Shown here one piece after another: positions 1 to 64,000 of a DNA stretch of 64,000 nucleotides. The notes beneath the pieces are model-generated. The model made no database searches and was not told the origin of the DNA. It was given only the letters and a program-made list of their open reading frames with translations. Origin of the DNA: Anaerolinea sp. (GTDB lineage: Bacteria > Chloroflexota > Anaerolineae > Anaerolineales > Anaerolineaceae). The position numbers were made by a program, and so were the translations under genes. The stretch is from positions 1 through 64,000 of the forward strand of contig DYEC01000009.1 in assembly GCA_020725865.1 (NCBI GenBank), given 5' to 3'. Position 1 is the stretch's first letter. Every line of letters begins with the position of its first letter.

Positions 1-1
1 G

Positions 2-332
2 GTTGCACCCCCTTCGATCCGTTTGAGGATACTGAAATATCCGACCAGAATTTGCTCGTCCACGTTCGTTCCGTGTTGCACCCCCTTCGATCCGTTTGAG
101 GATACTGAAATTGTCTACTCCTTTCCGGCACGCTTGATGATGGCGCGGTTGCACCCCCTTCGATCCGTTTGAGGATACTGAAATCCAGTGCCGGATATAC
201 GTGGCGGCTGTACCTTCCGTGTTGCACCCCCTTCGATCCGTTTGAGGATACTGAAATAGAAGGATGCGGCCGTCTCGCCATGGCATGACGACCATGTTGC
301 ACCCCCTTCGATCCGTTTGAGGATACTGAAAT
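2..332. CRISPR. CRISPR array, five repeats, cut by window edge
   Basis: Five identical 37-nt repeats lie at 2-38, 75-111, 148-184, 221-257 and 296-332. Each begins GTTGCACCC and ends ATACTGAAAT. They are separated by four unrelated spacers of 36, 36, 36 and 38 nt. The last repeat at 332 is followed by non-repetitive sequence, so this is one end of the array and the rest lies left of the window. No cas gene is present in the 64 kb to the right. All five repeats are perfect, so there is no degenerate terminal repeat to fix orientation; the GTTGC start and GAAAT end are compatible with transcription on the plus strand, but the leader is not identified. I do not assign a subtype. Confidence 0.98.
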
Positions 333-473
333 GCATACTGTGCCATCTGCTCTAACGCATGCACAACGAGATGTACCTTATAAAAAAGTCAATACCCTTT
401 GCCTGGAGTTTCTCTGACAAAGACGACTTATATTGCTTTTGCGGCTCAGTGGTGATTGAAGTTATGTGTCTTG

Positions 474-506
474 GACGCAACGAAGTGCCGAACGGCGCTT
501 CGCGTC
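474..506. other. Imperfect hairpin between CRISPR array and recombinase gene
   Basis: An inverted repeat pairs GACGC (474-478) with GCGTC (502-506) and, inside it, GAAGTGC with GCGCTTC around a short loop CGAACG. No T-run follows on either strand, so it is not a standard intrinsic terminator. It sits in the 276-bp gap (333-608) between the CRISPR array and the 3' end of the recombinase gene, where I see no open reading frame. It could terminate minus-strand transcription or be a protein-binding or recombination accessory structure; the sequence does not decide. Confidence 0.35.
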
Positions 507-608
507 AGCAAAAACTTTAATGTGTTGAATTTTTGGGGAAGTAAGGTTGCTTCGCAAACTTGCAGAAGTTTTTTGGACGGATGACTACAAGCAGGGCAGG
601 TGGAATGC

Positions 609-1649
609 TCACTCCAGCTTCACCCCCTCGTTGGCAATTTCGTTATCGCTCACATAGCGCCTAGGCATTGAGAGAGAAGACCAGCCGCCGGCTTGCTGCA
701 GGCTGAATGGGTCAGTACCATGCCGCGCCGCAGAAGTTGCCCAGTAATGACGGCAGTCGTGCGCCGAAAGACCAGCGATTCCCAAAGCTTTTCCCAAATC
801 CTTGACGCGTTGCGTTATAGCGCGTTCACTCATACCTGGCCGTCCCAGTTTGCCGTTTTTGTGGCTGCGGCGGAGCAGGGAGCCCGCAGGTGGCAAGTCG
901 CTTGCCTGTGCATAAGCTTGAAGTGCGCTCAGCGTATCCTTCGTCAGACGGTGAGTTTGTTCCTTGCCGACCTTCGGACGGTAAAAACGAAGCAGTCCTT
1001 GAGTTAGATCAAGCTCTTCTACCACCAGCGCCGCCAGCTCTCCGACGCGTAGTCCGTGATCGAGCAACAGACACATCATTACGCGGTCGCGGCGGCCCTG
1101 CGGCGTATCCGGCTGCGCTTTGAGTGCGGCCGCCTGTTCGGGCGTTATCAGTACAGGGGTTGCCTTCTTCAAGCCGATCCGCTGACGCGGACGGCGGCTA
1201 TCAAGGCGGTGCTTCTCTTTTTGACTGTAGCTCTTCACCGCGCGAATCAGCGCGTAATCCTGCGGCGAAAGAACATTTGCCTGCATTGCCAGACGAGCAT
1301 AGGCCTTGATCGTGGATAGGCGCACATTGATAGAAGGAATGGCATACCCTTCGCGTAGTTGCCACTGGATGAACGCTTCAACCAAACCCCAGCTCATCCC
1401 CAGCCAGGCTTGCGGGTCATGCATCAGATTGCCGGGGTGAAGATTGAGCTGTGCCAGAAACTCCTGAAACAGATTTAGATCAGCCTGCTGACGGCGTAGC
1501 GTCTCATCGGCGCGACGCGCCTGATAGTCGGCAAAGCGACTGCGTGCCGCAATCTGATTAGCAATCTCCGCAGCTTTTGTTAGTTCGCCGGGCAACAACG
1601 GTTGCCAGGAAGGATTATCAGAGGGGGTGAGAAAAATTTTATCGGACAT
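609..1649 (-). CDS. Cre-like tyrosine site-specific recombinase
   Basis: A 346-residue tyrosine recombinase, close to Cre in length (343). An N-terminal helical SAM-like core-binding region (about 40-140) precedes the catalytic domain. Visible active-site residues are Arg201 (GLRVGE), a candidate Lys in PKVGKE (226-231), His297 and Arg300 (SAHDCRHYW), Trp323 (QAGGW) and Tyr332 (RRYVS). The Trp nine residues before the nucleophilic Tyr is the Cre arrangement (Trp315/Tyr324); most relatives have His there. It is a single gene with no excisionase, phage or transposon neighbours. Its start has no Shine-Dalgarno sequence, but a TATAAT box lies 6 nt upstream, implying a leaderless transcript. A lox-like palindrome lies directly upstream. 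Roles could be replicon dimer resolution, gene inversion or mobile-element integration. Confidence 0.93.
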   Translation of the reverse strand: MSDKIFLTPSDNPSWQPLLPGELTKAAEIANQIAARSRFADYQARRADETLRRQQADLNLFQEFLAQLNLHPGNLMHDPQAWLGMSWGLVEAFIQWQLREGYAIPSINVRLSTIKAYARLAMQANVLSPQDYALIRAVKSYSQKEKHRLDSRRPRQRIGLKKATPVLITPEQAAALKAQPDTPQGRRDRVMMCLLLDHGLRVGELAALVVEELDLTQGLLRFYRPKVGKEQTHRLTKDTLSALQAYAQASDLPPAGSLLRRSHKNGKLGRPGMSERAITQRVKDLGKALGIAGLSAHDCRHYWATSAARHGTDPFSLQQAGGWSSLSMPRRYVSDNEIANEGVKLE

Positions 1650-1655
1650 GCAATT

Positions 1656-1661
1656 ATTATA
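1656..1661 (-). promoter_or_regulatory. -10 box, predicted leaderless promoter of recombinase
   Basis: Read on the minus strand, a perfect TATAAT is followed by six bases and then the recombinase ATG at 1649. A normal initiation distance places the transcript start at or within the start codon, so the mRNA would be leaderless. No good -35 box is present at the expected spacing, where the lox-like palindrome lies instead, so this promoter may be weak or controlled by whatever binds the palindrome. Further upstream, TTTGTC (1722-1727), GACAAA (1735-1740) and TTGTCA (1751-1756) form a small cluster of inverted motifs of unknown meaning. Confidence 0.5.
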
Positions 1662-1663
1662 AC

Positions 1664-1698
1664 ATAACTTCTGATTTGTATAAATAATCAGAAGTTAT
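1664..1698. promoter_or_regulatory. lox-like palindrome, candidate recombinase target or operator
   Basis: A perfect 13-bp inverted repeat, ATAACTTCTGATT at 1664-1676 and AATCAGAAGTTAT at 1686-1698, flanks a 9-bp asymmetric centre (1677-1685). This matches the organisation of Cre/lox-family sites, which use two 13-bp arms around an 8-bp spacer, and the outer eight bases ATAACTTC are identical to those of loxP. It lies 15 bp upstream of the Cre-like recombinase start, overlapping where the -35 region should be. It could be the crossover site, an autoregulatory operator, or both. That the encoded recombinase binds it is inference. Confidence 0.7.
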
Positions 1699-1804
1699 TT
1701 TTAAACAAAAATTGCTTTTTATTTGTCGTCTAATGACAAACAAGCCGTTATTGTCAAACAGCCCGGATGCCTTCAAGAAATTTTATGAGCACATCGGATA
1801 TTTG

Positions 1805-3094
1805 TCAGCTTGAAGCATGCAATTTTTGCAGACGCAGTTCCAGTTGTTTACGATACTCATCCAAATCAATCCTGCGACGTGCCACACCGCTTTGCATGGC
1901 TGCCTGCGCGACCGCCGGTGCTTCCCATAGCAATACGCGTTCATCCAATGGCTTCGGCACAATATAATCCGGTCCGAATTTCAACTCTTTCAGTCCATAC
2001 GCCCGGAGCACCTGTTCAGTTACAGGTTCTTTTGCCAGCGCCGCCAGTGCATGTGCTGCTGCAATTTTCATCTCTTCGTTGATCGTTCGCGCCCGCACAT
2101 CCAGCGCGCCACGAAAGATGAAAGGAAAACCCAGTACGTTGTTGATCTGATTGGGATAATCTGAACGCCCTGTGCCAATAATCGCATCTGGACGCGCTTC
2201 CTTTGCCAGATCGTAGCGAATTTCCGGGTCGGGATTTGCCATAGCAAAGATTAACGGTGATTTTGCCATGCGCTTTACCATGTCCACACTTAAGACATTG
2301 GCAGCCGAAAGCCCATAAAAAACGTCTGCGCCACCAATTACATCTGCCAACGTGCGCGCATCAGTTTCGATCGCAAACGCTTCTTTGTATGGATCCATTT
2401 CTTCCATGCGTCCTTTATATACCACCCCCTTGATATCAACGAGAATGATATTTTCTTTTTTGACACCCAACAGAACTGCCATTTTGGTACACGCAATACC
2501 CGCTGCACCTGCGCCGCAGACAACCAGCCTGACCTCATCAATGCGTTTACCAACCAGTTCAAGCCCGTTCAACAAAGCTGCGCCGACAATGATCGCCGTG
2601 CCATGCTGATCATCATGAAAGACAGGGATATCTACTGTGCGTCTGAGGGTTTCCTCTATGTAAAAACACTCCGGTGCTTTGATATCTTCCAGATTGATTC
2701 CACCGAAGGTCGGAGCGATCAATTGCACCACGCGGATGACTTCATCAGGGTCATGGCTATCCACTTCAATATCAAAGACATCCACATCGGCAAAGCGCTT
2801 AAATAATACTGCCTTACCCTCCATAACCGGCTTTGAAGCCAGCGCCCCACGATCACCCAATCCAAGAATAGCCGTTCCGTTTGATACGACTGCCACCAGA
2901 TTGCCCTTTGCTGTGTATTCATAGGCGTCTAAAGGATTTTTGGCTATTTCCAACACAGGTTGAGCTACACCCGGTGTATAAGCCAGTGCAAGGTCTTCCT
3001 GAGTTTGTAAAGGTTTTGTTGGCATCACACAGATTTTGCCCGGTATTCCCCCCTTGCAATGGTAATTCAATGCTGCCTCACGTAAGTTGTTCAT
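1805..3094 (-). CDS. Malic enzyme (malate dehydrogenase, oxaloacetate-decarboxylating)
   Basis: A 429-residue short bacterial malic enzyme that would convert malate to pyruvate and CO2 with reduction of NAD(P) in the cytoplasm. The malate-binding half shows YTPGVA with catalytic Tyr39 and the MEGKAVLFK segment with Lys94. The metal-binding region is NLEDIKAPE and FHDDQHGTA (159-167), and the Rossmann nucleotide motif GAGAAG is at 194-199. Length fits the roughly 400-residue class without a C-terminal phosphotransacetylase-like domain. The cofactor preference is not evident. The gene stands alone, with the recombinase downstream on the same strand across a 155-bp gap, and no obvious terminator between them. 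Confidence 0.96.
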
Positions 3095-3222
3095 TATCTC
3101 CTCATGTAGTTAGTTTCGACGCTTTGTACGCCCCCGATTATAAAGCAAATTTTGGCTTGTACTTTTCAAAATAATATACAATAGCCGTATCTGCGTTCTG
3201 TGTAAGATATCTGGAGGAGACA

Positions 3223-4230
3223 GTGGCTACGTTTGCTGAAATTCAGAGCGTTAAGAATCGCCACAAACAGCTCATTCTTTCACGCCCGAATGTAGTTGGC
3301 ATTGGCACGGGCTTCAAAGTCACAGCTGGGCAATTGACCAAGAACATTTGCGTGGTGGCGCTGGTACGGCGCAAAGTGCGTCTCACGGAGCTTGCGGTTG
3401 AAAGCCGCGTGCCGTATATGCTGGAGGGTATCCCTACAGACGTACTGGAAGTCGGCGATCTGGTGGCGTTCCAAAGCCCCACCGACCGCTGGCGCCCTGC
3501 TCCGCCGGGGGTCAGTATCGGTCATTATTTGATTACTGCCGGTACGTTTGGATGTGTGGTACATGATCGCAATAACGGCGCGCGGCTCATCCTTTCCAAT
3601 AACCATGTGTTGGCTAATGAAAATAATGCTCAGGCTGGCGACGCCATCTTGCAGCCCGGTCCAGCCGACCGTGGGCAAAACCCACAGGATCAAATCGCCA
3701 CGCTGTTGCGTTTTGTCCCCCTGCACTTTGAGGGAGAATCACCCCCACCCTCTTGTCTGCCTTTGAATTGGCTGCTGCGGCTGGCTCAAGCACTCGGATT
3801 GAAAGGTCTGGTTGATTCTCTGCAAAAACCGGCGGCAGCAGTTAACAATCTGGTGGATGCTGCCGTCGCCCTACCCCTGAATGGCAGTGATATTCTGGAT
3901 GAAATTCTCGGCATTGGTCGTGTCAGGGGTCTGACTGCGGCTGAACTTGGCATGACCGTTCGCAAATCCGGACGGACAACTGGTCTGACCACCGGGCAGA
4001 TAACCATCCTGGATTCTACTGTAACAGTTGGTTACAGTGGCGGACGAACTGCCCGGTTCGATAACCAGATTATCACCAATGCCATGTCGCGCGGCGGAGA
4101 CTCCGGCTCATTGCTGGTTACTGCCAGCGACCCGCCGCTGGCAGTTGGTCTGCTTTTTGCCGGTTCCGATCAGGTAACAATTTACAATCCGATCCAAACC
4201 GTGCTAGATAGTTTGAACATTGAATTTTGA
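3223..4230 (+). CDS. Trypsin-fold serine protease of the NAL1-like type
   Basis: A 335-residue protein with a chymotrypsin-like fold. The likely triad is His128 (LSNNHVLA), Asp212 (LVDAAVA) and Ser294 (RGGDSGSLL). There is no signal peptide. The N-terminal stretch (RPNVVGIGTGFK) matches the layout of NAL1-like and bacterial 'Nal1' proteases, which process protein partners rather than acting as digestive enzymes; the substrate here is unknown. A GTG start at 3223 follows GGAGGAG with good spacing. A hairpin follows the stop codon. A decayed second copy of the last 25 codons is found at 7606-7680, downstream of the SDR gene. Confidence 0.85.
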   Translation: MATFAEIQSVKNRHKQLILSRPNVVGIGTGFKVTAGQLTKNICVVALVRRKVRLTELAVESRVPYMLEGIPTDVLEVGDLVAFQSPTDRWRPAPPGVSIGHYLITAGTFGCVVHDRNNGARLILSNNHVLANENNAQAGDAILQPGPADRGQNPQDQIATLLRFVPLHFEGESPPPSCLPLNWLLRLAQALGLKGLVDSLQKPAAAVNNLVDAAVALPLNGSDILDEILGIGRVRGLTAAELGMTVRKSGRTTGLTTGQITILDSTVTVGYSGGRTARFDNQIITNAMSRGGDSGSLLVTASDPPLAVGLLFAGSDQVTIYNPIQTVLDSLNIEF

Positions 4231-4243
4231 TGTTTGAACAATG

Positions 4244-4290
4244 TTTATCTCGCCGCCTAACCGTGACTGTAACATAGGCAGCGGGATAAA
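4244..4290 (+). terminator. Long hairpin after protease gene
   Basis: TTTATC plus CGC and GCCTA pair with TAGGC, GCG and GATAAA to form a long imperfect stem with a 15-nt loop, 13 bases after the protease stop codon. It is followed by TTCCTTTATA, a weak U-rich tail. A transcription terminator for the protease gene is the simplest reading. The remaining sequence to 4458 is AT-rich and should hold the promoter of the vWA gene, but I could not pick a convincing -35/-10 pair. Confidence 0.45.
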
Positions 4291-4458
4291 TTCCTTTATA
4301 GGCGGCATGAAAACACCAATAGTATAAGGCGATAACGCAATTTATCCTAAAAATATTTACCTAAAGTGGAGCTTGAAAACTCACCATCCATGTATGTTAC
4401 AAACACGTATCAATTGCACGCTTGACAATTATAATTTGTTGGAGGATGAAGGAAAATT

Positions 4459-5859
4459 ATGAGTCGTCTAATGCGTTGTCTGTACTGCGGTTTATTGCAG
4501 GATGAGCCGGCTGGCATTAAAGAGTGCGTGCGTTGTGGCGGTGAACTGGTGTTTGAACAGGATGTTTCTCCCATTACTCCTGATTCGTATTTGGGTGTCC
4601 AACTGGAATTGGATCAGGTACAGGCACCGGCAGGTCGGAATATTGACCGTTTTCTGCTGGTAACGTTACGAACACCCCAACAAGTACCGGAGCAATACGC
4701 AATTAAAGGTGTGCAACGTCCACCGATCCATTTTGTCCCCGTATTAGACGTGTCTGGTTCAATGTCAGGTGAGAAACTAAAACAGGCAAAAGAAGCCCTC
4801 CGCCAGGCACTTCACTGTCTACGTAGGGGTGATGTGTTCTCACTGGTAACGTTCTCTAGCGAGGTGGATTGTATTGTTGAGCCGACCGTCTATGATGAGG
4901 GTATGCACACTCGCGTGGTGAGTTTGCTGAAGGAAATACAAGCCGGTGGGACAACTGCTTTGGACGGCGGGCTTGAAATGGGTATCGAGCGTGCCCTTCA
5001 GAAACAACAATCCACCACCCTGGTTCTTTTACTCAGCGATGGGCGGGCGAATGTCGGCGAGACCGATCTGGAAAAGATCGGGCAACGCGCTTTAAAAGCC
5101 CGACGGGCTGGCATAGTTGTTTCCACTTTAGGCGTTGGACTTGACTACAACGAAGCGTTGTTGGTTGAGGTAGCCAATCAGGGTGGAGGACGTTTTTATC
5201 ATCTTCAGGATGCTGCTCAAATTCCGACGTATCTGACCGGCGAGCTGGGCGATGCCGCCAGCGTTGCCGCCCATCAGGTGGTTATAGAGCTTGATCTTCC
5301 CACCAGAGCCACTTTACTTTCGCTGACCTCGGCGTATCCGGTTGAGCAGGTTGGGAATACAGCACGTGTTCTAGTAGGCTCTATTCCAATTGACCTGGAA
5401 CTGGAAGTGCCGCTTCGGCTGACGTTGATTGGTCAAAAAGCAGGAACGCGCCTGAGTGTGAGTGGACGGGTTCGGTATCAGACTCCAAATGATCAAACCT
5501 TACAAATAGCGCTCAATCGTGTCACAGTGCGTTTTGTGGATACCAAACAATTTGAAGAACATCAGGGGCTAGCCGTTCCAGTGGTGGAAAAAGTTGCATT
5601 GCATCGCAAGGCAGCTTACATGCTCTCTTACTCACGCTTGCTGGAAACCAATCCGCCTGCTGCCAAACAGCTGAAGCAGAAGGAAGGGCGTGCATTGCGT
5701 TACTATATGGCGCTAGTGAGTGAAGAAAAAGCCCAGGAGTTGGCGCAGGCTTTGGATAATGCGACCGAGGCTGTGCTATCCATGCCGGCTGCAGCCAAGT
5801 ACGTTGTTGCAGAATCACAGGCTTTTGTTCGAAGGTCGCGAAATTTCAAGAAGGGATAA
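4459..5859 (+). CDS. Zinc-ribbon plus von Willebrand factor A domain protein
   Basis: A 466-residue protein. It begins with a small zinc ribbon (Cys7, Cys10, Cys23, Cys26). A vWA domain follows from about residue 90 with a complete MIDAS signature: DVSGS (97-101), GGTTALDGG and LLSDGRANVG. The C-terminal 200 residues form a beta-rich then helical tail like that of other bacterial vWA proteins. No signal peptide or membrane segment is visible, so it is probably cytoplasmic. Such proteins typically serve as metal-dependent adaptors, often with kinases, phosphatases or MoxR-type ATPases; none is adjacent. The start is supported by GGAGGATGAAGG upstream. The biological role is not known. Confidence 0.85.
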   Translation: MSRLMRCLYCGLLQDEPAGIKECVRCGGELVFEQDVSPITPDSYLGVQLELDQVQAPAGRNIDRFLLVTLRTPQQVPEQYAIKGVQRPPIHFVPVLDVSGSMSGEKLKQAKEALRQALHCLRRGDVFSLVTFSSEVDCIVEPTVYDEGMHTRVVSLLKEIQAGGTTALDGGLEMGIERALQKQQSTTLVLLLSDGRANVGETDLEKIGQRALKARRAGIVVSTLGVGLDYNEALLVEVANQGGGRFYHLQDAAQIPTYLTGELGDAASVAAHQVVIELDLPTRATLLSLTSAYPVEQVGNTARVLVGSIPIDLELEVPLRLTLIGQKAGTRLSVSGRVRYQTPNDQTLQIALNRVTVRFVDTKQFEEHQGLAVPVVEKVALHRKAAYMLSYSRLLETNPPAAKQLKQKEGRALRYYMALVSEEKAQELAQALDNATEAVLSMPAAAKYVVAESQAFVRRSRNFKKG

Positions 5860-5902
5860 CTTTATAAAATATATTGCTCATATAGCATCTAAAAAAGACG
5901 CG

Positions 5903-5931
5903 ATCAACTTATACGGCTTCGCGAAGTTGAT
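5903..5931. terminator. Hairpin between convergent genes
   Basis: ATCAACTT (5903-5910) pairs with AAGTTGAT (5924-5931), and the loop region is GC-richer. The hairpin lies in the 79-bp gap between the vWA stop and the TetR stop, which face each other. It is followed by TTCTAATTC on the plus strand, a weak tail. It probably acts as a bidirectional terminator. Confidence 0.45.
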
Positions 5932-5938
5932 TTCTAAT

Positions 5939-6562
5939 TCACGAAATTGGATTATCTGTGCTGGTTTTAGGGTTTTGCATTAGACCCAGAATCCAGCGGA
6001 AGGCAGCCGGCGCTGTCTCTTCCCAAGTCACGCTTTCTTGATCCATCAGTCCCTGGAGTAGAAGCCCCAAAGCTAAGGATACTGTAACAACCGCCATAAG
6101 CTCAGGATCAGAGCCACGGAGTGACTTTTCAGTCAGCCCTTGACGGTATAGATCGGTAAAATAAGCCCGATAACGCCGGTAGGGTTCTATTGTTGTGTGC
6201 CAGACGGCAGGATCTCGAGCAGCCTGAAGCCAGAATTCCAGAAACATGGGTAAATAATTTCGTCCTTGTGTAAGCCCAAGGCGCAACATATCAGCCATAT
6301 TGTAAAGACTTTCAGCGATTGTATGACCGCGCGAGGACTCGAATTGCAGGAATTGATCCAGTTGGGTGAGCCATTCATTCAATAAAGCCAAGAAAAGGTC
6401 CTGCTTGGTTGGAAAATGATAAAAGAAAGCTCCTTTGGTCACTCCCGCCCGCTGGCAAATTTCAGCAACCCCCGTAGCCTGATAACCCTGACCGGCAAAT
6501 GCCTCCAGAGCAGCCTCGAGAATACGCCGTCGTGTTTCTTCTGCTCGTTCTTGTTTGCGCAT
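5939..6562 (-). CDS. TetR-family transcriptional regulator
   Basis: A 207-residue regulator counted from the ATG at 6562 (MRKQERAEETRRR). A longer reading from 6628 would run through the divergent promoter and operator and is unlikely. The N-terminal helix-turn-helix is typical, with GVAEICQRAGVTKGAFFYHF at about 31-50; the C-terminal ligand-binding part is helical and specific to the family. It is divergent from an SDR gene whose promoter contains a palindrome of the TetR-operator type, so it most likely represses that gene and itself. The inducer is unknown. Confidence 0.93.
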   Translation of the reverse strand: MRKQERAEETRRRILEAALEAFAGQGYQATGVAEICQRAGVTKGAFFYHFPTKQDLFLALLNEWLTQLDQFLQFESSRGHTIAESLYNMADMLRLGLTQGRNYLPMFLEFWLQAARDPAVWHTTIEPYRRYRAYFTDLYRQGLTEKSLRGSDPELMAVVTVSLALGLLLQGLMDQESVTWEETAPAAFRWILGLMQNPKTSTDNPIS

Positions 6563-6590
6563 CGTGAATATCCTTGACTTTGTGAAATTA

Positions 6591-6621
6591 TTGACTAAAA
6601 TTATACCGACCGATTGGTATT
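6591..6621 (+). promoter_or_regulatory. Divergent promoter with TetR-type operator
   Basis: A palindrome TACCGACCGATTGGTA lies at 6604-6619 (outer arms TACC and GGTA, ACCGACC-like half). This is the usual shape of operators bound by AcrR/QacR-like TetR proteins. It sits between a TTGACT -35 box (6591-6596) and a TGGTAT -10-like box (6615-6620) that would drive the SDR gene. Binding would block polymerase. A ribosome-binding site GGAGGT follows at 6631-6636, eight bases before the SDR start. Confidence 0.7.
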
Positions 6622-6643
6622 TAATCAAGTGGAGGTCGGGTAA

Positions 6644-7642
6644 ATGACAGTTTTAGTCACAGGCGCAACCGGACATTTAGGGAATGTCCTGGTGCGGAAT
6701 CTGGTGGAACAAGGGGAGCGAGTGCGGGCATTGGTATTGCGGGGTGAAAGTCTTGCTCCACTAGAAGGGTTACCCATTGAGATTGTGTCAGGCGATATTT
6801 TGGATGAAGAAATTTTGCGTTTCGCGATGCAAGGTGTGAAGCGGGTTTTTCACCTGGCAAGTCTGATTGCGATCCGACCGGGAAAGGATGAGAAGGTGTG
6901 GCAGGTCAATGTGGAGGGGACGCGTAATGTCATCCAGGCTGTCTTTGCGGCAGGAGTAAAGCAATTGATTTACACCAGCTCAATTCACGCCCTGAGGCGC
7001 CCAAAGACATTGCAGGTTGTAGACGAGCAGGTACCTTTTGACCCGGAAAGTCCGGCAGGAATTTACGACCGCTCGAAGGCAAAAGCCTCTCTTCTGGTTC
7101 ATGCGGCGGCCACCGAGGGTTTGAATGCAATTATTGTTTGCCCCACCGGGATTGTTGGACCCTATGATTTTCTTGGTTCGGAAATGGGATTGTTTATTCG
7201 TCAGGCAATGCGCCAACGTGTGATTTTGGCGATTGAGGGAGGATTTGATTTTGTGGATGTGCGCGATGTCGCCAAAGGGCTTATCCTCGCCAGTGAGTAT
7301 GGACAGACTGGTAGTACCTATTTGCTTTCGGGTGAATGGGTGACTTTAAAAGAAATGTTGCACCGGGTGGGACAATTAAGTGGCAAACCTTTTAAGGTAA
7401 TATTACTGCCGTTCAAGATGGCGCTACGGCTAGCGCGCCTTAATACTATTTTGGGACAATGGTTCCACCTACGCCCTCGTCTAACTCCCTATGCGCTGGA
7501 AACGGTAAGAGATCCTCTGCGGGTTTCTTCGGCGTTGGCACAACAGGTTTTGGGATATAGACCCCGTCCTTTTGAAGAAACTCTACGCGATACTGTAGCC
7601 TGGTGGCAATCGGTTTGCTTTATGCCGGCTCCAATCAGGTAA
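6644..7642 (+). CDS. Extended SDR, dihydroflavonol-4-reductase-like epimerase/reductase
   Basis: A 332-residue NAD(P)-dependent extended short-chain dehydrogenase. The Rossmann glycine motif GATGHLG is at 7-13, followed by the conserved SGDI segment. The catalytic Ser is in YTSS (110-113), and Tyr141/Lys145 form the YxxxK motif in YDRSKAK. The family reduces or epimerises sugars, flavonoid-like ketones and aldehydes; the substrate is not predictable. It is probably controlled by the divergent TetR protein. The natural C terminus may be altered: from codon 321 onward the DNA matches the 3' end of the upstream protease gene in another reading frame, so the last dozen residues (after AWWQ) look acquired by a deletion fusion. 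Confidence 0.9.
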   Translation: MTVLVTGATGHLGNVLVRNLVEQGERVRALVLRGESLAPLEGLPIEIVSGDILDEEILRFAMQGVKRVFHLASLIAIRPGKDEKVWQVNVEGTRNVIQAVFAAGVKQLIYTSSIHALRRPKTLQVVDEQVPFDPESPAGIYDRSKAKASLLVHAAATEGLNAIIVCPTGIVGPYDFLGSEMGLFIRQAMRQRVILAIEGGFDFVDVRDVAKGLILASEYGQTGSTYLLSGEWVTLKEMLHRVGQLSGKPFKVILLPFKMALRLARLNTILGQWFHLRPRLTPYALETVRDPLRVSSALAQQVLGYRPRPFEETLRDTVAWWQSVCFMPAPIR

Positions 7643-7680
7643 CAATCTGTCATTCAATCCAAACCGTGCGGGATAGTTTC
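7606..7680 (+). pseudogene. Remnant of a second NAL1-like protease gene (3' end)
   Basis: These 75 bases align without gaps to 4141-4215, the last part of the intact protease gene. By eye about 60 of 75 bases agree. In the protease frame the remnant reads AIGLLYAGSNQVTI where the intact gene reads AVGLLFAGSDQVTI, and it continues with IQTV and DS. The remnant overlaps the SDR 3' end in a different frame. A second protease copy therefore once followed the SDR gene, and a deletion removed all but its tail. The 235-bp gap up to 7877 otherwise shows nothing recognisable except AT-rich promoter-like sequence before the flavoprotein gene. Confidence 0.8.
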
Positions 7681-7877
7681 AGATTGGCTTGTGCGGTACT
7701 ACCGGGGCGGTTAACCCAATTTTAGAATGAATTTCCCGGTGTAAACACCTTGACCGTATTTTATTCTTTTTGTATTATATAAGTAGTTATATAATTTTTA
7801 TTCCTTATCATTCGTTGAGCATTTCTAAACCTTGATGATATTCTCTGAATCTCACTAATTTAGAAAGGTTTACTCTC

Positions 7878-9524
7878 ATGGGAAAAGACACCTTTAAAAC
7901 CGTCGTTGTTGTTGGATCAGGGGCAGCAGCCTTAACCGCAGCTCTGGCTGCCAAAGATGCCGGACTTGACCCCATAGTGGTTGAAAGTATGGACTTAATC
8001 GGCGGGTCTTCAGGGATGTCAGGCGGGGGAATGTGGATCCCTAACAACCCATTGATGTTAAAAGCTGGTGTGCCCGACTCGTACGAACAAGCGCGTTTAT
8101 ACATGGATACGGTGATTGGCGACGTAGGCCCTGCGAGTTCGCCTCAGCGGCGAGAAGCCTACCTGCGCGAAGGTCCGCGCATGGTTGAGTGGCTGTCCAA
8201 ATTGGGTTTTCGTTTTTATTATGCTCCCGGCTATGCCGATTATTACCCAGAGCAACCGGGGGGAAGCGTCAAAGGACGATGTGTAGAACCCGAATTTTTC
8301 GACCTCAACAAATTAGGAACTTATAAAAACAAAATCAACGGGGCGCTGCCCATTGCGCTGCATACCTTGGATGCTTCTAAAATTTCGCTTTCTTTCCGGC
8401 TATTTTCTGCTTTCTTGCACACGGCGTATGTTATTGGGATTCGAAGCATTGGAAGCCGATTAATTGGAAAGGCTCTCACAGGATTGGGAGGTGCGCTGAT
8501 TGGTCAATTGCTCTACCTTGCTTTACAACGCTCCATCCCAATTTGGCTGAATAGCCCAATGGTTGAACTGATCTACGAATCCGGTAAGGTAAAAGGTGTG
8601 GTTGTTGAAAAAGAGGGCAAACGAGAAGCTGTATATGCCAAAGCCGTGATTTTAGGAGCAGGAGGCTTTGCCCACAACAACGAAATGCGCCAGAAGTATC
8701 ATCCGCATCCCATCACGACGAGTTGGACAGTAGCTAACCCTGGCGATTTAGGGGTACCCATTCAAGCAGGTATAGCTATCGGCGCCGCAACGGCTCTGAT
8801 GGACGATGCCTGGTGGGGACCAGTGTTTATTGACCATAAGGGAAAACCCCAGTTTATGCTTTGGGAACGCTCTGCGCCCTATGGTTTTATCGTTGATAGT
8901 TCAGGTCGGCGTTTCATGAATGAATCAGCTTCCTATGTGGATTGCGGACACTGGCAGTATGAACGCCATCAACAGGTACCAGCGATTCCGGCTTTTCTCA
9001 TCATGGACTCACGGCATCGGAAGTATTATCCATTTGGCATGATGCTGCCGGGCAGGACTCCCAACGAGGTGTTTGAGTCAGGGATGATGATCAAAGCTAA
9101 CTCTCTGGAGGAGTTGGCACAAGCTTGCAATATTGATCCGAACAATTTGGTGGAGACAGCGAAGCGTTTCAATCAATTTGCTGCTACAGGAAAGGATTTG
9201 GACTTTCACCGCGGTGATAGCGCATATGATCGGGTATATAGCGACCCGAAAGTCAAGCCTAATCCGAACCTTGGCGCGATTGAGCAGCCGCCTTTCTACG
9301 CCGTGCGGGTTTGGCCGGGTGACTTAGGTACTAAAGGTGGTTTGTTGACTGATGAGTACGCTCGAGTGTTGCGTGAAAACGGTGAACCGATTGAGGGCTT
9401 GTATGCTGCCGGAAACACAACCGCCTCGGTAATGGGGCGCACCTATCCTGGACCGGGTTCCACACTTGGACCAGCAATGGTCTTTGGCATGATCGCCGGC
9501 AGGCATGCTGCGACACTTGAATGA
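7878..9524 (+). CDS. FAD-dependent dehydrogenase, 3-ketosteroid delta1-dehydrogenase-like
   Basis: A 548-residue flavoprotein of the fumarate reductase/KstD superfamily. The FAD-binding dinucleotide motif VVGSGAAALTAALAA is at about 11-25, and ESMDLIGGSSGMSGGGMW follows, as in KstD. The C terminus GLYAAGNTTASVMG...YPGPG...LGPAMVFG carries the conserved tyrosine of the KstD active site and the FAD-binding tail. KstD enzymes introduce a 1,2 double bond into 3-keto steroids; related flavoproteins act on other enones, so a steroid substrate is only suggested. No signal peptide or haem domain is present. A terminator follows, then a PadR regulator. Confidence 0.82.
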   Translation: MGKDTFKTVVVVGSGAAALTAALAAKDAGLDPIVVESMDLIGGSSGMSGGGMWIPNNPLMLKAGVPDSYEQARLYMDTVIGDVGPASSPQRREAYLREGPRMVEWLSKLGFRFYYAPGYADYYPEQPGGSVKGRCVEPEFFDLNKLGTYKNKINGALPIALHTLDASKISLSFRLFSAFLHTAYVIGIRSIGSRLIGKALTGLGGALIGQLLYLALQRSIPIWLNSPMVELIYESGKVKGVVVEKEGKREAVYAKAVILGAGGFAHNNEMRQKYHPHPITTSWTVANPGDLGVPIQAGIAIGAATALMDDAWWGPVFIDHKGKPQFMLWERSAPYGFIVDSSGRRFMNESASYVDCGHWQYERHQQVPAIPAFLIMDSRHRKYYPFGMMLPGRTPNEVFESGMMIKANSLEELAQACNIDPNNLVETAKRFNQFAATGKDLDFHRGDSAYDRVYSDPKVKPNPNLGAIEQPPFYAVRVWPGDLGTKGGLLTDEYARVLRENGEPIEGLYAAGNTTASVMGRTYPGPGSTLGPAMVFGMIAGRHAATLE

Positions 9525-9545
9525 ATTGCAGGGAAAGTAAGAAAG

Positions 9546-9590
9546 ACTTGAGTGAAGGTTGATGGCTTCATCAACCTTCCAAGTTTTTTA
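9546..9590 (+). terminator. Intrinsic terminator after flavoprotein gene
   Basis: AAGGTTGATG (9555-9564) and CATCAACCTT (9569-9578) form a perfect 10-bp stem with a GCTT loop, extended by ACTTG/CAAGT. A TTTTTT run follows directly. This is a textbook rho-independent terminator and separates the flavoprotein gene from the PadR gene. Confidence 0.9.
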
Positions 9591-9672
9591 TTCCAAAAGA
9601 GGATGGAGATTGGTGTTCTCTTTTCCAAGAAGATAAATAAAGAAACTTGCGGAGGGATATCTTCTTCTGACG

Positions 9673-10230
9673 ATGGAAATTGATTATATTCTGCTTGGAT
9701 TGATCAAATTGTATGGCGAGGTTTCCGGTTACGAACTGAATCGCATCATTCAAAACTCCAACCGGTACTTCATTGCCGTTTCGCTGGCTTACATCTACCC
9801 AATTCTGAAGCGATTATACCAGCGCCGCTGGGTGACCTATACAGTAACTCCTATCCCTAATCGACCAGATAAAAAGTCTTATCGTATTACGCCGCAGGGA
9901 GAGAAAGCCCTTCAAGTCTGGCTGCAAGCACCAATTGAACCTGATATGTATTTCCGCTCATTCCTGTTGAAGATGCAATTTGCCGCGTTGATGAGCGAAG
10001 AGACGATTCGCGCCCACCTCGAGCGTGAGATTGAGCAACTTGAAAAAAAGATTCAGGATGTTAACCAGTTACACAACTGCATTGAATCTGGTAAGTTGGA
10101 TGCAAAAAGCTGTGAAGTATTGTCTTTTATGATGCAACTTCTCCTAGATACAAACGAATTGCGAATCGAGTGGCTGAAACGTTGGCTGAGCAAATTGACG
10201 GAGAGGGATAGTATTTCCAATCAGCCATAA
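9673..10230 (+). CDS. PadR-family transcriptional regulator
   Basis: A 185-residue regulator. The winged helix of PadR type occupies residues 1-85 (YILLGLIKLYGEVSGYELN, then YPILKRLYQRRWV and KKSYRITPQGEKAL). A helical C-terminal domain follows, with a coiled-coil-like segment LEREIEQLEKKIQDV. The family binds phenolic or drug-like ligands and controls neighbouring detoxification genes; the flavoprotein gene upstream is the likely target, although a terminator separates them. A GGAGGG lies 16 nt upstream of the ATG, rather far for a ribosome-binding site. Confidence 0.9.
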   Translation: MEIDYILLGLIKLYGEVSGYELNRIIQNSNRYFIAVSLAYIYPILKRLYQRRWVTYTVTPIPNRPDKKSYRITPQGEKALQVWLQAPIEPDMYFRSFLLKMQFAALMSEETIRAHLEREIEQLEKKIQDVNQLHNCIESGKLDAKSCEVLSFMMQLLLDTNELRIEWLKRWLSKLTERDSISNQP

Positions 10231-10281
10231 GTCCGCTGATATCAAACAAACATCATTGGTATCAGCGCTGCCACAGTTCTG

Positions 10282-13200
10282 CTAATATTCCTTTGAGAAT
10301 GTCACCACTAATTGCTGCGGCGCAAGCTCGCCCACAACATCCGGATTGTAATAGTCGTACACATTGCTGGCGGGAGTTCGTACGGATAGGGGAAAGCGGG
10401 CGCGCAGACGGTAACTAAATTCCAGCGGTTTGCCCTCGCTTAGATTGGTGATATACACCAGAATCTGGCGTCCAGTCAGCTCATAGCGTTCGATCTTTGC
10501 AAAGTCATAATCGTCTGGAACATCATTGAAACGCGTGACCAGCGCGTCGAGATCGGCCGTCTGCACACTGAAACCGGGCGGCACACCCAGATCAATCAGC
10601 GCTGCCTCGGCTTTTTCGCCCTTTTGATTCAAGGCTACGCGCACACTGACAGTCACACTATCATTTACCGCCAGTTCTGTACGGTCATATTGAACATCAA
10701 TAGCCACAGGTTCCTCAGCCGGCACAAGTTCAGGGTAAGTGGACAGTTTTTGCCAGGGGAGATAGTAACTGCCCGAAATCTGGTACATCAAGTTTCCCTC
10801 ATCACTGGAGTGAATGGACACGATATTTTCACGGCCAATATTCACGTCATCAAATGTTAAAAGCTGTACCACATCATAATTCTGACGGTTGATGGTCAGG
10901 GTTTTGCTCTGGCTGCCGTTAAGCGATACGCTGACCTTTGCATTCACATCTTCCAGCCCCATGCGCACGCTTTGCAACAGTACTTTGAGCGTTAAAACCG
11001 TTGCCTGGGTGCTGTACCAGGTGCCAAAACTATCTTTCTGACGGATTAGCGAAGTCAATGCGCCATTGACCAGTTCAGGGTGACGGTCGGCAGCTAGTAA
11101 AGCCAGTGCAGCCAGAGCCGTCGTCTCAATACTGCCGGTTTGCCCTTCGCTGCCCATAAAGGTCGCCACACCGCTTTGCCAGAAGACGCCACCTTTGCCA
11201 TCTTCTTTTGCCATCTTTGCCAACCGCTCCAGTACAGCCTCCGTAGAAGCATCCAGTTTTAGATCACCTGAACCGCTTTTTGCTGCATCATCTGCCACTA
11301 GTGCGTTGGCAACTAGTGCCAGCACATACGTATCCTTCGCATTTGCCTGAAATTCACGCACATACTGAACACCGCGCCGGGTTCCAGTTTCATCGCCGTA
11401 CCCTGCAACAATCAAGCTCCAGCTGATATAGGCGGTGACTGGCAGGCGGTCGTCGCCCAACGAAGCCCAGGTGTTTTCATGCACCAGCCCGCGGTCATTT
11501 TTCCATGATCCGTCCGATTCCTGCTGTGAGAGCAGCCAGCGGGCAGCACGCTCAATCAGCGCCGGATCAACTGAATGGACACGGCTCATATCGCTGAATT
11601 CCTGCAGTCCATAAGCCGTCAACATGCGATCGGCGGGTGCGTCGCCAAACAATGAAAAGCCGCCGCTGCCAGCTACTTCAAAGGTGGTCAAGCGTTGGTA
11701 ACCTAGATTGATATACTCTTCAGCTTTCATCTGCGTTTCTGGCGCTGCTTGATTAGTTGCTTGCAGATAATCCAGCACCAGCACATTTGGGTATGTAGTT
11801 GAAGAGGTCTGTTCAAAGCATCCGTAGGGCATACGCAGGATGCTATCCAGCCCTTCGATCACCTGACTGACCATGCCAGGATAAATTTTGACCGTCAGGC
11901 GCTGCGTACCGGAGATCGCATCCTTTGGAATCACAACAGGTACACGCACATCATGATCCGGTTGCAAACGATCGGATTGACTGAAGAAAATCTGCTTTCC
12001 ATCCGGATAGACTCGCACTTCCTTCCGAACGGCGTCAGACATTTTAGAACCCCAGGCAGTTACTTGAAACGGCTGTAAGCCAAATTCTCTGGCACGGACA
12101 CGGAAATACACCACTTCGATGTCATTGGCGGCGATCTCGATGGTTTTGACAGATTCATCTAACAGCTCGAACCAGGATGATTGTTCAAGCTCAAGACGCA
12201 CGCTTTGGGATTCTTGCAGGTAGTTAAACACGCCCACCGGGAGAGAGACCTCATCTCCAACCGTTAGCGAAAGAGGCAAATCAAGGTCAATGAAGAAATC
12301 CTGAAAGACTCGCAGGGGTGCAGAAATCCCACCCAAGCGTCCATCCTGCGTGGAAGCCAGCGCAGTGATGCGCCAAGTGGTGATGCTGTCAGCGATGGGC
12401 ACCTCCAGTCGCAGTTCACCTTTTGTGTCGGTCACCGCATCTGGCAGCCAGAACATGGTTTCAGGGAAGTATTGCCTCAGGCGCGGGGGCTGGGCAATAC
12501 CTGAAGAAGCTTCTTCATCGGTTTGCTTCATCGCTGCCTCCGGTACCGGCGCTGGAGTTGCCATGGCGAGCGGCATGGCACCAAAGTCCTGCAAAGCCTC
12601 CTCCCTTATCATCGGTGCCTGAGCCCCGAAGGTTACTCCTCCCCGGCCGCTTACCACCAGCGCCGATGAGCCGATTAATACCAATAACAACATGAGGGGC
12701 AACATGAAAAGCACGGCAAGGAATCGTCTTTGCCAGAGAAAGCCAGCCAGCCGCAAGAGAAACGCCAGCGGGAACAATCCCAACAGCCATAACCATTCAG
12801 TTAGCCGGCTATCGAGGTCAATATTCCAATTGAATGACAAGAATGAATCTAAAACTGCGACCCCAATCGCCAGTAGCAGCAAAGCGAGCATAATGCCAAG
12901 TGTTGTATCTTTAGAATGAATGGCGATCACAATCAACCCGATAAAGCTAATCAAAACCAGCCAGAGAAAAAGTCCCAGACCACCCTCATAAAACAGTTCC
13001 GGGATGAAAACTAACAGCTTTTCCAAGAGGTTTGGTGACCAAGCACGTCCTTCGCCCGCCAGCAAGGTTAGAATGACGAGAGTAACTATCAGGATTAGCG
13101 CGAGTGCAAGAATCAGACTCTTGCCCAGCAAACGCTGCCGCGTTAACGTCCAAACACTCAACACGGCCCCAACAACTGGCAGCAACAGAAAGACCACAAA

Positions 13201-15261
13201 TGCTCCATTGCCCAAGCGGGAGAAAAAGGTCCGCTGCTGCTGTTGAGCTTTCTCAAGTGCTTCCCGGTAAGAGTTGGCTTGAATAGGAAAGAAGGCGGCA
13301 CTCCGTTCTGCCAGACTAGCAGCCAGAGAAGCCTGCGCTGCACCTTGAGCGGCTGTTTCCAGCGGTTTTTGCTCTTCAGGCAGGCCGCGTACCAGCTCCG
13401 GCAAACTCAAACCGTGCAGGTCATAACGCGGCTTGAGAATTTCCTGCTCCAGCAAGAAGTACAATTTGGCAAAGCCGGGGTCCTGCTCAGCCAGCGCAAA
13501 GACCGCCTCGTCCACAATTGCCAGACCCAGCACAGCCTGTGCGCCCTGGCCATCGCGTCCCGCTACCTGAATATCCAGCACTCCTTGCTCACCCGGACGG
13601 TAAGTATCCTGTCCGGGACGAATATCTACTGCCAGATCCTGAGCATTATCTACTACAACTAGACGCGTATCGCGGATGATACTGCCGGAAGGAGGGATCA
13701 TATAAGCGTGCAATTCCAGCGTTCCAAACAGGTCTGGGGTAATATCTACTGCCACGTCTGCTCGCCCGCCGGTGATTTCCACACTGCGCGTGCTGATAGT
13801 TTGACCAGTGCGGACTATGTCCAGATAAACGCGTCCCTTGGGTTGAGTGGTCAAGATCGTCAGGCTCATTGTTTCGCCGAGGCGGTAAAACGGCTTATCC
13901 GGGCGCAGCAGGACACTCGCTTCCTGCCAGTTACCCTGTAAGGTAAACTGACGCACGGCGCGGTTACCGCTTGAATCCTGGGCGGTAATTTCAAGCGCTT
14001 CCCACGTACTCTGCGGCGTAAAACGTACTTCTGCCAGCCCATACTCACCCGTCTCAGTCCCAATGACCTTGGCTGAATTCATAAAGTTCAGACTTAAACG
14101 GCTTTGAACCGGCGTTCCATCCGGCCGGCTGGTCAATACATACAGGATGTTTTCCAGTCCCGGGCGGATGAAACCGCCCTCTGGAACAGCATTGATCACG
14201 ATTGTACTGGCAGCCACAGGCAAAGAAAGATCGGCGCTCTCGGTGTGTTGCGCCTGATCGGTCACACTGGCTTGCAGGTAATAGCGACCCAGCCCGCCTT
14301 CCAGCTCACTGCCGGCAATATAAGCAGGCAGATCAAATTCAAATTCAAAGCTGCCTTCTGCATTGGTTGTCCCTTGCAGGGTGAAGGTGGTCGTCCGCTC
14401 TACGTCAAAGGTGTAACCCTCAATCGAAACCGCTGCTCCGGTAACCGGTTTGCCGAAAAAGTACTGGCTTTGCAATGTGCCTTTGACATGCTGCCCCGGG
14501 GTATAAAATGTGCGTTCAGTGGACAGCTTCACGTCAAATTTGGGCAGTACATAATGTTCGACACGCACCGTTTTCTCCGAGCTGACACTGCCAAGCACAG
14601 CAGTAATTTTGTAATCACCAGTATTGACTTCGCCAGCAAGCTGAAAATCGGCGGCAGCCACCCCATATTCCGTTGTTGTCAGCGTTTTGCGAAATACTTT
14701 ATTCCCTTTGCCATCTGCGATGATTAACTCCAGCGGTCTGTTGCTGGCAGGCAATAAATCAAAAGCGCTCAGTGCCAGAGCGCGCAGGTGGATCACCTGA
14801 CCGGGCTGATACAGCGGCTTGTCAGTGGTCAATAAAATTCGGTAATTGCGCTCCAGACGTACGGCACGCTCCAGCGTGTATTCCCCCAACCTGTTACTGG
14901 TCTGGACAATCAGACGCGCTTCACCCTGTAGTTCAGCAGGCACACGAAAGTTAACATCCGCCGTCCCGGCGGAGTCGCTCTTGCCTTCAAAAACGGTGAT
15001 GGGCGCTTGACCCGTTTCCGGTAATAATTGCACCACGATTTGCGCTCCTTCCAGCGGTTCGGCGGTGTGGTGATCGCGAACAGCAACCCGTATTGCCGCC
15101 GGACTGCCGGGAATCAAACGATCCTGCGCCAGCACGATCGTTTCCAGCGGGCTGACCTGCTGTGGCAGTCTGGCGTAATGAATCGTTGCTAAGACAAGAC
15201 TAACACCAGTAATCAAGATGATTGCCAGGATAGCAAGGGCGATTGCCAGCTTACGGGACAT
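10282..15261 (-). CDS. Bacterial alpha-2-macroglobulin with polytopic membrane insert
   Basis: A 1659-residue protease-trapping protein. An N-terminal membrane anchor (5-26) is followed by macroglobulin-like beta domains. The MG6 motif IVDEAVFAL is near 582-590. The region equivalent to the bait loop is 600-930. The conserved RQYFPETMFWLP (929-940) opens the alpha-2-macroglobulin domain, and the thioester motif CFEQ is at 1148-1151 (codons 11809-11820), followed by the helical thioester domain and a C-terminal receptor-like domain. Unusually, six hydrophobic segments (about 685-871, bases 12650-13210) sit inside the bait region. An even number keeps both halves outside the membrane. No penicillin-binding protein 1C gene accompanies it, unlike many bacterial homologues. 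Confidence 0.9.
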   Translation of the reverse strand: MSRKLAIALAILAIILITGVSLVLATIHYARLPQQVSPLETIVLAQDRLIPGSPAAIRVAVRDHHTAEPLEGAQIVVQLLPETGQAPITVFEGKSDSAGTADVNFRVPAELQGEARLIVQTSNRLGEYTLERAVRLERNYRILLTTDKPLYQPGQVIHLRALALSAFDLLPASNRPLELIIADGKGNKVFRKTLTTTEYGVAAADFQLAGEVNTGDYKITAVLGSVSSEKTVRVEHYVLPKFDVKLSTERTFYTPGQHVKGTLQSQYFFGKPVTGAAVSIEGYTFDVERTTTFTLQGTTNAEGSFEFEFDLPAYIAGSELEGGLGRYYLQASVTDQAQHTESADLSLPVAASTIVINAVPEGGFIRPGLENILYVLTSRPDGTPVQSRLSLNFMNSAKVIGTETGEYGLAEVRFTPQSTWEALEITAQDSSGNRAVRQFTLQGNWQEASVLLRPDKPFYRLGETMSLTILTTQPKGRVYLDIVRTGQTISTRSVEITGGRADVAVDITPDLFGTLELHAYMIPPSGSIIRDTRLVVVDNAQDLAVDIRPGQDTYRPGEQGVLDIQVAGRDGQGAQAVLGLAIVDEAVFALAEQDPGFAKLYFLLEQEILKPRYDLHGLSLPELVRGLPEEQKPLETAAQGAAQASLAASLAERSAAFFPIQANSYREALEKAQQQQRTFFSRLGNGAFVVFLLLPVVGAVLSVWTLTRQRLLGKSLILALALILIVTLVILTLLAGEGRAWSPNLLEKLLVFIPELFYEGGLGLFLWLVLISFIGLIVIAIHSKDTTLGIMLALLLLAIGVAVLDSFLSFNWNIDLDSRLTEWLWLLGLFPLAFLLRLAGFLWQRRFLAVLFMLPLMLLLVLIGSSALVVSGRGGVTFGAQAPMIREEALQDFGAMPLAMATPAPVPEAAMKQTDEEASSGIAQPPRLRQYFPETMFWLPDAVTDTKGELRLEVPIADSITTWRITALASTQDGRLGGISAPLRVFQDFFIDLDLPLSLTVGDEVSLPVGVFNYLQESQSVRLELEQSSWFELLDESVKTIEIAANDIEVVYFRVRAREFGLQPFQVTAWGSKMSDAVRKEVRVYPDGKQIFFSQSDRLQPDHDVRVPVVIPKDAISGTQRLTVKIYPGMVSQVIEGLDSILRMPYGCFEQTSSTTYPNVLVLDYLQATNQAAPETQMKAEEYINLGYQRLTTFEVAGSGGFSLFGDAPADRMLTAYGLQEFSDMSRVHSVDPALIERAARWLLSQQESDGSWKNDRGLVHENTWASLGDDRLPVTAYISWSLIVAGYGDETGTRRGVQYVREFQANAKDTYVLALVANALVADDAAKSGSGDLKLDASTEAVLERLAKMAKEDGKGGVFWQSGVATFMGSEGQTGSIETTALAALALLAADRHPELVNGALTSLIRQKDSFGTWYSTQATVLTLKVLLQSVRMGLEDVNAKVSVSLNGSQSKTLTINRQNYDVVQLLTFDDVNIGRENIVSIHSSDEGNLMYQISGSYYLPWQKLSTYPELVPAEEPVAIDVQYDRTELAVNDSVTVSVRVALNQKGEKAEAALIDLGVPPGFSVQTADLDALVTRFNDVPDDYDFAKIERYELTGRQILVYITNLSEGKPLEFSYRLRARFPLSVRTPASNVYDYYNPDVVGELAPQQLVVTFSKEY

Positions 15262-15447
15262 ACAGCGCCTCCTCTTCCCACCCGAAATCTTCGGTGTCTG
15301 TTGTGGTATTCTGCCGGTAAGACGACTGCGAAAGTTGTTTTGTTCCGCTGGGTTTTACAAAGCAAGTATATCCCGCTTACCTATATCGCATTGTTCATCT
15401 CAATAGCCGCTCTTACCTAAACATCATCGCAAAGAGGGTCGGGAATC

Positions 15448-15456
15448 TGGTACAAT
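15448..15456 (+). promoter_or_regulatory. Extended -10 promoter for lipid kinase gene
   Basis: TGG followed by TACAAT forms an extended -10 box 120 bp before the kinase start. No strong -35 is visible. The 314-bp divergent gap between 15262 and 15575 contains no convincing gene. A GGAGG at 15538-15542 has no in-frame start codon at a suitable distance. Confidence 0.35.
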
Positions 15457-15575
15457 AAAATTGTAGACACCAGATGAGCCTGCAAGGGTGAAGTACCAAC
15501 CGGTTGGGTTTGTTGCTTTTGTGGTAGCTCAAAACTGGGGAGGAATAATCCTGTTAGGTTATTTGGTGGTGAAAC

Positions 15576-16631
15576 ATGGTTGCTGAGAAACATCCTTTTG
15601 TCTTTCTGGAAGCGATTGAAAGACTTGTCGAGCAAATACGTGCTGACGATACGGAGACAGGTGAACCGCTCCGTATTTTTGTCGTTCTAAACCCGGTAGC
15701 GGGTTTCACCAACGCGACGGCATTCCGCCGCAGATTGAGACGCTTTTGCAAATATTATCACTGCCTGCATGAGGTTCACGAAACCTGCGAGGGTGAAGAT
15801 CTGAAACCGATCATTGACCAAGCGATTCGGGATGGGTATCAAATTTTTGTTGCTGCCGGGGGCGACGGAACAATCTCTCAGCTTGCATCCTGTCTCGCGT
15901 ATACGGGCATCCCTATGGGCATCATGCCGGTTGGTACGGGGAATGCCCTGGCTCGCGGGCTGGGGCTGCCGCAGGATTTCGCCTCTGCTTTCCGATTGAT
16001 TGCCGGTAAGCACGAATATCGTATGCTGGATGCTCTGCGTATCAACGGGCAGTATCATGTTTTGAATGCCGGCGTTGGCGTGACCTCCAAGGTTGTTTTG
16101 AACACCCCGCGTCCCGTCAAGCGTCGTTATGGGATGCTGGCGTATGTCTGGGAGGCAGTCAAGGCGCTGTTCGGTATTCAGCCGCACTCTTTCCGCCTGA
16201 CAGTGGATGGGCGTAAATACCGAATGCGCGCTTCAGAAGTATTTATTGCCTGCGGCGGCTGGCTGGGGTTTCAACTTCCTTTTACCGACCTGAATATTCA
16301 ACCGGATGATGGACGAGTGGATGTGTTTGTCGTCAAGGCGCGTAACTTATGGGGATATATTGGTCTGGGGTTCAACTTACTTTTCGGCGGGCGCAGTCGA
16401 GCTTTGCCAATGAAACATATTCCAGCGTATCGAGAGGTTGTGATTGAAACGCGCCGTCCACTTCCTGTCCAATCGGATGGTGACTGGATTGGCGAGACGC
16501 CAGTCAGGATTGAAGTGTGTCCTCAGGCAGTGCGCCTGATTGTGCCTTCCAAAGAAAGTGATGTGTGGTCACGCCTGTTTTCACCCCTCCCCCCCTTGGC
16601 GGGTTTACGTAAGCCGACTGCCGCCTCATAA
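15576..16631 (+). CDS. Diacylglycerol kinase-like lipid kinase
   Basis: A 351-residue protein of the DAGK/LCB5 (YegS/DgkB) family, which phosphorylates diacylglycerol or other lipid alcohols with ATP at the inner membrane face. The phosphate-binding segment VVLNPVAG is at 36-43. The nucleotide motif GGDGT is at 95-99 and PVGTGNALARGLG follows; the beta-sandwich C domain ends the protein. A 30-residue N-terminal extension precedes the fold. An in-frame stop just upstream of the ATG fixes the start. The stop codon overlaps the ATG of a possible 40-codon reading frame. Confidence 0.9.
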   Translation: MVAEKHPFVFLEAIERLVEQIRADDTETGEPLRIFVVLNPVAGFTNATAFRRRLRRFCKYYHCLHEVHETCEGEDLKPIIDQAIRDGYQIFVAAGGDGTISQLASCLAYTGIPMGIMPVGTGNALARGLGLPQDFASAFRLIAGKHEYRMLDALRINGQYHVLNAGVGVTSKVVLNTPRPVKRRYGMLAYVWEAVKALFGIQPHSFRLTVDGRKYRMRASEVFIACGGWLGFQLPFTDLNIQPDDGRVDVFVVKARNLWGYIGLGFNLLFGGRSRALPMKHIPAYREVVIETRRPLPVQSDGDWIGETPVRIEVCPQAVRLIVPSKESDVWSRLFSPLPPLAGLRKPTAAS

Positions 16632-16753
16632 TGACGGCTTCCGCTCGCAAACACCGATTTCCCATCCATTCTCATCCCAAATGGTTTTACGCGAAAAAAA
16701 CTGACCCGCAGGAAACTTATCATAAGGGAAAAGTGCTTTATGAGCAAAGATAA
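16631..16753 (+). CDS. Possible 40-residue peptide coupled to lipid kinase
   Basis: The kinase stop codon and an ATG overlap as TAATG, which is usual for translational coupling. The frame then stays open for 40 codons, starting MTASARKHRF and ending KVLYEQR. The product would be basic and soluble and resembles nothing I know. It could equally be chance. The rest of the gap to 17071 holds a hairpin at 16862-16885 and the fadR promoter and operator. Confidence 0.3.
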   Translation: MTASARKHRFPIHSHPKWFYAKKTDPQETYHKGKVLYEQR

Positions 16754-16861
16754 CCCGCCTGACTAGGTACAAAAAGCAGAAAGCGATTGGCAATGGCTCA
16801 ATGGGCGCTTCGACAGAAAAACTTTTTCAGTTTCATTCCACCCCAGCCTGCCTAAACAAAA

Positions 16862-16885
16862 ACCGCCTGCGAGAGAGCAGGCGGT
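16862..16885 (-). terminator. GC-rich hairpin, terminator-like on minus strand
   Basis: ACCGCCTGC (16862-16870) and GCAGGCGGT (16877-16885) form a perfect 9-bp stem with a GAGAGA loop. On the minus strand the stem is followed by TTTTTGTTT; on the plus strand by TATAGTTTAT. It could therefore terminate in both directions. No minus-strand gene lies immediately right of it, so its main job may be to end the lipid kinase transcript. Confidence 0.5.
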
Positions 16886-16989
16886 ATAGTTTATCAGGAC
16901 ATTGACACACTCAGGGCTAAAAAACAAGAGGTTGCCCCGCAGATTTTCGTCTAAATATACACAGCAACGATCAAAAACCATTTCCCCTC

Positions 16990-17018
16990 TTGCAATCCCT
17001 TCTTGTATTTGCTATACT
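16990..17018 (+). promoter_or_regulatory. Promoter of fadR-glpD-AGPS operon
   Basis: A -35 box TTGCAA (16990-16995) and a -10 box TATACT (17013-17018) are separated by 17 bp. Transcription would start at about 17025, exactly at the beginning of the FadR-type operator, and the regulator ATG lies about 47 bp further on. Confidence 0.7.
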
Positions 17019-17024
17019 GAGACA

Positions 17025-17048
17025 AACTGGTATGACCACTGACCAGTT
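17025..17048 (+). promoter_or_regulatory. FadR-type operator
   Basis: AACTGGT (17025-17031) is inverted as ACCAGTT (17042-17048). Inside it, TGGTATGACCA (17028-17038) fits the T-N-G-T-N3-A-C-N-A pattern of FadR-subfamily operators and resembles the E. coli FadR box, whose core is CTGGT..GAC. It lies just downstream of the -10 box, so binding would block the start of transcription. Autoregulation by the adjacent FadR-like protein is the natural inference. Confidence 0.75.
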
Positions 17049-17071
17049 TAGCCCCAAATCCGGAGGTGATG

Positions 17072-17785
17072 ATGAGCTGGGATCCCCTTACCCGTCCAAC
17101 TGAGCTGGCAGAAGAACGACTGATCGGCGCCATTCTGGATGGCGAATTTCCAATTGATACTCACTTGCCTGCCGAGCGGGCGCTGGCGGTGCGGCTGGGC
17201 GTTACCCGCCCTACCCTGCGTGAAGTGCTGCAGCGCATGGCGCGCGACGGCTGGGTGGAAATTCGTCACGGCAAACCCACCCGCGTGCGCAATTACTGGC
17301 AGGAAGGCAATCTGGCAGTGCTGGCAGCCATTGCCCGCCATAGCCAGCGCTTACCGCCCAATTTTGTCTCCAATTTGCTGGCAGTGCGTCTTTTGCTTGC
17401 TCCGACATATGCTAGGCTTGGGATTGAGAGACATCCTGCGGAGATGATTATGTGTATTAATGGCTATACGCAAATTCCTGACGATCCGCAAGCCTTCGCT
17501 GATACCGACTGGCAGCTTCACCGTCAGCTCACCATCGCCTCCGAAAACCCAGTCTTCACCCTCATCCTCAACGGCTTCAAAGAATTGTATAAGATGATGG
17601 GATTGCGTTATTTTCAATTACCCGAGGCGCGCGCTCATTCCCGCCGTTTTTATCAAACTTTACTTGAATGCGCCCAAAACCGCGACTATGACCGCATCGA
17701 AGCCGTCACACGCCGCGTGATGGTAGAAAGTCTGGATTTCTGGCGCAAACTTGCCCAGCTCTCCGAATCTGCTTCACAGGGATAA
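17072..17785 (+). CDS. fadR: FadR-like acyl-CoA-type GntR regulator
   Basis: A 237-residue regulator that looks like enterobacterial FadR (239 residues) along its whole length, not only in the helix-turn-helix. Shared pieces, as I remember that protein, include LPAER, VTRPTLREVLQRMARDGW, HGKPT and LILNGFKELY. FadR proteins release DNA on binding long-chain acyl-CoA. GTG (17066) and ATG (17069) also lie in frame, but they overlap the Shine-Dalgarno GGAGG (17062-17066), so ATG 17072 is chosen. The gene heads an operon with glpD-like and AGPS-like genes, three bases from the former. It has its own promoter and operator. Confidence 0.85.
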   Translation: MSWDPLTRPTELAEERLIGAILDGEFPIDTHLPAERALAVRLGVTRPTLREVLQRMARDGWVEIRHGKPTRVRNYWQEGNLAVLAAIARHSQRLPPNFVSNLLAVRLLLAPTYARLGIERHPAEMIMCINGYTQIPDDPQAFADTDWQLHRQLTIASENPVFTLILNGFKELYKMMGLRYFQLPEARAHSRRFYQTLLECAQNRDYDRIEAVTRRVMVESLDFWRKLAQLSESASQG

Positions 17786-17788
17786 GCT

Positions 17789-19411
17789 ATGTGGAATGCT
17801 GAATATCGCTCTCGCGCTTGGTCTGAACTTGAACAACCATGGGATATATTAATCATCGGCGGCGGCATTACCGGTGCAGGGTTGTTTCGCATGGCAGTCA
17901 ACGCCGGTCTGCGCACGGCGCTGGTCGAAGCCCAGGATTTTACTTTTGGCACGTCCAGCCGCTCTTCCAAACTGGTGCATGGCGGTTTTCGTTACCTGCG
18001 TAACCGACAGTTTTCTGTTACCCGCCAGGCAGTACGTGAACGTGAGTGGCTGCTACGCGAAGCAAAGCACTTGGTCACCCCGCTTAGTTTTTTCGCCCCC
18101 GGCTATGATGATTACGCCCCGCTCTGGCAATTACACCTCGGTGTAATCATTTACGACCTGCTCGCCCCTAAATGGGACCACCACCGCTGTACAAAAGAAG
18201 ATTTGTTGCGGGAGTATCCCTTCCTGCGTCAGACAGGATTGCAGGGCGCTTGCCAGTACTGGGATGCCCACGTTGACGACTCGCGGCTGGTGTTGCGTCT
18301 CCTGCGTGAAGGCGCACGGCGGGGCGGTCTTGCTCTTAACTATGCTCGCGTTGAACGGCTACTGCGCGATTCAAATCGTCAGGTCTGCGGGGCATTGGTC
18401 CGCGATATGGCGCAGCCCAACGGCAGCGCGCTGGAAGTGCGGGCGCGGCTGGTCATCAACGCCAGTGGTCCCTGGTCGGATGCCCTGCGCTCCCAGCTTG
18501 GTGCATTGCCACGCCTGCGCAAACTGCGCGGCTCACATCTGGTATTCCCATTCGAAAAATTTCCCATCCGCGAAGCGGTTACTCTGTTTCATCCGCGCGA
18601 CCGCCGCGCCATGTTTGTTATCCCATGGGAAAGTGTTACCATTGTGGGAACCACCGACCTTGACCACCCCCGCGAACTGGAAGAACAACAATGTGAACCC
18701 TGCGCTTCGCCAGGTGAAATTGATTACCTGATGGAAGCCGTGGGTACTTGTTTTCCCGGCTTAGGGCTTTCTCACAATGATGTGATCGCTACTTTTGCCG
18801 GTTTGCGCCCGGTTATCCGTAGCGAACGAGCCACCGAACCCTCCAAAGAGTCACGCGCTCATGTTGTCTGGCTGGAAGACGGATTGTTGACCGTCACCGG
18901 CGGTAAGCTGACCACCTTTCGCATCATGGCTACCGAGGCATTGCAAACCGTTGCCGGTCGGCTGGGATTGCGGCCCAGTGCCTTCGCGGTGCAGAAGTTT
19001 TTTGACTCTCTCCCTGAACTCCCGTCTGCTGTTCCTTTGTCTCAAGAAACATTGCTCTATCTGCTTGGGCGCTACGGCAGCGAAACCTCCAGTTTCCTCA
19101 CCTCCGCTACACCGGATGAACTGCAGCCTATTCCGGGCACCCCCAACCTGTGGACAGAAATCCGTTGGGCGGCGCGTCAGGAAGGCATTCAACATCTGGA
19201 TGATTTGCTGCTGCGCCGCGTGCGTATCGGGTTGTTGCTGGAAAACGGCGCAGAGGCACATCTGGAACGGTTACGCTCTATCATCCAGCCAGAGCTGGGC
19301 TGGAGCGATAGCCGTTGGGCACAGGAAGTTGCCGTGTACCGGCAAATCTGGCGTAACAGTTATAGTCCTTGTCCTATTGGCTATACGCAATACAATGTCG
19401 AGGAAAAATGA
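17789..19411 (+). CDS. glpD: FAD-dependent glycerol-3-phosphate dehydrogenase
   Basis: A 540-residue GlpD/GlpA-type flavoenzyme that oxidises sn-glycerol-3-phosphate to dihydroxyacetone phosphate at the membrane and passes electrons to quinone or another acceptor. The FAD motif LIIGGGITGAG is at about 21-31. The conserved SSRSSKLVHGGFRYL, NASGPWSD, VIPWE...GTTD and LLTVTGGKLTTFR segments are all present. It follows fadR by three bases, and its stop codon overlaps the next start (ATGA at 19408-19411), so the three genes are co-translated. In this context it would interconvert the glycerol phosphate and DHAP pools used by the AGPS-like neighbour. Confidence 0.93.
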   Translation: MWNAEYRSRAWSELEQPWDILIIGGGITGAGLFRMAVNAGLRTALVEAQDFTFGTSSRSSKLVHGGFRYLRNRQFSVTRQAVREREWLLREAKHLVTPLSFFAPGYDDYAPLWQLHLGVIIYDLLAPKWDHHRCTKEDLLREYPFLRQTGLQGACQYWDAHVDDSRLVLRLLREGARRGGLALNYARVERLLRDSNRQVCGALVRDMAQPNGSALEVRARLVINASGPWSDALRSQLGALPRLRKLRGSHLVFPFEKFPIREAVTLFHPRDRRAMFVIPWESVTIVGTTDLDHPRELEEQQCEPCASPGEIDYLMEAVGTCFPGLGLSHNDVIATFAGLRPVIRSERATEPSKESRAHVVWLEDGLLTVTGGKLTTFRIMATEALQTVAGRLGLRPSAFAVQKFFDSLPELPSAVPLSQETLLYLLGRYGSETSSFLTSATPDELQPIPGTPNLWTEIRWAARQEGIQHLDDLLLRRVRIGLLLENGAEAHLERLRSIIQPELGWSDSRWAQEVAVYRQIWRNSYSPCPIGYTQYNVEEK

Positions 19412-21138
19412 GCCAATCTTTCTCACCCGCCTGGATTGAAATTCCCCCACCCCCCACCTCTTACCGATCTTTGTTCAAATGGGGCAATCCCGCCCAATTT
19501 AAACACCCCAATCGCGGGTTTTACGCCTACCTCAAAAAAGCCCTTCAGATGAGTGATGCGGACTTCACACAGCCACACCGGCATGGGATGGAGCCGCTCG
19601 ATCTGGAGTTACCGCCGCGCCTGCCGGAAATCCACCTCACCGCCCTGCAATCTATTGTCGGTAAAGAAAACGCCCATCTGGATACTTACTCACGTCTGCG
19701 CGCCTCGTACGGGAAAGCAATGTTTGACCTCATCCGTCTGCGTCATCATCAGGTTGAAAACTTACCGGACATTGTTCTTGACCCTCGCCATACAGAGGAT
19801 ATTGAACAAATCGTTCGTTACTGCAATGAGCAGCGCATCCCGCTCTACGTGCGCGGCGGCGGTTCCTCGGTCACGCGCGGTACGGAGGCAATCCGCGGCG
19901 GTGTTACACTGGATATGAGCGTCCACATGAACCGTGTGATTGATTTCAACGAGACCGACCAAACCATCACCGTTCAGGCGGGAATGTTCGGTCCAGAACT
20001 GGAATACATCCTTAATCACGCCCCCGAAACGCTGAAAACGCGACGCGCCTACACCTGCGGACATTTTCCGCAGTCGTTTGAGTATTCCAGTGTGGGCGGC
20101 TGGGTGGTGACGCGCGGCGCAGGGCAGAACTCAACTTATTATGGCAAAATCGAGGATATTGTGCTGGCACAGGAGTATGTCACCCCGCGCGGCATTCTGC
20201 GCACTCCTGCCTATCCACGTCAAGCAACCGGACCTGATCTCAATCAGATCATGCTTGGCTCAGAAGGATGCTTTGGCGTTCTGACATCGGTGACACTGAA
20301 AGTATTCCAGTACCAGCCTCAGAATTGCCGCCGTTTCAGTTATCTCTTCAAAACTTGGCGGGAGGCACTCAGTGCAGCGCGTCAAATCATGCAAAGCGAA
20401 GAGGGGTACCCCTCGATTTTCCGTCTTTCCGACCCCGAAGAAACCGACGTTGCCTTGCACATGTACCACATTGCCAATACACCCGCCGATCGTGTCCTGC
20501 AAATACTGGGCTATCATCCCCTGCAGCGCTGCTTACTGCTTGGTTCATGCAACGGCGGCGCAGGCTATACGCGTAACCTGCAGCGCAGCATACACGCTAC
20601 CTGCCAACAGCACGGAGCGCTGGCACTTTCCCCTCTCGGTGTAACCGAACGCTGGGAGCGCGAACGCTTCCGCGATCCCTATTTGCGCGAAGACCTGCAG
20701 GATTTTGGCATCATCATTGATACCCTCGAATGCGCCGTCCGCTGGTCGCAAATGGAAACTGTACATAAGGCTGTCCGGGAATTTGTCAAAAGCCGCCCGA
20801 ACACCGTTTGCATGGCTCATCTCTCCCATGCCTATCCGCAGGGAGGCAACCTGTATTTTATTTTTATTGCCCGCATGGACGATCCTGATGAATATCTGAA
20901 ACTTCAATATGGTATTCTGGATGTGTTTCAGCGCAACGGAGCTGCGCTCAGCCATCACCACGGCATTGGCAAAACTACCGCCCCCTGGCTGGAAGAGCAT
21001 CTTGGCAATGTACAGATGAATGCCCTGCGTACCCTGAAAGACTACTTCGACCCAGAAAACATTCTCAACCCCGGCGGTACATTGGGTTTTGACCTCTCAG
21101 AGGAACAGCGCAACAAACACTGGGGATTGCGTTCATGA
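19408..21138 (+). CDS. Alkyldihydroxyacetonephosphate synthase-like FAD oxidase
   Basis: A 576-residue FAD-linked oxidase (VAO/type 4) similar to alkyl-DHAP synthase, the enzyme that swaps the acyl group of acyl-DHAP for a fatty alcohol to make the ether bond of ether lipids. The FAD-binding segment is YVRGGGSSVTRGTE, followed by the AGPS-like SSVGGWVVTRGAGQNSTYYG and IEDIV. The C-terminal SHHHGIGK (515-522) matches the triple-histidine motif of AGPS. The ATG at 19408 overlaps the glpD stop and has AGGA upstream; a longer frame from 19369 lies inside glpD and is rejected. Other bacterial members of this family have unproven substrates, so the ether-lipid role is inferred from operon context. 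Confidence 0.82.
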   Translation: MSQSFSPAWIEIPPPPTSYRSLFKWGNPAQFKHPNRGFYAYLKKALQMSDADFTQPHRHGMEPLDLELPPRLPEIHLTALQSIVGKENAHLDTYSRLRASYGKAMFDLIRLRHHQVENLPDIVLDPRHTEDIEQIVRYCNEQRIPLYVRGGGSSVTRGTEAIRGGVTLDMSVHMNRVIDFNETDQTITVQAGMFGPELEYILNHAPETLKTRRAYTCGHFPQSFEYSSVGGWVVTRGAGQNSTYYGKIEDIVLAQEYVTPRGILRTPAYPRQATGPDLNQIMLGSEGCFGVLTSVTLKVFQYQPQNCRRFSYLFKTWREALSAARQIMQSEEGYPSIFRLSDPEETDVALHMYHIANTPADRVLQILGYHPLQRCLLLGSCNGGAGYTRNLQRSIHATCQQHGALALSPLGVTERWERERFRDPYLREDLQDFGIIIDTLECAVRWSQMETVHKAVREFVKSRPNTVCMAHLSHAYPQGGNLYFIFIARMDDPDEYLKLQYGILDVFQRNGAALSHHHGIGKTTAPWLEEHLGNVQMNALRTLKDYFDPENILNPGGTLGFDLSEEQRNKHWGLRS

Positions 21139-22158
21139 AGACAAGGTTTCCCACTTTTTCCGCAATCTGATCTTGAATCTGCCGCGATTCAGCTCTGCCA
21201 ACGGCGTATAGACTACCTGCCGGCATATCTCGGCAATCCGCTTGGCAGACTGTCCACCATTCTGAACGGGTATCAACTTTTTCAAAGTTTCGAGAGGAAG
21301 ATAGGAATGAACTTTTTTTCCCAGTGCCAGCGCGGTATAGATAACCGATGAGTTTTGCGCAATCAGAACATCACAATTTGCAATCATGTGATGAACATTG
21401 CCATCCATGTAGATAGGGGCATCTGGAAAATGCTTGCGAATTTCGCGTACCGCTCTCTTTCTATCTTCGTTAGGATGGATCTTAAAGATTACTTGCCGCC
21501 CATCAGCAATTCGCTTCACATTTTGTAGAAAACGCTCGCGATTATCAAACTTCAATGTCTCACGAATACTGGAAGTGGCAACCAGTACATATCCCCTTAG
21601 AGGAAAATCGTTATTGAGATACTCGACGGCGTTGTCAAAGTTTGGGATGCCAGTGACCACAATCTTCTCAGGTTTGACGCCTTTGCGAATAAACAGATCA
21701 CGATAGCCCCAAGAAGCCACACAAAATACATGATATGCATCAGAAAGTCCAGTCGCTGCAGTATTTGCCAGAAAGCGCGGTAACCCTAAACGCCGTACTA
21801 GATGATAGCGGTAGTCTTCCGCTTCCGTCATGCCTTCTTGAACCAGAATGAGTCGCTTACCCCGGATATTTTGCTGAATGAGCAAATCCGTACAAGTAAC
21901 TACTGCATCATAGGAACGGGCTTTACCACCAAAATCAACTGGCAAATTTTCTTTGGACAGATAAGCTTCAGTCGCTTTTCGATGACGTCCCCCAAGTATC
22001 GAAAATTCCGCCAATTTGGCTTTTGCCGCCAGCCCAATTAGGCCATCCGCATAAAAAGGTGTGAAGAAAACGTTAAATTCAGACAACTCTCTGGCAATCT
22101 TATGCATGATAGTTGTCTGATTGAGCGAACCGCAAATAAACAGGATATTCGCTGTCAT
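21133..22158 (-). CDS. GT-B-fold transferase, CDP-glycerol/UDP-GlcNAc epimerase-like
   Basis: A 341-residue cytoplasmic protein with the two-lobed look of GT-B enzymes. The N-terminal lobe starts ANILFICGSLNQTTIMHKIA. The C-terminal lobe contains VIFKIHPNEDRKRAV, CDVLIAQNSSVIYTALALGKK and a basic C terminus. The HPNE and NSSV...ALALGK motifs resemble CDP-glycerol glycerophosphotransferases and related capsule enzymes. No signal peptide is visible. It overlaps the AGPS-like gene by six bases at their 3' ends, facing it. Function in envelope polymer or glycolipid synthesis is plausible but unproven. Confidence 0.65.
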   Translation of the reverse strand: MTANILFICGSLNQTTIMHKIARELSEFNVFFTPFYADGLIGLAAKAKLAEFSILGGRHRKATEAYLSKENLPVDFGGKARSYDAVVTCTDLLIQQNIRGKRLILVQEGMTEAEDYRYHLVRRLGLPRFLANTAATGLSDAYHVFCVASWGYRDLFIRKGVKPEKIVVTGIPNFDNAVEYLNNDFPLRGYVLVATSSIRETLKFDNRERFLQNVKRIADGRQVIFKIHPNEDRKRAVREIRKHFPDAPIYMDGNVHHMIANCDVLIAQNSSVIYTALALGKKVHSYLPLETLKKLIPVQNGGQSAKRIAEICRQVVYTPLAELNRGRFKIRLRKKWETLSS

Positions 22159-22191
22159 AACCCTCCAGCCCTGGGTTCACTGCGGTTAGGA

Positions 22192-22962
22192 TTAAGCCAC
22201 TAATGATTGCTGATAGCCTCGCACCTGAGACAAACGCGCATAGGTGAAGGTGGCTCGCGGATGTGGGTTATAAACCACCCAGCCCAGCTTACGCATCAAG
22301 TAATACGGAATATAGCGACGCAAAACAGCCCATCCATCCAAGCCATGCCCTTTACGTACCTTAGTTGCACCAGTTTCCAGAGCCAGTCGCAAATCTGCGG
22401 CAGTTCGACCGGCAAATTCAGTCGCCCCCTGTCCGATTGCCTGTATTACATGGGCATCACTGTTACCCACTTGTGCCAGAGGCAACAAACGCGCCTGCAA
22501 TTCAACCAGCGGGTTACTGCGCGTGTAAACCAAACCACCGTTAAAAGCCTCAACACCAACCAGAAATTTTCTGATCTCCGGTTTTTGCAACACTTCATGA
22601 ATTTTCTCAAATCTCAAGCTACTGGTGCCACGGGCGGTCGGATGCGCCGCAACGCAGATCCCGCCCAATTCGCCAATGCGCATAACTGTCTCATACAAAG
22701 GAAGTCCTGCAGGAATCGGCCGGTCAATAAACAGGGCTAACAAATGCCCATCCGCCGTAGACACCTCGCTACCCGGGATCACCTCAATACCATAGGAAGG
22801 CGCCAGTTCGAGCGCTTCGTTAACCCCTTCAATGGAGTCATGATCTGTAATCGCAATAACATCCAGAGCAGCGTAATCAGCAGCATACTTCAAAACTGCT
22901 GAGATTGAAGCAGTACCATCATAGCTGTAAACAGTGTGGATGTGTAAATCAGCAAGTCCCAT
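22192..22962 (-). CDS. PHP-domain metal-dependent phosphoesterase
   Basis: A 256-residue protein with the four PHP motifs of the PHP-associated phosphoesterase family: ADLHIHTVYSYDG near the N terminus, AITDHDSIEG, GSEVSTADGHLL with AAHPTARG, and GNSDAH. These bind two or three metal ions that hydrolyse a phosphoester; relatives include 3',5'-nucleoside bisphosphate phosphatases and tyrosine phosphatases. It lies 33 bp upstream of the GT-B gene on the same strand and is probably co-transcribed. The substrate is unknown. Confidence 0.85.
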   Translation of the reverse strand: MGLADLHIHTVYSYDGTASISAVLKYAADYAALDVIAITDHDSIEGVNEALELAPSYGIEVIPGSEVSTADGHLLALFIDRPIPAGLPLYETVMRIGELGGICVAAHPTARGTSSLRFEKIHEVLQKPEIRKFLVGVEAFNGGLVYTRSNPLVELQARLLPLAQVGNSDAHVIQAIGQGATEFAGRTAADLRLALETGATKVRKGHGLDGWAVLRRYIPYYLMRKLGWVVYNPHPRATFTYARLSQVRGYQQSLVA

Positions 22963-23059
22963 ATCTTTTCCACCTTATAAATTTGATCACCGTTTGTTAA
23001 TGTACCAGTTGCGTCTTAAGTGCCATTGAACATGGGATTAAATTTGGGTTTTCATCTTG

Positions 23060-23150
23060 TTAATATCTTGAGTCCTGAGCAATCCCGGTGTATTTCTCCA
23101 CAATGAAATCCAATTGACCGTATAGCTCCGCTTCACTAGACCAATCAGAT
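23060..23150 (-). pseudogene. Possible C-terminal gene remnant
   Basis: In the 254-bp gap 22963-23216 one minus-strand frame reads SDWSSEAELYGQLDFIVEKY and ends about ten residues later at a TAA (23060-23062). There is no start codon or ribosome-binding site, and an upstream stop closes the frame. The composition looks protein-like rather than random, which suggests the tail of a lost gene. I cannot name a family. Confidence 0.25.
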
Positions 23151-23156
23151 CACAAC

Positions 23157-23181
23157 AAAAATGCCCCGAGGGGGCATTTTT
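23157..23181. terminator. Intrinsic terminator, bidirectional
   Basis: AAAAATGCCCC and GGGGCATTTTT form a near-perfect hairpin with a GAG loop and A/T runs on both sides. It lies 36 bp beyond the stop of the minus-strand PPOX-fold gene and would end the long transcript coming from the catabolic island. Confidence 0.9.
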
Positions 23182-23216
23182 CACAAGCCTATGAGCAAAA
23201 CGTTTGAGCATTCCCT

Positions 23217-23618
23217 CTAATGCGCAATTACTTTTTCCGGTTTGATCTTCAACAATACGCGCGCCTCTCCGGGGACACGCCAAAGGAAGCGTTCCTGTCC
23301 AGTGTATTTCTGCGCCATACGATCAATGTGCGCATCTGCTCCCTCAGTAGTAATTTCAACCACCCGGCCGCGCACTTCGAGATAGCGATAAGGATTTTCT
23401 GGATCCAAAATACACAACGCCACCCGACTATCATTCCGTACGTTTCGCTCTTTTTGACGCCCGCGTGCCGTATTGATTAGAATATGTTCACCATCATAAT
23501 CCACCCACACCGGCGTCACCTGCGGGCTGCCATCCGACATGAGGGTTGCCAGATGGGCAAAAGCACGCTTTTCAAATAAATCGAGATAGGTTTCCGGGAT
23601 CGTTGCACCAACAGACAT
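23217..23618 (-). CDS. PPOX-class flavin/F420-binding protein
   Basis: A 133-residue split-barrel protein of the pyridoxamine-phosphate-oxidase-like superfamily, similar to the F420-dependent FDOR-B group (Rv1155-like). Features are FAHLATLMSDGSPQVTPVWV at the N terminus, then ILINTARGRQKERNVRNDSRVAL and the RYLEVRGRV strand. Such proteins bind FMN or F420 and reduce diverse substrates. It lies 19 bp downstream of the M81 gene and is probably the last gene of that transcript, just before a strong terminator. The cofactor cannot be settled from sequence alone. Confidence 0.8.
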   Translation of the reverse strand: MSVGATIPETYLDLFEKRAFAHLATLMSDGSPQVTPVWVDYDGEHILINTARGRQKERNVRNDSRVALCILDPENPYRYLEVRGRVVEITTEGADAHIDRMAQKYTGQERFLWRVPGEARVLLKIKPEKVIAH

Positions 23619-23637
23619 TTTCTCTTATTCAGATGTT

Positions 23638-25155
23638 CTAAAATTCTTTTCCCTGTGCTTTTCGAAAGACAGGACCCAGTCCCTTAAGCCTTACACCCTC
23701 GCGCAGACGGGTATAAGGAATTTTACAGGGGTCCTCAACAATCGCACTTGGCGCCTCAACATTGATGATTTCACTCGCTATTGGACCAAAATCAGCACGA
23801 TAATGGTTAGCGCTTTTCACGGCTAGAATACTCATCTTCTCCGGCTCCACCCCAACCACCCGAAAGAAAGAACGATCCAGCGCCTGCATCCGTACTGAAC
23901 TGACCACAACACTTACACCATCAACCCGCAATTGCGCCATCTTGCCGAAATTCAGTAATCGCCCTTTGACCATTGGGCCTGTTCCATAAAAGTCGCCATC
24001 CCACAGCTTAACCACCCGGAATTGACCATGAAACGGATAATGTCCTTCAAGCGACTTTCCGCCCAAATCCACTTCTATCCATGCCCCCTCGCCTGCTTGA
24101 TGCGCAAGAGCGGCTACTTCAGGATCGTAAATCAATCCTACTGCAGCGTTCTCCGCCCGATGCCGAACCAAGGACTCCAGCAACCAGATTGTGTCGGAGG
24201 GGCTTCCTCCGCCCGGGTTATCCTGCACATCCACCAGAATCACTGGACCTTGTTTTTGCTTTGCCAGTTGGATCGCCCGTTGTACAGCCTCATCCCATCC
24301 AAGCAGTTCACAGGTAAACAAGTGTTCTTTGGATAAAATAAACTCATACAGCTGTTCCAAAGCCTGCTCTGCTACCCGCTGTTCGCTGGCATAGGTAAAT
24401 ACCGAAGGTCCAGTATCCGGCATATCCGAAGGCGGGAAGCCTTCCATAATTGTTGCTGAAAGCAAATCGAAACTTTTTTCAATTTGTTTCAAATAATCAT
24501 ACAGCAATGAAGCTGGCTCCTTTGTCGTTGGTTGAGTCGTACTGGGCATCAGAAAAGGCAATTGGCGAAAGGCACCGTATATGGGGGTGCCTTCCAAAAT
24601 CTTATGTAACAAGACGGCGCATCGCTCACCATTCTCGAATCCATCCACATGAGGGTAAGTGCGATAGCCTACCATTGCGGTCGCTAACTCAAAGCTTTCT
24701 GGGGCAATGTTGCCATGCAAATCCAGCGAGACAACGACTGGACGATCTCCAACAATCTGGCGCACGCGCCTCAGAATTTCGGTCTCTCCATCCTGAAAAT
24801 CGCCATATACCATTGCACCATGCAAGTCCAGAAAAAGACCATCCACCGGCAAACTCTGCTTAAGCGCATCTAGAATTAGACCAATCAGATACTCAAACCC
24901 TTCTTGAGAAATAGGCTTCGACGGCTCAGCCCCGCACCACACCAACGGCACAATCTCAAAACCCAAACGATCAGCAGTAGCCAGAAACCCACTTACGGCG
25001 ATGTTATAGCGGCCTTGTTTGAAACGAAAGATTTCTTCCCCCGAGCGCATCTCCGGATAAAAGCCGTCTACCTCAATGAAGCGTTCCAGAGGCGTGGGAG
25101 TTAAGGAAAACGTATTTGTCTCGTGAATTAACCCTGCTACCCCAACACGATACAT
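23638..25155 (-). CDS. M81-family metallopeptidase (MlrC-like)
   Basis: A 505-residue protein of the MlrC family, named for the microcystin-degrading enzyme that cleaves the linearised peptide. Conserved pieces include GLIHETNTFS, DLHGAMVYGDFQDGE, VSLDLHGNI, RTYPHVDGFENGERC and VDVQDNPGGGSPSDT. Many family members sit in amidohydrolase clusters and are thought to hydrolyse cyclic or linear amides rather than microcystin, and that context applies here. It follows the SDR gene by ten bases and is part of the same minus-strand operon. There is no signal peptide, so it acts in the cytoplasm. Confidence 0.9.
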   Translation of the reverse strand: MYRVGVAGLIHETNTFSLTPTPLERFIEVDGFYPEMRSGEEIFRFKQGRYNIAVSGFLATADRLGFEIVPLVWCGAEPSKPISQEGFEYLIGLILDALKQSLPVDGLFLDLHGAMVYGDFQDGETEILRRVRQIVGDRPVVVSLDLHGNIAPESFELATAMVGYRTYPHVDGFENGERCAVLLHKILEGTPIYGAFRQLPFLMPSTTQPTTKEPASLLYDYLKQIEKSFDLLSATIMEGFPPSDMPDTGPSVFTYASEQRVAEQALEQLYEFILSKEHLFTCELLGWDEAVQRAIQLAKQKQGPVILVDVQDNPGGGSPSDTIWLLESLVRHRAENAAVGLIYDPEVAALAHQAGEGAWIEVDLGGKSLEGHYPFHGQFRVVKLWDGDFYGTGPMVKGRLLNFGKMAQLRVDGVSVVVSSVRMQALDRSFFRVVGVEPEKMSILAVKSANHYRADFGPIASEIINVEAPSAIVEDPCKIPYTRLREGVRLKGLGPVFRKAQGKEF

Positions 25156-25165
25156 TTCAGCCCCT

Positions 25166-25945
25166 TCAATCCAGAACCAGATCGGTCAGCTTGACATCAT
25201 CACCACCATCCACTGTCAAACACACCCCTGTTATAAAGCTGGCTTCATCACTGGCAAGGAACAAACCAGCATAAGCCAGGTCTGCCGGGTCACCCTGTCG
25301 TGCAGTCTTGGGCTGACGGCGAATTAATGGGACCGGTATTGGACTAACTATAGGATTTTTGACTGGTTCGTACACAAAAAGCCCTGGAGCAAGACAGTTC
25401 ACCCGAATACCATCATCCAGATAGTCATTTGCCATATTTTTTGACATCTCAATGATCCCAGCTTTTGTGTAAGCATACAGCGGATTCGCCATGCGTCGAA
25501 CATGTTCTGAAGCAACCACGTTGATAATACACCCACCCTTACCTTGTTTTAAAAACTGTACAATGGCGGCACAGCAGGCATTATAAACGGCCGTCAGGTT
25601 GCTTGAAACAATTTGCTGATATGCCTGTTCAGAAATCTCGTGCAGTTTCTTGTCCAGTTCAACCCAGCCGCCGCCAATGTTGTTATAAAGAACATCCAGC
25701 CGTCCAAAGTGGCTGACAGCAGTCTGCACCATCCGCTCTGCATCTTCCCGCTGAGCTGCAGTGCCTACGCATATTGCCACTTCTCCCCCCTTACTGCGAA
25801 TCATATCAGCAGTTTCCTCCAATACATGCTGGCGTCGCGCGGCGATGACCACCCTTGCACCTTCTTGGGCAAACAAAAGCGGCGCGCTGCGTCCCAAATG
25901 TTCACCAGCACCAACCACAAGCACAACTTTGTCCTTCAGTCTCAT
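25166..25945 (-). CDS. Classical short-chain dehydrogenase/reductase
   Basis: A 259-residue NAD(P)-dependent SDR. The cofactor motif is VVGAGEHLGR (a variant of GxxxGxG), followed by NNIGGGW, the active-site region NVVASEHVRR, YAYTK as the YxxxK pair, and the PGLFVYEP loop. The C terminus ends in the usual GVCLTVDGG segment. Its start codon overlaps the stop of the upstream molybdenum hydroxylase gene (ATGA at 25942-25945), showing tight coupling and suggesting the two act on consecutive intermediates. The substrate is unknown. Confidence 0.92.
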   Translation of the reverse strand: MRLKDKVVLVVGAGEHLGRSAPLLFAQEGARVVIAARRQHVLEETADMIRSKGGEVAICVGTAAQREDAERMVQTAVSHFGRLDVLYNNIGGGWVELDKKLHEISEQAYQQIVSSNLTAVYNACCAAIVQFLKQGKGGCIINVVASEHVRRMANPLYAYTKAGIIEMSKNMANDYLDDGIRVNCLAPGLFVYEPVKNPIVSPIPVPLIRRQPKTARQGDPADLAYAGLFLASDEASFITGVCLTVDGGDDVKLTDLVLD

Positions 25946-28740
25946 GATGCACCTCCTTCACTTTTCGCTTGCAAGGCAAGCTGTAATTTTTCTTTTGTAA
26001 CTGGCAAACTATTGACCCACACCCCAACTGCATTGTGGATTGCGTTCACAATTGCCGGAGCAGTTGGCGAGATGGCTAATTCACCCATCCCTTTAGCGCC
26101 AAAAGGTCCCTTAGGATGATAATCTTCAACAACGATTGGTACGATTTCCGGCAAGTCGCGCAGCCGCAGAAGCCCTAAATCCTTCATCCGAACTGTCTGC
26201 GGAATCCCATCCTTGACGACGAATTGTTCGCTTAGCGCATATCCTACCCCCTGAACAACAGCGCCTTCAATTTGTCCAATAACATTTCGCCGTATTAAGG
26301 GCGACCCAACGTCATGAGCAGCAATGATTTTGAGGACACGTGCATTGCCATTTTGTGGATTAACTGCCACCATTGCCACCTGAACCCCAAAGTCATAAGC
26401 AAAATGCAACGGTGCCTGCGGTTTTTTCGGATATGCCTCACTATGCGCAGGCGGCGGCTGTGTTTTAGGGGCGTCATAAAAATACTCAAAGGAATACGTC
26501 GCATCTCCCTTTGCTAGCTCCTGCAAAGATATGAGCGTTTCTCCTGTACTGCGACGAACAAAAACACCATTACGAATCTCAATCTCATCTTCAGGAACAT
26601 TAAACTCACTAGCTACAGTATCCCAAAGTATAGACCGCAAGCCTTCGCTGGCTTTCAAGGTAGCATTTCCAGAAAGGAAAGTTGCGCGTGAAGCTGTGGT
26701 CATACCGCCTTCCGGATCGTCACGTGTATCGCCCGTGTGCACATGGATCATACGCAAAGGCACTCCTAACACACGCGCCGCAACCGTGGCAACCATCTGA
26801 TTGGATCCTTGTCCCATATCCGCTGCCCCATGCCGCACTAAAAATGTGCCATCTTTTTCCAGAGAGACTCGCGCCCCTGAGCGGTCTGGTATATTGGAAC
26901 CCAAGCCAACGTTCTTATAAGCAGCTGCAATGCCAATTCCCAGTTTTTCGCCGGGCAGTAATTCAGGGAACGGTGTTTGCGCCAGTTCCTGCTTTGCAGC
27001 CTGCAAACAGGCAATCAATCCAACACCAACCTCTTCCGTCAGTACATCACCAGTGATCGTTGCCTTGCCTAAATCCAGCCCATTTTTCAGGCGAACCTCA
27101 AAAGAGTCCAGCCCCAATGCTTCAATGATCTTTTGCAAATGCAACTCAGCCGCAAATGCAACTTGAGGGCTGCCATAGCCGCGAAAAGCACCGCAGGGCG
27201 GATTATTAGTATGTACCGCGTATGTATGCACGTTGACATTTGGAACCACATAAGGACCACAAGCAAATGCTGACATACGAAACAGAACCGCCTCACCGGC
27301 TGACGCATACGCACCCGTATCGCCATAAATCCGAATATCGGCAGCAACCAATGTGCCGTCTTTCTTCGCACCCATTTTATAGTGCAGTTTGGCAGCGTGC
27401 CGCTTATAACTGACCCACAACGATTCACGGCGGGTCCACTTCACCTTGACAGGTCGGCCGGTCAGGTGAGCCGCCAGCGCCGCATGAATCTGGGTTGAAA
27501 CGTCTTCCTTTCCTCCAAAACCACCTCCAATGTACATATGGGCAATGCGCACTTTTTCCTCAGGCAAGCCCAGCGCAACTGCAATCTGATGACGGTCGTC
27601 GGTTGGGCCTTGACTGCCTACATACACCACCACTCCGTCACCCTCTGGAACAGCAACGCTGACTTCTGGCTCCATGTAGGCATGTTCTACAAAAGGCACT
27701 TCATAATCATCCTCGAGAATGATGTCAGCCTCAGCAAAACCCGCTTTGATATCGCCCTTGCTGGTATGAAAGTGCTTCAATACATTTGGCATATCAGGAT
27801 GCTCTTCCAGCAAACGCTTATGCAATACCGGCGCGCCAGGAGCCATAGCTTCCTCTATAGAAGAAATCACAGGCAAAGGTTCAAGCTCGACCTTAATCTT
27901 GGATAAGCCTTCCTGAACCTGTTCCGGGGTCTCGCCAATGACCAACGCAAGCGCGTCGCCCACGTACAGGACATCATGGGTTTGATCACAGAATATGGGC
28001 TGATCTGGCACGATCACACCATAGATGTTTTCGCCGGGGATATCTTTACTGGTCAAAACCCGTACAACACCCGGCACAGCTTCTGCCTCGCTGACATCAA
28101 TTTTCTTGACCCTGGCATGCGGCACATTCGCGCGTAAGGCGCTTGCGTACAACATATCTGGAAACGAAAGATCATCTGTGTACTTCAATCGCCCGGTCAG
28201 TTTGTCCAATGTCATATATTCATCGGCAGTGTCTTCTTCTTTCCATGAGCTTTCCTGTTCGCCGCGCAAAATCGCTGCAGCACGTAAAACCGATTGATCC
28301 ATGCGGTTCAAACCAGCACAGCGGCAAATGACGCTACTTAAAGCTTGGCGAACCTCCTTTTCATCAGGATTAGGCTTTTGATCAAGCAAAGCTTTGGCTG
28401 TCATAATCGCGCCCGGAGCACAAAAACCGCACTGGAAAATTCCATCCTGCACAAGCGTCTGCAAAAGTGGATGAGGTTTTTCCTTGTACTCCCCAAAGCT
28501 CTCTATCGTCTCAATCACAGCACCATTGAGGGCTGACACCTTCACCGTGCAGCTGTTACGTGCTTTGCCATTGACAATCACTCGGCAGAGACCACAGGTG
28601 CCCTCATTGTCACAACCCTGTTTTGTCCCGGTCAATCTCAGCACTTCACGCAAATATCGCAACAGTGTCCAGTCAGCATACACGGGATCAACCTTTTGCC
28701 TGACCCCGTTCACAGTTAGGGACAAATCGTCTCGGCTCAT
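25942..28740 (-). CDS. Molybdenum hydroxylase, MOP-type fused 2Fe-2S and Mo domains
   Basis: A 932-residue xanthine oxidase-family enzyme in which the iron-sulfur and molybdopterin parts are fused and the FAD domain is absent, as in Desulfovibrio aldehyde oxidoreductase. The first cluster is bound by GCDNEGTCGLC (C-x5-C-x2-C, one residue longer than the common C-x4-C), the second by CGFCAPG and CRCAG. The Mo domain shows IGGGFGGKED, GAFRGYGSPQ and the catalytic glutamate in GMGELAISP. The ATG at 28740 follows GGAGGTAAT; a longer frame from 28830 overlaps the preceding gene and is rejected. Substrates are likely a purine-like heterocycle or aldehyde, suggested by four neighbouring cyclic-amide or deaminase-type hydrolases. 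Confidence 0.9.
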   Translation of the reverse strand: MSRDDLSLTVNGVRQKVDPVYADWTLLRYLREVLRLTGTKQGCDNEGTCGLCRVIVNGKARNSCTVKVSALNGAVIETIESFGEYKEKPHPLLQTLVQDGIFQCGFCAPGAIMTAKALLDQKPNPDEKEVRQALSSVICRCAGLNRMDQSVLRAAAILRGEQESSWKEEDTADEYMTLDKLTGRLKYTDDLSFPDMLYASALRANVPHARVKKIDVSEAEAVPGVVRVLTSKDIPGENIYGVIVPDQPIFCDQTHDVLYVGDALALVIGETPEQVQEGLSKIKVELEPLPVISSIEEAMAPGAPVLHKRLLEEHPDMPNVLKHFHTSKGDIKAGFAEADIILEDDYEVPFVEHAYMEPEVSVAVPEGDGVVVYVGSQGPTDDRHQIAVALGLPEEKVRIAHMYIGGGFGGKEDVSTQIHAALAAHLTGRPVKVKWTRRESLWVSYKRHAAKLHYKMGAKKDGTLVAADIRIYGDTGAYASAGEAVLFRMSAFACGPYVVPNVNVHTYAVHTNNPPCGAFRGYGSPQVAFAAELHLQKIIEALGLDSFEVRLKNGLDLGKATITGDVLTEEVGVGLIACLQAAKQELAQTPFPELLPGEKLGIGIAAAYKNVGLGSNIPDRSGARVSLEKDGTFLVRHGAADMGQGSNQMVATVAARVLGVPLRMIHVHTGDTRDDPEGGMTTASRATFLSGNATLKASEGLRSILWDTVASEFNVPEDEIEIRNGVFVRRSTGETLISLQELAKGDATYSFEYFYDAPKTQPPPAHSEAYPKKPQAPLHFAYDFGVQVAMVAVNPQNGNARVLKIIAAHDVGSPLIRRNVIGQIEGAVVQGVGYALSEQFVVKDGIPQTVRMKDLGLLRLRDLPEIVPIVVEDYHPKGPFGAKGMGELAISPTAPAIVNAIHNAVGVWVNSLPVTKEKLQLALQAKSEGGAS

Positions 28741-28753
28741 ATTACCTCCTGAC

Positions 28754-30169
28754 CTACACAATCGAACGCCATGCCGGACCGGATTTTGGCCAAGGCATAG
28801 CCAGCAAATCGCGCGTTTCCTGACCAGCACGCTCGACTAAGCCTTCACGGCTCGCCAGCGCCTGTGCTATGACCTCCTCCTCACTCAGTGTGAGTACTTT
28901 CCGATCCTCCATCAACAATTTACCCTCAACAACTGTATGGATAACATCGCTGCCACGTGCACTGTAGATAAGCTTGGGCAACCAACGCCCAACAGGTAAC
29001 AGATGCGGAGCATTGAAGTCCAAGACAATCAAGTCGGCTTTCTTCCCTATCTCAATCGAACCTGTCTGTTGATCGAGCCCTAGCACCTTTGCGCCATTAA
29101 TAGTCAACATTTCCATAACCTCCTCAGCAGTTACAGCTTCTGCATCCAGCTTGCTGGCTTTTTGCAGCATGGCTGCTGCACGCCCCACTTCCAGCATATC
29201 ATACGTGTAACTTGCTGCACCATCTGTACCCAAGCCGACCGCTATCCCCCGGCTGAGCATATGACTGATTGGCGCAATCCCATAGCCCAGATAAGCGTTT
29301 GCAACCGGGCAATGCACCACTTTCGTACCTGTATTTGCCATGATCTCAATTTCACGGTCAGAAAGCCAGACAGCATGGAACATCACCCCCTTTGGACCCG
29401 TCAAACCCAGCGAATGAAAATGTTCCAAATCCCGCTCGCCAAAACGCTTCATCGTATAAGAATTGATTTCAATCCAGCCAGCCACGTGAGTGCTTACATT
29501 CACATCAAGCTCGCGAGCCAACTCAACTGTCTTTCGCATTAGGCTTTCACTGATATCCTCCGTAGAACCGGGTCCGAGTGCAATGGTCGTTCGGTTGCAA
29601 TTATGCCACGCTTGGTGATAACGCCTCGCCTCATTAACAAGCGTTTCCTCCTTTTGAATCATGGTCATATATTCTGAATCAATTCGCTCCCCCGCAAAGG
29701 TCTGATCCAACAACCCAAACACCATCTGCGCCCGCAGACCAGCCTGATCGAATACCTCAGTAACACGATAGATATTCTCCATGTGAGTATGTAAATACCA
29801 ATGATCCGAGATAGTTGTTACACCGTTTTTTATTAGTTCGAGCGCAGCTAGCGCCGCGCTCGCCTGAGCATCTTCTGGCGTGATTTTAGAAACAACGGGG
29901 AATAAAAACCTCCAGTTCCATGGGTCAAAGTGCATGTCATACCCTATTCCTTCAATCAGAGACTGATACACGTGCGAATGCCCATTGATAAAACCGGGCG
30001 CAACCACTTTGCCACCGGCATCAATTGTTTTCAGCGCCTCATACTCCAAATTTCTTCCAACCGCAATAATTTCACCCTTTTGAATTGCCACATCACCATG
30101 TTCAATAACTTCACGTTTGTCGTTCATTGTAATAACCGCGCCGTTCTTAATCAAAAGATCAATTGTCAT
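28754..30169 (-). CDS. ATZ/TRZ-type amidohydrolase (deaminase-like)
   Basis: A 471-residue metal-dependent hydrolase of the cytosine deaminase/chlorohydrolase group. The N-terminal beta sandwich (LLIKNGAVITMND) leads to the metal motif NGHSHVYQSL, then STHVAG, GVMFHAVWLSD with a metal His, and GLGTDGAAS with the metal Asp. GKKADLIVLD marks the C-terminal sandwich. Family members deaminate guanine, 8-oxoguanine, cytosine, adenosylhomocysteine or s-triazines. A ribosome-binding site GGAGG precedes the ATG. It sits 13 bp upstream of the molybdenum hydroxylase gene and 21 bp downstream of the allantoinase-like gene. It is one of three such paralogues in the island, whose metal motifs differ (HSH here). 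Confidence 0.9.
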   Translation of the reverse strand: MTIDLLIKNGAVITMNDKREVIEHGDVAIQKGEIIAVGRNLEYEALKTIDAGGKVVAPGFINGHSHVYQSLIEGIGYDMHFDPWNWRFLFPVVSKITPEDAQASAALAALELIKNGVTTISDHWYLHTHMENIYRVTEVFDQAGLRAQMVFGLLDQTFAGERIDSEYMTMIQKEETLVNEARRYHQAWHNCNRTTIALGPGSTEDISESLMRKTVELARELDVNVSTHVAGWIEINSYTMKRFGERDLEHFHSLGLTGPKGVMFHAVWLSDREIEIMANTGTKVVHCPVANAYLGYGIAPISHMLSRGIAVGLGTDGAASYTYDMLEVGRAAAMLQKASKLDAEAVTAEEVMEMLTINGAKVLGLDQQTGSIEIGKKADLIVLDFNAPHLLPVGRWLPKLIYSARGSDVIHTVVEGKLLMEDRKVLTLSEEEVIAQALASREGLVERAGQETRDLLAMPWPKSGPAWRSIV

Positions 30170-30190
30170 AAGAAAACCTCCAAAAGTTTT

Positions 30191-31528
30191 TTATTTGCGA
30201 TTTTGACAAGCAATCCATTTGCCAAATCCTTTCGCTACACAAATAGTTTGTCCATCCCACACCGTTTCCCCCCGTACAATAGTGGAGACAACCTTCCCTC
30301 TCAACTTCCAGCCTTGGTAGGGTACTGTAGCGATTCGAGAATGCCGATGCAAAGGTTGTGCTTCCCATTCCTGCTCGGGATCAAAAATCACAAGATCAGC
30401 ATCTTTATCCAGTGATATACTGCCTTTTCTATTATAGATACCCGCCACGCGAGCCGGAGCGATAGCAAGTGCATGAACAAAGCGGTCCAGCGATAAATCT
30501 CCCTCACGAACACCTGTATGATAAAGTAAAGTGAATGTCAGTTCAATTCCGGCAATTCCGCCCTCTTTCTGTTCCAGACTAGGCTCTGAATACCCATCAG
30601 GATTATCAGACAGATAGTGATCGCTGACAACCGCGTCAATAACCCCGTCGTTTAGTGCCTGCCAAAGCACCCGACAATCCTGCGCTTTGCGTAAAGGCGG
30701 TGTCGTCTTTACACGGGAGCCATAAGTTAGAAATGCGCTTTCCTCCAAAATCAGAAAATGTGGGCAAGTTTCAGCAGTGACATCCACTCCTTGCGATTTA
30801 TATCGGGCGATTAAGTCTGCAGTTCTACCACTCGAAACATGACAAATATGCACAGGTGCACCGGCTGCCCTCGCCATTTCCAACACTTGAGCGGTTGCGC
30901 TGACTTCGGCAACATCGGGCCTCGACCTCGCGAAACCTAGCGGATCGTTCCAGTCAACAGATTCATTAAAACAGCCCGGTTCTTCAACATGAATCGCCAT
31001 ACGCAGACCATACCGAGCCGCAACATTTACAGACTTCCACAACAAACCCGCACCCACCGGCGGTTCTGCAGGCATAAAGACTTTGAAATACGGCAATCCT
31101 ATTTCCTTGAGGGATGCTATGCCTGCAAGGTCAGAGAGGGAGACAACGATCCCGCCCCCCTGACAGAAATCAACGACCGACTCGGTTTCTGCCAGATCAA
31201 TACGTTCTCTAACGCCTTCTACAGTAGAACAAACATGAAACGGCGGCATGTCCACAAAAGTTGTCACTCCGCCAGAAGCAGCGGCGCAAGAGCCAGGGAA
31301 AAACCTTTCCGCGCCATCTTGTAAATGTGCGTGCAAGTCAATAGCACCCGGCAAAATCCAATGACCCTTTGCGTCAATTTGTTGAACATCTTCCTGCACT
31401 TCAATTTTTCCGGGTTGACTGATAGCGCCAATTAAACCTTCAGCAGTAATGAAGATGTCAGCAGGTCTCAATTGACCATCAAACCAGACCAAACCATTGA
31501 TAATCACTTTCTTCGTCGTTTTGGTCAT
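30191..31528 (-). CDS. Allantoinase/dihydropyrimidinase-like cyclic amidohydrolase
   Basis: A 445-residue member of the hydantoinase/allantoinase group, which opens cyclic amides such as allantoin, hydantoins or dihydropyrimidines. The metal motif is GAIDLHAHLQD; the candidate carboxylated lysine lies in LPYFKVFMP. Metal histidines are in IHVEEPG and VHICHVSSGRT, and the aspartate in VVSDHYLSD. It ends with the usual KDADLVIFDP sandwich. It is preceded 22 bp upstream by a truncated hydrolase and followed by an ATZ/TRZ-type hydrolase. The exact substrate cannot be told; ring opening fits with the deaminase-like and hydroxylase neighbours. Confidence 0.88.
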   Translation of the reverse strand: MTKTTKKVIINGLVWFDGQLRPADIFITAEGLIGAISQPGKIEVQEDVQQIDAKGHWILPGAIDLHAHLQDGAERFFPGSCAAASGGVTTFVDMPPFHVCSTVEGVRERIDLAETESVVDFCQGGGIVVSLSDLAGIASLKEIGLPYFKVFMPAEPPVGAGLLWKSVNVAARYGLRMAIHVEEPGCFNESVDWNDPLGFARSRPDVAEVSATAQVLEMARAAGAPVHICHVSSGRTADLIARYKSQGVDVTAETCPHFLILEESAFLTYGSRVKTTPPLRKAQDCRVLWQALNDGVIDAVVSDHYLSDNPDGYSEPSLEQKEGGIAGIELTFTLLYHTGVREGDLSLDRFVHALAIAPARVAGIYNRKGSISLDKDADLVIFDPEQEWEAQPLHRHSRIATVPYQGWKLRGKVVSTIVRGETVWDGQTICVAKGFGKWIACQNRK

Positions 31529-31550
31529 GTTTTATAACTCCAAAATTCTC

Positions 31551-32030
31551 TCAAAACCACAGGTTTGCTGCCGTCTTACCCAGCAACCATTCTAGCACTT
31601 CAGAATCCTCGAACAGTCCCGTCACCATATCAAGCATACCCCGATAATGCCAGTGAGCATTGATAAACGGAAAATCTGAACCCCAAAGACAGCGTTGAGG
31701 CGAAAATGTATTCACAACCGTTCTGAACAATTCCCAAGTATCTTTATACGGCGCACCCTCTTGTGAATAGTAATACGGTCCTGAAAGTTTTACGTAAACC
31801 ATTGGTATATCAACAAGGCTTAAGAGGGCAGCAAATTCCGGTGCTTCGGACTTACTGCCCGGCTTGGGTCTGCCCAAGTGATCAAGCACAATCCTGACTG
31901 CCGAAAAGCGCTCAGAAAAAAAGTGAACAAGCGGAAAATAAGACGAGGTAAGTTGAATGCATACCGGAATGCCAAGCGCTTGAATTTCAGACCACAACGC
32001 CAGATGGGCCGGATCGTTTTTCCACTTTTC
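31551..32030 (-). pseudogene. Truncated amidohydrolase-2 family gene (C-terminal half)
   Basis: The frame is open from immediately after the TAA of the upstream amidohydrolase (32031-32033) and in the same frame. It reads EKWKNDPAHLALWSEIQALG and continues to the end of an amidohydrolase_2 TIM barrel, with RIVLDHLGRPKPG, VKLSGPYYYS and CLWGSDFPF. The N-terminal half with the HxH metal site is missing. No good ribosome-binding site or ATG precedes it; a TTG at 31997 is the only possible start, giving 148 residues where intact relatives have about 280. A deletion joining two hydrolase genes is the likely history. It may be untranslated, or made only by stop-codon readthrough. Confidence 0.8.
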
Positions 32031-33383
32031 TTATGGGAGCGGCCATTCATTTCTTTGCCATAACCTGACTGCTTCCTCCTTCGACTTTGCCTGAATTTCC
32101 CTCTCATCAAACTTGATAAACTGACCATCCAGGAGGATGATCTCCCCATCAATAATCACTGTATCAACATCCGTTCTTTCACACGTTCCCACAATATAGT
32201 TTTTGACATTGACTTCAAACAACGGTACAGTCGAGCGATCGGATAGAAAAACAATATCGGCCTTCTTGCCAACCTCAAGCGAACCAATCTGATCTTCCAT
32301 CTGCAGAACGCGTGCCGCATCAATTGTTGCCATGCGCAATACCTGATCATCCTTCATTAGCTCCGGGTTTTCGTATTTAATCCGATGGATCATCTGCGCC
32401 GTGCGCATGACCTCAAAGTAGTTAAACGTTTGTCCGTCTGTACCTAAACCAACAGTTACACCTTCACGGATTAAGTGAAGCATATCGGGCCAAAAGCTAA
32501 AAATAGCATTTGACTCTGCGTTGTGGGCAACCTTGACATCATATTGCTTGAAGATTGGAGGATCCTGCCACTGATCAATATAACTGCAATGAAAGAGAAT
32601 CAGGTTCGGACTTAGGAATCCAATATCTGCCAGATAGCGGGTGGGACGTTTGCCAAACCGCCGGCAAGTATCAAAATGATGCCAACGGTCGTCTAGATGA
32701 TGCATCATATAACCAACACCCAACTCATCTGCTGTTTTCTTGACTTCCTGCAACAATTCAGTTGGACAGGTGTAGGTTGTATGAACACCAATACGCGCGG
32801 TAATGCGATCATAACTGCGCGAACGACAGCGCTTGACCTGATTGATATTCTCCTGAAGTCCTAGAGCGGCATTTTCCTCACTAATCCGTCCGGTGGTTTC
32901 AAACGATAATACAGCTCGAATGCCTGTTTCCATGCAGGCTCGATCAACCGCTTCTAGCGCGCCGGGTAAAGCATATGAGCCTTCAGCTGTGTCCGCCGTT
33001 GTGGTGATTCCACTGCGAATGTGATCAACAACATTGGCACGGGTTCCTGCGTACATAATATTTTGATCCACCCGATCTTCCAAAAGCGGCAGCCAAAAGC
33101 GGTCCATCCAGGAAACAAATGAAAAATCAGGCGATTCAAAACCGGAATACGGTATACTGCGAACCACTGCACTATAGAGATGATTGTGGCAACTGATCAT
33201 GCCTGGCATAACAATCTTGCCTGTTGCATCAATAACCTTTACCCCCGGCTTGTCAGCAATACTTGACCCAGGACCAATTTCCACAATACGACCATCTTCA
33301 ACATAGATCGTTCCATCTCGGAATATGCGGTCCTGGGCATCCAGGGTAACTACTAAACCATGCTTAATCAACAGCTTTTCCAT
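32031..33383 (-). CDS. ATZ/TRZ-type amidohydrolase (deaminase-like)
   Basis: A 450-residue metal-dependent hydrolase of the chlorohydrolase/deaminase group, counted from the ATG at 33383, which has GAGGAG upstream; an earlier start at 33419 lacks support. It starts MEKLLIKHGLVVTLD. The metal motif is SCHNHLYSAV, with further residues in YMMHHLDDRWHHFD, LFHCSYIDQW and GLGTDGQTF. GKKADIVFLSD marks the end sandwich. It is transcribed away from the GntR gene, whose stop lies 107 bp upstream. It ends at a TAA after which the same reading frame continues into a hydrolase remnant. Confidence 0.88.
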   Translation of the reverse strand: MEKLLIKHGLVVTLDAQDRIFRDGTIYVEDGRIVEIGPGSSIADKPGVKVIDATGKIVMPGMISCHNHLYSAVVRSIPYSGFESPDFSFVSWMDRFWLPLLEDRVDQNIMYAGTRANVVDHIRSGITTTADTAEGSYALPGALEAVDRACMETGIRAVLSFETTGRISEENAALGLQENINQVKRCRSRSYDRITARIGVHTTYTCPTELLQEVKKTADELGVGYMMHHLDDRWHHFDTCRRFGKRPTRYLADIGFLSPNLILFHCSYIDQWQDPPIFKQYDVKVAHNAESNAIFSFWPDMLHLIREGVTVGLGTDGQTFNYFEVMRTAQMIHRIKYENPELMKDDQVLRMATIDAARVLQMEDQIGSLEVGKKADIVFLSDRSTVPLFEVNVKNYIVGTCERTDVDTVIIDGEIILLDGQFIKFDEREIQAKSKEEAVRLWQRNEWPLP

Positions 33384-33490
33384 CTTTTTTCTCCTCTTAT
33401 CACAAAAATCAGATGACATTTTTGATTAAAAACTTACAATGAAACGGTCTTTCTACAAATTCTTTTCTCGATCACTTCGACCTTGCAGTG

Positions 33491-34246
33491 CTATTGATTT
33501 TCACTAAAGTCATTCCGACGATCAAAACTTGGCGCTTCCCTAGTCATTTTTGTCATATAGGGCAAATAACGTGCGGCTGTCGCCTCAATGAGCGTACGCA
33601 TGGCTTCAAGTGCCTGAAAAGGTTTGCGATCACGTATCCCCTCCGCAACTTTGTAATGCATCTTCCAACCTTCCATGGTCAGCGGAAGTTTGCGCAATAA
33701 TACTGCCAGTGCATTACGCAGCGTGTTGTCCACCTGCTCTAAAAATTTATTTCGAGCCATTTCCGCGATCAAACGATGAAAATCAAAATCCAGATCAAAC
33801 AAGTTTTCGCCATGCCCACTCTCAATCTGCTTGCGTTCGACCCCTAGAATTTCAAATAATCGCTGTATTTGTTCTTCAGTAGCACGCCGCGCGGCATGAT
33901 AGGCAATCCCAGTTTCCAAAATCTCCCTGGCTTCAAAGAGGGATTGCATGTCCATCTCTCCAGAGGCAAGCGAAATATCAATGAGCCTCTCGTAAATCCC
34001 ATTGGAGCTATCCGCTACAAAAGTGCCCTCGCCGTGGCGCATTTCAAGCACCCCCATTGTCTGTAAAGCCTGGAGCGCTTCACGCAATGTGGACATCCCA
34101 ACCCCCAGCGATTTTGCCAGCTCTCGTTGGGCAGGCAATGCCTCTCCTGGTTTCCAATAGCCTTCAGCAATCATCGAGAGAATTCGATCAATCACTGCAG
34201 TTGTAATTTGCCGACGGTGGATGGGCTGGATTTTATTTGTAGCCAT
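33491..34246 (-). CDS. GntR/FadR-family regulator of the catabolic island
   Basis: A 251-residue regulator. The N-terminal winged helix (ALPAQRELAKSLGVGMSTLREALQALQTMGVLEMRHGEGTF) is of GntR type, and the all-helical FCD ligand domain follows, with LFEAREILETGIAYHAA and FDFHRLIAEMARN providing the likely metal/ligand residues (Asp and His). FCD proteins sense small carboxylates or sugar acids. It lies between two amidohydrolase genes on the same strand, with a 177-bp upstream gap holding perfect palindromes, so it probably controls the downstream hydrolases and itself. Confidence 0.9.
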   Translation of the reverse strand: MATNKIQPIHRRQITTAVIDRILSMIAEGYWKPGEALPAQRELAKSLGVGMSTLREALQALQTMGVLEMRHGEGTFVADSSNGIYERLIDISLASGEMDMQSLFEAREILETGIAYHAARRATEEQIQRLFEILGVERKQIESGHGENLFDLDFDFHRLIAEMARNKFLEQVDNTLRNALAVLLRKLPLTMEGWKMHYKVAEGIRDRKPFQALEAMRTLIEATAARYLPYMTKMTREAPSFDRRNDFSENQ

Positions 34247-34273
34247 TCCGGTTAATCCATTTTAATAAAAAAC

Positions 34274-34310
34274 ACACTCGAGTGTTCAAGAGTTCAGGTG
34301 TTCTGAACAC
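34274..34310 (-). promoter_or_regulatory. Two palindromes upstream of GntR gene, candidate operators
   Basis: ACACTCGAGTGT (34274-34285) is a perfect 12-bp palindrome, and GTGTTCTGAACAC (34298-34310) is a perfect 13-bp one. The hexamer GTGTTC recurs at 34282 and 34298, 16 bp apart. They lie 28-64 bp upstream of the regulator start in the 177-bp gap. They do not fit the T-N-G-T-N3-A-C-N-A pattern of the other two FadR-type sites in the window. Operator function is inferred from position and symmetry. Confidence 0.55.
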
Positions 34311-34423
34311 TTTCATTGTACAAAAAATCACAATAAAAAGTCAAGTACTTTCCTGTCCAAAATCTCAAATTGGTTCAGATTACCCCAAAAACCAATGCTT
34401 ACCCAATCATTAACAATAAGTTC

Positions 34424-35752
34424 TTATAAAGCAACACCTGCTCGTTTGATTAAGTCTTCAGTTGCCTCGCGCACCAATACTTCAACCTTAGCAACGTCCA
34501 AAGTTTGAACAACCCGGTCTTTCATCAGCACTTTCCCATCCACAATTGTTGTCAGTACATCACCAGCGTTGGCAGAGTAAACTATTTGTTCCAGTACATT
34601 ACTTTTCGGTTCGGCTAGTACGGGCCACATATGGGGCGCGTGTAAATCTACGATGATTAAGTCCGCTTGCTTTCCCACCTCTAACGAACCAATCCGATCA
34701 GCAAGCCCAAGACACGCCGCCGCATCGCTGGTTACCATACGCAGCACTTTCTCCACTGGCATTGCGCTTGCATCCTCGAGAATCAGTTTTTGAAGCATAG
34801 CCGCTAGGCGCATTTCTTCGAACATATCCAGGTTGTTATTGCTGAGGTTTGAGTCTGTTCCCAAAGCCACCCGAATACCAGACTGAATCAGTTTTGGAAC
34901 CGGGGCTACTCCCGAAGCAAGTTTCATGTTACTTGAAGGATTATGCACCACTGCAACATTCCGTCTGGCGAGCAATTCAATGTCCTGATCCGTCAGCCAG
35001 ACCGCATGAGCAACCAGCCAGTTTTCACCAAGCACTCCCAAATCTTCCAGATATTGCACAGGTGTCTTTCCATATTTCTGCACAAATTGATCTACTTCAT
35101 TTTGCGTCTCTGCTAGATGGGTATGGACACCAACACCATAGTGCTTCGCCAGTTCGTTAATTTTCTGGTACGTCTCGGGATGAACTGAATAGGGAGCATG
35201 CGGGCCGAACCATGTGAAAATGCGCGCCGGCACACGGTCATGCCATCGTTCAATGAACATAAGATTACTTTCCAGTGTTTCGCCCGCTCCCTGGGGCTCA
35301 TCAATAATTTGCGGGCAGAAAATCGCCCGCAGTCCGGACTGCTCAGCAACCAAAGCCGCCTCTTCTGGATAACGGTAAATATCAACAAATGTAGTAATTC
35401 CATCTCGAATCATCTCAAGCTGAGACATCAAGGCTGCTGCACGCTCATGATAGGGCTGAAAAGCGCGGTCAATCGGAAAACACACCTCTTCTAACCAGCG
35501 CATCAGCGGCAAATCCTCCACTAGACCACGTTCCAGCGTCTCGTGCATATGACAGTTAATGAAACCGGGTAATACTGCATTGCCGTTTGCGTTGATGACA
35601 TGACGAGCCGAAAAGGTGATATTTGGCTCAATAGCCAGTATTTTGCCTTCTTTTATCGCTAGATCAGCATGCTGGTAACGCGTTCCAGCCTGATCCATCG
35701 TGATTACATGAGCATCTTTTATTAATAGATCCACAAACTTTTCCTCGTTCAT
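34424..35752 (-). CDS. ATZ/TRZ-type amidohydrolase (deaminase-like)
   Basis: A 442-residue metal-dependent hydrolase close in look to S-adenosylhomocysteine/5'-methylthioadenosine deaminases and chlorohydrolases. It begins MNEEKFVDLLIKDAHVITMD; this ATG at 35752 is chosen over a reading from 35821 because the family starts here. The metal motif is NCHMHETLERGL, then GVGVHTHLAETQNEVD, WLVAHAVWLTDQD, VVHNPSSNMKLASG and ALGTDSNLSNN. The HTHLAE, HNPSSN and GTDS motifs are those of catalytically competent members. It is the first enzyme gene after the ECF importer genes, 78 bp from the S component, linking uptake to hydrolysis. Confidence 0.9.
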   Translation of the reverse strand: MNEEKFVDLLIKDAHVITMDQAGTRYQHADLAIKEGKILAIEPNITFSARHVINANGNAVLPGFINCHMHETLERGLVEDLPLMRWLEEVCFPIDRAFQPYHERAAALMSQLEMIRDGITTFVDIYRYPEEAALVAEQSGLRAIFCPQIIDEPQGAGETLESNLMFIERWHDRVPARIFTWFGPHAPYSVHPETYQKINELAKHYGVGVHTHLAETQNEVDQFVQKYGKTPVQYLEDLGVLGENWLVAHAVWLTDQDIELLARRNVAVVHNPSSNMKLASGVAPVPKLIQSGIRVALGTDSNLSNNNLDMFEEMRLAAMLQKLILEDASAMPVEKVLRMVTSDAAACLGLADRIGSLEVGKQADLIIVDLHAPHMWPVLAEPKSNVLEQIVYSANAGDVLTTIVDGKVLMKDRVVQTLDVAKVEVLVREATEDLIKRAGVAL

Positions 35753-35830
35753 CCGTACCTTCACCCCGGGTTGATATAAAGGGAGGTCTGGGATACAGAC
35801 CTCCCCCCACCCTGTAAGCAACGGTCTAGA

Positions 35831-36397
35831 TTATTTGTTTTCCAACCGATCGCGCCAGTACAGCCCGCGTTTCTGAACGCGGTTGAACAACCAGGCACAA
35901 ATGATTGGGGCGATAATCAGGTTCGGTGGTACGTCAGCTATAAGGACGGTTGAAAACAGCGTCCAGAAGGGAGCAAATCCCATCAGCGCAATCCAACCGC
36001 CCACAAAGAAGGCAACAACCAGCGTGCCGACAATCCCACCCCACAGGGCTACAGCTTTCCAGTTCTTGGGATGGGGAACAAGCAAGCCTGGAATGAATGC
36101 CATCATAAAGTTGCCAATCGCTCCCCCAACACCACCGATTCCGAACCAACCGGCTAGAATATCAGAGATGAACGTGTTGCCGATTAGCGCAGCCAAGCCT
36201 CCCACCCAAGGTCCAAAGAATACACCCCACACCACCGCAATAAAGGCGAATGGGCGCAGGGTAATAAAGCCAATTGCCCAGTTCATGGTGGAAAAAGCGC
36301 CCAAACCATACAGGACAGCCCCAATGATGGTAAGCGCAATTTCCAGGGTGCCGAATTTTTGCTTCCAAATAATCTTTTCAGGTATTAAACGGTCCAT
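35831..36397 (-). CDS. ECF transporter substrate-binding S component
   Basis: A 188-residue hydrophobic protein with about five or six membrane segments (for example IALTIIGAVLYGLGAF, FAFIAVVWGVFFGPWVGG and GIVGTLVVAFFVGGWIALMG). It lies next to genes for the T component and both ATPases, identifying it as the S component of a group I ECF importer. ECF S components bind vitamins, nucleobase-like molecules or metal ions at picomolar to nanomolar affinity. The substrate is not one I can assign; the flanking amidohydrolase genes suggest an N-heterocycle or nucleoside-like molecule. The ribosome-binding site AAAGGAG lies upstream. Confidence 0.85.
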   Translation of the reverse strand: MDRLIPEKIIWKQKFGTLEIALTIIGAVLYGLGAFSTMNWAIGFITLRPFAFIAVVWGVFFGPWVGGLAALIGNTFISDILAGWFGIGGVGGAIGNFMMAFIPGLLVPHPKNWKAVALWGGIVGTLVVAFFVGGWIALMGFAPFWTLFSTVLIADVPPNLIIAPIICAWLFNRVQKRGLYWRDRLENK

Positions 36398-36521
36398 CTC
36401 GCATCACTCCTTTCTCTTATTTCAAAAATATAGGTTGGGTCATCAACTGTCGCCGGAACCTACCCTTGCTAATTTCTATAACGCTCACCTCCTTTCCTAA
36501 AGCATTGTCTTCAAACCATCC

Positions 36522-37352
36522 TTACAAATACATTTCAACTTTAGCGATCCCAAGGACGATCGCTAAAATACTAAACAGGATTGCCAGGACGCCCGTTAAG
36601 ACAAATAAAACATCCTTCCAGGTAAAAACATACTTTTCATAAAATGTTCGATCTTTAATATCCACATCAAAGGCTTTCAACTCCAGCGCAATCGAGATAC
36701 GCATGGCGCGTCGCAACATACTATCAATAAGTGGAATGGCTACTGGTATTGTTTTCCTGAAGCGCTGGACAATGGAGCCAGCATCTATGTCACAGGCCCG
36801 AGAACGAAATGAGTCGGTAATTGTAATGTAATCGCCACTCAATTCCGGTAAAAATTTGAAACTGCTAATCACCATAAGAGGATACATGTAAGAGATGCGA
36901 AGCTTGTTCTGCATGAACTCTCCAACTGCGCTTGCCAATCCCATCAAGTCGGTTGTCATCACAAAAAACGTGCAGGCTGTCAACGCAAGAACGATACGCA
37001 TCCCCATCGCCAGAGCGTAAATTGTTCCCTCTAGACTCCAATGCAGAATGCCAAACCTGAAAAAGTAAAATTGATCCTCTGTGGCAGGATAGAAAAAGGG
37101 CCAGGTGAGAACAATAAAACCCACCATTACAGGATAAGTAATGATCAGAAAGCGATACATCTTGTAGGAAATCTTTGCCAATACCGCCATGATCCAAATC
37201 CAAATGGTAAACGCCAATAGGATAAACGGGTTCGTTACCAGGATAGGGACAATGATTAAGCAAATCCACCAGAGCAATTTGGCGCGCGGGTCCAAAGAAT
37301 GAATTGGCGACCTTAATTTTCCCAACTCCAGCATCTGTAAAACGAAAGCCAT
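36522..37352 (-). CDS. ecfT: ECF transporter transmembrane T component
   Basis: A 276-residue CbiQ/EcfT-type protein. The N-terminal PIHSLDPRAKLLWWI is the conserved opening of the family, followed by several membrane segments. The C-terminal cytoplasmic coupling helices carry the paired Arg-containing motifs (SFRSRACD and AMRISIALELKAFD) that contact the ATPases. It lies 14 bp downstream of one ATPase gene and about 124 bp upstream of the S component. Confidence 0.93.
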   Translation of the reverse strand: MAFVLQMLELGKLRSPIHSLDPRAKLLWWICLIIVPILVTNPFILLAFTIWIWIMAVLAKISYKMYRFLIITYPVMVGFIVLTWPFFYPATEDQFYFFRFGILHWSLEGTIYALAMGMRIVLALTACTFFVMTTDLMGLASAVGEFMQNKLRISYMYPLMVISSFKFLPELSGDYITITDSFRSRACDIDAGSIVQRFRKTIPVAIPLIDSMLRRAMRISIALELKAFDVDIKDRTFYEKYVFTWKDVLFVLTGVLAILFSILAIVLGIAKVEMYL

Positions 37353-37366
37353 CCTGTCTCCTCCTG

Positions 37367-38215
37367 CTAACGATGTATCTTTTCTCTTTCCTTCACCAGA
37401 AGTTCCGCAAGGTCTTCAGGGATAATAGGACGATCCAGACGAACATCTGGCAACAGCCGCCGTGCAAGCTCATAAACTTCTGGTGGCTTGATACCTGCTC
37501 TCAGAATTTGATCTACCTGGGCGAAGACCTCCTGTGTGGTACCATCCAGATAAACCTCAGACCTCCACATTACAATGACGCGTCTGGCAAAGAGAGAGAC
37601 CAGATTCATGTTGTGGGTAGTAACAACACAGGTGTGTCCCTTCTTATTCAACTGATAGATTAGCTCCATCAGAGAAATGGACTCGCGCCAGTCTTGCCCT
37701 GTCGTAGGTTCATCAACAATCAAAATAACCGGTTCCATTGCCAGAACAGAAGCAACCGCCAGACGCTGCCGCTGTCCGCGGCTGAGCTGGAAAGGCATCT
37801 CCTCCTCAAGACCTTGTAGCCCCATTTCCGCTAAAACCCGCTGACGGGCTTGCTCAATCCGTTCAGGGGGAAAACCAAGATTCTTTGGACCGAAATCAAT
37901 TTCATCCTTGACCGTCTCGGCAAAAATTTGATGGTCTGGGTTTTGGAAGACGTAACCAACCGACCGTGCCAGCTCGGAAGTAGGCAGTCCTCGTGTATCT
38001 TTCCCATCCACAATCACACGCCCTCTGGTTGGCTTGAGCAATCCGTTAAAGTGCTTGATGAGCGTCGTCTTGCCAGAGCCATTCTGTCCAATAATCGCAA
38101 CAAATTCTCCTTTGCGAATGTCGAGGTTGACATTGATCAACGCATAATCACTACGCGTGGGGTAGCGATAATACAATTCTTCAGTTTTCAACACAATATC
38201 ATCAACGCTCATCAT
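37367..38215 (-). CDS. ecfA: ECF transporter ATPase
   Basis: A 282-residue ABC ATPase. Walker A is GQNGSGKTTLIKHF, the Q-loop lies in FQNPDHQIFAETV, the signature is LSRGQRQRLAVASVLA and Walker B is VILIVDEPTTGQD. The C-terminal extension with GIKPPEVYELARRL is typical of ECF ATPases. Its start overlaps the stop of the other ATPase gene by four bases (38212-38215), so the two are co-translated and should form the heterodimeric motor. Confidence 0.95.
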   Translation of the reverse strand: MMSVDDIVLKTEELYYRYPTRSDYALINVNLDIRKGEFVAIIGQNGSGKTTLIKHFNGLLKPTRGRVIVDGKDTRGLPTSELARSVGYVFQNPDHQIFAETVKDEIDFGPKNLGFPPERIEQARQRVLAEMGLQGLEEEMPFQLSRGQRQRLAVASVLAMEPVILIVDEPTTGQDWRESISLMELIYQLNKKGHTCVVTTHNMNLVSLFARRVIVMWRSEVYLDGTTQEVFAQVDQILRAGIKPPEVYELARRLLPDVRLDRPIIPEDLAELLVKEREKIHR

Positions 38216-39060
38216 GCCCTCAACATTTTGCCAAATAATTCCTCCCCTTCCTCAACATTCAAGGGGAATTGTTCAAATTGAACCCCATACTGCCGGGATA
38301 AATGATAAGCCACCTGTGTTACCTGTGGTGGATATATACCCAAGCCGCATAGAAAATCCACATCCGAAAGCACTTCGCGCGTCGGACCATCCCTGAGAAT
38401 CTCACCATGATCTATAACCACGATTCGATCAGCATGGCGGGCTAACTCATCAATGTTATGTTCTACCATGATGATCGTCTTACCCTGCTTTTTCAGGCTT
38501 CCTGCAAGGTCGTGAATCTCCTCAGCGCCAACCGGGTCCAGTTCTGAAGTCGCCTCATCCAATATTAAAATCTCAGGCTCCATCGCCAGTACAGCAGCCA
38601 CTGCCACGCGCTGTTTTTGCCCACCCGAAAGATAAAACGGATGTCTCAAACGGTTTTCTCGCAAGCCCACCAAATCCAACACATAATTCAGCCGCTTGTC
38701 AATTTCTTCACGCGGCAAACATAGATTTTCAAGAGGAAATGTGATTTCCTTTTCAATATCCGTCATCAGAAGCTGAGCTTCGGCATCTTGTTGAACAAGC
38801 CCAACAATCTGAGCAAGCCGCGCCACGGGTGTCTCATTTGCAGCAAGTCCATTGACAAAAACTGCACCGCTAAACTCACCACGCAAAATCTGAGGCACCA
38901 CGCCAACAATTGTCCAGCATAATGTGGATTTACCGGCACCTGTCGGGCCAATTACACCAACAAACTCACCTCTCTCAACCGAAAAATTAACATGGGACAA
39001 AGCAAGCACCGTAGAATCTTTATAAGCAAAACTCACATCTCGCAGTTCAATAATCGCCAT
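38212..39060 (-). CDS. ecfA: ECF transporter ATPase (second subunit)
   Basis: A 282-residue ABC ATPase from the ATG at 39060 (MAIIELRDVSFAYKD); a longer frame from 39243 lies inside the preceding gene. Walker A is GPTGAGKSTLCW, the signature LSGGQKQRVAVAAVLA and Walker B ILILDEATSELD. The aspartate-linked LGIYPPQVTQVA element at the C terminus matches its partner. It pairs with the ATPase encoded just downstream. The upstream gene ends one base before this start. Confidence 0.95.
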   Translation of the reverse strand: MAIIELRDVSFAYKDSTVLALSHVNFSVERGEFVGVIGPTGAGKSTLCWTIVGVVPQILRGEFSGAVFVNGLAANETPVARLAQIVGLVQQDAEAQLLMTDIEKEITFPLENLCLPREEIDKRLNYVLDLVGLRENRLRHPFYLSGGQKQRVAVAAVLAMEPEILILDEATSELDPVGAEEIHDLAGSLKKQGKTIIMVEHNIDELARHADRIVVIDHGEILRDGPTREVLSDVDFLCGLGIYPPQVTQVAYHLSRQYGVQFEQFPLNVEEGEELFGKMLRA

Positions 39061-39061
39061 A

Positions 39062-40015
39062 TCAACCGTTACTCCTCTGCTTGCGAATTGAATCGGCAGC
39101 TTCCCGGGCTTCGCGCGCGATGCGGGTAGTCTCCCTGGCATGTTCTGCAGTAGCCGTACCATAAAGGATTGATTCAACGCCCGCTTCGGCATACAGCCAC
39201 TCAAGCGCACCGCGCACATCTTTCTTGAGCTGTCCACTGGCAAGCGGCATAAATGCGATCACCGGCTTACGGGTTGCACGAACTGCCTCCAAACAGGCAT
39301 CTCTGGTGAACCACGACCATTCACGATTGAGAGGTACTGCATACCCATCCACTCTTAAGCCTGCTTCCTCCGCACGCGGCAGAACCAGCGAAGGATACTG
39401 ACTCAACAAAAAGGGAAGATAACCGGCCTGCCGTACAACTTCTGCCATTCTGGCGACGATGTCCATCCGCCCAAGCGATACCAGATAATCGGCATCCGCT
39501 CCGCCCATCAGGATATACTGACAATCTTCAAAGATCGAAAGTCGGCGTAAAAACGCTTCCTCATCCAGATAAATGCTCTCGATTTCCTGTTCGGTGATGG
39601 GTAAAGCATTCCTGTCATAACCAAAAACCAGAACCGCCTCATGGGATAACTTTTCCTCGACTATTTTTGCAACATCGCGTGGCCAGAGCCTGTCCACCAG
39701 CGTTCGGATAATCCGATCGCGGCTGTGTTGCAAAAAACGCCCGTTCAGAAACACGCCCTGTTCCCAGGTGGGGTTGCCAAAGCCAATTAGCTCATCACCT
39801 GTATCTTCTTTTAGCCTGCGAAAGAGGCGCACATTCTCCATGAACGACAGGTCATAAGCAATGCCCCCCGCCTCATAACAGGCTCTCATCACGCTGTAAC
39901 AATACTCTTCATCAAACAACTTCCAGAGAAGATCCCAACGATAAAGGAAACGAAACATGTTGAAGGGATCCCCTCCCAAAATAGACGGCGGTAACCTTTC
40001 TGGTTTTTGAGTCAC
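39062..40015 (-). CDS. Unrecognised cytoplasmic protein, possible TIM barrel
   Basis: A 317-residue protein I do not recognise. The GTG at 40015 is chosen because GGAGGGAAC lies directly before it; a longer frame from 40153 would run into the neighbouring gene. Alternating helix-strand segments such as LSHEAVLVFGYD, CQYILMGGADADYLVSLG, GYLPFLLSQYP and KPVIAFMPLASGQLKKD suggest a TIM barrel, of the kind seen in aldolases and uroporphyrinogen decarboxylase-like enzymes. It sits between the RpiB/isomerase fusion (25 bp) and the ECF ATPases (one base), so it belongs to this operon and may act on a sugar or sugar phosphate. Confidence 0.7.
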   Translation of the reverse strand: MTQKPERLPPSILGGDPFNMFRFLYRWDLLWKLFDEEYCYSVMRACYEAGGIAYDLSFMENVRLFRRLKEDTGDELIGFGNPTWEQGVFLNGRFLQHSRDRIIRTLVDRLWPRDVAKIVEEKLSHEAVLVFGYDRNALPITEQEIESIYLDEEAFLRRLSIFEDCQYILMGGADADYLVSLGRMDIVARMAEVVRQAGYLPFLLSQYPSLVLPRAEEAGLRVDGYAVPLNREWSWFTRDACLEAVRATRKPVIAFMPLASGQLKKDVRGALEWLYAEAGVESILYGTATAEHARETTRIAREAREAADSIRKQRSNG

Positions 40016-40040
40016 GTTCCCTCCGCTTGTGTGGTTGCTT

Positions 40041-41348
40041 TCACGATCGTCCCAGTAAACTGCGCAGGAAACCGGCAGCTTGCTGCAGGGCTGTCCGATC
40101 ATCCGGCAATGGCAGAATCTCGGCTGTGATATAACCCCGATAACCCGCGGCAATCAGGGCCTTTAACACCTGAGCGTAATGGATATGCCCCTGCCCGGGG
40201 GCAAGGCGATTGCTATCGGCAAAATGCACGTAACCGATCTTTTCGCCAGCTTTAAGGATAGAATAGGCAATATCTTTTTCCTCAATATTAAGATGAAAAG
40301 TATCCAGCAACAAACGCAAATTATCCGCGCCAACCTCTTCAAGAAACAGCAACGCCTCTTCCACCGTATTGATCAGATTGGTCTCATATCGATTGATCGG
40401 TTCCAGAACTAGAGACACCCCTTTCAAACGAGCGTACTCGGCCAGTTCACGGATTGAGGTAATTGCCCTCTGGCGCTGCAACCGTTGTTCCAACTCACTC
40501 CCCCGCAATTGCCCGCGCACGCCACCGATGAGGACTAGTGAACCGAACTCTGCGGCAAGGTTTATCAGTGCTTTGAGGCGTTGCATTAATTGGCTATGCG
40601 CACTATCGTCGGTTGTGGTTAAACAAAGACCATCCTGCAAGCAGGACTGCCCCGTGGCAATCGCAGCCAGCTTTAGACCATGACGTTCCATGAATTGCCG
40701 AAAATCAGCAACTGGCAAATCCTCAACAGCGCGCAAACTGAGCTCGACACCGTCAAACCCTGCCTGCACCGCCGCCTCAATCCCCTTTTCCAGTTCGCCA
40801 GCAAACACCAGCGGCGCAAACATCGTCTTGCGAGGGGAAAGCGCAATCCCAATCTTAAAGTCTTTTTCACCCAAAGCCGCCAAATCCCGCATCAAGCCTT
40901 CCCAGCCTTCCTGAAAGGCAATGTCCAGCTTTGCCACTCTTGGAATGTGACGTTCTCCCTCAAAGGGGGTCGCAAGCCAGACGTCCAAACACTGTTTTGC
41001 AATCTCCGGGGTCACAACATGCGCGCCAAAAGCGATAATGTTCGCATCATTATGCAGGCGGCTTTGTTGGGCAATATACAGGTTATCACACAACACAGCA
41101 CGCGCGCCCGGCACTTTGTTCGCCGCAATCGAGACGCCCACCCCCGTGCCGCATACCACCACCCCGCGCCAGCAAGCTCCCGAAGCCACCAGCACCGCCA
41201 CCTCGCGCGCATAATCCGGATAGTCAACCGGCTGACTGTCGGTTGAAGGTCCCGTATCTACGACCTTATATCCCTTATACTGCAGGTAAGCAACCAAAAC
41301 CTGTTTCAAAGAATACCCAACATGATCTGATCCAACCGCGATCTTCAT
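40041..41348 (-). CDS. RpiB-like isomerase fused to sugar-phosphate isomerase/epimerase
   Basis: A 435-residue two-domain protein. Residues 1-150 are a complete RpiB/LacAB-type isomerase (AVGSDHVGYSLKQ, CGTGVGVSIAANKVPG, with the active-site cysteine and NDANIIAFGAHVV). Residues 160-435 are a xylose isomerase-like TIM barrel of the AP-endonuclease-2 superfamily (EAAVQAGFDGVELSLR, LEPINRYETNLINTVEEAL, LRLLLDTFHLNIEE, GYVHFADSNRLAPGQGH, YRGYITAEI). Each domain would isomerise a sugar or sugar phosphate. Fusion suggests consecutive steps. It lies 12 bp downstream of a LacI regulator, as in sugar operons. Confidence 0.9.
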   Translation of the reverse strand: MKIAVGSDHVGYSLKQVLVAYLQYKGYKVVDTGPSTDSQPVDYPDYAREVAVLVASGACWRGVVVCGTGVGVSIAANKVPGARAVLCDNLYIAQQSRLHNDANIIAFGAHVVTPEIAKQCLDVWLATPFEGERHIPRVAKLDIAFQEGWEGLMRDLAALGEKDFKIGIALSPRKTMFAPLVFAGELEKGIEAAVQAGFDGVELSLRAVEDLPVADFRQFMERHGLKLAAIATGQSCLQDGLCLTTTDDSAHSQLMQRLKALINLAAEFGSLVLIGGVRGQLRGSELEQRLQRQRAITSIRELAEYARLKGVSLVLEPINRYETNLINTVEEALLFLEEVGADNLRLLLDTFHLNIEEKDIAYSILKAGEKIGYVHFADSNRLAPGQGHIHYAQVLKALIAAGYRGYITAEILPLPDDRTALQQAAGFLRSLLGRS

Positions 41349-41360
41349 TTCCGCAACATC

Positions 41361-42371
41361 CTATGGCCTTGGGCGCGTGGATTCTCGAATAACCAACTCC
41401 ACGCCAACCGCAACTTTGGGCACTTCGTCAAACGTTTCGCCGTTAATTAAGCGCTGCAAAAGCGCCACACTTTGCGCTCCCATCTCATATTTCTCCTGCC
41501 GCACGGTGGTCAGCGCAGGACAGGAATAAGCCGCTTCCGGAATATCATCAAAGCCGACTACCGAAAAATCCTGCGGCACCCTAACGCCTTTCTCCTTTAG
41601 GGCGCGCAAGGCGCCGATTGCCATAATGTCATTATAGGTAAATACTGCCGTCGGCGGCGGATCAACGCTCAACAGCTCCTGCATGGACTGATAACCATTC
41701 TCCAGACGATAGCCGCCTGAGGCGATCAATCGTTCATCCACCGGCAAATGGTTATCCTCTAACGCCTTCAGATAGCCCTGCAGCCGATCCTGACTGTGGC
41801 TCAAGCGGACCGGTCGGACGATGCAAGCGATGCGCTCATGCCCCAGCGAAATCAGGTACTGCGTTGCGAGGTATCCACCGCGGAAATTATCCGCAACGAC
41901 CGAAGGGAATGAAACCTTCTCAATTTCACGATCCACCACAACAGTAGGAATGCCGTATTGCATCAATTTCTGAGCCGGCGCCGGGTCGCCAGTCGCCGGG
42001 ATCCAGATGACCCCTGCGGCACGCTCGACAAACAGATGGTCAATGTAGGTCAATTCCTGATGCAAATTATAGTTCGTATGACAGAAAACCACCGTAAAAT
42101 CGCGCTCAAACGCTGCCGCCTCAATTCCCTGAGCCACTTGAGCAAAATAGGGATTGATAATATCCGGGATAATCAAGCCAAGAATCGAAGTACGCTGACG
42201 GCGCAGACTGCGCGCCACGGCGTTTGGACGGTAACCCAGTTCGGCAATCGCCCGTAAGACTTTTTCCCGCGTGGCTTCAGAAACAGGTCTCGGTCCCCCA
42301 TTGATCACATACGAGACCGTCGAAGGCGACACCCCCGCTTTTCGGGCTACATCGTCCCGAGTAACTACCAA
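41361..42371 (-). CDS. LacI-family transcriptional regulator
   Basis: A 336-residue repressor. The N-terminal helix-turn-helix with hinge is TRDDVARKAGVSPSTVSYVINGG followed by RPNAVARSL. The periplasmic-binding-protein-like sugar domain follows (LGLIIPDIINPYFAQVAQGIE, VVVDREIEK, TAVFTYNDIMAIGALRAL, VVGFDDIPEAAY). The start is TTG, with GGAGGGGAAG just upstream. It leads the operon of the RpiB fusion, the unrecognised protein, the ECF importer and the amidohydrolase. A consensus promoter and a palindrome lie directly upstream. The effector is probably a sugar or nucleoside-derived compound. Confidence 0.95.
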   Translation of the reverse strand: MVVTRDDVARKAGVSPSTVSYVINGGPRPVSEATREKVLRAIAELGYRPNAVARSLRRQRTSILGLIIPDIINPYFAQVAQGIEAAAFERDFTVVFCHTNYNLHQELTYIDHLFVERAAGVIWIPATGDPAPAQKLMQYGIPTVVVDREIEKVSFPSVVADNFRGGYLATQYLISLGHERIACIVRPVRLSHSQDRLQGYLKALEDNHLPVDERLIASGGYRLENGYQSMQELLSVDPPPTAVFTYNDIMAIGALRALKEKGVRVPQDFSVVGFDDIPEAAYSCPALTTVRQEKYEMGAQSVALLQRLINGETFDEVPKVAVGVELVIRESTRPRP

Positions 42372-42411
42372 CTTCCCCTCCCGCCAATGGCGATTTTCGA
42401 CACGAGTTGTC

Positions 42412-42450
42412 TACACGTGTATTATAGAAAATTTTCACATACTCTGTCAA
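42412..42450 (-). promoter_or_regulatory. Promoter and palindromic operator of LacI-led operon
   Basis: On the minus strand a perfect TTGACA (42450-42445) and a perfect TATAAT (42426-42421) are 18 bp apart. TACACGTGTA at 42412-42421 is a perfect 10-bp palindrome overlapping the -10 box and initiation region, and the longer pair ACACG/CGTGT extends downstream. A repressor here would block initiation, so autorepression by LacI is likely. Confidence 0.8.
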
Positions 42451-42527
42451 GTAGTTTGCCGAAATTCCTGTTAGAATCAAGCAACAAATCCGTCAGGGGG
42501 TAACCACGCCCCATACAAGGAGAAACA

Positions 42528-43319
42528 ATGACAAAAACGGTCGTTTGCATGGGCGACAGCATCACCCGCGGCATGGTCAGCGCCAATTATGTGGAACTGC
42601 TTGAAAAACGGATGGCTCCCGACGGCTTCCGTTTCGTTAATGCCGGCGTCAACAATGATCTGACCTATAACCTGCTGCGGCGTCTGGATCGCGTCATCCA
42701 GCTCCAGCCGGACTTTGTCACCATCCTAGCAGGCACAAACGACCTGATCGGTTCTTCCGCCTGGCACCGCTCGCTGTTCTACATGCTGATCAAGCGACTG
42801 CCGCGCCGCCCATCGCTTGGCTGGGCACGCCAGAACATGCACGCCATGCTCACCGAACTGAAAAACCGCACGCACGCCGTCCTCGGTGTCGCCTCGATCC
42901 CCCCGCTGGGGGAAGACCTGAACTCCCAGAGCGTTGCCCGTGTATGCGCTTATAATGGAATGCTCAAGCGCATCGCCGAACGCCAGCAAGTGGCATACCT
43001 TCCCGTGTTTGAGCGCATGGAGGCTTATCTAAAAGCTGCCGACCGGCCCGGACGCATCCGCCGCTACCGCGGTTCGCTGGTCATCGAGGCGGAATTCGTC
43101 TTCCGCCGGCTGATTGTCGGACAGGACTACGATGAATTTTCTGCCAGCAAGGGCTTTCTGATCCTCAATGACGGCGTCCACCTGAACAACCGCGGGGCGG
43201 CGCTGGTGGCGGATGAGATCGAGCATTTCCTGCGCACCAGAATAAAAGAACCATCTCTACAAATCACAGAAAGCAGTGAGCGTTCTTCTTTGGTGAAAAT
43301 TATTCAAGAATCAGCTTAA
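42528..43319 (+). CDS. SGNH/GDSL-family hydrolase
   Basis: A 263-residue serine esterase-fold protein. Block I is CMGDSITRGM with Ser11; block III is LAGTNDLIGS with the Asn; block V is DGVHLNNRG with the catalytic Asp/His pair. There is no signal peptide, so it acts in the cytoplasm. It starts after AAGGAG and reads away from the LacI gene. Substrates could be acetyl or acyl esters of sugars or lipids. Its 3' end overlaps the facing glycosyltransferase gene by four bases. Confidence 0.9.
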   Translation: MTKTVVCMGDSITRGMVSANYVELLEKRMAPDGFRFVNAGVNNDLTYNLLRRLDRVIQLQPDFVTILAGTNDLIGSSAWHRSLFYMLIKRLPRRPSLGWARQNMHAMLTELKNRTHAVLGVASIPPLGEDLNSQSVARVCAYNGMLKRIAERQQVAYLPVFERMEAYLKAADRPGRIRRYRGSLVIEAEFVFRRLIVGQDYDEFSASKGFLILNDGVHLNNRGAALVADEIEHFLRTRIKEPSLQITESSERSSLVKIIQESA

Positions 43320-44476
43320 ACCCAGCGCCAACGCTGAGGCGCAAACTGCCGCCCTTTCCAGGATAATGTTCCCCGCAGACTCGCCCACAAAGAGCGCAAA
43401 GCAACCAATTCATTGACGAACAGCGTAAGGGGATATAGAAAAGCCAGATACAGAGGAAGACGCAGTTGCCGATACGGCAGTAGCCAGATCAACAGCGCCA
43501 GCGCAATGCAAAGCAGCCACACCAGGGGGGAACCTTGAGAAACTGCGCCAGCCGCATACCCTAAAAGCAGACCCGGCGGCAAATAGAACAACACTGCCAG
43601 CCATACAAAAACGAACAGGTAAGGCAGTAAACGAAAACCGAAGGCGGCAAACAGGTTCTTGGAAAATCCCTCCCAGGCTTCGGCAAAGCCCGCATACATT
43701 CGGCAGGAAAGTAGCTCTGCGGCGTTGATCACCCGCCAGCGCAAGCCATGTGCTTTCGTCCGTTGCGCCAGCCGCAAATCCTCTGTGATACTGTCAGCGG
43801 TCTTGCGGTGACCGCCAATCGCAACATATGCCTCGCGGCGAAAGACCATGAACTGCCCCACTGCATTCGACAGCCACGGCAAACGCAGCCGGTATGCCAG
43901 CGCCAACGGCGTGAATGAAAAGAACGCCCACAAGAAAAACGGGACAATCAACCGTTCTCCCCAGCTGTCCATCCGTTGGGCTGGAAACCCGGTCAATAAA
44001 TCAGCCCGTTCGCTCAACAGCATCGTAGCCGCCGTGCGCACTGCCCACGGCTGATGAACCGTATCGGCATCCGTAAAATAGAAAAAATCGCCCTGCGCCG
44101 AGTCCGCAAGCTGTGCACAAGCCCAGTTTTTGCCCACCCAGCCTTCTGGCGGCGGGTCGCCGTTCAACAGCCGCAGTTTGGGATTTGCCACCGCTATTTC
44201 TTTCAGAATCGCGGCGGTCGAATCGCTAGACTGGTCATCGAGGACAAGCACCTCGAAATTGGAATATTCCTGCGCCAACAGCGAATGCACACACGCGGCG
44301 ATATTCCGCTCTTCGTTACGCGCCGGCACAAGAATGGAGACCTTCGGGAAGCCTGACGGCGCGGTATGTCTGCCGGTGCACCGCAGAATCCAGATGTTGC
44401 TCAAAATAATCAATAAAATAATCACTTCAAAGAGCAGGGTATGACATGGAAGGTCTATCGTCAGATAGTCAATCAT
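43316..44476 (-). CDS. Family 2 glycosyltransferase, membrane-anchored
   Basis: A 386-residue protein with an N-terminal membrane anchor (LLFEVIILLIILSNIWIL), a GT2 catalytic domain (VSILVPARNEERNIAAC, VLDDQSSDST, FFYFTDADTVH with the DxD metal motif, and SITEDLRLAQRTKAHG), and four or five C-terminal membrane segments. This shape matches carotenoid or hopanoid-linked glycosyltransferases (CruC/CrtQ/HpnB-like). Its start overlaps the plsY stop region by eight bases, so the two are coupled. Linkage to the CrtI-like gene further upstream in the run supports a lipid or carotenoid acceptor, but this is inferred. Confidence 0.85.
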   Translation of the reverse strand: MIDYLTIDLPCHTLLFEVIILLIILSNIWILRCTGRHTAPSGFPKVSILVPARNEERNIAACVHSLLAQEYSNFEVLVLDDQSSDSTAAILKEIAVANPKLRLLNGDPPPEGWVGKNWACAQLADSAQGDFFYFTDADTVHQPWAVRTAATMLLSERADLLTGFPAQRMDSWGERLIVPFFLWAFFSFTPLALAYRLRLPWLSNAVGQFMVFRREAYVAIGGHRKTADSITEDLRLAQRTKAHGLRWRVINAAELLSCRMYAGFAEAWEGFSKNLFAAFGFRLLPYLFVFVWLAVLFYLPPGLLLGYAAGAVSQGSPLVWLLCIALALLIWLLPYRQLRLPLYLAFLYPLTLFVNELVALRSLWASLRGTLSWKGRQFAPQRWRWV

Positions 44477-45104
44477 CGCATCTCAAGTGTCCACTTCGTT
44501 GAAGAAATTGTTTCACTGCGGGACGCAAACGCGGCGGCTGACGCAAATCGGCGCGATGTGTCCAGCCCAGTATCACCGTCTCCCCCAACAAAACAAACAG
44601 GAATAGCGGCTCTGGCAGCCAGAGCAGCAACGTAACCAGAATACCCGCCAAAGCCAGCATGACCGCCCAGCCGGCAACCCGAAAAACGCCCAGCCCAATC
44701 AGCGCAAAGACCACCGCCGGCAGCGAAGCTTTCCAGATCGTCAATCCGATCCACACCCCAAACGCGGATGCGACTGCCTTGCCGCCTTTGAAAGCCAGAA
44801 ACGGCGAAAACGCATGTCCCAGCACCGGCATCAAGGCAATCAAAACCATTGTCAAGCCGCGAATCCCCAAGTTGTGATAAGCAAACCCCACCGGCGCAGC
44901 TGCCTTGCTGATGTCCAGCAGCAACACCAGCAATCCCAGCAATTTACTGCCGGCGCGAAATACATTGGTCGTTCCCGGGTTGCCATCCCCGTATTGGCGT
45001 ACATCTCTTTGTAAAAAGAGCCTGCCCAGCCAAACCGACCATGGAATTGAACCGAGCAAAAATGAAAGAACCATCCATAGAAGCGGTGTTAACCGGTCAT
45101 TCAC
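44469..45104 (-). CDS. plsY: Glycerol-3-phosphate acyltransferase PlsY
   Basis: A 211-residue integral membrane protein of the PlsY family, which transfers an acyl group from acyl-phosphate to glycerol-3-phosphate in the first step of phospholipid synthesis. The three PlsY motifs are present: GSIPWSVWLGR, GDGNPGTTNVFR, and GHAFSPFLAFKGGKAVASAFGV. It overlaps the glycosyltransferase gene. Because it lies beside a CrtI-type gene and a glycosyltransferase, it could be a specialised paralogue, though the motifs look standard. Confidence 0.95.
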   Translation of the reverse strand: MNDRLTPLLWMVLSFLLGSIPWSVWLGRLFLQRDVRQYGDGNPGTTNVFRAGSKLLGLLVLLLDISKAAAPVGFAYHNLGIRGLTMVLIALMPVLGHAFSPFLAFKGGKAVASAFGVWIGLTIWKASLPAVVFALIGLGVFRVAGWAVMLALAGILVTLLLWLPEPLFLFVLLGETVILGWTHRADLRQPPRLRPAVKQFLQRSGHLRCDD

Positions 45105-45167
45105 GCAGCCAAGTCACCTCTAACACAAAAAGTTGACCCTGCTCTTATTTTACTACCCGCTTAAGCA

Positions 45168-45201
45168 ATGCTCCCACAAGTCAAGTGACTTGCAGGAGCA
45201 T
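45168..45201. repeat. 34-bp interrupted palindrome upstream of plsY
   Basis: ATGCTCC (45168-45174) pairs with GGAGCAT (45195-45201). Within it CAAGTCA pairs with TGACTTG, separated by CA on each side and AG at the centre. This nearly complete dyad lies 63 bp upstream of the plsY start and 60 bp beyond the small-peptide stop. No T-run follows on either strand. It could be an operator or a processing or stability hairpin in the polycistronic mRNA. Confidence 0.6.
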
Positions 45202-45260
45202 AGAAGTCTCTGCCGCTTTGGCGAAGCAAACTTTACGGCTATACGCAGCACCTCGTCGGA

Positions 45261-45419
45261 TCAAATCAAATAGCGCCCCGGCAGGTCAGGTATCTGGCGC
45301 ACCAGATTCTGAACAAAGCGCTTACGCGCTTCATCCAATTGCGAATACCATAACCAACCGCCCAACGCCAGCAAAATCAGCGCCAATAAGAAACTCAACA
45401 AACGGGATTTCCGGAACAT
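45261..45419 (-). CDS. Small single-pass membrane protein, 52 residues
   Basis: A short gene between the CrtI-like gene and plsY. GGAGGGAGCA lies directly before the ATG at 45419, and the frame stays open for 52 codons to a TGA at 45261. The product starts MFRKSRLLSFLLALILLALG (basic residues, then one hydrophobic helix of about 18 residues), continues with an amphipathic basic stretch DEARKRFVQNL and ends RQIPDLPGRYLI. It begins nine bases after the CrtI-like stop codon. It resembles a membrane-anchored accessory peptide; I do not recognise a family. Confidence 0.7.
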   Translation of the reverse strand: MFRKSRLLSFLLALILLALGGWLWYSQLDEARKRFVQNLVRQIPDLPGRYLI

Positions 45420-45428
45420 TGCTCCCTC

Positions 45429-46928
45429 CTATTGCTCATATCGTTCAATCAGACGCGAGGCAATAATGCCCGAAGCGATGGTTGTCGGCACACCCCCGCC
45501 CGGATGTGTGGTTGACCCGCTCAAGTACAGCCCCTGAATGACTTTGGATTTCGCCGACGGTCGGAACACTGCCATCGCCGGCAAATCCTGTTGCAAGGCG
45601 TAGATGGCGCCCTCAGGCAAAAGCAACCGCCGCTCAAAGTCCAGCGGCGTGGCGCATTCAATTACCTTGACATGCTCCTTGAGACCGGGGATCGCCGTCT
45701 TTGAAAGGTCGTTCAGCGTTTTCTCAATAAAGCGCGGCTTTTCGATGTCCCAGTCACTGCCGCTCAGACGATAGAACGCTTCTGGAATGAGATTCAGTAC
45801 ATGACAGCCTTTGGGTGCTAAGCTTGGGTCAGAATGGGTCGGCCAGCAAATCAAGCCAAACGTCTCTTCTGGCAAACGGCCGCGTTCCACGTTGTCCCAC
45901 CAATAGCGATTTACCTCTTCGGGCGACACGGCAATCACGCTGTGATGCGCCTCAAGCTGCGGCGCAGCATCCAGCCCAACATAAACCATCGGCACGCCTT
46001 TGGAGTAGCGGTAGCTCTTAATCCCGCTGGCTGCCAGCGGCGGCAGGTGCTCTTCGCCGATCAGCTTCAGGTAAAGTGTGCGAGCGTTGATATTTGAAAC
46101 GACGATGCGGCTGGTAATCTCACTGCCGTCTGCCAGACGCACACCCTGTACACGCCCGTTGCTGACCAGTACTTTGGTGACCAGCGTATTCAGCCGCAGT
46201 TCCATCCCATAGCGCTCCCCGACGCGCTGAAAAGCCTGCGGTATCTTAATCATCCCGCCGCGCGGGTAGTAGATGCCAACGTGCTCGGAATAAGGCACCA
46301 TCGCATAAGGTCCCGGCACAATCGCGGGCGGAAAGCCGAAATAAAGCGACTGATACGCCATTGTCCTCAGCACTTTTTCGTTCTTGAAGAACCGCTGCAG
46401 CATGTCCTGATAACTGCTCAAAAAGACAGGCAAAAACTTAAGGAAGCGGGGATCCTTCTTGACCAGTTTGAGCATGTCGCCAAAGGTGTTGACCGGCTCG
46501 ATAAAGAAGGTATTGAGCGTTACCTCCATCAGCTCATGCATGAAGGCAACAAAATCCTTCCAGCGCCGCCCGTCCTCCGGCGAAATGGAGGCGATAATCT
46601 CCCCCGTCCGCTCAATGGAAACTGGATAAGTGACCCGACTGCCGTCTTTGAAGATAAACGTCATAATCGGGTCGCAGGGAATAAGATCAATTTCCTCTTG
46701 CAGTGTAGTGCCCAACAGCTTGAAAGCCAATTCGATGGGCTGGATGATCTCAACGATTGAAGCGCCAACGTCAAAGTGGTACCCATCGCGCTCAAACGTT
46801 GAGCAGCATCCCCCAATCCGTTCTGCCTGCTCCAGCACCAAAACCTTGCGCCCCTGCCTGGCAAGCAATGCACCGGCAGAAAGTCCCCCTAGACCAGCTC
46901 CAATGACAATGACATCATAATCCGACAT
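45429..46928 (-). CDS. CrtI-family FAD-dependent desaturase/oxidoreductase
   Basis: A 499-residue flavoprotein of the phytoene desaturase/carotene isomerase/retinol saturase family. It starts MSDYDVIVIGAGLGGLSAGA at 46928 with GGAGGGGATACT upstream; a longer frame from 46961 has no support. The Rossmann motif GAGLGGL, EQAERIGGCCST, and the C-terminal GLYLSGSTTHPGGGVPTTIASG motif are those of bacterial CrtI-type enzymes. Substrates range from phytoene to other polyenes or terpenoids. It lies 75 bp after the PPOX-like gene and nine bases before a small membrane peptide gene, in line with the glycyl radical operon. No phytoene synthase gene is in the window. Confidence 0.9.
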   Translation of the reverse strand: MSDYDVIVIGAGLGGLSAGALLARQGRKVLVLEQAERIGGCCSTFERDGYHFDVGASIVEIIQPIELAFKLLGTTLQEEIDLIPCDPIMTFIFKDGSRVTYPVSIERTGEIIASISPEDGRRWKDFVAFMHELMEVTLNTFFIEPVNTFGDMLKLVKKDPRFLKFLPVFLSSYQDMLQRFFKNEKVLRTMAYQSLYFGFPPAIVPGPYAMVPYSEHVGIYYPRGGMIKIPQAFQRVGERYGMELRLNTLVTKVLVSNGRVQGVRLADGSEITSRIVVSNINARTLYLKLIGEEHLPPLAASGIKSYRYSKGVPMVYVGLDAAPQLEAHHSVIAVSPEEVNRYWWDNVERGRLPEETFGLICWPTHSDPSLAPKGCHVLNLIPEAFYRLSGSDWDIEKPRFIEKTLNDLSKTAIPGLKEHVKVIECATPLDFERRLLLPEGAIYALQQDLPAMAVFRPSAKSKVIQGLYLSGSTTHPGGGVPTTIASGIIASRLIERYEQ

Positions 46929-47003
46929 AGTATCCCCTCCAAATGGAACTGATTGAAACAATCAAACCAACGGCTGAACCGCGCTCAGCCGCCTAACACC
47001 AAA

Positions 47004-47855
47004 CTAGAACTGCCTGACCGCTTCCAACGGCAACGGCGGATACACCTGCCCTGGAACCGGCGGCATGGCGTTATAGACCCAGTCCACTGCCAAACTGCCA
47101 ATCTGCACCCCTGCCCGCCGCCGCAAACCGAGATATGTACCCCGAACAAGCACATCTTCCATCGTCAACGACATGCCGAACAAAGCCATCGAACAGCCGG
47201 ATGGAATGCTTTCCAATTCCTCACGATAAGCCGCTGTAGAAAATATCATCTGATGAGCATTCAGGCACTGCGCCTGAATCACCGGCAGAATGACCGGATA
47301 GCCGTCCTTATCCACATAAGCGAGAAACTTCAGGTTGTCCATTTTGTTGAGCAGTCGCTGCGTCCAGCCGTTCATGACCTGTTCCCTGTCGTCTTTCTTG
47401 CCCAGCGCTCGCGCCAGCATGGTCAGCATCGCCGCCCAGATGACTTTCCCCATGGGTAGAGCTTGTCTGCCGCTATGTGCCACCAGGTCCATGTAATATA
47501 CCGTATGCACACCAAAGTAGGCGTTATAGCGGAACATCGGCGTATTATTGTAAAAATCATATTCCTTACCCTGACGAGCCGTGTGCGTGAAATTGGCTTT
47601 GCCATACCACAACTGTTTATCCAAACTCATCACCAGAAAGCCCGTCCTGGGGTTTTGCAGAATAAACTGCTTGGAAAGCCCTTCCGTAAATTGTCCCCAA
47701 GAAAGCTGGTTCGGCGCGCAAGCCATCAGCGTTGTAATCAGCGTCAGATGCGGCAACACTTGCGGGTTAACCGTCGCCAGTAATCCTATCTTCATCGCCG
47801 GCTGCATGGCGATAATATCTTCGTCAGAAAACGCCGTATAAGTCATCTTGACCAT
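47004..47855 (-). CDS. PPOX-like split-barrel protein of unknown function
   Basis: A 283-residue protein. The N-terminal MKIGLLATVNPQVLPHLTLI resembles the first strands of FMN-binding split-barrel (pyridoxamine-phosphate-oxidase-like) proteins, but the remainder (helical insert MGKVIWAAMLTMLARALG, then KFLAYVDKDGYPVILPVIQA, which repeats the strand pattern) suggests two barrel-like halves. The ATG follows GGAGGAAAC. It overlaps the activase gene by 13 bases and so is co-translated with the glycyl radical system. Flavin binding and the role are unknown. It could deliver electrons, or bind a product of the glycyl radical enzyme. Confidence 0.55.
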   Translation of the reverse strand: MVKMTYTAFSDEDIIAMQPAMKIGLLATVNPQVLPHLTLITTLMACAPNQLSWGQFTEGLSKQFILQNPRTGFLVMSLDKQLWYGKANFTHTARQGKEYDFYNNTPMFRYNAYFGVHTVYYMDLVAHSGRQALPMGKVIWAAMLTMLARALGKKDDREQVMNGWTQRLLNKMDNLKFLAYVDKDGYPVILPVIQAQCLNAHQMIFSTAAYREELESIPSGCSMALFGMSLTMEDVLVRGTYLGLRRRAGVQIGSLAVDWVYNAMPPVPGQVYPPLPLEAVRQF

Positions 47856-48826
47856 GTTTCCTCCTGTAAACGTGTCGCCCCGCTGGTCTGGACAATCGTT
47901 GCATCCACGCCCGAACTTTTGGCAACATCCTCCAGATGCGCCAATTCATCCGAAGAGAGCAGCGGTTGTTCTGCGTACTGCCAGTCCCGGTTTAGCCGGG
48001 TGTATTTGTCGCGGCACAAATTGTTGAACGCACACAGCTCCCAACGTGTTACATAGCCATTGAGATTCCGCGCAAGAAAATTCCCGATGGAATACACATT
48101 TTCATCGGTTGCAGTTGCGTTTGGGATTAATGGGGTACGTATCCACAATTTTGGTGCATGAGAATGCGTATCTATCCAGTTGCGCAAGTGGATCAGATTC
48201 TCAAGAATGCGCCGGTTGGATTGGCCGGTAAAGTATTGATGAGCTTCATCATCTATTAACTTCAAGTCATAAAGCACCAAATCAGTGAAAGGCAAAAGAA
48301 TCTCCAGTGTGGCATCCAGACACAACCCGCAGGTATCCAGCGCCGTGTGGATATTTGCTTCTTGTAACGCCCGCATCAACCCCAGCGCAAAATCTGCTTG
48401 CATGGTCGGTTCACCACCGGAAAGCGTGACCCCGCCGCCGGATGTCTCATAGTAAACGCGGTCTTTGAGCAATTCTTCCAGCACTTCTTCCACCGTCACA
48501 TCCCGCCCCAGTACCTCAACAGCATTTGACGGACAGGCTTCAGCACAAGTGCCGCACCCGCGGCAGCGCTTCCGGTCAATTCTCAACCCGTCAGCAGTCA
48601 TTTCCAACCCCTGTTGCGGGCAAACGCGGATGCAGGTACGGCAGTTTAGGCAGCGCACAGCGTACCACTGAATCTCGACCCGCGGTGAGATGCTCTCCGG
48701 ATTGTGACACCAGACACAACGCAACGGACAACCCTTGAAAAAGACGGTTGTCCGAATGCCGGGACCATCTTCAGTGGAAAGACGCTGCAGGTGAAGAATC
48801 CGTCCTCGCTTTGAAGGAGTCATCAT
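47843..48826 (-). CDS. Glycyl radical enzyme-activating protein
   Basis: A 327-residue radical SAM enzyme that generates the glycyl radical on its partner by abstracting a hydrogen. The radical SAM cluster is bound by FKGCPLRCVWCHNPE (C-x3-C-x2-C). A double ferredoxin insert (CLNCRTCIRVCP and CRGCGTCAEACP) places it in the PflA-like class that activates dehydratases and decarboxylases rather than PFL itself. TLSGGEPTMQ is the SAM-binding GGE motif. It is 15 bp downstream of the glycyl radical enzyme gene, its obvious target. Confidence 0.95.
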   Translation of the reverse strand: MMTPSKRGRILHLQRLSTEDGPGIRTTVFFKGCPLRCVWCHNPESISPRVEIQWYAVRCLNCRTCIRVCPQQGLEMTADGLRIDRKRCRGCGTCAEACPSNAVEVLGRDVTVEEVLEELLKDRVYYETSGGGVTLSGGEPTMQADFALGLMRALQEANIHTALDTCGLCLDATLEILLPFTDLVLYDLKLIDDEAHQYFTGQSNRRILENLIHLRNWIDTHSHAPKLWIRTPLIPNATATDENVYSIGNFLARNLNGYVTRWELCAFNNLCRDKYTRLNRDWQYAEQPLLSSDELAHLEDVAKSSGVDATIVQTSGATRLQEETWSR

Positions 48827-48841
48827 GGTTCACTCTCAACG

Positions 48842-51358
48842 TTATATGCGATGCGCCTCACGTGCAATAATTTCATCCTGCAATTCCTTGCCAATACTAG
48901 TGAAATATGCATTGTAGCCTGTCACACGCACCAGCAAATGACGATAATTCTCCGGATGCCGCTGGGCATCGCGCAGCATATCCGCATCAATCAGGTTAAT
49001 CTGTAACGCTGTTCCGCCATTCTCAACATAACCACGCAGGAATGCCTTGAACTTGGCGCGGTGTTCCGGGTCACGCAACAACGACGGGCTGAAAGTCATC
49101 GTATGACTGCCGCCGTTGGGCAACAAGTTAAAATACTCTGCCCAGTCGCCTTTGCCCTCGGCCGCTTTACCACCCAACACTTTGCCCACCGAATTGACAT
49201 TCGCCGTTGGGCCCTTAATATCCGCACCATTCGAGGGACAAAGTGCATTGGAAAGAAAACGTCCCTTCGGGCGACCGTCCGGGCTGGCTGGCAAAATAAA
49301 ACCATCCGACACCCAGTAATTCCAGCTCAACATACCAGGGCGAAACTGGCGGCCAGTGCAACGGGTTTTATATTTCCAGGTTTCCTCCGTCCAGAGTTTC
49401 ATCACCCGCAAGCCCATCTCATCAGCTTCGTCATCATCGCGCCCGTACTTTGGCGCTTTATGGATTGCCTGTGCCTGTAAAACCTCATGTCCCACCCAGT
49501 TATCGCGCAGTGCTTGAATTAGCTGTTCCATCGTACAAATTTTCTTGTCAAATACAAGATATTTAATTGCCAGCAACGAATCCACAGTGGTTGCAAAAGT
49601 AACGGCTTCAATAGTCACATACCCCAGTTCAGCGCCGCCTTGCGTGATATCTAATCCCTTCTCTGTGCAACCTTTAACCAGACAGGAGAGATAGGGAGTG
49701 GGTGCAAAACGAGCGCGCACCTCTTCCGAGCGTTCATATAGGTCAACAATGCGTTTGACAATGTGGCGTGTCTGCGTTGCATAGGCTTCCCAAAATTCCT
49801 CAAAAGTCTGAAAACGCCGCGCGTCGCCGGTATCTTCTCCCCAACGTTTGGGTTTCTCGGTTTTACCGGTCATCGGATCGGTAAAAGGTATCAGATCATA
49901 TCCACCGGTCAGCGCCAGCTCAACCGCTTTGAGCAAGTTCAAGTTGGCATCCACCGTCCCTGAGCGGTCATTACCGACCATCGTATTCTCCAGACAGCCC
50001 ACCGGTGCATAATCAAAAACATTACTTTCGTTGATCAGATGCTCCACGCCGGACTTCTTTGCCTGCAATATCAGCCCAGCCATTGAGCGCTCATCAAAGT
50101 TCAACAGAAACGGCGCTCCCTGGCTGGAAGCGATCATATCCACGACTTTATCCAACAGGGCTTCCGGTGTGCCGCGGTGTAAACGCACGTTCGGCTTCGG
50201 CTCCAGAATGGGGGTCATCTCGTCAATCACTTCCAGAATGGCATAGGTCAGGTCATTGGTCATATCCTGCCCGCCGGGACCCATCCCCGAAAGGGTGATC
50301 AACTGCCCAAAACCTGCTGTAATGCCTTGATTCCCCCCCGTTCGGATCATACCGTCATAAGCTGTATTGCAATGCACCCAGAAGCACTTGAGGATTTCTT
50401 TGCCAAATTCGCGGTCCATTCCTTCAGAAAGAGACCTCTCCCAAAGCGGAAACAGATACTGGTCAACCCGTCCAAAAGAATCCCCTGGACCTGGATAATT
50501 CTCATCTGCCATAACCAGCATATGCGTCAGCCACAAAGCCTGTACTGCTTGCCAAAACGTCTGCGCCGGTTCCCAGGGTACGCGCTGCAGGTTCTTCGCC
50601 ATCTGCAACAATTCCCAGCGGCGGGTGGGGTCAGACTCCTCTTGTGCCAGACGTTCACATTCTCTGCTGTACTCCGCTGCTAGATCGCGCGGCATGGTTG
50701 CTGCAATCATCATCGCGCGTAACTGAGCCCCTTTCCTGCCGCGCTTCTCTTGCGCACTCAAGCGTTCATAGATGCGTTGAAGCTCCTCGTAGATTCCCTT
50801 CCAGCCTTCGCGGATAACGCGCGCATAGTCGGGAATCAGATGTCCGCCCGTTGCACCAGCATTACCGTAACCGTGGTTGTGAAACCAAAACACCGCCTCA
50901 CGAACACCCCCACGCCCCATTACCATGCGATCCCGTTCTTTTGCTTCACGCTTATTCAAACATGCTGAAGTCTGAACATTGAAGCGCGCTCCAGCCAGTA
51001 AATCGCCCGGCAGGATTTCTTTGGGCAAGTAACGCACCATGACCTCGCGGTTAAACCAAGCACGCCGTTCCGGGAGACTCCAACGCCAGAAATCCGGGTG
51101 CAATGCTACCGGGTGCGCCATCTGGCAATACGAGGAACGAAAAGTCTGGAAAAAGGTGTATGTCTCTGGAACAATATAAAAATTCAGTTCGTTATACTGA
51201 AAATCCCAAGGGGTTCCAGTTGTCCAGGCAGTATACTCATTATTCCAAGCGCGCTGAACACCGCGGAAATAATAATCGCGCAGCCACTGAATACGCGGTG
51301 AGAGGTTTTTCGGTGCCTTGATCTGATACCGCGGTTTCTCAACTGTTGTCGCAGTCAT
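48842..51358 (-). CDS. Glycyl radical enzyme, PFL-like, unknown substrate
   Basis: An 838-residue glycyl radical enzyme. The glycyl loop RVTGY at 811-815 places the radical on Gly814, and the C-terminal FTSIGKELQDEII is typical. The active-site thiyl residue is Cys455 in PVGCLENTM, with Glu457 two residues on. A C-x-E arrangement is shared by diol dehydratases, choline lyase and arylacetate decarboxylases, and absent from alkylsuccinate synthases as I remember them. The exact substrate is not apparent. It follows the FadR-type regulator by 22 bp and has GAAGGAGG before its ATG. The enzyme requires anaerobic conditions. Neighbouring CrtI-like and PPOX-like genes in the same run are unusual partners. 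Confidence 0.93.
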   Translation of the reverse strand: MTATTVEKPRYQIKAPKNLSPRIQWLRDYYFRGVQRAWNNEYTAWTTGTPWDFQYNELNFYIVPETYTFFQTFRSSYCQMAHPVALHPDFWRWSLPERRAWFNREVMVRYLPKEILPGDLLAGARFNVQTSACLNKREAKERDRMVMGRGGVREAVFWFHNHGYGNAGATGGHLIPDYARVIREGWKGIYEELQRIYERLSAQEKRGRKGAQLRAMMIAATMPRDLAAEYSRECERLAQEESDPTRRWELLQMAKNLQRVPWEPAQTFWQAVQALWLTHMLVMADENYPGPGDSFGRVDQYLFPLWERSLSEGMDREFGKEILKCFWVHCNTAYDGMIRTGGNQGITAGFGQLITLSGMGPGGQDMTNDLTYAILEVIDEMTPILEPKPNVRLHRGTPEALLDKVVDMIASSQGAPFLLNFDERSMAGLILQAKKSGVEHLINESNVFDYAPVGCLENTMVGNDRSGTVDANLNLLKAVELALTGGYDLIPFTDPMTGKTEKPKRWGEDTGDARRFQTFEEFWEAYATQTRHIVKRIVDLYERSEEVRARFAPTPYLSCLVKGCTEKGLDITQGGAELGYVTIEAVTFATTVDSLLAIKYLVFDKKICTMEQLIQALRDNWVGHEVLQAQAIHKAPKYGRDDDEADEMGLRVMKLWTEETWKYKTRCTGRQFRPGMLSWNYWVSDGFILPASPDGRPKGRFLSNALCPSNGADIKGPTANVNSVGKVLGGKAAEGKGDWAEYFNLLPNGGSHTMTFSPSLLRDPEHRAKFKAFLRGYVENGGTALQINLIDADMLRDAQRHPENYRHLLVRVTGYNAYFTSIGKELQDEIIAREAHRI

Positions 51359-51380
51359 TTCCTATCCTCCTTCTTCAGGC

Positions 51381-52112
51381 TTACGAAATTGGCGTTACAG
51401 CCTTCAAGTAATGTTCGCCATGCTTAAGCATCTCCGCCATCACAGCCCCAGCCAACTGGCTATCTCTCGCCTCAATTGCCGCGAGCAGCTTGCAATGATA
51501 GTCCAGCACTTCGTTCACCACCGGAGTGCCACAGTAATGACGGAAAAAAGCGCTGGTTAGGCTGGTATAAACCCCGCGAAATGAATTAATGACTAATGGG
51601 TATAGCACATTGCCGGAGGCAATGGCAACCAAATGATGAAACGTAAAGTCCAGCTCGGTCAGGCGGGCAGCATCACAATGGTCTGCTGCTGCCTCCTGCT
51701 TCAGCAAGGCATGAAATTCCTCAATTTGCTCAGGGGTGCGGTTCAACGCCGCTAGACGCGCAGTCTCGCACTCCAGCGTCAGACGCATATCCATCAAACT
51801 CTGCTGAAAGAGCGGATCAAGCTGTCCGTTTTGAAAATTTAGCAATGAGGAAAGCAATGTCAGTGAACCTTCACGGCGATAGTCGTTGATGAAAACCCCA
51901 CGCCTGGGGAGGATACGCACCAGCCCCTTGGCGTTCAGGTCCACCAGTGCCTCGTGTAATACTGGACGGCTGATATTGAGGCGCGACGCCAACTCCCGCT
52001 CTGAAGGCAGCCGCTCACCAATCTTAAGTTCACCGGAGAGTATCAACCCCTCTAATCGTCGTACACAACTCTCTTTTAAGCTTTGTACTTTGAGCGGCTC
52101 AAATGAAACCAT
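51381..52112 (-). CDS. FadR-family regulator of glycyl radical operon
   Basis: A 243-residue GntR/FadR-subfamily regulator. The winged helix is in 27-75 (LKIGERLPSERELASRLNISRPVLHEALVDLNAKGLV). The helical FCD domain follows, with MRLTLECETARLAAL and LDFTFHHLVAIASGN. The FCD domain binds metal plus a carboxylate ligand in most members. It leads the glycyl radical operon, 22 bp before the enzyme gene, with a promoter and a perfect palindrome upstream. The effector may be the substrate or an acid derived from it. Confidence 0.92.
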   Translation of the reverse strand: MVSFEPLKVQSLKESCVRRLEGLILSGELKIGERLPSERELASRLNISRPVLHEALVDLNAKGLVRILPRRGVFINDYRREGSLTLLSSLLNFQNGQLDPLFQQSLMDMRLTLECETARLAALNRTPEQIEEFHALLKQEAAADHCDAARLTELDFTFHHLVAIASGNVLYPLVINSFRGVYTSLTSAFFRHYCGTPVVNEVLDYHCKLLAAIEARDSQLAGAVMAEMLKHGEHYLKAVTPIS

Positions 52113-52150
52113 CTTTTAAGACCAAATGTTCAAACAAGTAGAAATTTTTC

Positions 52151-52203
52151 GTGGTAAAACCACCTGCCATTTATCAGTATAACGATTTCCACTAATATTT
52201 CAA
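52151..52203 (-). promoter_or_regulatory. Promoter and FadR-type operator of glycyl radical operon
   Basis: On the minus strand TTGAAA (52203-52198) and TATACT (52181-52176) are 16 bp apart. Just after them is GTGGTAAAACCAC (52151-52163), a perfect palindrome with a 3-bp centre, whose core TGGTAAAACCA fits the FadR-subfamily operator pattern T-N-G-T-N3-A-C-N-A. The same layout, operator straight after the -10 box, is found at the other fadR-like gene (17025). Autoregulation is inferred. Confidence 0.72.
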
Positions 52204-52216
52204 GAGGGAAAATCAA

Positions 52217-53311
52217 CTACTCCAACTGGAATGTCACGTACACCCCGCTGCACGGATTACCCCAGGTGGCATGCATCTGGCGGTTGGTCAAGTCCATCAC
52301 CAGTGCCACGATGGTCTTTTCACGATCCAGCGGGTTGCCTTCGGTTGCGTGATTGCATATCGAATCGGGATAATTGATGTGGTCCTTCTGAATTGTTTGC
52401 AGCGTCAGCACTGTATGACGCTGGGTCTGTCGCAGCAAACGCAGGGCGCGAAAATACCTGACCCGTGTGCTGATCAGTTCATCCGGTTCTTCCTCAATTT
52501 GCTGCATCTCATAATCCAGATAATGATTGGTATGCACGATCATTCCATCTTCGGCGCCCAGCACTGCAAAGCGGCGAGCAGAAACCTCCACGTTATACAT
52601 TTCCCCGCTCTCATGTACCAGCAAATGATTGTATCCCGCAGCACGGTGCGGCGCCAGCATGTGGCGTATTGCCTCACCTGGTGTACGCGCCGCTAGCACC
52701 GCCCGCGAAACAACAATACGCGGAATGCCAATGCGGCAGTCGGTTGGATGCACCGAGTCACAGCATTGCGCAATGCCGTAAGCATTGAAACCAATGTTCG
52801 GCAACAAAGAACCATACGTCATAGCCAGATAAGGCGGCTCATCTTTGGGGCGGGCACGGACAATAAACACATCCATTTCATCTTCCGGCACCCAATCCTC
52901 GTTGTGCGCTACCAGCACATGGCTGTTAGCGGTGCGCTCCTGGCTGACCGCCATGCTGGTGCATTTTGTCAGATGCAGAGCATCCATTGTTACTGCTTCC
53001 ATTGCGTTGACTACCGCAACATCATCAAAGGAAACTCCCGCTCCTTCTGCAATGCCTTTCATTTCCTCTACATACTGCGGATAGCGTTCCTCGGCAAAGG
53101 GAATATACTTACGCGCCTGAATAATGGCACCGTCCCAGTTCAATTGCAGCTCATCATAGGCATCTTCGAGCAGACGGTGAGCGCTCTCGATACTATGTTT
53201 GACCTGCTCGGCGCAAGCCTCGCCAATCTGCCGACCCATCTCTCGGAAAGTGCCCTTTACATCAACCAGTTTTAAACACCTGTTCTCCATGGGTTTTTTC
53301 ATCTCAATCAC
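52217..53311 (-). CDS. C45-family acyltransferase/peptidase (Ntn hydrolase)
   Basis: A 364-residue protein of the acyl-CoA:6-aminopenicillanic acid acyltransferase family (C45), whose members self-cleave to expose a catalytic N-terminal cysteine. The expected nucleophile is Cys117 in LTKCTSMAV. AHNEDW (oxyanion/substrate loop), YGSLLPNIGFNAYGIA, and IVHTNHYLD are conserved. The family hydrolyses or transfers amide-linked acyl chains. It is on the same strand as the FadR gene but upstream, with a 104-bp gap containing that gene's promoter, so it is its own unit. The start is uncertain among GTG 53311, ATG 53302 and ATG 53290. Confidence 0.85.
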   Translation of the reverse strand: MIEMKKPMENRCLKLVDVKGTFREMGRQIGEACAEQVKHSIESAHRLLEDAYDELQLNWDGAIIQARKYIPFAEERYPQYVEEMKGIAEGAGVSFDDVAVVNAMEAVTMDALHLTKCTSMAVSQERTANSHVLVAHNEDWVPEDEMDVFIVRARPKDEPPYLAMTYGSLLPNIGFNAYGIAQCCDSVHPTDCRIGIPRIVVSRAVLAARTPGEAIRHMLAPHRAAGYNHLLVHESGEMYNVEVSARRFAVLGAEDGMIVHTNHYLDYEMQQIEEEPDELISTRVRYFRALRLLRQTQRHTVLTLQTIQKDHINYPDSICNHATEGNPLDREKTIVALVMDLTNRQMHATWGNPCSGVYVTFQLE

Positions 53312-53434
53312 ATCACCTGTTGTTAATATTCTACCCGATAACCAGCGAGCTTATCCAGCATAACAGGCCATGAGTAAAGCACAGGCAATATGGGGACGTC
53401 TATACAATCCGGTAATCAGAACCGCCAAAAATTA

Positions 53435-53462
53435 TTGACAACACTAATTTTTATTCTATAAT
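53435..53462 (+). promoter_or_regulatory. Promoter of aldehyde oxidoreductase leader
   Basis: A consensus -35 TTGACA (53435-53440) and -10 TATAAT (53457-53462) are 16 bp apart. Transcription would begin near 53469, giving a leader of about 320 nt that contains the riboswitch-like structure. Confidence 0.85.
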
Positions 53463-53484
53463 GAACTTTGGAAATACTTCTTTT

Positions 53485-53580
53485 TACATCCTCCGATTCA
53501 CCGACTCCCACGTGGATAGGTGAACGATAAGGCACGGGGAGTAATCTCCGTCGCCCGCCAGTGCGCAAAGGAGGCTTTTA
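53485..53580 (+). ncRNA. Moco/Tuco-type riboswitch candidate
   Basis: The leader before the aldehyde oxidoreductase gene folds as the molybdenum-cofactor RNA motif does. P1 pairs CCTCC (53490-53494) with GGAGG (53570-53574). CACC/GGTG (53499-53502 with 53519-53522) forms an inner stem. GGC-A-CGGGGA-GTAA-TCTCCG-TC-GCC (53531-53554) forms a stem capped by a GNRA-type tetraloop. CCAGTGCGCAAAGGAGG (53558-53574) matches what I remember of the conserved 3' part. There is no long P3 helix, the feature that distinguishes the tungsten-cofactor (Tuco) variant. Further downstream, a weak hairpin CGCT/AGCG at about 53600 precedes CATTTTTGTTT, a possible expression platform. Ligand control is inferred. 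Confidence 0.75.
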
Positions 53581-53642
53581 GCCGGTATTTTATCGGTGGA
53601 CGCTTCTTTTAGCGCATTTTTGTTTGCCATGTTGCATCATCA

Positions 53643-53658
53643 AGGTTGAAAACAACCT
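53643..53658 (+). other. Small hairpin in the oxidoreductase leader
   Basis: AGGTTG (53643-53648) and CAACCT (53653-53658) form a 6-bp stem with an AAAA loop. It lies between the riboswitch-like element and the gene start and has no T-run. A ribosome-binding-site-like AAGGAGG at 53696-53702 has no start codon behind it. The sequence up to the true site AAAGGAGAG (53779) shows nothing else. Confidence 0.4.
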
Positions 53659-53791
53659 AATAGATGCTATCTTCCGGTTGAAAAACTTTCATAACAAGGA
53701 GGTTTTTAGACACAAGTCACGGTATATCATCTACGCTTCCCATACCTGATATTTCTCACCCATAGTATTCAAACAGAAAGGAGAGCAAAAC

Positions 53792-55555
53792 ATGTGGTTT
53801 ATACGAATTAACATGACCGATCAGACCTACAAGGTCGAAGAGGCACCTGCCGAGTATAAATATCTGGCGGGGCGCGGCTTGACTTCCACGCTGGTGGCAA
53901 AAGAGGTTCCCCCGCTGGCACATCCCTTGGGTCCGAACAACAAGGTGGTCTTCTCGCCCGGTTTCGTCACTGGAACATCCGCCCCAACCTCAGCGCGTGT
54001 CTCCGTCGGCGGCAAGTCTCCGCTGACCGGCGGCATCAAGGAAGCCAATGCCGGCAGCCCCTGGGCACCGATGCTGGCAGATATGCGCGTCAAAGCATTG
54101 ATCGTTGAAGGACAGCCAAAAGAAAAGGACAAATTCTGGGGTGTGTATGTCACATGGGATGCTGACGCCGGGAAGCCAAAAGTGGAATTCTTCGATGCTA
54201 CACCCTATACCGGACAGAACCTTTATGATGTTTACCCCAAAGTATATGAAAAATTTGGCGAAAAAGTGGCTATTGCCGGTTGTGGTGTGGCTGGCGAGTA
54301 TGGCTATGCCAACGCAGGGGTAGTATTCGATGACATGGCAAAACGTCCCAGCCGTTACGCCGGCCGCGGTGGACTTGGTTCTGTGCTGGGGAGCAAGCGC
54401 TTGAAATTCATCGTACTGAATGCTAAGGGTGCTCCGGGTGTCGAGATTGCCGATAAGGCACTCTTTGAAGAGGGACGCAAGAAAATGATTGATGCCCTGC
54501 GCACTCACGATATCACCAAGCCAAAGGGCGGCTTGAACACCTATGGCACCGCTGTATTGATCAATATTCTGAACGAAGCCGGCGGATTGCCCACCCGCAA
54601 TTTCTCCAGCGGGCGCTTTGAAGGCGCTCCCAAGATCGCCGGCGAAGCGATTTTTGAAGGCAACAAGGCACGCTTGGGTAAGGAACTGTTCAACCACGCT
54701 TGCAGCCCCGGGTGCATCATCCAGTGCTCCAACACTTGGCACAACGAAGATGGAACAGAAAAAACCTCCTGCATTGAATATGAATCCGACTGGGCACTGG
54801 GCGCCAACTGCGGAATTGATGACCTGGATGCAGTGGGAGAAATGGTGCAACTCTGCAACGCTTACGGGTTGGACACCATCGAGACCGGTGTAACCATTGG
54901 TGTCGCTATGGAGGCCGGAGTCATCCCCTTCGGTGATGCCAAGGGCGCCATCAACCTGATCCACGAAATGGGCAAAGGCACCCCAATAGGACGCATCCTT
55001 GGCAGCGGCACAGGAGCTGCTGGCAAGGTGCTGGGTGTGACCCGTGTACCAGCCGTCAAGGGTCAGGGTATGCCTGCCTATGAGCCACGCGCGGTCAAGG
55101 GCATTGGCATCACTTACGCCACCAGCACGATGGGCGCCGACCATACCGCTGGCTATACTATTGCTCCTGAAATCCTCGGCGTGATGGGCAAGCAGGATCC
55201 GCTCAGCCCAGAAGGCAAAGCGGCTCTTAGCCGTGCCTTCCAGGCAACCACCGCCTTCATCGACTCCAGCGGTCACTGTCTATTCATTGCCTTTGCCATT
55301 CTGGATATCGCCAGCGGCTATCAGGGCATGATTGATGAGGTCAACGGTGTTTTGGGCACTAACTGGACGGCGGATGACATCCTCAAGTTTGGCAGCGAAG
55401 TCCTCAAGACTGAGCGAGCTTTCAACGAGGCTGCGGGTATTCCCAAAGAAGCCGACCGCGTTCCCGAATTCATGAAGCTTGAGCCGTTACCGCCTCACAA
55501 CCAAACCTTTGATGTACCAGACGCTGCACTCGACTCTGTGTATGGTGAACTGTAA
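53792..55555 (+). CDS. Aldehyde:ferredoxin oxidoreductase, tungsten/molybdenum pterin type
   Basis: A 587-residue AOR-family enzyme, which oxidises aldehydes to acids with a bis-pterin tungsten (or molybdenum) centre and transfers electrons to ferredoxin. The N-terminal pterin domain includes GRGLTS and GGKSPLTGGI. The iron-sulfur ligands are Cys304, Cys308, Cys312 (CSPGCIIQC, C-x3-C-x3-C) and Cys496 (SSGHCLFI). The first spacing is one residue longer than the C-x2-C of Pyrococcus AOR. It is followed by a radical SAM maturase and two MoaD-like proteins. The Moco/Tuco riboswitch upstream implies control by cofactor level. The physiological aldehyde is unknown. Confidence 0.93.
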   Translation: MWFIRINMTDQTYKVEEAPAEYKYLAGRGLTSTLVAKEVPPLAHPLGPNNKVVFSPGFVTGTSAPTSARVSVGGKSPLTGGIKEANAGSPWAPMLADMRVKALIVEGQPKEKDKFWGVYVTWDADAGKPKVEFFDATPYTGQNLYDVYPKVYEKFGEKVAIAGCGVAGEYGYANAGVVFDDMAKRPSRYAGRGGLGSVLGSKRLKFIVLNAKGAPGVEIADKALFEEGRKKMIDALRTHDITKPKGGLNTYGTAVLINILNEAGGLPTRNFSSGRFEGAPKIAGEAIFEGNKARLGKELFNHACSPGCIIQCSNTWHNEDGTEKTSCIEYESDWALGANCGIDDLDAVGEMVQLCNAYGLDTIETGVTIGVAMEAGVIPFGDAKGAINLIHEMGKGTPIGRILGSGTGAAGKVLGVTRVPAVKGQGMPAYEPRAVKGIGITYATSTMGADHTAGYTIAPEILGVMGKQDPLSPEGKAALSRAFQATTAFIDSSGHCLFIAFAILDIASGYQGMIDEVNGVLGTNWTADDILKFGSEVLKTERAFNEAAGIPKEADRVPEFMKLEPLPPHNQTFDVPDAALDSVYGEL

Positions 55556-55578
55556 GTACATCAAGGCTTGATAAGAAT

Positions 55579-55611
55579 GGGTTCTTGCGGCTCAATAAAC
55601 CGCAAGAACCC
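55579..55611 (+). terminator. Strong hairpin between AOR and maturase genes
   Basis: GGGTTCTTGCGG (55579-55590) and CCGCAAGAACCC (55600-55611) form a perfect 12-bp stem with a CTCAATAAA loop, followed by TCTTATTCC. It would stop part of the transcription after the AOR gene, so the maturase and MoaD-like genes are made at a lower level. It may also protect the AOR mRNA 3' end. Confidence 0.85.
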
Positions 55612-55635
55612 TCTTATTCCTGAGCGGAGGCCGGA

Positions 55636-56823
55636 TTGCCTAAAATCACTTCCGACGAATGGGGCAGGCTAATTCTGCCTGAAGATTTCTTGCAGCGCAG
55701 ACATATGCCTGCCAACGCAGACTACTGGCTGGATGAGCGCGAGGGCGACTTGATACTGCACCCCTGCCTGCCCGATATTCGCAAGCTTTATATTGAGGCG
55801 ACTACCGCCTGCAACCTGCAATGTGCCACCTGCATCCGCAATGTCTGGAGTGACCCGCAGGCTATCATGAAAGACGAGACCTTCCAGTGCATCCTCGATT
55901 CCATCCCTGCCCTGCCCCAGCTTCAGCGTGTCATCTTCACCAGTTTCGGTGAACCGCTCACCCACCCGCGTATCCTGGAGATGATTGAAAAGGTACGTCA
56001 GTTCAATCTGGCAGTGACGGTTGGCTCGAACGGCTTGCTGCTCACCCCGAAAATCGCCGAAGAACTGATTCGGCTGGGCGTGGATCGTCTGGTCGTTTCA
56101 GTGGACGGCGTCAAGCCAGAAACCTACGAGCAGGTTCGCGGCGCAGCGCTGGCGCAGGTGCTGGATAACATCCGCCATTTGAACGAAGCCAAGCGCCGTT
56201 TCAATTCGCTGACCCCGGCACTGGGGATTGAATTTGTTGTCCTGAAAAGCAATCTGCACGAACTGCCTGAATTGACAGGGCTGGCAATGCGCTTGAATGC
56301 TTCACGCGTTTTGGTCAGTAATGTCCTGCCTTATACAGCCGATATGCGCGACCAGGTGTTATATGGTTACGAACCGCAGATGCCCTTCAAGGCAGGCGGT
56401 TTCCCAGTGCGAGCAGACGCGTGGGTGATGTGGGGAACTGTGGAATTTCCGCGTATGCACTGGGGAGCAGAAAGACGTTGCCGCTTTGTGCAGGATCGCG
56501 CCATTGTGGTTGGCTGGGACGGTGGTGTTTCACCATGTTATGCGCTTTCGCACAATTACAGTTACTACGTTATTGATGGCAGGCTCAAAGAGGTAACGCG
56601 GTATCTACTTGGTAACGTGCATGAAGCCAAACTAGCGGAAATCTGGACTTCGGAAGAATATGTGCGCTTCCGCAGTGAGGTGCGTTCGTTCCATTTTCCA
56701 TCCTGCCCCGATTGCGATTTGCGCGAGACCTGCGATTTGCGCGGGCGTAACGAAGGCTGCTGGGGTTGGAATCCTTCCTGTGCCGATTGTCTATGGGCAC
56801 AGGACATTATTCGATGTCCTTAA
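55636..56823 (+). CDS. Radical SAM maturase of tungsten oxidoreductase
   Basis: A 395-residue radical SAM protein of the type encoded beside AOR genes (tungsten-cofactor oxidoreductase maturase). The SAM cluster is bound by Cys59, Cys63, Cys66 (TTACNLQCATCIRN). Before it, residues 1-45 (DEWGRLILPEDFLQRR and onward) resemble an AbrB/MraZ-like strand-rich element. The C terminus is a SPASM-like auxiliary-cluster region with CPDCDLRETCDLRG and further cysteines. It likely modifies the pterin cofactor or the AOR protein. The start is a TTG with GGAGG five bases upstream, implying low expression. It follows the AOR terminator. Confidence 0.85.
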   Translation: MPKITSDEWGRLILPEDFLQRRHMPANADYWLDEREGDLILHPCLPDIRKLYIEATTACNLQCATCIRNVWSDPQAIMKDETFQCILDSIPALPQLQRVIFTSFGEPLTHPRILEMIEKVRQFNLAVTVGSNGLLLTPKIAEELIRLGVDRLVVSVDGVKPETYEQVRGAALAQVLDNIRHLNEAKRRFNSLTPALGIEFVVLKSNLHELPELTGLAMRLNASRVLVSNVLPYTADMRDQVLYGYEPQMPFKAGGFPVRADAWVMWGTVEFPRMHWGAERRCRFVQDRAIVVGWDGGVSPCYALSHNYSYYVIDGRLKEVTRYLLGNVHEAKLAEIWTSEEYVRFRSEVRSFHFPSCPDCDLRETCDLRGRNEGCWGWNPSCADCLWAQDIIRCP

Positions 56824-56832
56824 GGAACTCTG

Positions 56833-57084
56833 ATGAAAGTGCGCGTTAAACTTTTCGCTTCGCTGGGGAGCTTCAGCCCACAGGGCGGGCTTCCAGGCAC
56901 ACCGTTCGAGCTGGAACTGCCGCTGGGCGCTACACTACACGACCTGATGCAGCATTTGCAACTCCCCGTCGAGCAGATCAAAGTATGCTTTGTTAATTCC
57001 CGCATCCAACCGCCCGAGTATGTTCTTAATGAGGGCGACGATGTTGGCATCTTTCCACCCGTAGGAGGCGGTTCTCATGTCTGA
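56833..57084 (+). CDS. MoaD/ThiS-like sulfur-carrier protein with masked tail
   Basis: An 83-residue beta-grasp protein of the MoaD/ThiS family, used as sulfur donor to the pterin dithiolene of Moco and Tuco. The fold is recognisable from MKVRVKLFASLGSFSP, LPLGATLHDLMQHL and EGDDVGIFPPVGGG. The family normally ends in a free Gly-Gly that is adenylated and thiocarboxylated. Here the protein continues Ser-His-Val after the glycines, because its last codons overlap the start of the next gene. The tail would have to be trimmed to work as a sulfur carrier. It follows the maturase gene by nine bases. Confidence 0.88.
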   Translation: MKVRVKLFASLGSFSPQGGLPGTPFELELPLGATLHDLMQHLQLPVEQIKVCFVNSRIQPPEYVLNEGDDVGIFPPVGGGSHV

Positions 57085-57466
57085 AATTCACATTGACGTC
57101 TGGCTATATGGTGAGCTGGCTCGCTTTGGCGGCGCAGCGCCGGGCAGTGCCTTTGCCAACCCGCAGGTCACCCTGCCTGCTGGTAGCCGCCTGCGCGATC
57201 TGCTAGCGGCATTGAACATGCGCAGTGAAGAACGCGGCATTACTTTCATTAACGGTGACTTGAGTGCCATGCCCGGTCTACAACCAGACCTCGATCATCT
57301 TCTGCAAGATGGCGATCGTGTTGCTTTCTTCCACCTGCGTTCGATGTGGCCCTTTCAGTACCGCCATGGCGTGGCAATGGCGCCAGAAATGCAACAGGCA
57401 ATGCTCTCCAGTGAGGATCTTGGTCTGCACCACGCCTATACACAGGGCGAGGACAAGAAATCCTGA
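57077..57466 (+). CDS. Second MoaD-like beta-grasp protein without GG tail
   Basis: A 129-residue protein. Residues 1-90 form a beta-grasp domain (EIHIDVWLYGELARFGG, LPAGSRLRDLLAALNM, LLQDGDRVAFFHL) like MoaD, but in place of a terminal Gly-Gly the chain continues for about 40 residues (MWPFQYRHGVAMAPEMQQAM and further) to an acidic, lysine-containing end. It therefore cannot carry a thiocarboxylate at its terminus. Its start codon lies within the last codons of the preceding gene. It is likely a partner or regulator of that protein in cofactor sulfuration, or a chaperone of the AOR system. Confidence 0.75.
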   Translation: MSEIHIDVWLYGELARFGGAAPGSAFANPQVTLPAGSRLRDLLAALNMRSEERGITFINGDLSAMPGLQPDLDHLLQDGDRVAFFHLRSMWPFQYRHGVAMAPEMQQAMLSSEDLGLHHAYTQGEDKKS

Positions 57467-57489
57467 AATACCAATGAGAACAAATAAAA

Positions 57490-57523
57490 CTTGCAGGGCA
57501 AGACCCCCGTCTAACCCTGCAAG
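57490..57523 (-). terminator. Terminator between convergent units
   Basis: CTTGCAGGG (57490-57498) and CCCTGCAAG (57515-57523) form a perfect 9-bp stem with a 16-nt loop. On the minus strand it is followed by TTTTATTTG, so it ends the transcript of the ABC permease gene. It also lies 23 bp after the MoaD-like gene and may serve both. Confidence 0.75.
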
Positions 57524-57584
57524 CTCACAAAACTGTACTGTGTAAAGCCCGTTGCTTGAACTGTTTTTTGAAGCGGGTAGCCTA

Positions 57585-58700
57585 CTATCCTTTCACACCG
57601 CCCACTGCCAGACCGCTCACCAGATAGCGTTGCAGGAAAAAAAAGATCAAAACTGGCGGGATGGAGACCAGTATTGCCATAGCGGAAAACTGCGACCAGG
57701 GTGTACCAGCAGCGTATTGTCCAACCATGCCTCGCAACACCATCGGCAGTGTAAAGGTAGAGGGCTCGGTTAGAAACGTCCAGGACAGAATAAACTCACT
57801 CCAGCCCGTTAGAAAGCCCCACAGCGCTGTAACCGCAATACCCGGCAACGCCAACGGCAAAATCACGCGTACAAATCCCTGAGCACGCGTGCAACCATCA
57901 ATTTGTGCTGCTTCCTCAAGATCATAAGGCAAGGAGTCGATAAAGCCTTTCATATTCCAGATGGCAAATGGCAGCGCCGAAGAGGTGAAAGCAATTGCAA
58001 GTCCGAGCAGTGTATTGCGCAATCCGATCGAATTAAGCAAAACGAAGAGAGGTGCCAACGTGCCGCCTGGAGGGATCATCAGCACCAACACAAAGCCAAG
58101 CATCCCCAATTGCCGGCCAGGGAACTTCAAACGAGAAAAAGCATAAGCTGCGCTTGTACCCACCAGCACAGTGCCTAACGCTGTACCACCTGCCACCAGC
58201 AAACTGTTCCGCAACAATTGCAGAAAGGTAACCGGATTAGGCGAAGGCCGTGTCAGAACTTTGGCGTACGCCGCCAGCGTGGCACCGGGCGGGACAATTG
58301 TCAATCCCTGTGGACGAGAGAAGTCACGCGGGTCAAGCGACATGGAAACAATCCACAATACAGGAAAAAGAACGATTGCCAGCACTACCAGCAATACTAG
58401 CTGCCATAAATCAATGCGCATGGTTTCGCGCGCAAGCCGCAGGTTACGATTGCGCCTTAATTCAACAAGCACGCGCCGGTAACGACGGAAAACAACCATC
58501 CCCGCTACAATCAAGGCGATTGCCAATGCCATTCGTGGAGCGCGCTGCACGGCATCGCTCAGCATGACGCCGGTAGAAAGAGCAAATAACCCATACAGGA
58601 ATGACAGCACGGAGAGAACAAAAACCAAATATACCCAGCCAGTCGCCAGCACATCCCTGGTATGTCTCGCTGGTTGAATGACCACCGATTGAATCGTCAC
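57585..58700 (-). CDS. Carbohydrate ABC transporter permease (MalG type)
   Basis: A 371-residue inner-membrane permease of the sugar CUT1 group. The EAA loop is EEAAQIDGCTRAQGFVRVILPLALPG, and the MalG-type core has six membrane segments. The N terminus is extended by about 95 residues with two extra hydrophobic segments (WVYLVFVLSVLSFLYGLFAL and MALAIALIVAGMVVF). GTG at 58700 is chosen, five bases after GGAGG; the GTG at 58706 overlaps that site. Its MalF-type partner is only a remnant, and no binding protein or ATPase is nearby, so this permease may be non-functional or use components encoded elsewhere. Confidence 0.88.
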   Translation of the reverse strand: MTIQSVVIQPARHTRDVLATGWVYLVFVLSVLSFLYGLFALSTGVMLSDAVQRAPRMALAIALIVAGMVVFRRYRRVLVELRRNRNLRLARETMRIDLWQLVLLVVLAIVLFPVLWIVSMSLDPRDFSRPQGLTIVPPGATLAAYAKVLTRPSPNPVTFLQLLRNSLLVAGGTALGTVLVGTSAAYAFSRLKFPGRQLGMLGFVLVLMIPPGGTLAPLFVLLNSIGLRNTLLGLAIAFTSSALPFAIWNMKGFIDSLPYDLEEAAQIDGCTRAQGFVRVILPLALPGIAVTALWGFLTGWSEFILSWTFLTEPSTFTLPMVLRGMVGQYAAGTPWSQFSAMAILVSIPPVLIFFFLQRYLVSGLAVGGVKG

Positions 58701-58713
58701 ATTCACCTCCTAT

Positions 58714-58887
58714 TCACGCATAATACGGCTCTGTTGCGCGCGTGACGCGGTTGGTAATCAATGTGATTATTGCCAGAATGATAAAAACAATAATGTTGAA
58801 GGCCGAAGCCACTCCATACCAGCCTTGGGGATTGACCAGCTTGAATCCTTGCGTAACCAAAATTTCGGTCAGACCAACTGGACCACC
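58714..58887 (-). pseudogene. Remnant of MalF-type sugar permease (C-terminal end)
   Basis: One minus-strand frame reads GGPVGLTEILVTQGFKLVNP and then a hydrophobic helix (FNIIVFIILAIITLI) before ending ATEPYYA and TGA at 58714. This is the C-terminal end of a MalF-type permease: the GGP motif, the last membrane helix, and position just before the MalG-type gene as in operons. The frame is closed by a stop directly upstream of the GGP codons, so all earlier parts of the gene are lost. A deletion removed the 5' part together with whatever preceded it. Confidence 0.85.
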
Positions 58888-58994
58888 TTATTACCGCCAT
58901 ACAGTCCTCCTGTCCTGAATGAATAGAGTTATAGTCGAATTGTTTCCAAATTTCAGCATCTTCAGGTAAGATTAGAGCAAAAAAGGAGTCCGCT

Positions 58995-59429
58995 ATGCAA
59001 AACAAACTCCCCGCCATCCTGGCTGGCATTATCGCTGGTACCTCCATCAGTATCCAGGACCCCTTGAACGCCATGATCAGTCTGCGCACTGGCGTAATCG
59101 GCAGCGTTTTCATTGTTCATCTGGGAGGTATGATCGCTTCGACAATATTACTGGCGCTGTTCCCGGGTAACATTGCTGCTTGGCGCAGTGTGCCGTGGTA
59201 TGCACTTGGTGCAGGGGTGATCGGCATTCCCATTATTGGCGCTATCGTCTATGCCATCCCGCGCATTGGAATTTTTGGCACGATCATGCTAACCATCGTT
59301 GCCCAGTTGATTACCAGCGCTGTGTTAGATCACTTCGGATGGCTGGTATCTGTGGTGCGCCCGATGGATTGGACCCGTCTGGTTGGAATGATCATCCTGC
59401 TGATCGGGGCATACTTAATTATCAAATAA
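58995..59429 (+). CDS. DUF606 (YdcZ-like) membrane protein
   Basis: A 144-residue protein with five hydrophobic segments (for example LPAILAGIIAGTSISIQDPLN, SVFIVHLGGMIASTILLAL, WYALGAGVIGIPIIGAIV, and GTIMLTIVAQLITSAVLDHFGW). The FGW and DPLN elements are those of the DUF606/YdcZ family, related to halves of drug/metabolite transporters. The function is unproven; some members work in pairs, but no second copy is adjacent. An AAAAAAGGAG site precedes the ATG. It is four bases upstream of the 2H phosphoesterase gene and likely co-transcribed. Confidence 0.88.
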   Translation: MQNKLPAILAGIIAGTSISIQDPLNAMISLRTGVIGSVFIVHLGGMIASTILLALFPGNIAAWRSVPWYALGAGVIGIPIIGAIVYAIPRIGIFGTIMLTIVAQLITSAVLDHFGWLVSVVRPMDWTRLVGMIILLIGAYLIIK

Positions 59430-59433
59430 ACAC

Positions 59434-60006
59434 ATGTACGGGCTGGCTTCTATACTCCCCGAGCCTTATTACACGCAAGTTGAACGCATTTGGGACAAGT
59501 TAGAAAACTGCTGCGGACTGACGAGCATCCGAGAAACTCCTTACCCGCATTTCTCCTGGCAAATCGCCCATAGTTATCCAGACAAACTATTTGAAATTGC
59601 CGTCAGCGAGTTGAGCAAGCGGATATCCCCGTTTCGAGTGCGTACCGCCGGATTGGGCATTTTCGGGAGTGTAACACCAGTGATTTATATTGCAGTGGTC
59701 AAGGATCCTCAACTGACCGAACTGCACCGCCAGATTTGGGAACGATTGGCTCAAATCGCTGTTGAACCCAGTCCGTACTACCATCCCAATTACTGGATGC
59801 CGCATATCACACTGGCATACGATGATGTCACACCACTTAATATCGGCACGGTCATGCAGACACTGGCATTTGAAGGTTACAACTGGGAAATGTGGATTGA
59901 CAACCTGACAATGATCTGGGCTGCCGAGAGAACAGACAAAACAACGGGGATAGCCGGCGCAACTATCCGCCGTTACCCATTGCTGGGAACGATAGAAGGA
60001 ATATAA
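59434..60006 (+). CDS. 2H phosphoesterase superfamily protein (LigT-like)
   Basis: A 190-residue protein of the 2'-5' RNA ligase/cyclic phosphodiesterase (2H) superfamily. The two HxT/S motifs are PHFSW (His39, Ser41) and PHITLAY (His124, Thr126). Such proteins open 2',3'-cyclic phosphates or join RNA ends; others act on nucleotide-derived molecules. It starts five bases after the DUF606 stop. The exact substrate is unknown. Confidence 0.88.
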   Translation: MYGLASILPEPYYTQVERIWDKLENCCGLTSIRETPYPHFSWQIAHSYPDKLFEIAVSELSKRISPFRVRTAGLGIFGSVTPVIYIAVVKDPQLTELHRQIWERLAQIAVEPSPYYHPNYWMPHITLAYDDVTPLNIGTVMQTLAFEGYNWEMWIDNLTMIWAAERTDKTTGIAGATIRRYPLLGTIEGI

Positions 60007-60032
60007 CCCCCCTTAACATCTGGTCGGCGTTC

Positions 60033-63000
60033 CTATTCGACCTTGACTAGCACCGCCCGCACCGCCACGCGCCAGTGATAACGATTTTGAGTCTCATCGT
60101 ATCCTTGGCAAGTTAATAAAGTCAACCATGGATATTCCTCATGCTTCAGGGCACGCAAGTCATTGGGATCCAATACCAACACCTCACGCACTTCATAAAC
60201 ATATCGCTGGCCATAAGCCCACAAAATGATTGGGTCGCCCCAGTACATGGTATTGAGGTTAACAAAAGGACCAGGCTTACCGTTCGGTAAATAGACATGC
60301 CCAGTGATCACAGAATTGCCCGTCCAGCTCGGAAAAGCCGTGCCTTCCAGCCAACCAGCCTGATCCCAAAGCCAGCGCACATCCCAGTCATTTCCAGACA
60401 AGGGGACACCAATAACGGGTAACTTGGCGTTCAATCTGGGTATCTCCACCCATAGCTCGCCAGTGCCAAAATACACCTTCTCGGCAGGTTGTTCAGGCAA
60501 CGCGCTCACCCGTCCCGGAGCGAAGCCCGTCTCTGGCAATCCAGGAACTGTCAATACAACATTAGCCTGCACACCATAGACATTGATATTGCTACCCGGA
60601 TCATAATATCGTTCAGTAGAGAGAGAATTATAGGCAGACTGCGGATTGCTAACATCCCCAGGCAAACTGCTCCATTCCAGCGCAGCAGTATTGGTAACCG
60701 AAGACCCTGCCGATAGATTACCCACGCGAGCCCGGAACTGCACGATCGCCTCCGTACGGTTACCCCCTGTCAGCAATGGGAATTCATCCCAGCGGACGCG
60801 CAAAAGCGGCGCAGCACTCTCATCTGTTACCCCGCCAGCAGGACCGCTGACGACCGTTAACGAGCCAGGAATGTAAGTCAGACCAGAAGGCAAACGGTCA
60901 GTAAGTAACACATTAAAAGCATCCACATCACTGCGGCTTGTGTGGCGAAGCGTCAATGTAAAAGTTACCACCGAACCAGGCGTCACCACCGAACGGTCAA
61001 CCGTCTTGCGCAACTCTAGATCCGGCTCGACAATGCGCACGTCCGCCGCTGAAGCGGAAAGGTTACCGCTGTCCCACTTCAATCTAACAGCATTGTTCAG
61101 CATAACACCACGCCGGTTCTCCAGGTTATTCAAAACAACAACTCGGTAACGCACTATGACTGTTCCATTGTCTGCACCGCTATTACTAACATCTCCCAGA
61201 TTGAACGTGACCAATCGTCCAGCGTCCGCCAGATTGGCACTGCCCGCCGGCTCAGTCGTTACAGTTGGATTGGTCGGCGCATTACATACAGCATTAAAAC
61301 CGCCTGGCAGGCTTGTGGCAACATCTATCGAAGAAGACGTGATGCGCTCGCAATTCACAAATGCCAGACCGCGCTCCAGCGTATCGGTCAAGACAAGACC
61401 GGGCATCGTGCCGCCTGCCGGGACGGTAAAAACAACTTCATAGGTAAGAATCTCGCCAATAGCAACGGTCGGGAGAGGAGTGAAAGTCTGGTTCGTCGCA
61501 ACCAGTGTCTTGTTCAGGTCACTATTGGGCAAAGTGATAACACTATCTGTGTCCTCAGCGTCGTTATCACTAGGATTGGAGTCATCCCCATTACTGCCGT
61601 CATCTTTTACATGAGCTCGGTTGAGAATAGAATCACCGGAAAAAGGATCGTCAATCTGAATCGTGATGGTTCGAGTAACGGCAGACGCACCAGCGGCAAG
61701 GTCAAACACCGGCCAAGTCACCTGACGGGTGACTGAGTCATACGTCCCGCCATCACTTGCAGAAACGAAAGTCGTATTATCTGGAATAGTATCCGTCACC
61801 ACCACGCCGGTAGAATCCTGCGTACCAGTGTTGCGGATGGTCAAAGTATAAGTCAGAACTTGTCCGGGCGAGACAACCGTGACACCATCATCTTTTGTGA
61901 TTTGCAAATCGGGCACAGCAACGACCGGCGTATCTTCATCATCGCGATTATCAGATAGGTTAACATCGCCGCCGTTTGCGCCATCATCAGCGATGGAAAC
62001 GCTGTTATCAATCTGGATAACGCCAGTTGGCAGGGGATTGCTCACAGTGACAGCAAAGTTGATTGATCCGCTAGCACCCGAGTTAAGTGCACCGACAGTA
62101 AACGTACAGGTCGTACCTGCAGGACTGCCGTCCGGGCAGGACCAGCCAGCAGTGCTTACCCCAGCATTGAAAATGGTGTTGGGCGGGACGATCTCGGTGA
62201 TCACAACACCGCTGGCATTTCTATTGCCGGCATTGGTATAGGACAAAGTGTACACAATCACACCACCGGCTGAGCTCGTTATATTTCCATCATCCTTGAC
62301 AACACGCAGGTCAACCGCCGTAAACGTTACATCCTGTCTAGAAGAATCGGCATAATCATTCAATCCCCCAGCACCATCACCACCGTTGCGTTCGTTCGGA
62401 TCCACACCAGTCAAGGAAGACCAAAGCATGTTGACTGTGTTGGAAATCACATCGCCAGGATTGACAGGCGGGGAAACAACAACAGCCGAATACTGAACAG
62501 TTAGGACACAACCCAAAGGCAGAGAGGCTATTGTCAAGCTAATATGATTACCCGCGCTTGAGTCCGTGATCGTACCAGCACAGCCAAGTGGAGAAGCGGA
62601 GACAACTGGGGAACCAGCGACACTAACACTATCAGGCAATATATCGCTAACGCTTAAATCGAAAGCATCGGCCGAACTGGCCGGCAGATGGCTAATGGTC
62701 AGCGTATAAGTGAAAGTCTGTCCAACTCCAGGGATAGGATCATTGACCGTTTTTGCAATATCCAGCTCAGGCTCGATGACATTAACGCTAACGCTATCCG
62801 TCGTCTGTGCTCCGCTGCCAATCTGGAAGGCGGCACTGTTGGTCAACGTTCCTCCGTTCTGATTGCCAGCCTCATTGAGCAAGACAGCCTGCAGACAGAT
62901 AACAAAGGTGTCGTTATTCGGATCGTTATCCCCAACAACCGAAATAGCGCCAAATTGAATAGTCACGTCGCTACCACTACCGCCAGGCGCAGTAATTGTG

Positions 63001-64000
63001 GGCAGCGGAACACTCCCGTTGAAACTGGCTGTTAAGCCGCTACCACAAACACCGCCAGTCGTTGTAACAACCTGTAGTGAACCACTAACATACGCCATAC
63101 CCACTGGCAGGTCATCTACAATGGTCAACGCAGGAGTCGTCCCTTCGGGCAGAGTAACGTAAAGCCCAAAGGTAGCTACTTCCCCTATGGCAAGCTGATT
63201 ACCCCCGCTATGCACCGCGGATGTGCCTTCAAGAGTCTTGTTGTAGGAAGCGCCCACAGCTTGGAATGACGTTGTATCGATAGCAGCGTAGTCATTTAGA
63301 CCACCCCCCGGGCCATCACTACCCGTGCGCTCGTTGGCGTTGCCCCCGGCGGTTGAAGTCCAGGCAAGATAACCTGTGTTCAGAATGGTCTGTCCAGGTG
63401 TTACACCGCCGTTAATAGTGACATTGTAGGTAATGGTAGCTGAGCCTCCAAGCGGTATTTGAGCAATCACCAAATCCACTTGGTTGCCAGCAGAATTGTC
63501 GCTCACGCCTGAAGCGCCGCCCGCCAGCGAGACATTCACCGAGCTAAGATCAAGCGCAAGTTCTGCCGGCAATGTATCTATGAAATTCACGTCATAGGCT
63601 GTGATGGTGCTGAAAGCATCATGCTGGATAATAACCTGATACGTAACCACACCACCAGCATCCAGGGGAGAGGGCAGGGAAATGATAGACTTATCTAGTG
63701 TTAGAACTGGTTCAGCAATTGTAATATTATCGCTATCAGAAATGCTCTTAAGCGAACCAAGCGCATCCGTATAGGATAACGTAGCGTTATTGGTAAGTGT
63801 GACACCGTCTTGATTGCCAATTGCATTCGCAACGATGACATCATACTCGATTGTCACCGGGCTGGAGGAGACAACCGCATCCCCAAACGTCCAGGTCAAG
63901 GTAACGGAACTAGAGCCGTCATTGGGCGGGGAAACATTGAAAGTGGGCAATGGGCTGATACCGTTGCTGACACTTTGTGAACCAATCTTGTAAATCAATC
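60033..64000 (-). CDS. DUF11-repeat surface protein with LPETG motif and C-terminal sortase domain, partial
   Basis: At least 1321 residues, with the N terminus beyond the right edge. Most of it is tandem DUF11-type beta domains (recurring VxYTLTxxN, LPxGLxYxxGS and DxDTV elements), typical of long extracellular stalks. Near the end it carries LPETGFAPG (codons of LPETG at 60525-60539), then a sortase catalytic domain: IPRLNAKLPVIGVP, GNSVITGHVY with the His (60297-60299), LTLLTCQGY with the Cys (60108-60110), and HWRVAVRAVL with the Arg. No hydrophobic tail follows the sortase. A sorting signal directly before a sortase in one chain is unusual. It would be exported, with the sortase acting in cis or on neighbours. 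Confidence 0.9.
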   Translation of the reverse strand, partial: LIYKIGSQSVSNGISPLPTFNVSPPNDGSSSVTLTWTFGDAVVSSSPVTIEYDVIVANAIGNQDGVTLTNNATLSYTDALGSLKSISDSDNITIAEPVLTLDKSIISLPSPLDAGGVVTYQVIIQHDAFSTITAYDVNFIDTLPAELALDLSSVNVSLAGGASGVSDNSAGNQVDLVIAQIPLGGSATITYNVTINGGVTPGQTILNTGYLAWTSTAGGNANERTGSDGPGGGLNDYAAIDTTSFQAVGASYNKTLEGTSAVHSGGNQLAIGEVATFGLYVTLPEGTTPALTIVDDLPVGMAYVSGSLQVVTTTGGVCGSGLTASFNGSVPLPTITAPGGSGSDVTIQFGAISVVGDNDPNNDTFVICLQAVLLNEAGNQNGGTLTNSAAFQIGSGAQTTDSVSVNVIEPELDIAKTVNDPIPGVGQTFTYTLTISHLPASSADAFDLSVSDILPDSVSVAGSPVVSASPLGCAGTITDSSAGNHISLTIASLPLGCVLTVQYSAVVVSPPVNPGDVISNTVNMLWSSLTGVDPNERNGGDGAGGLNDYADSSRQDVTFTAVDLRVVKDDGNITSSAGGVIVYTLSYTNAGNRNASGVVITEIVPPNTIFNAGVSTAGWSCPDGSPAGTTCTFTVGALNSGASGSINFAVTVSNPLPTGVIQIDNSVSIADDGANGGDVNLSDNRDDEDTPVVAVPDLQITKDDGVTVVSPGQVLTYTLTIRNTGTQDSTGVVVTDTIPDNTTFVSASDGGTYDSVTRQVTWPVFDLAAGASAVTRTITIQIDDPFSGDSILNRAHVKDDGSNGDDSNPSDNDAEDTDSVITLPNSDLNKTLVATNQTFTPLPTVAIGEILTYEVVFTVPAGGTMPGLVLTDTLERGLAFVNCERITSSSIDVATSLPGGFNAVCNAPTNPTVTTEPAGSANLADAGRLVTFNLGDVSNSGADNGTVIVRYRVVVLNNLENRRGVMLNNAVRLKWDSGNLSASAADVRIVEPDLELRKTVDRSVVTPGSVVTFTLTLRHTSRSDVDAFNVLLTDRLPSGLTYIPGSLTVVSGPAGGVTDESAAPLLRVRWDEFPLLTGGNRTEAIVQFRARVGNLSAGSSVTNTAALEWSSLPGDVSNPQSAYNSLSTERYYDPGSNINVYGVQANVVLTVPGLPETGFAPGRVSALPEQPAEKVYFGTGELWVEIPRLNAKLPVIGVPLSGNDWDVRWLWDQAGWLEGTAFPSWTGNSVITGHVYLPNGKPGPFVNLNTMYWGDPIILWAYGQRYVYEVREVLVLDPNDLRALKHEEYPWLTLLTCQGYDETQNRYHWRVAVRAVLVKVE

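Follow-up and report, generated by a model that had tools for sequence, protein, structure and literature searches.

The question raised by this locus is whether a tyrosine recombinase gene and the perfect palindrome lying beside it form a recombination system of their own, and which replicon such a system would serve. Dimer resolution is, to our knowledge, little known outside Proteobacteria and Firmicutes. The window, which is the whole stretch of 64,000 nucleotides analysed here, corresponds to G000:C7:1-64000 of the source assembly (3.12 Mb, 26 contigs; Anaerolineaceae, to judge from its relatives), where contig C7 has a length of 164.6 kb. An earlier note on this DNA had read the locus as a new Cre-type system, apparently chromosomal and without phage genes.

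The recombinase and the palindromic site

The open reading frame of the recombinase (Table 1) begins with an ATG codon, and its product displays the Pfam domain Phage_integrase (6.6e-26) preceded by an N-terminal SAM-like domain. The catalytic residues are Arg201, Lys226, His297, Arg300, Trp323 and Tyr332. These six residues, which constitute the full R-K-H-R-(H/W)-Y set, are 100% invariant in an alignment of 55 homologues. As the earlier note had described for this protein of 346 amino acids, Trp323 and Tyr332 are separated by a gap of nine residues and the motif QAGGW is present. Trp323 replaces the second catalytic histidine and is invariant in the family; a tryptophan at this position is found in other tyrosine recombinases besides those of the Cre/lox family. 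The NCBIfam models of XerC and XerD (TIGR02224 and TIGR02225) give scores of 77.6 and 66.6 bits on this protein, below their respective cut-offs of 335 and 330.

The palindrome, composed of the arms and centre ATAACTTCTGATT-TGTATAAAT-AATCAGAAGTTAT, is localized upstream of the recombinase, 14 bases from its start codon, and the perfect 13-9-13 structure noticed earlier is confirmed. It is the sole perfect inverted repeat with 13-bp arms (spacer of 4 to 12) in the window, and no such repeat was obtained in 40 Markov-simulated windows. The window contains a single copy of the complete site, and a search of the genome for its 21-bp core at up to 3 mismatches gives one occurrence. A consensus scan places a promoter-like motif over the site, at a score that is not above shuffle expectation; the promoter and terminator scan and the search against Rfam revealed nothing exceeding expectation. 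Judging from this overlap, binding of the recombinase to the site may also autoregulate the gene. A second long perfect inverted repeat (12-9-12, beginning with GGGTTCTTGCGG), GC-rich and intergenic, is found at positions 55579-55611 of the window and is probably a terminator.

Table 1. Features of the recombinase locus and related features of the source genome (positions in the window unless a contig is given).
Feature	Position	Strand	Basis
Tyrosine recombinase, 346 aa	609..1649	-	ORF and translation, Pfam PF00589
Putative recombination site (dif/lox-like), perfect 13-9-13 inverted repeat	1664..1698	.	Sequence, homologous single-copy sites, 36-site alignment
Possible sigma-70 promoter of the recombinase, TTTATA-17-TATAAT, overlapping the site	1656..1684	-	Consensus scan only
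Malic enzyme, neighbour, not part of the system	1805..3094	-	Homologues near recombinase elsewhere
Core Xer in the source genome	G000:C10:348913-349951 (L264)		

Co-occurrence of the gene and the site in Chloroflexota

The set of relatives was composed of 101 genomes, 15 with the recombinase and 86 without. Homologues displaying 53-68% identity were detected in 14 of 100 relatives. At six of the loci examined first, including that of the window, a related palindrome is present directly upstream of the recombinase, and the pattern derived from these six palindromes was searched in the remaining genomes. A single site was found at 3.9 kb from the gene in G031, 1.5 kb in G026, 3.7 kb in G042, about 12 kb in G009 and 2.7 kb in G054, while in G008 and G059 the site and the gene are on different contigs, as they are in G030. 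The distance between the two elements ranges therefore from about 50 bp upstream up to 12 kb, or the two are separated on distinct contigs. Given such distances, and the cases with separate contigs, the site is more than an operator and would act in trans. The earlier note had held that absence of the palindrome upstream of close homologues would speak against the pairing. Such absence was observed in several genomes, yet the site is present elsewhere in each of them, and this strengthens the reading as a recombination site.

The 36 sites recovered align without gaps (alignment A1). The sequences CYGATT and AATCRG are nearly invariant in the arms and the centre is variable, as expected for the crossover region of a tyrosine recombinase. 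Changes in the arms are compensated, with 82% of positions paired versus at most 43.5% for slid partners. A covariance model detects one strong site (E<1e-6) in 14 of the 15 genomes containing the recombinase and in none of the 86 others (Fisher P 3e-16), and the site of Thermanaerothrix daxensis (G030) is recovered even though it was left out of the training. In G053, a genome 88% complete, the gene is present and the covariance model does not detect a site. The weak matches (E from 1e-4 to 1) observed in genomes devoid of the gene resemble ordinary hairpins. G058 contains a recombinase fragment of 53 amino acids (G058:C59:83178-83336) and a site core with 2 mismatches (L058, G058:C5:42653-42673); these might be the remains of a system in decay, though the covariance model gives this site no support.

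A set of 48 named loci spans the phylum Chloroflexota (Anaerolineae, Caldilineae, Ktedonobacteria and a Herpetosiphon-like MAG), and in most of the complete loci among them the gene has a site nearby. When 298 genomes were drawn from the whole class, four matched besides the source genome, and in three of these the site directly adjoins the recombinase. The inheritance of the pair tracks genera (g9, g12, g31 and g32 are complete), and the distribution of the recombinase is patchy (15/101 genomes), unlike that of a core chromosomal Xer. The recombinase and the palindrome are a matched and conserved pair, which occurs throughout Chloroflexota: it is carried by plasmids, by some of the chromosomes and by a small number of phages.

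A separate core Xer/dif system

A second single-Xer system was detected in these genomes. This core system of Anaerolineales has a recombinase of about 331 amino acids, present in 67 of the 101 relatives, and immediately upstream of the gene a 28-bp dif of its own (type TTTCGATAA-GTATTA-TTATCATAAACAT). In Leptolinea sp. HRD-7, the skew of the chromosome switches near 2.896 Mb and this core dif is localized at that shift, near 2.9117 Mb. No protein of the 101 relatives is above the NCBIfam cut-offs for XerC or XerD, and the core Xer too stays below them, so that the curated family names are of no use here. The window-type recombinase is additional to the core Xer in 9 of the 15 genomes, including the source genome. 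Neither the core Xer nor its dif was found in G013, G030, G053, G031 and G054, and in G057 the core dif is present and the core Xer gene was not found. The possibility that the window recombinase is itself the core chromosomal Xer of the lineage was dropped once this different core Xer, with its own dif, had emerged.

Position of the site and type of replicon

The maximum of the cumulative GC skew marks the replication terminus. The distance from the site to this maximum is 1.5 kb in G030:C1, 2.7 kb in G042:C1, 3.3 kb in G011:C12, 5.9 kb in G044:C2 and 13.5 kb in G013:C9 (a contig of 1.34 Mb). Five of the six large contigs tested consequently have the site within 13.5 kb of the skew maximum (combined P 7e-5), the exception being G026:C16, where it is 84 kb away. 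G044:C2 corresponds to a plasmid of Leptolinea sp. HRD-7 that is complete and circular (212,187 bp, AP024711.1). Its annotation lists the recombinase as a hypothetical protein (hrd7_33480), and a Soj/ParA gene is localized at the skew minimum, near 190 kb. Orthologues of this ParA (67%) share their contigs with the recombinase and the site in G042 and G026. The site is 1.4 kb from the point opposite ParA in G026, 6.1 kb in G042 and 11.3 kb in G044 (combined P 0.004), distances that assume circularity of the contigs G026:C16 and G042:C1, the HRD-7 plasmid being circular. In G013, the site (986.6 kb) lies between two tRNA genes, located at 984.4 and 994.6 kb, and is therefore chromosomal in this genome.

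Concerning the source genome, contig C7 contains none of the 39 genomic tRNAs (2.05 expected, P 0.13). It encodes two ParA-like proteins, and one of these genes, at 80.6 kb, would, on a circular contig, be 3.3 kb off the point opposite the site (P 0.04, uncorrected for the choice between two candidates). The neighbouring malic-enzyme gene has homologues on the HRD-7 plasmid and on G011:C12, in both cases at 4-6 kb from the recombinase. The cumulative skew of the window has its maximum at 9.7 kb, and the contig end lies 1.7 kb from the site. The absence of tRNAs, the ParA genes and the malic-enzyme gene, clues which are individually weak, together indicate that C7 is probably a secondary replicon rather than part of the chromosome. 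The chromosomal location that had been supposed for the locus is probably wrong, given the tRNA-free contig, its two ParA-like genes and the kin on a 212-kb plasmid.

Two further regions of the window can be mentioned. A CRISPR array (positions 2-332) with five copies of the 37-bp repeat GTTGCACCCCCTTCGATCCGTTTGAGGATACTGAAAT is located at the contig end; the HRD-7 plasmid bears a type I-C CRISPR-Cas locus. At positions 60033-63998, the minus strand encodes a large repetitive surface protein in which, by eye, an LPETG-like motif is followed by a sortase-like C-terminal part, an arrangement unusual in Chloroflexota.

Proposed function

The sequences show conserved catalytic residues, a single site for each gene, arms that are conserved around a centre that varies, and a position at the terminus. 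In the best reading, the gene and the palindrome are probably a single-recombinase system of the dif type that resolves dimers of a circular replicon, working like Xer/dif or Cre/lox. Points against this reading are the patchy distribution, the G026 exception in the skew comparison, the G053 genome with a gene and no detected site, and the homologues on phages and on the L129 element described below. We infer binding, cleavage, dimer resolution and any link with FtsK. The arms of each site would be occupied by two recombinase monomers. Once two sister circles have been joined by homologous recombination, two sites would synapse, the Arg-Lys-His-Arg-Trp-Tyr active sites would cut and exchange strands within the centre of about 6-9 bp, and two monomeric circles would be released. 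Resolution would probably take place near division, because the site sits where the replication arms meet.

In Anaerolineaceae that retain the core Xer/dif, the system appears to serve a plasmid or chromid of about 160-290 kb, which is likely also the case in the source genome. In the lineages without a core Xer (Thermanaerothrix and 'Ch9'), the system would probably serve the chromosome, with its site at the terminus. The observations are, on one hand, a site at the chromosomal terminus and no core Xer in G013 and G030 and, on the other hand, a plasmid-borne pair in Leptolinea HRD-7. The family is thus likely a resolution system of large plasmids that serves the chromosome instead of the core Xer in some lineages. 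The terminal position and the missing core Xer in Thermanaerothrix and 'Ch9' suggest a replacement. A plasmid-type, self-encoded resolution system may have come to occupy the terminus of the chromosome in some Anaerolineaceae and taken the place of the core Xer/dif there, while coexisting with it in sisters; we give this somewhat less than an even chance. This reading covers Thermanaerothrix, 'Ch9' and possibly the genus of G031 and G054, the sister genera having both systems on different replicons, and the exchange would presumably have gone from plasmid to chromosome. If true, it would be a natural swap of the machinery resolving chromosome dimers.

Relationship to Cre and alternative explanations

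The resemblance to Cre noticed in the earlier note is real in several respects: a similar length, the tryptophan replacing histidine, QAGGW, a symmetric site and carriage by plasmids and phages. Searches with the family profile give E-values of 1e-17 for XerA, 3e-14 for XerD, 6e-7 for XerH and 1.5e-5 for Cre, so that XerA and XerD outrank Cre by 9-12 orders of magnitude. In the phylogenetic tree, all members of the family group together (100/99), separately from E. coli XerC and XerD and from the core Xer; Cre joins it at 94/93 on a branch of length 5, a placement that is unreliable. The AlphaFold2 model of the recombinase (pLDDT 83.6, weak around Tyr332) has Cre among its top fold matches (Z 17.8), between XerA, which is the best (Z 19.2), and XerH (Z 15.8), with high rmsd due to domain orientation. 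The arms of the window site do begin with ATAACTTC like those of loxP, a sequence present in 3 of the 36 sites (the window site and two others). The conserved core CYGATT is absent from loxP, no arms homologous to loxP were found among the sites, and the layout of the window site is 13-9-13, not 13-8-13. On these comparisons the likeness to loxP is coincidental and the recombinase is, by sequence, nearer to XerA and XerD than to Cre. Common descent with P1 Cre, as a true member of the Cre/loxP family, is accordingly very unlikely. From the earlier proposal of a new Cre-type system, the self-owned palindromic site and the conserved pair are retained, as is a likely Cre/lox-like mode of action, with one recombinase and a symmetric site resolving replicon dimers; the kinship with Cre/loxP is not.

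The recombinase could also be the integrase of a phage or integrative element inserting at a dif-like site, or a remnant of one, and the palindrome its att site. Two IMG/VR contigs, L155/L338 (IMGVR_UViG_3300037755_001214) and L156/L339 (IMGVR_UViG_3300022670_001348), carry terminase genes, the recombinase and the site just upstream of it, so the absence of phage genes stated in the earlier note is true of the window, where none was seen, and does not extend to the family. L338 and L339 are possibly phage-plasmids or phages exploiting the host site. A search of IMG/VR with the site pattern as an exact motif gave no match. In Chloroflexi bacterium CFX6, two dif/lox-like sites with different centres bound a 5.5-kb stretch containing the recombinase and a Prim-Pol primase (L129:9915-15515, SZPG01000043.1), possibly an integrative element; an att-flanked gene is thus seen in this distant member and not at the window locus. 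The module, like Cre, is also used by phages and perhaps by integrative elements, and some members, given the phage homologues and the L129 element, may serve integration or cyclisation. Against an att site, the window and its near relatives have a single site with no adjoining mobile genes, linkage between the gene and the site is not constant, the site is localized at the terminus of the replicon and inheritance follows genera. Moreover, no homologue was detected among 50,697 phage records (INPHARED). We consider this explanation, the main rival, improbable, and nothing at the window locus supports it. A purely autoregulatory operator, bound at the promoter by the recombinase or another regulator with no recombination, would agree with the overlap of TTTATA-17-TATAAT and the palindrome and with the same placement of the site in several homologues. 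It is hardly credible when the site, conserved and present once per genome, is 1.5-12 kb from the gene in five genomes (G031, G026, G042, G009, G054) and on another contig in three (G030, G059, G008). Finally, a palindrome between two genes of the same strand could be the terminator hairpin of the malic-enzyme gene or a product of chance. Its stem is AT-rich with no T-run on the gene strand, it is missing from the terminator scan, none of the 40 simulated windows yields its like, and its conservation next to recombinases in other gene contexts refutes this idea, whose probability is negligible.

Comparison with known systems

Dimer resolution by a recombinase and its own site is the reading retained, and the window pair is probably, by its sequences, related to the Cre/lox and Xer/dif systems and has not been named before. 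No description of the family was found in the open-access papers searched. The pair is now defined for testing, with a protein, a 35-bp site and about 50 orthologues. It offers a natural experiment on how resolution systems are exchanged between plasmids and chromosomes, and its new symmetric site, unlike loxP, makes it a candidate recombination tool. A large survey of dif sites included only three Chloroflexota, all Dehalococcoides, and urged a search for alternative machinery (PMC3025954).

Single-recombinase systems are known with XerS, XerH, XerA and XerL (PMC5357621, PMC9765430). XerL/dif of Legionellales, like the window system, has a single tyrosine recombinase, an uninterrupted inverted repeat near a GC-skew shift and a site linked or unlinked to the gene, with arms of 10-12 bp versus 13 here; the plasmid-borne XerL gene of Coxiella is a further likeness (PMC9765430). 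XerL belongs to another lineage and is the sole Xer reported in Legionellales (PMC9765430), whereas most carriers here have a separate core Xer/dif in addition. XerS/difSL and XerH/difH also consist of one recombinase of about 350 amino acids with a site often beside the gene, at the terminus, but difSL and difH have imperfect asymmetric arms and centres of 6-11 bp (PMC5357621), and the profile match to XerH is just 6e-7. Archaeal XerA/dif, a single recombinase in a linked or unlinked module, provides the nearest solved structures by sequence and fold; it differs by a 28-bp dif with an 11-6-11 layout and by being chromosomal (PMC5357621).

P1 Cre/loxP shares the self-encoded recombinase, the symmetric 13-bp arms and the resolution of plasmid dimers, and differs by an 8-bp spacer, another arm sequence and a distant protein. 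Its loxP lies opposite the plasmid origin (PMC11724359), as the site lies opposite the par locus here. It is established in enterobacteria that mid-size plasmids encode their own resolution and that large plasmids have Xer sites opposite the origin under the control of FtsK (PMC11724359). The FtsK-dependent Xer sites of enterobacterial megaplasmids resemble the window system as dimer-resolution sites opposite the origin of large plasmids; these megaplasmids use the XerCD of the chromosome (PMC11724359), whereas the window-type replicon encodes its own recombinase.
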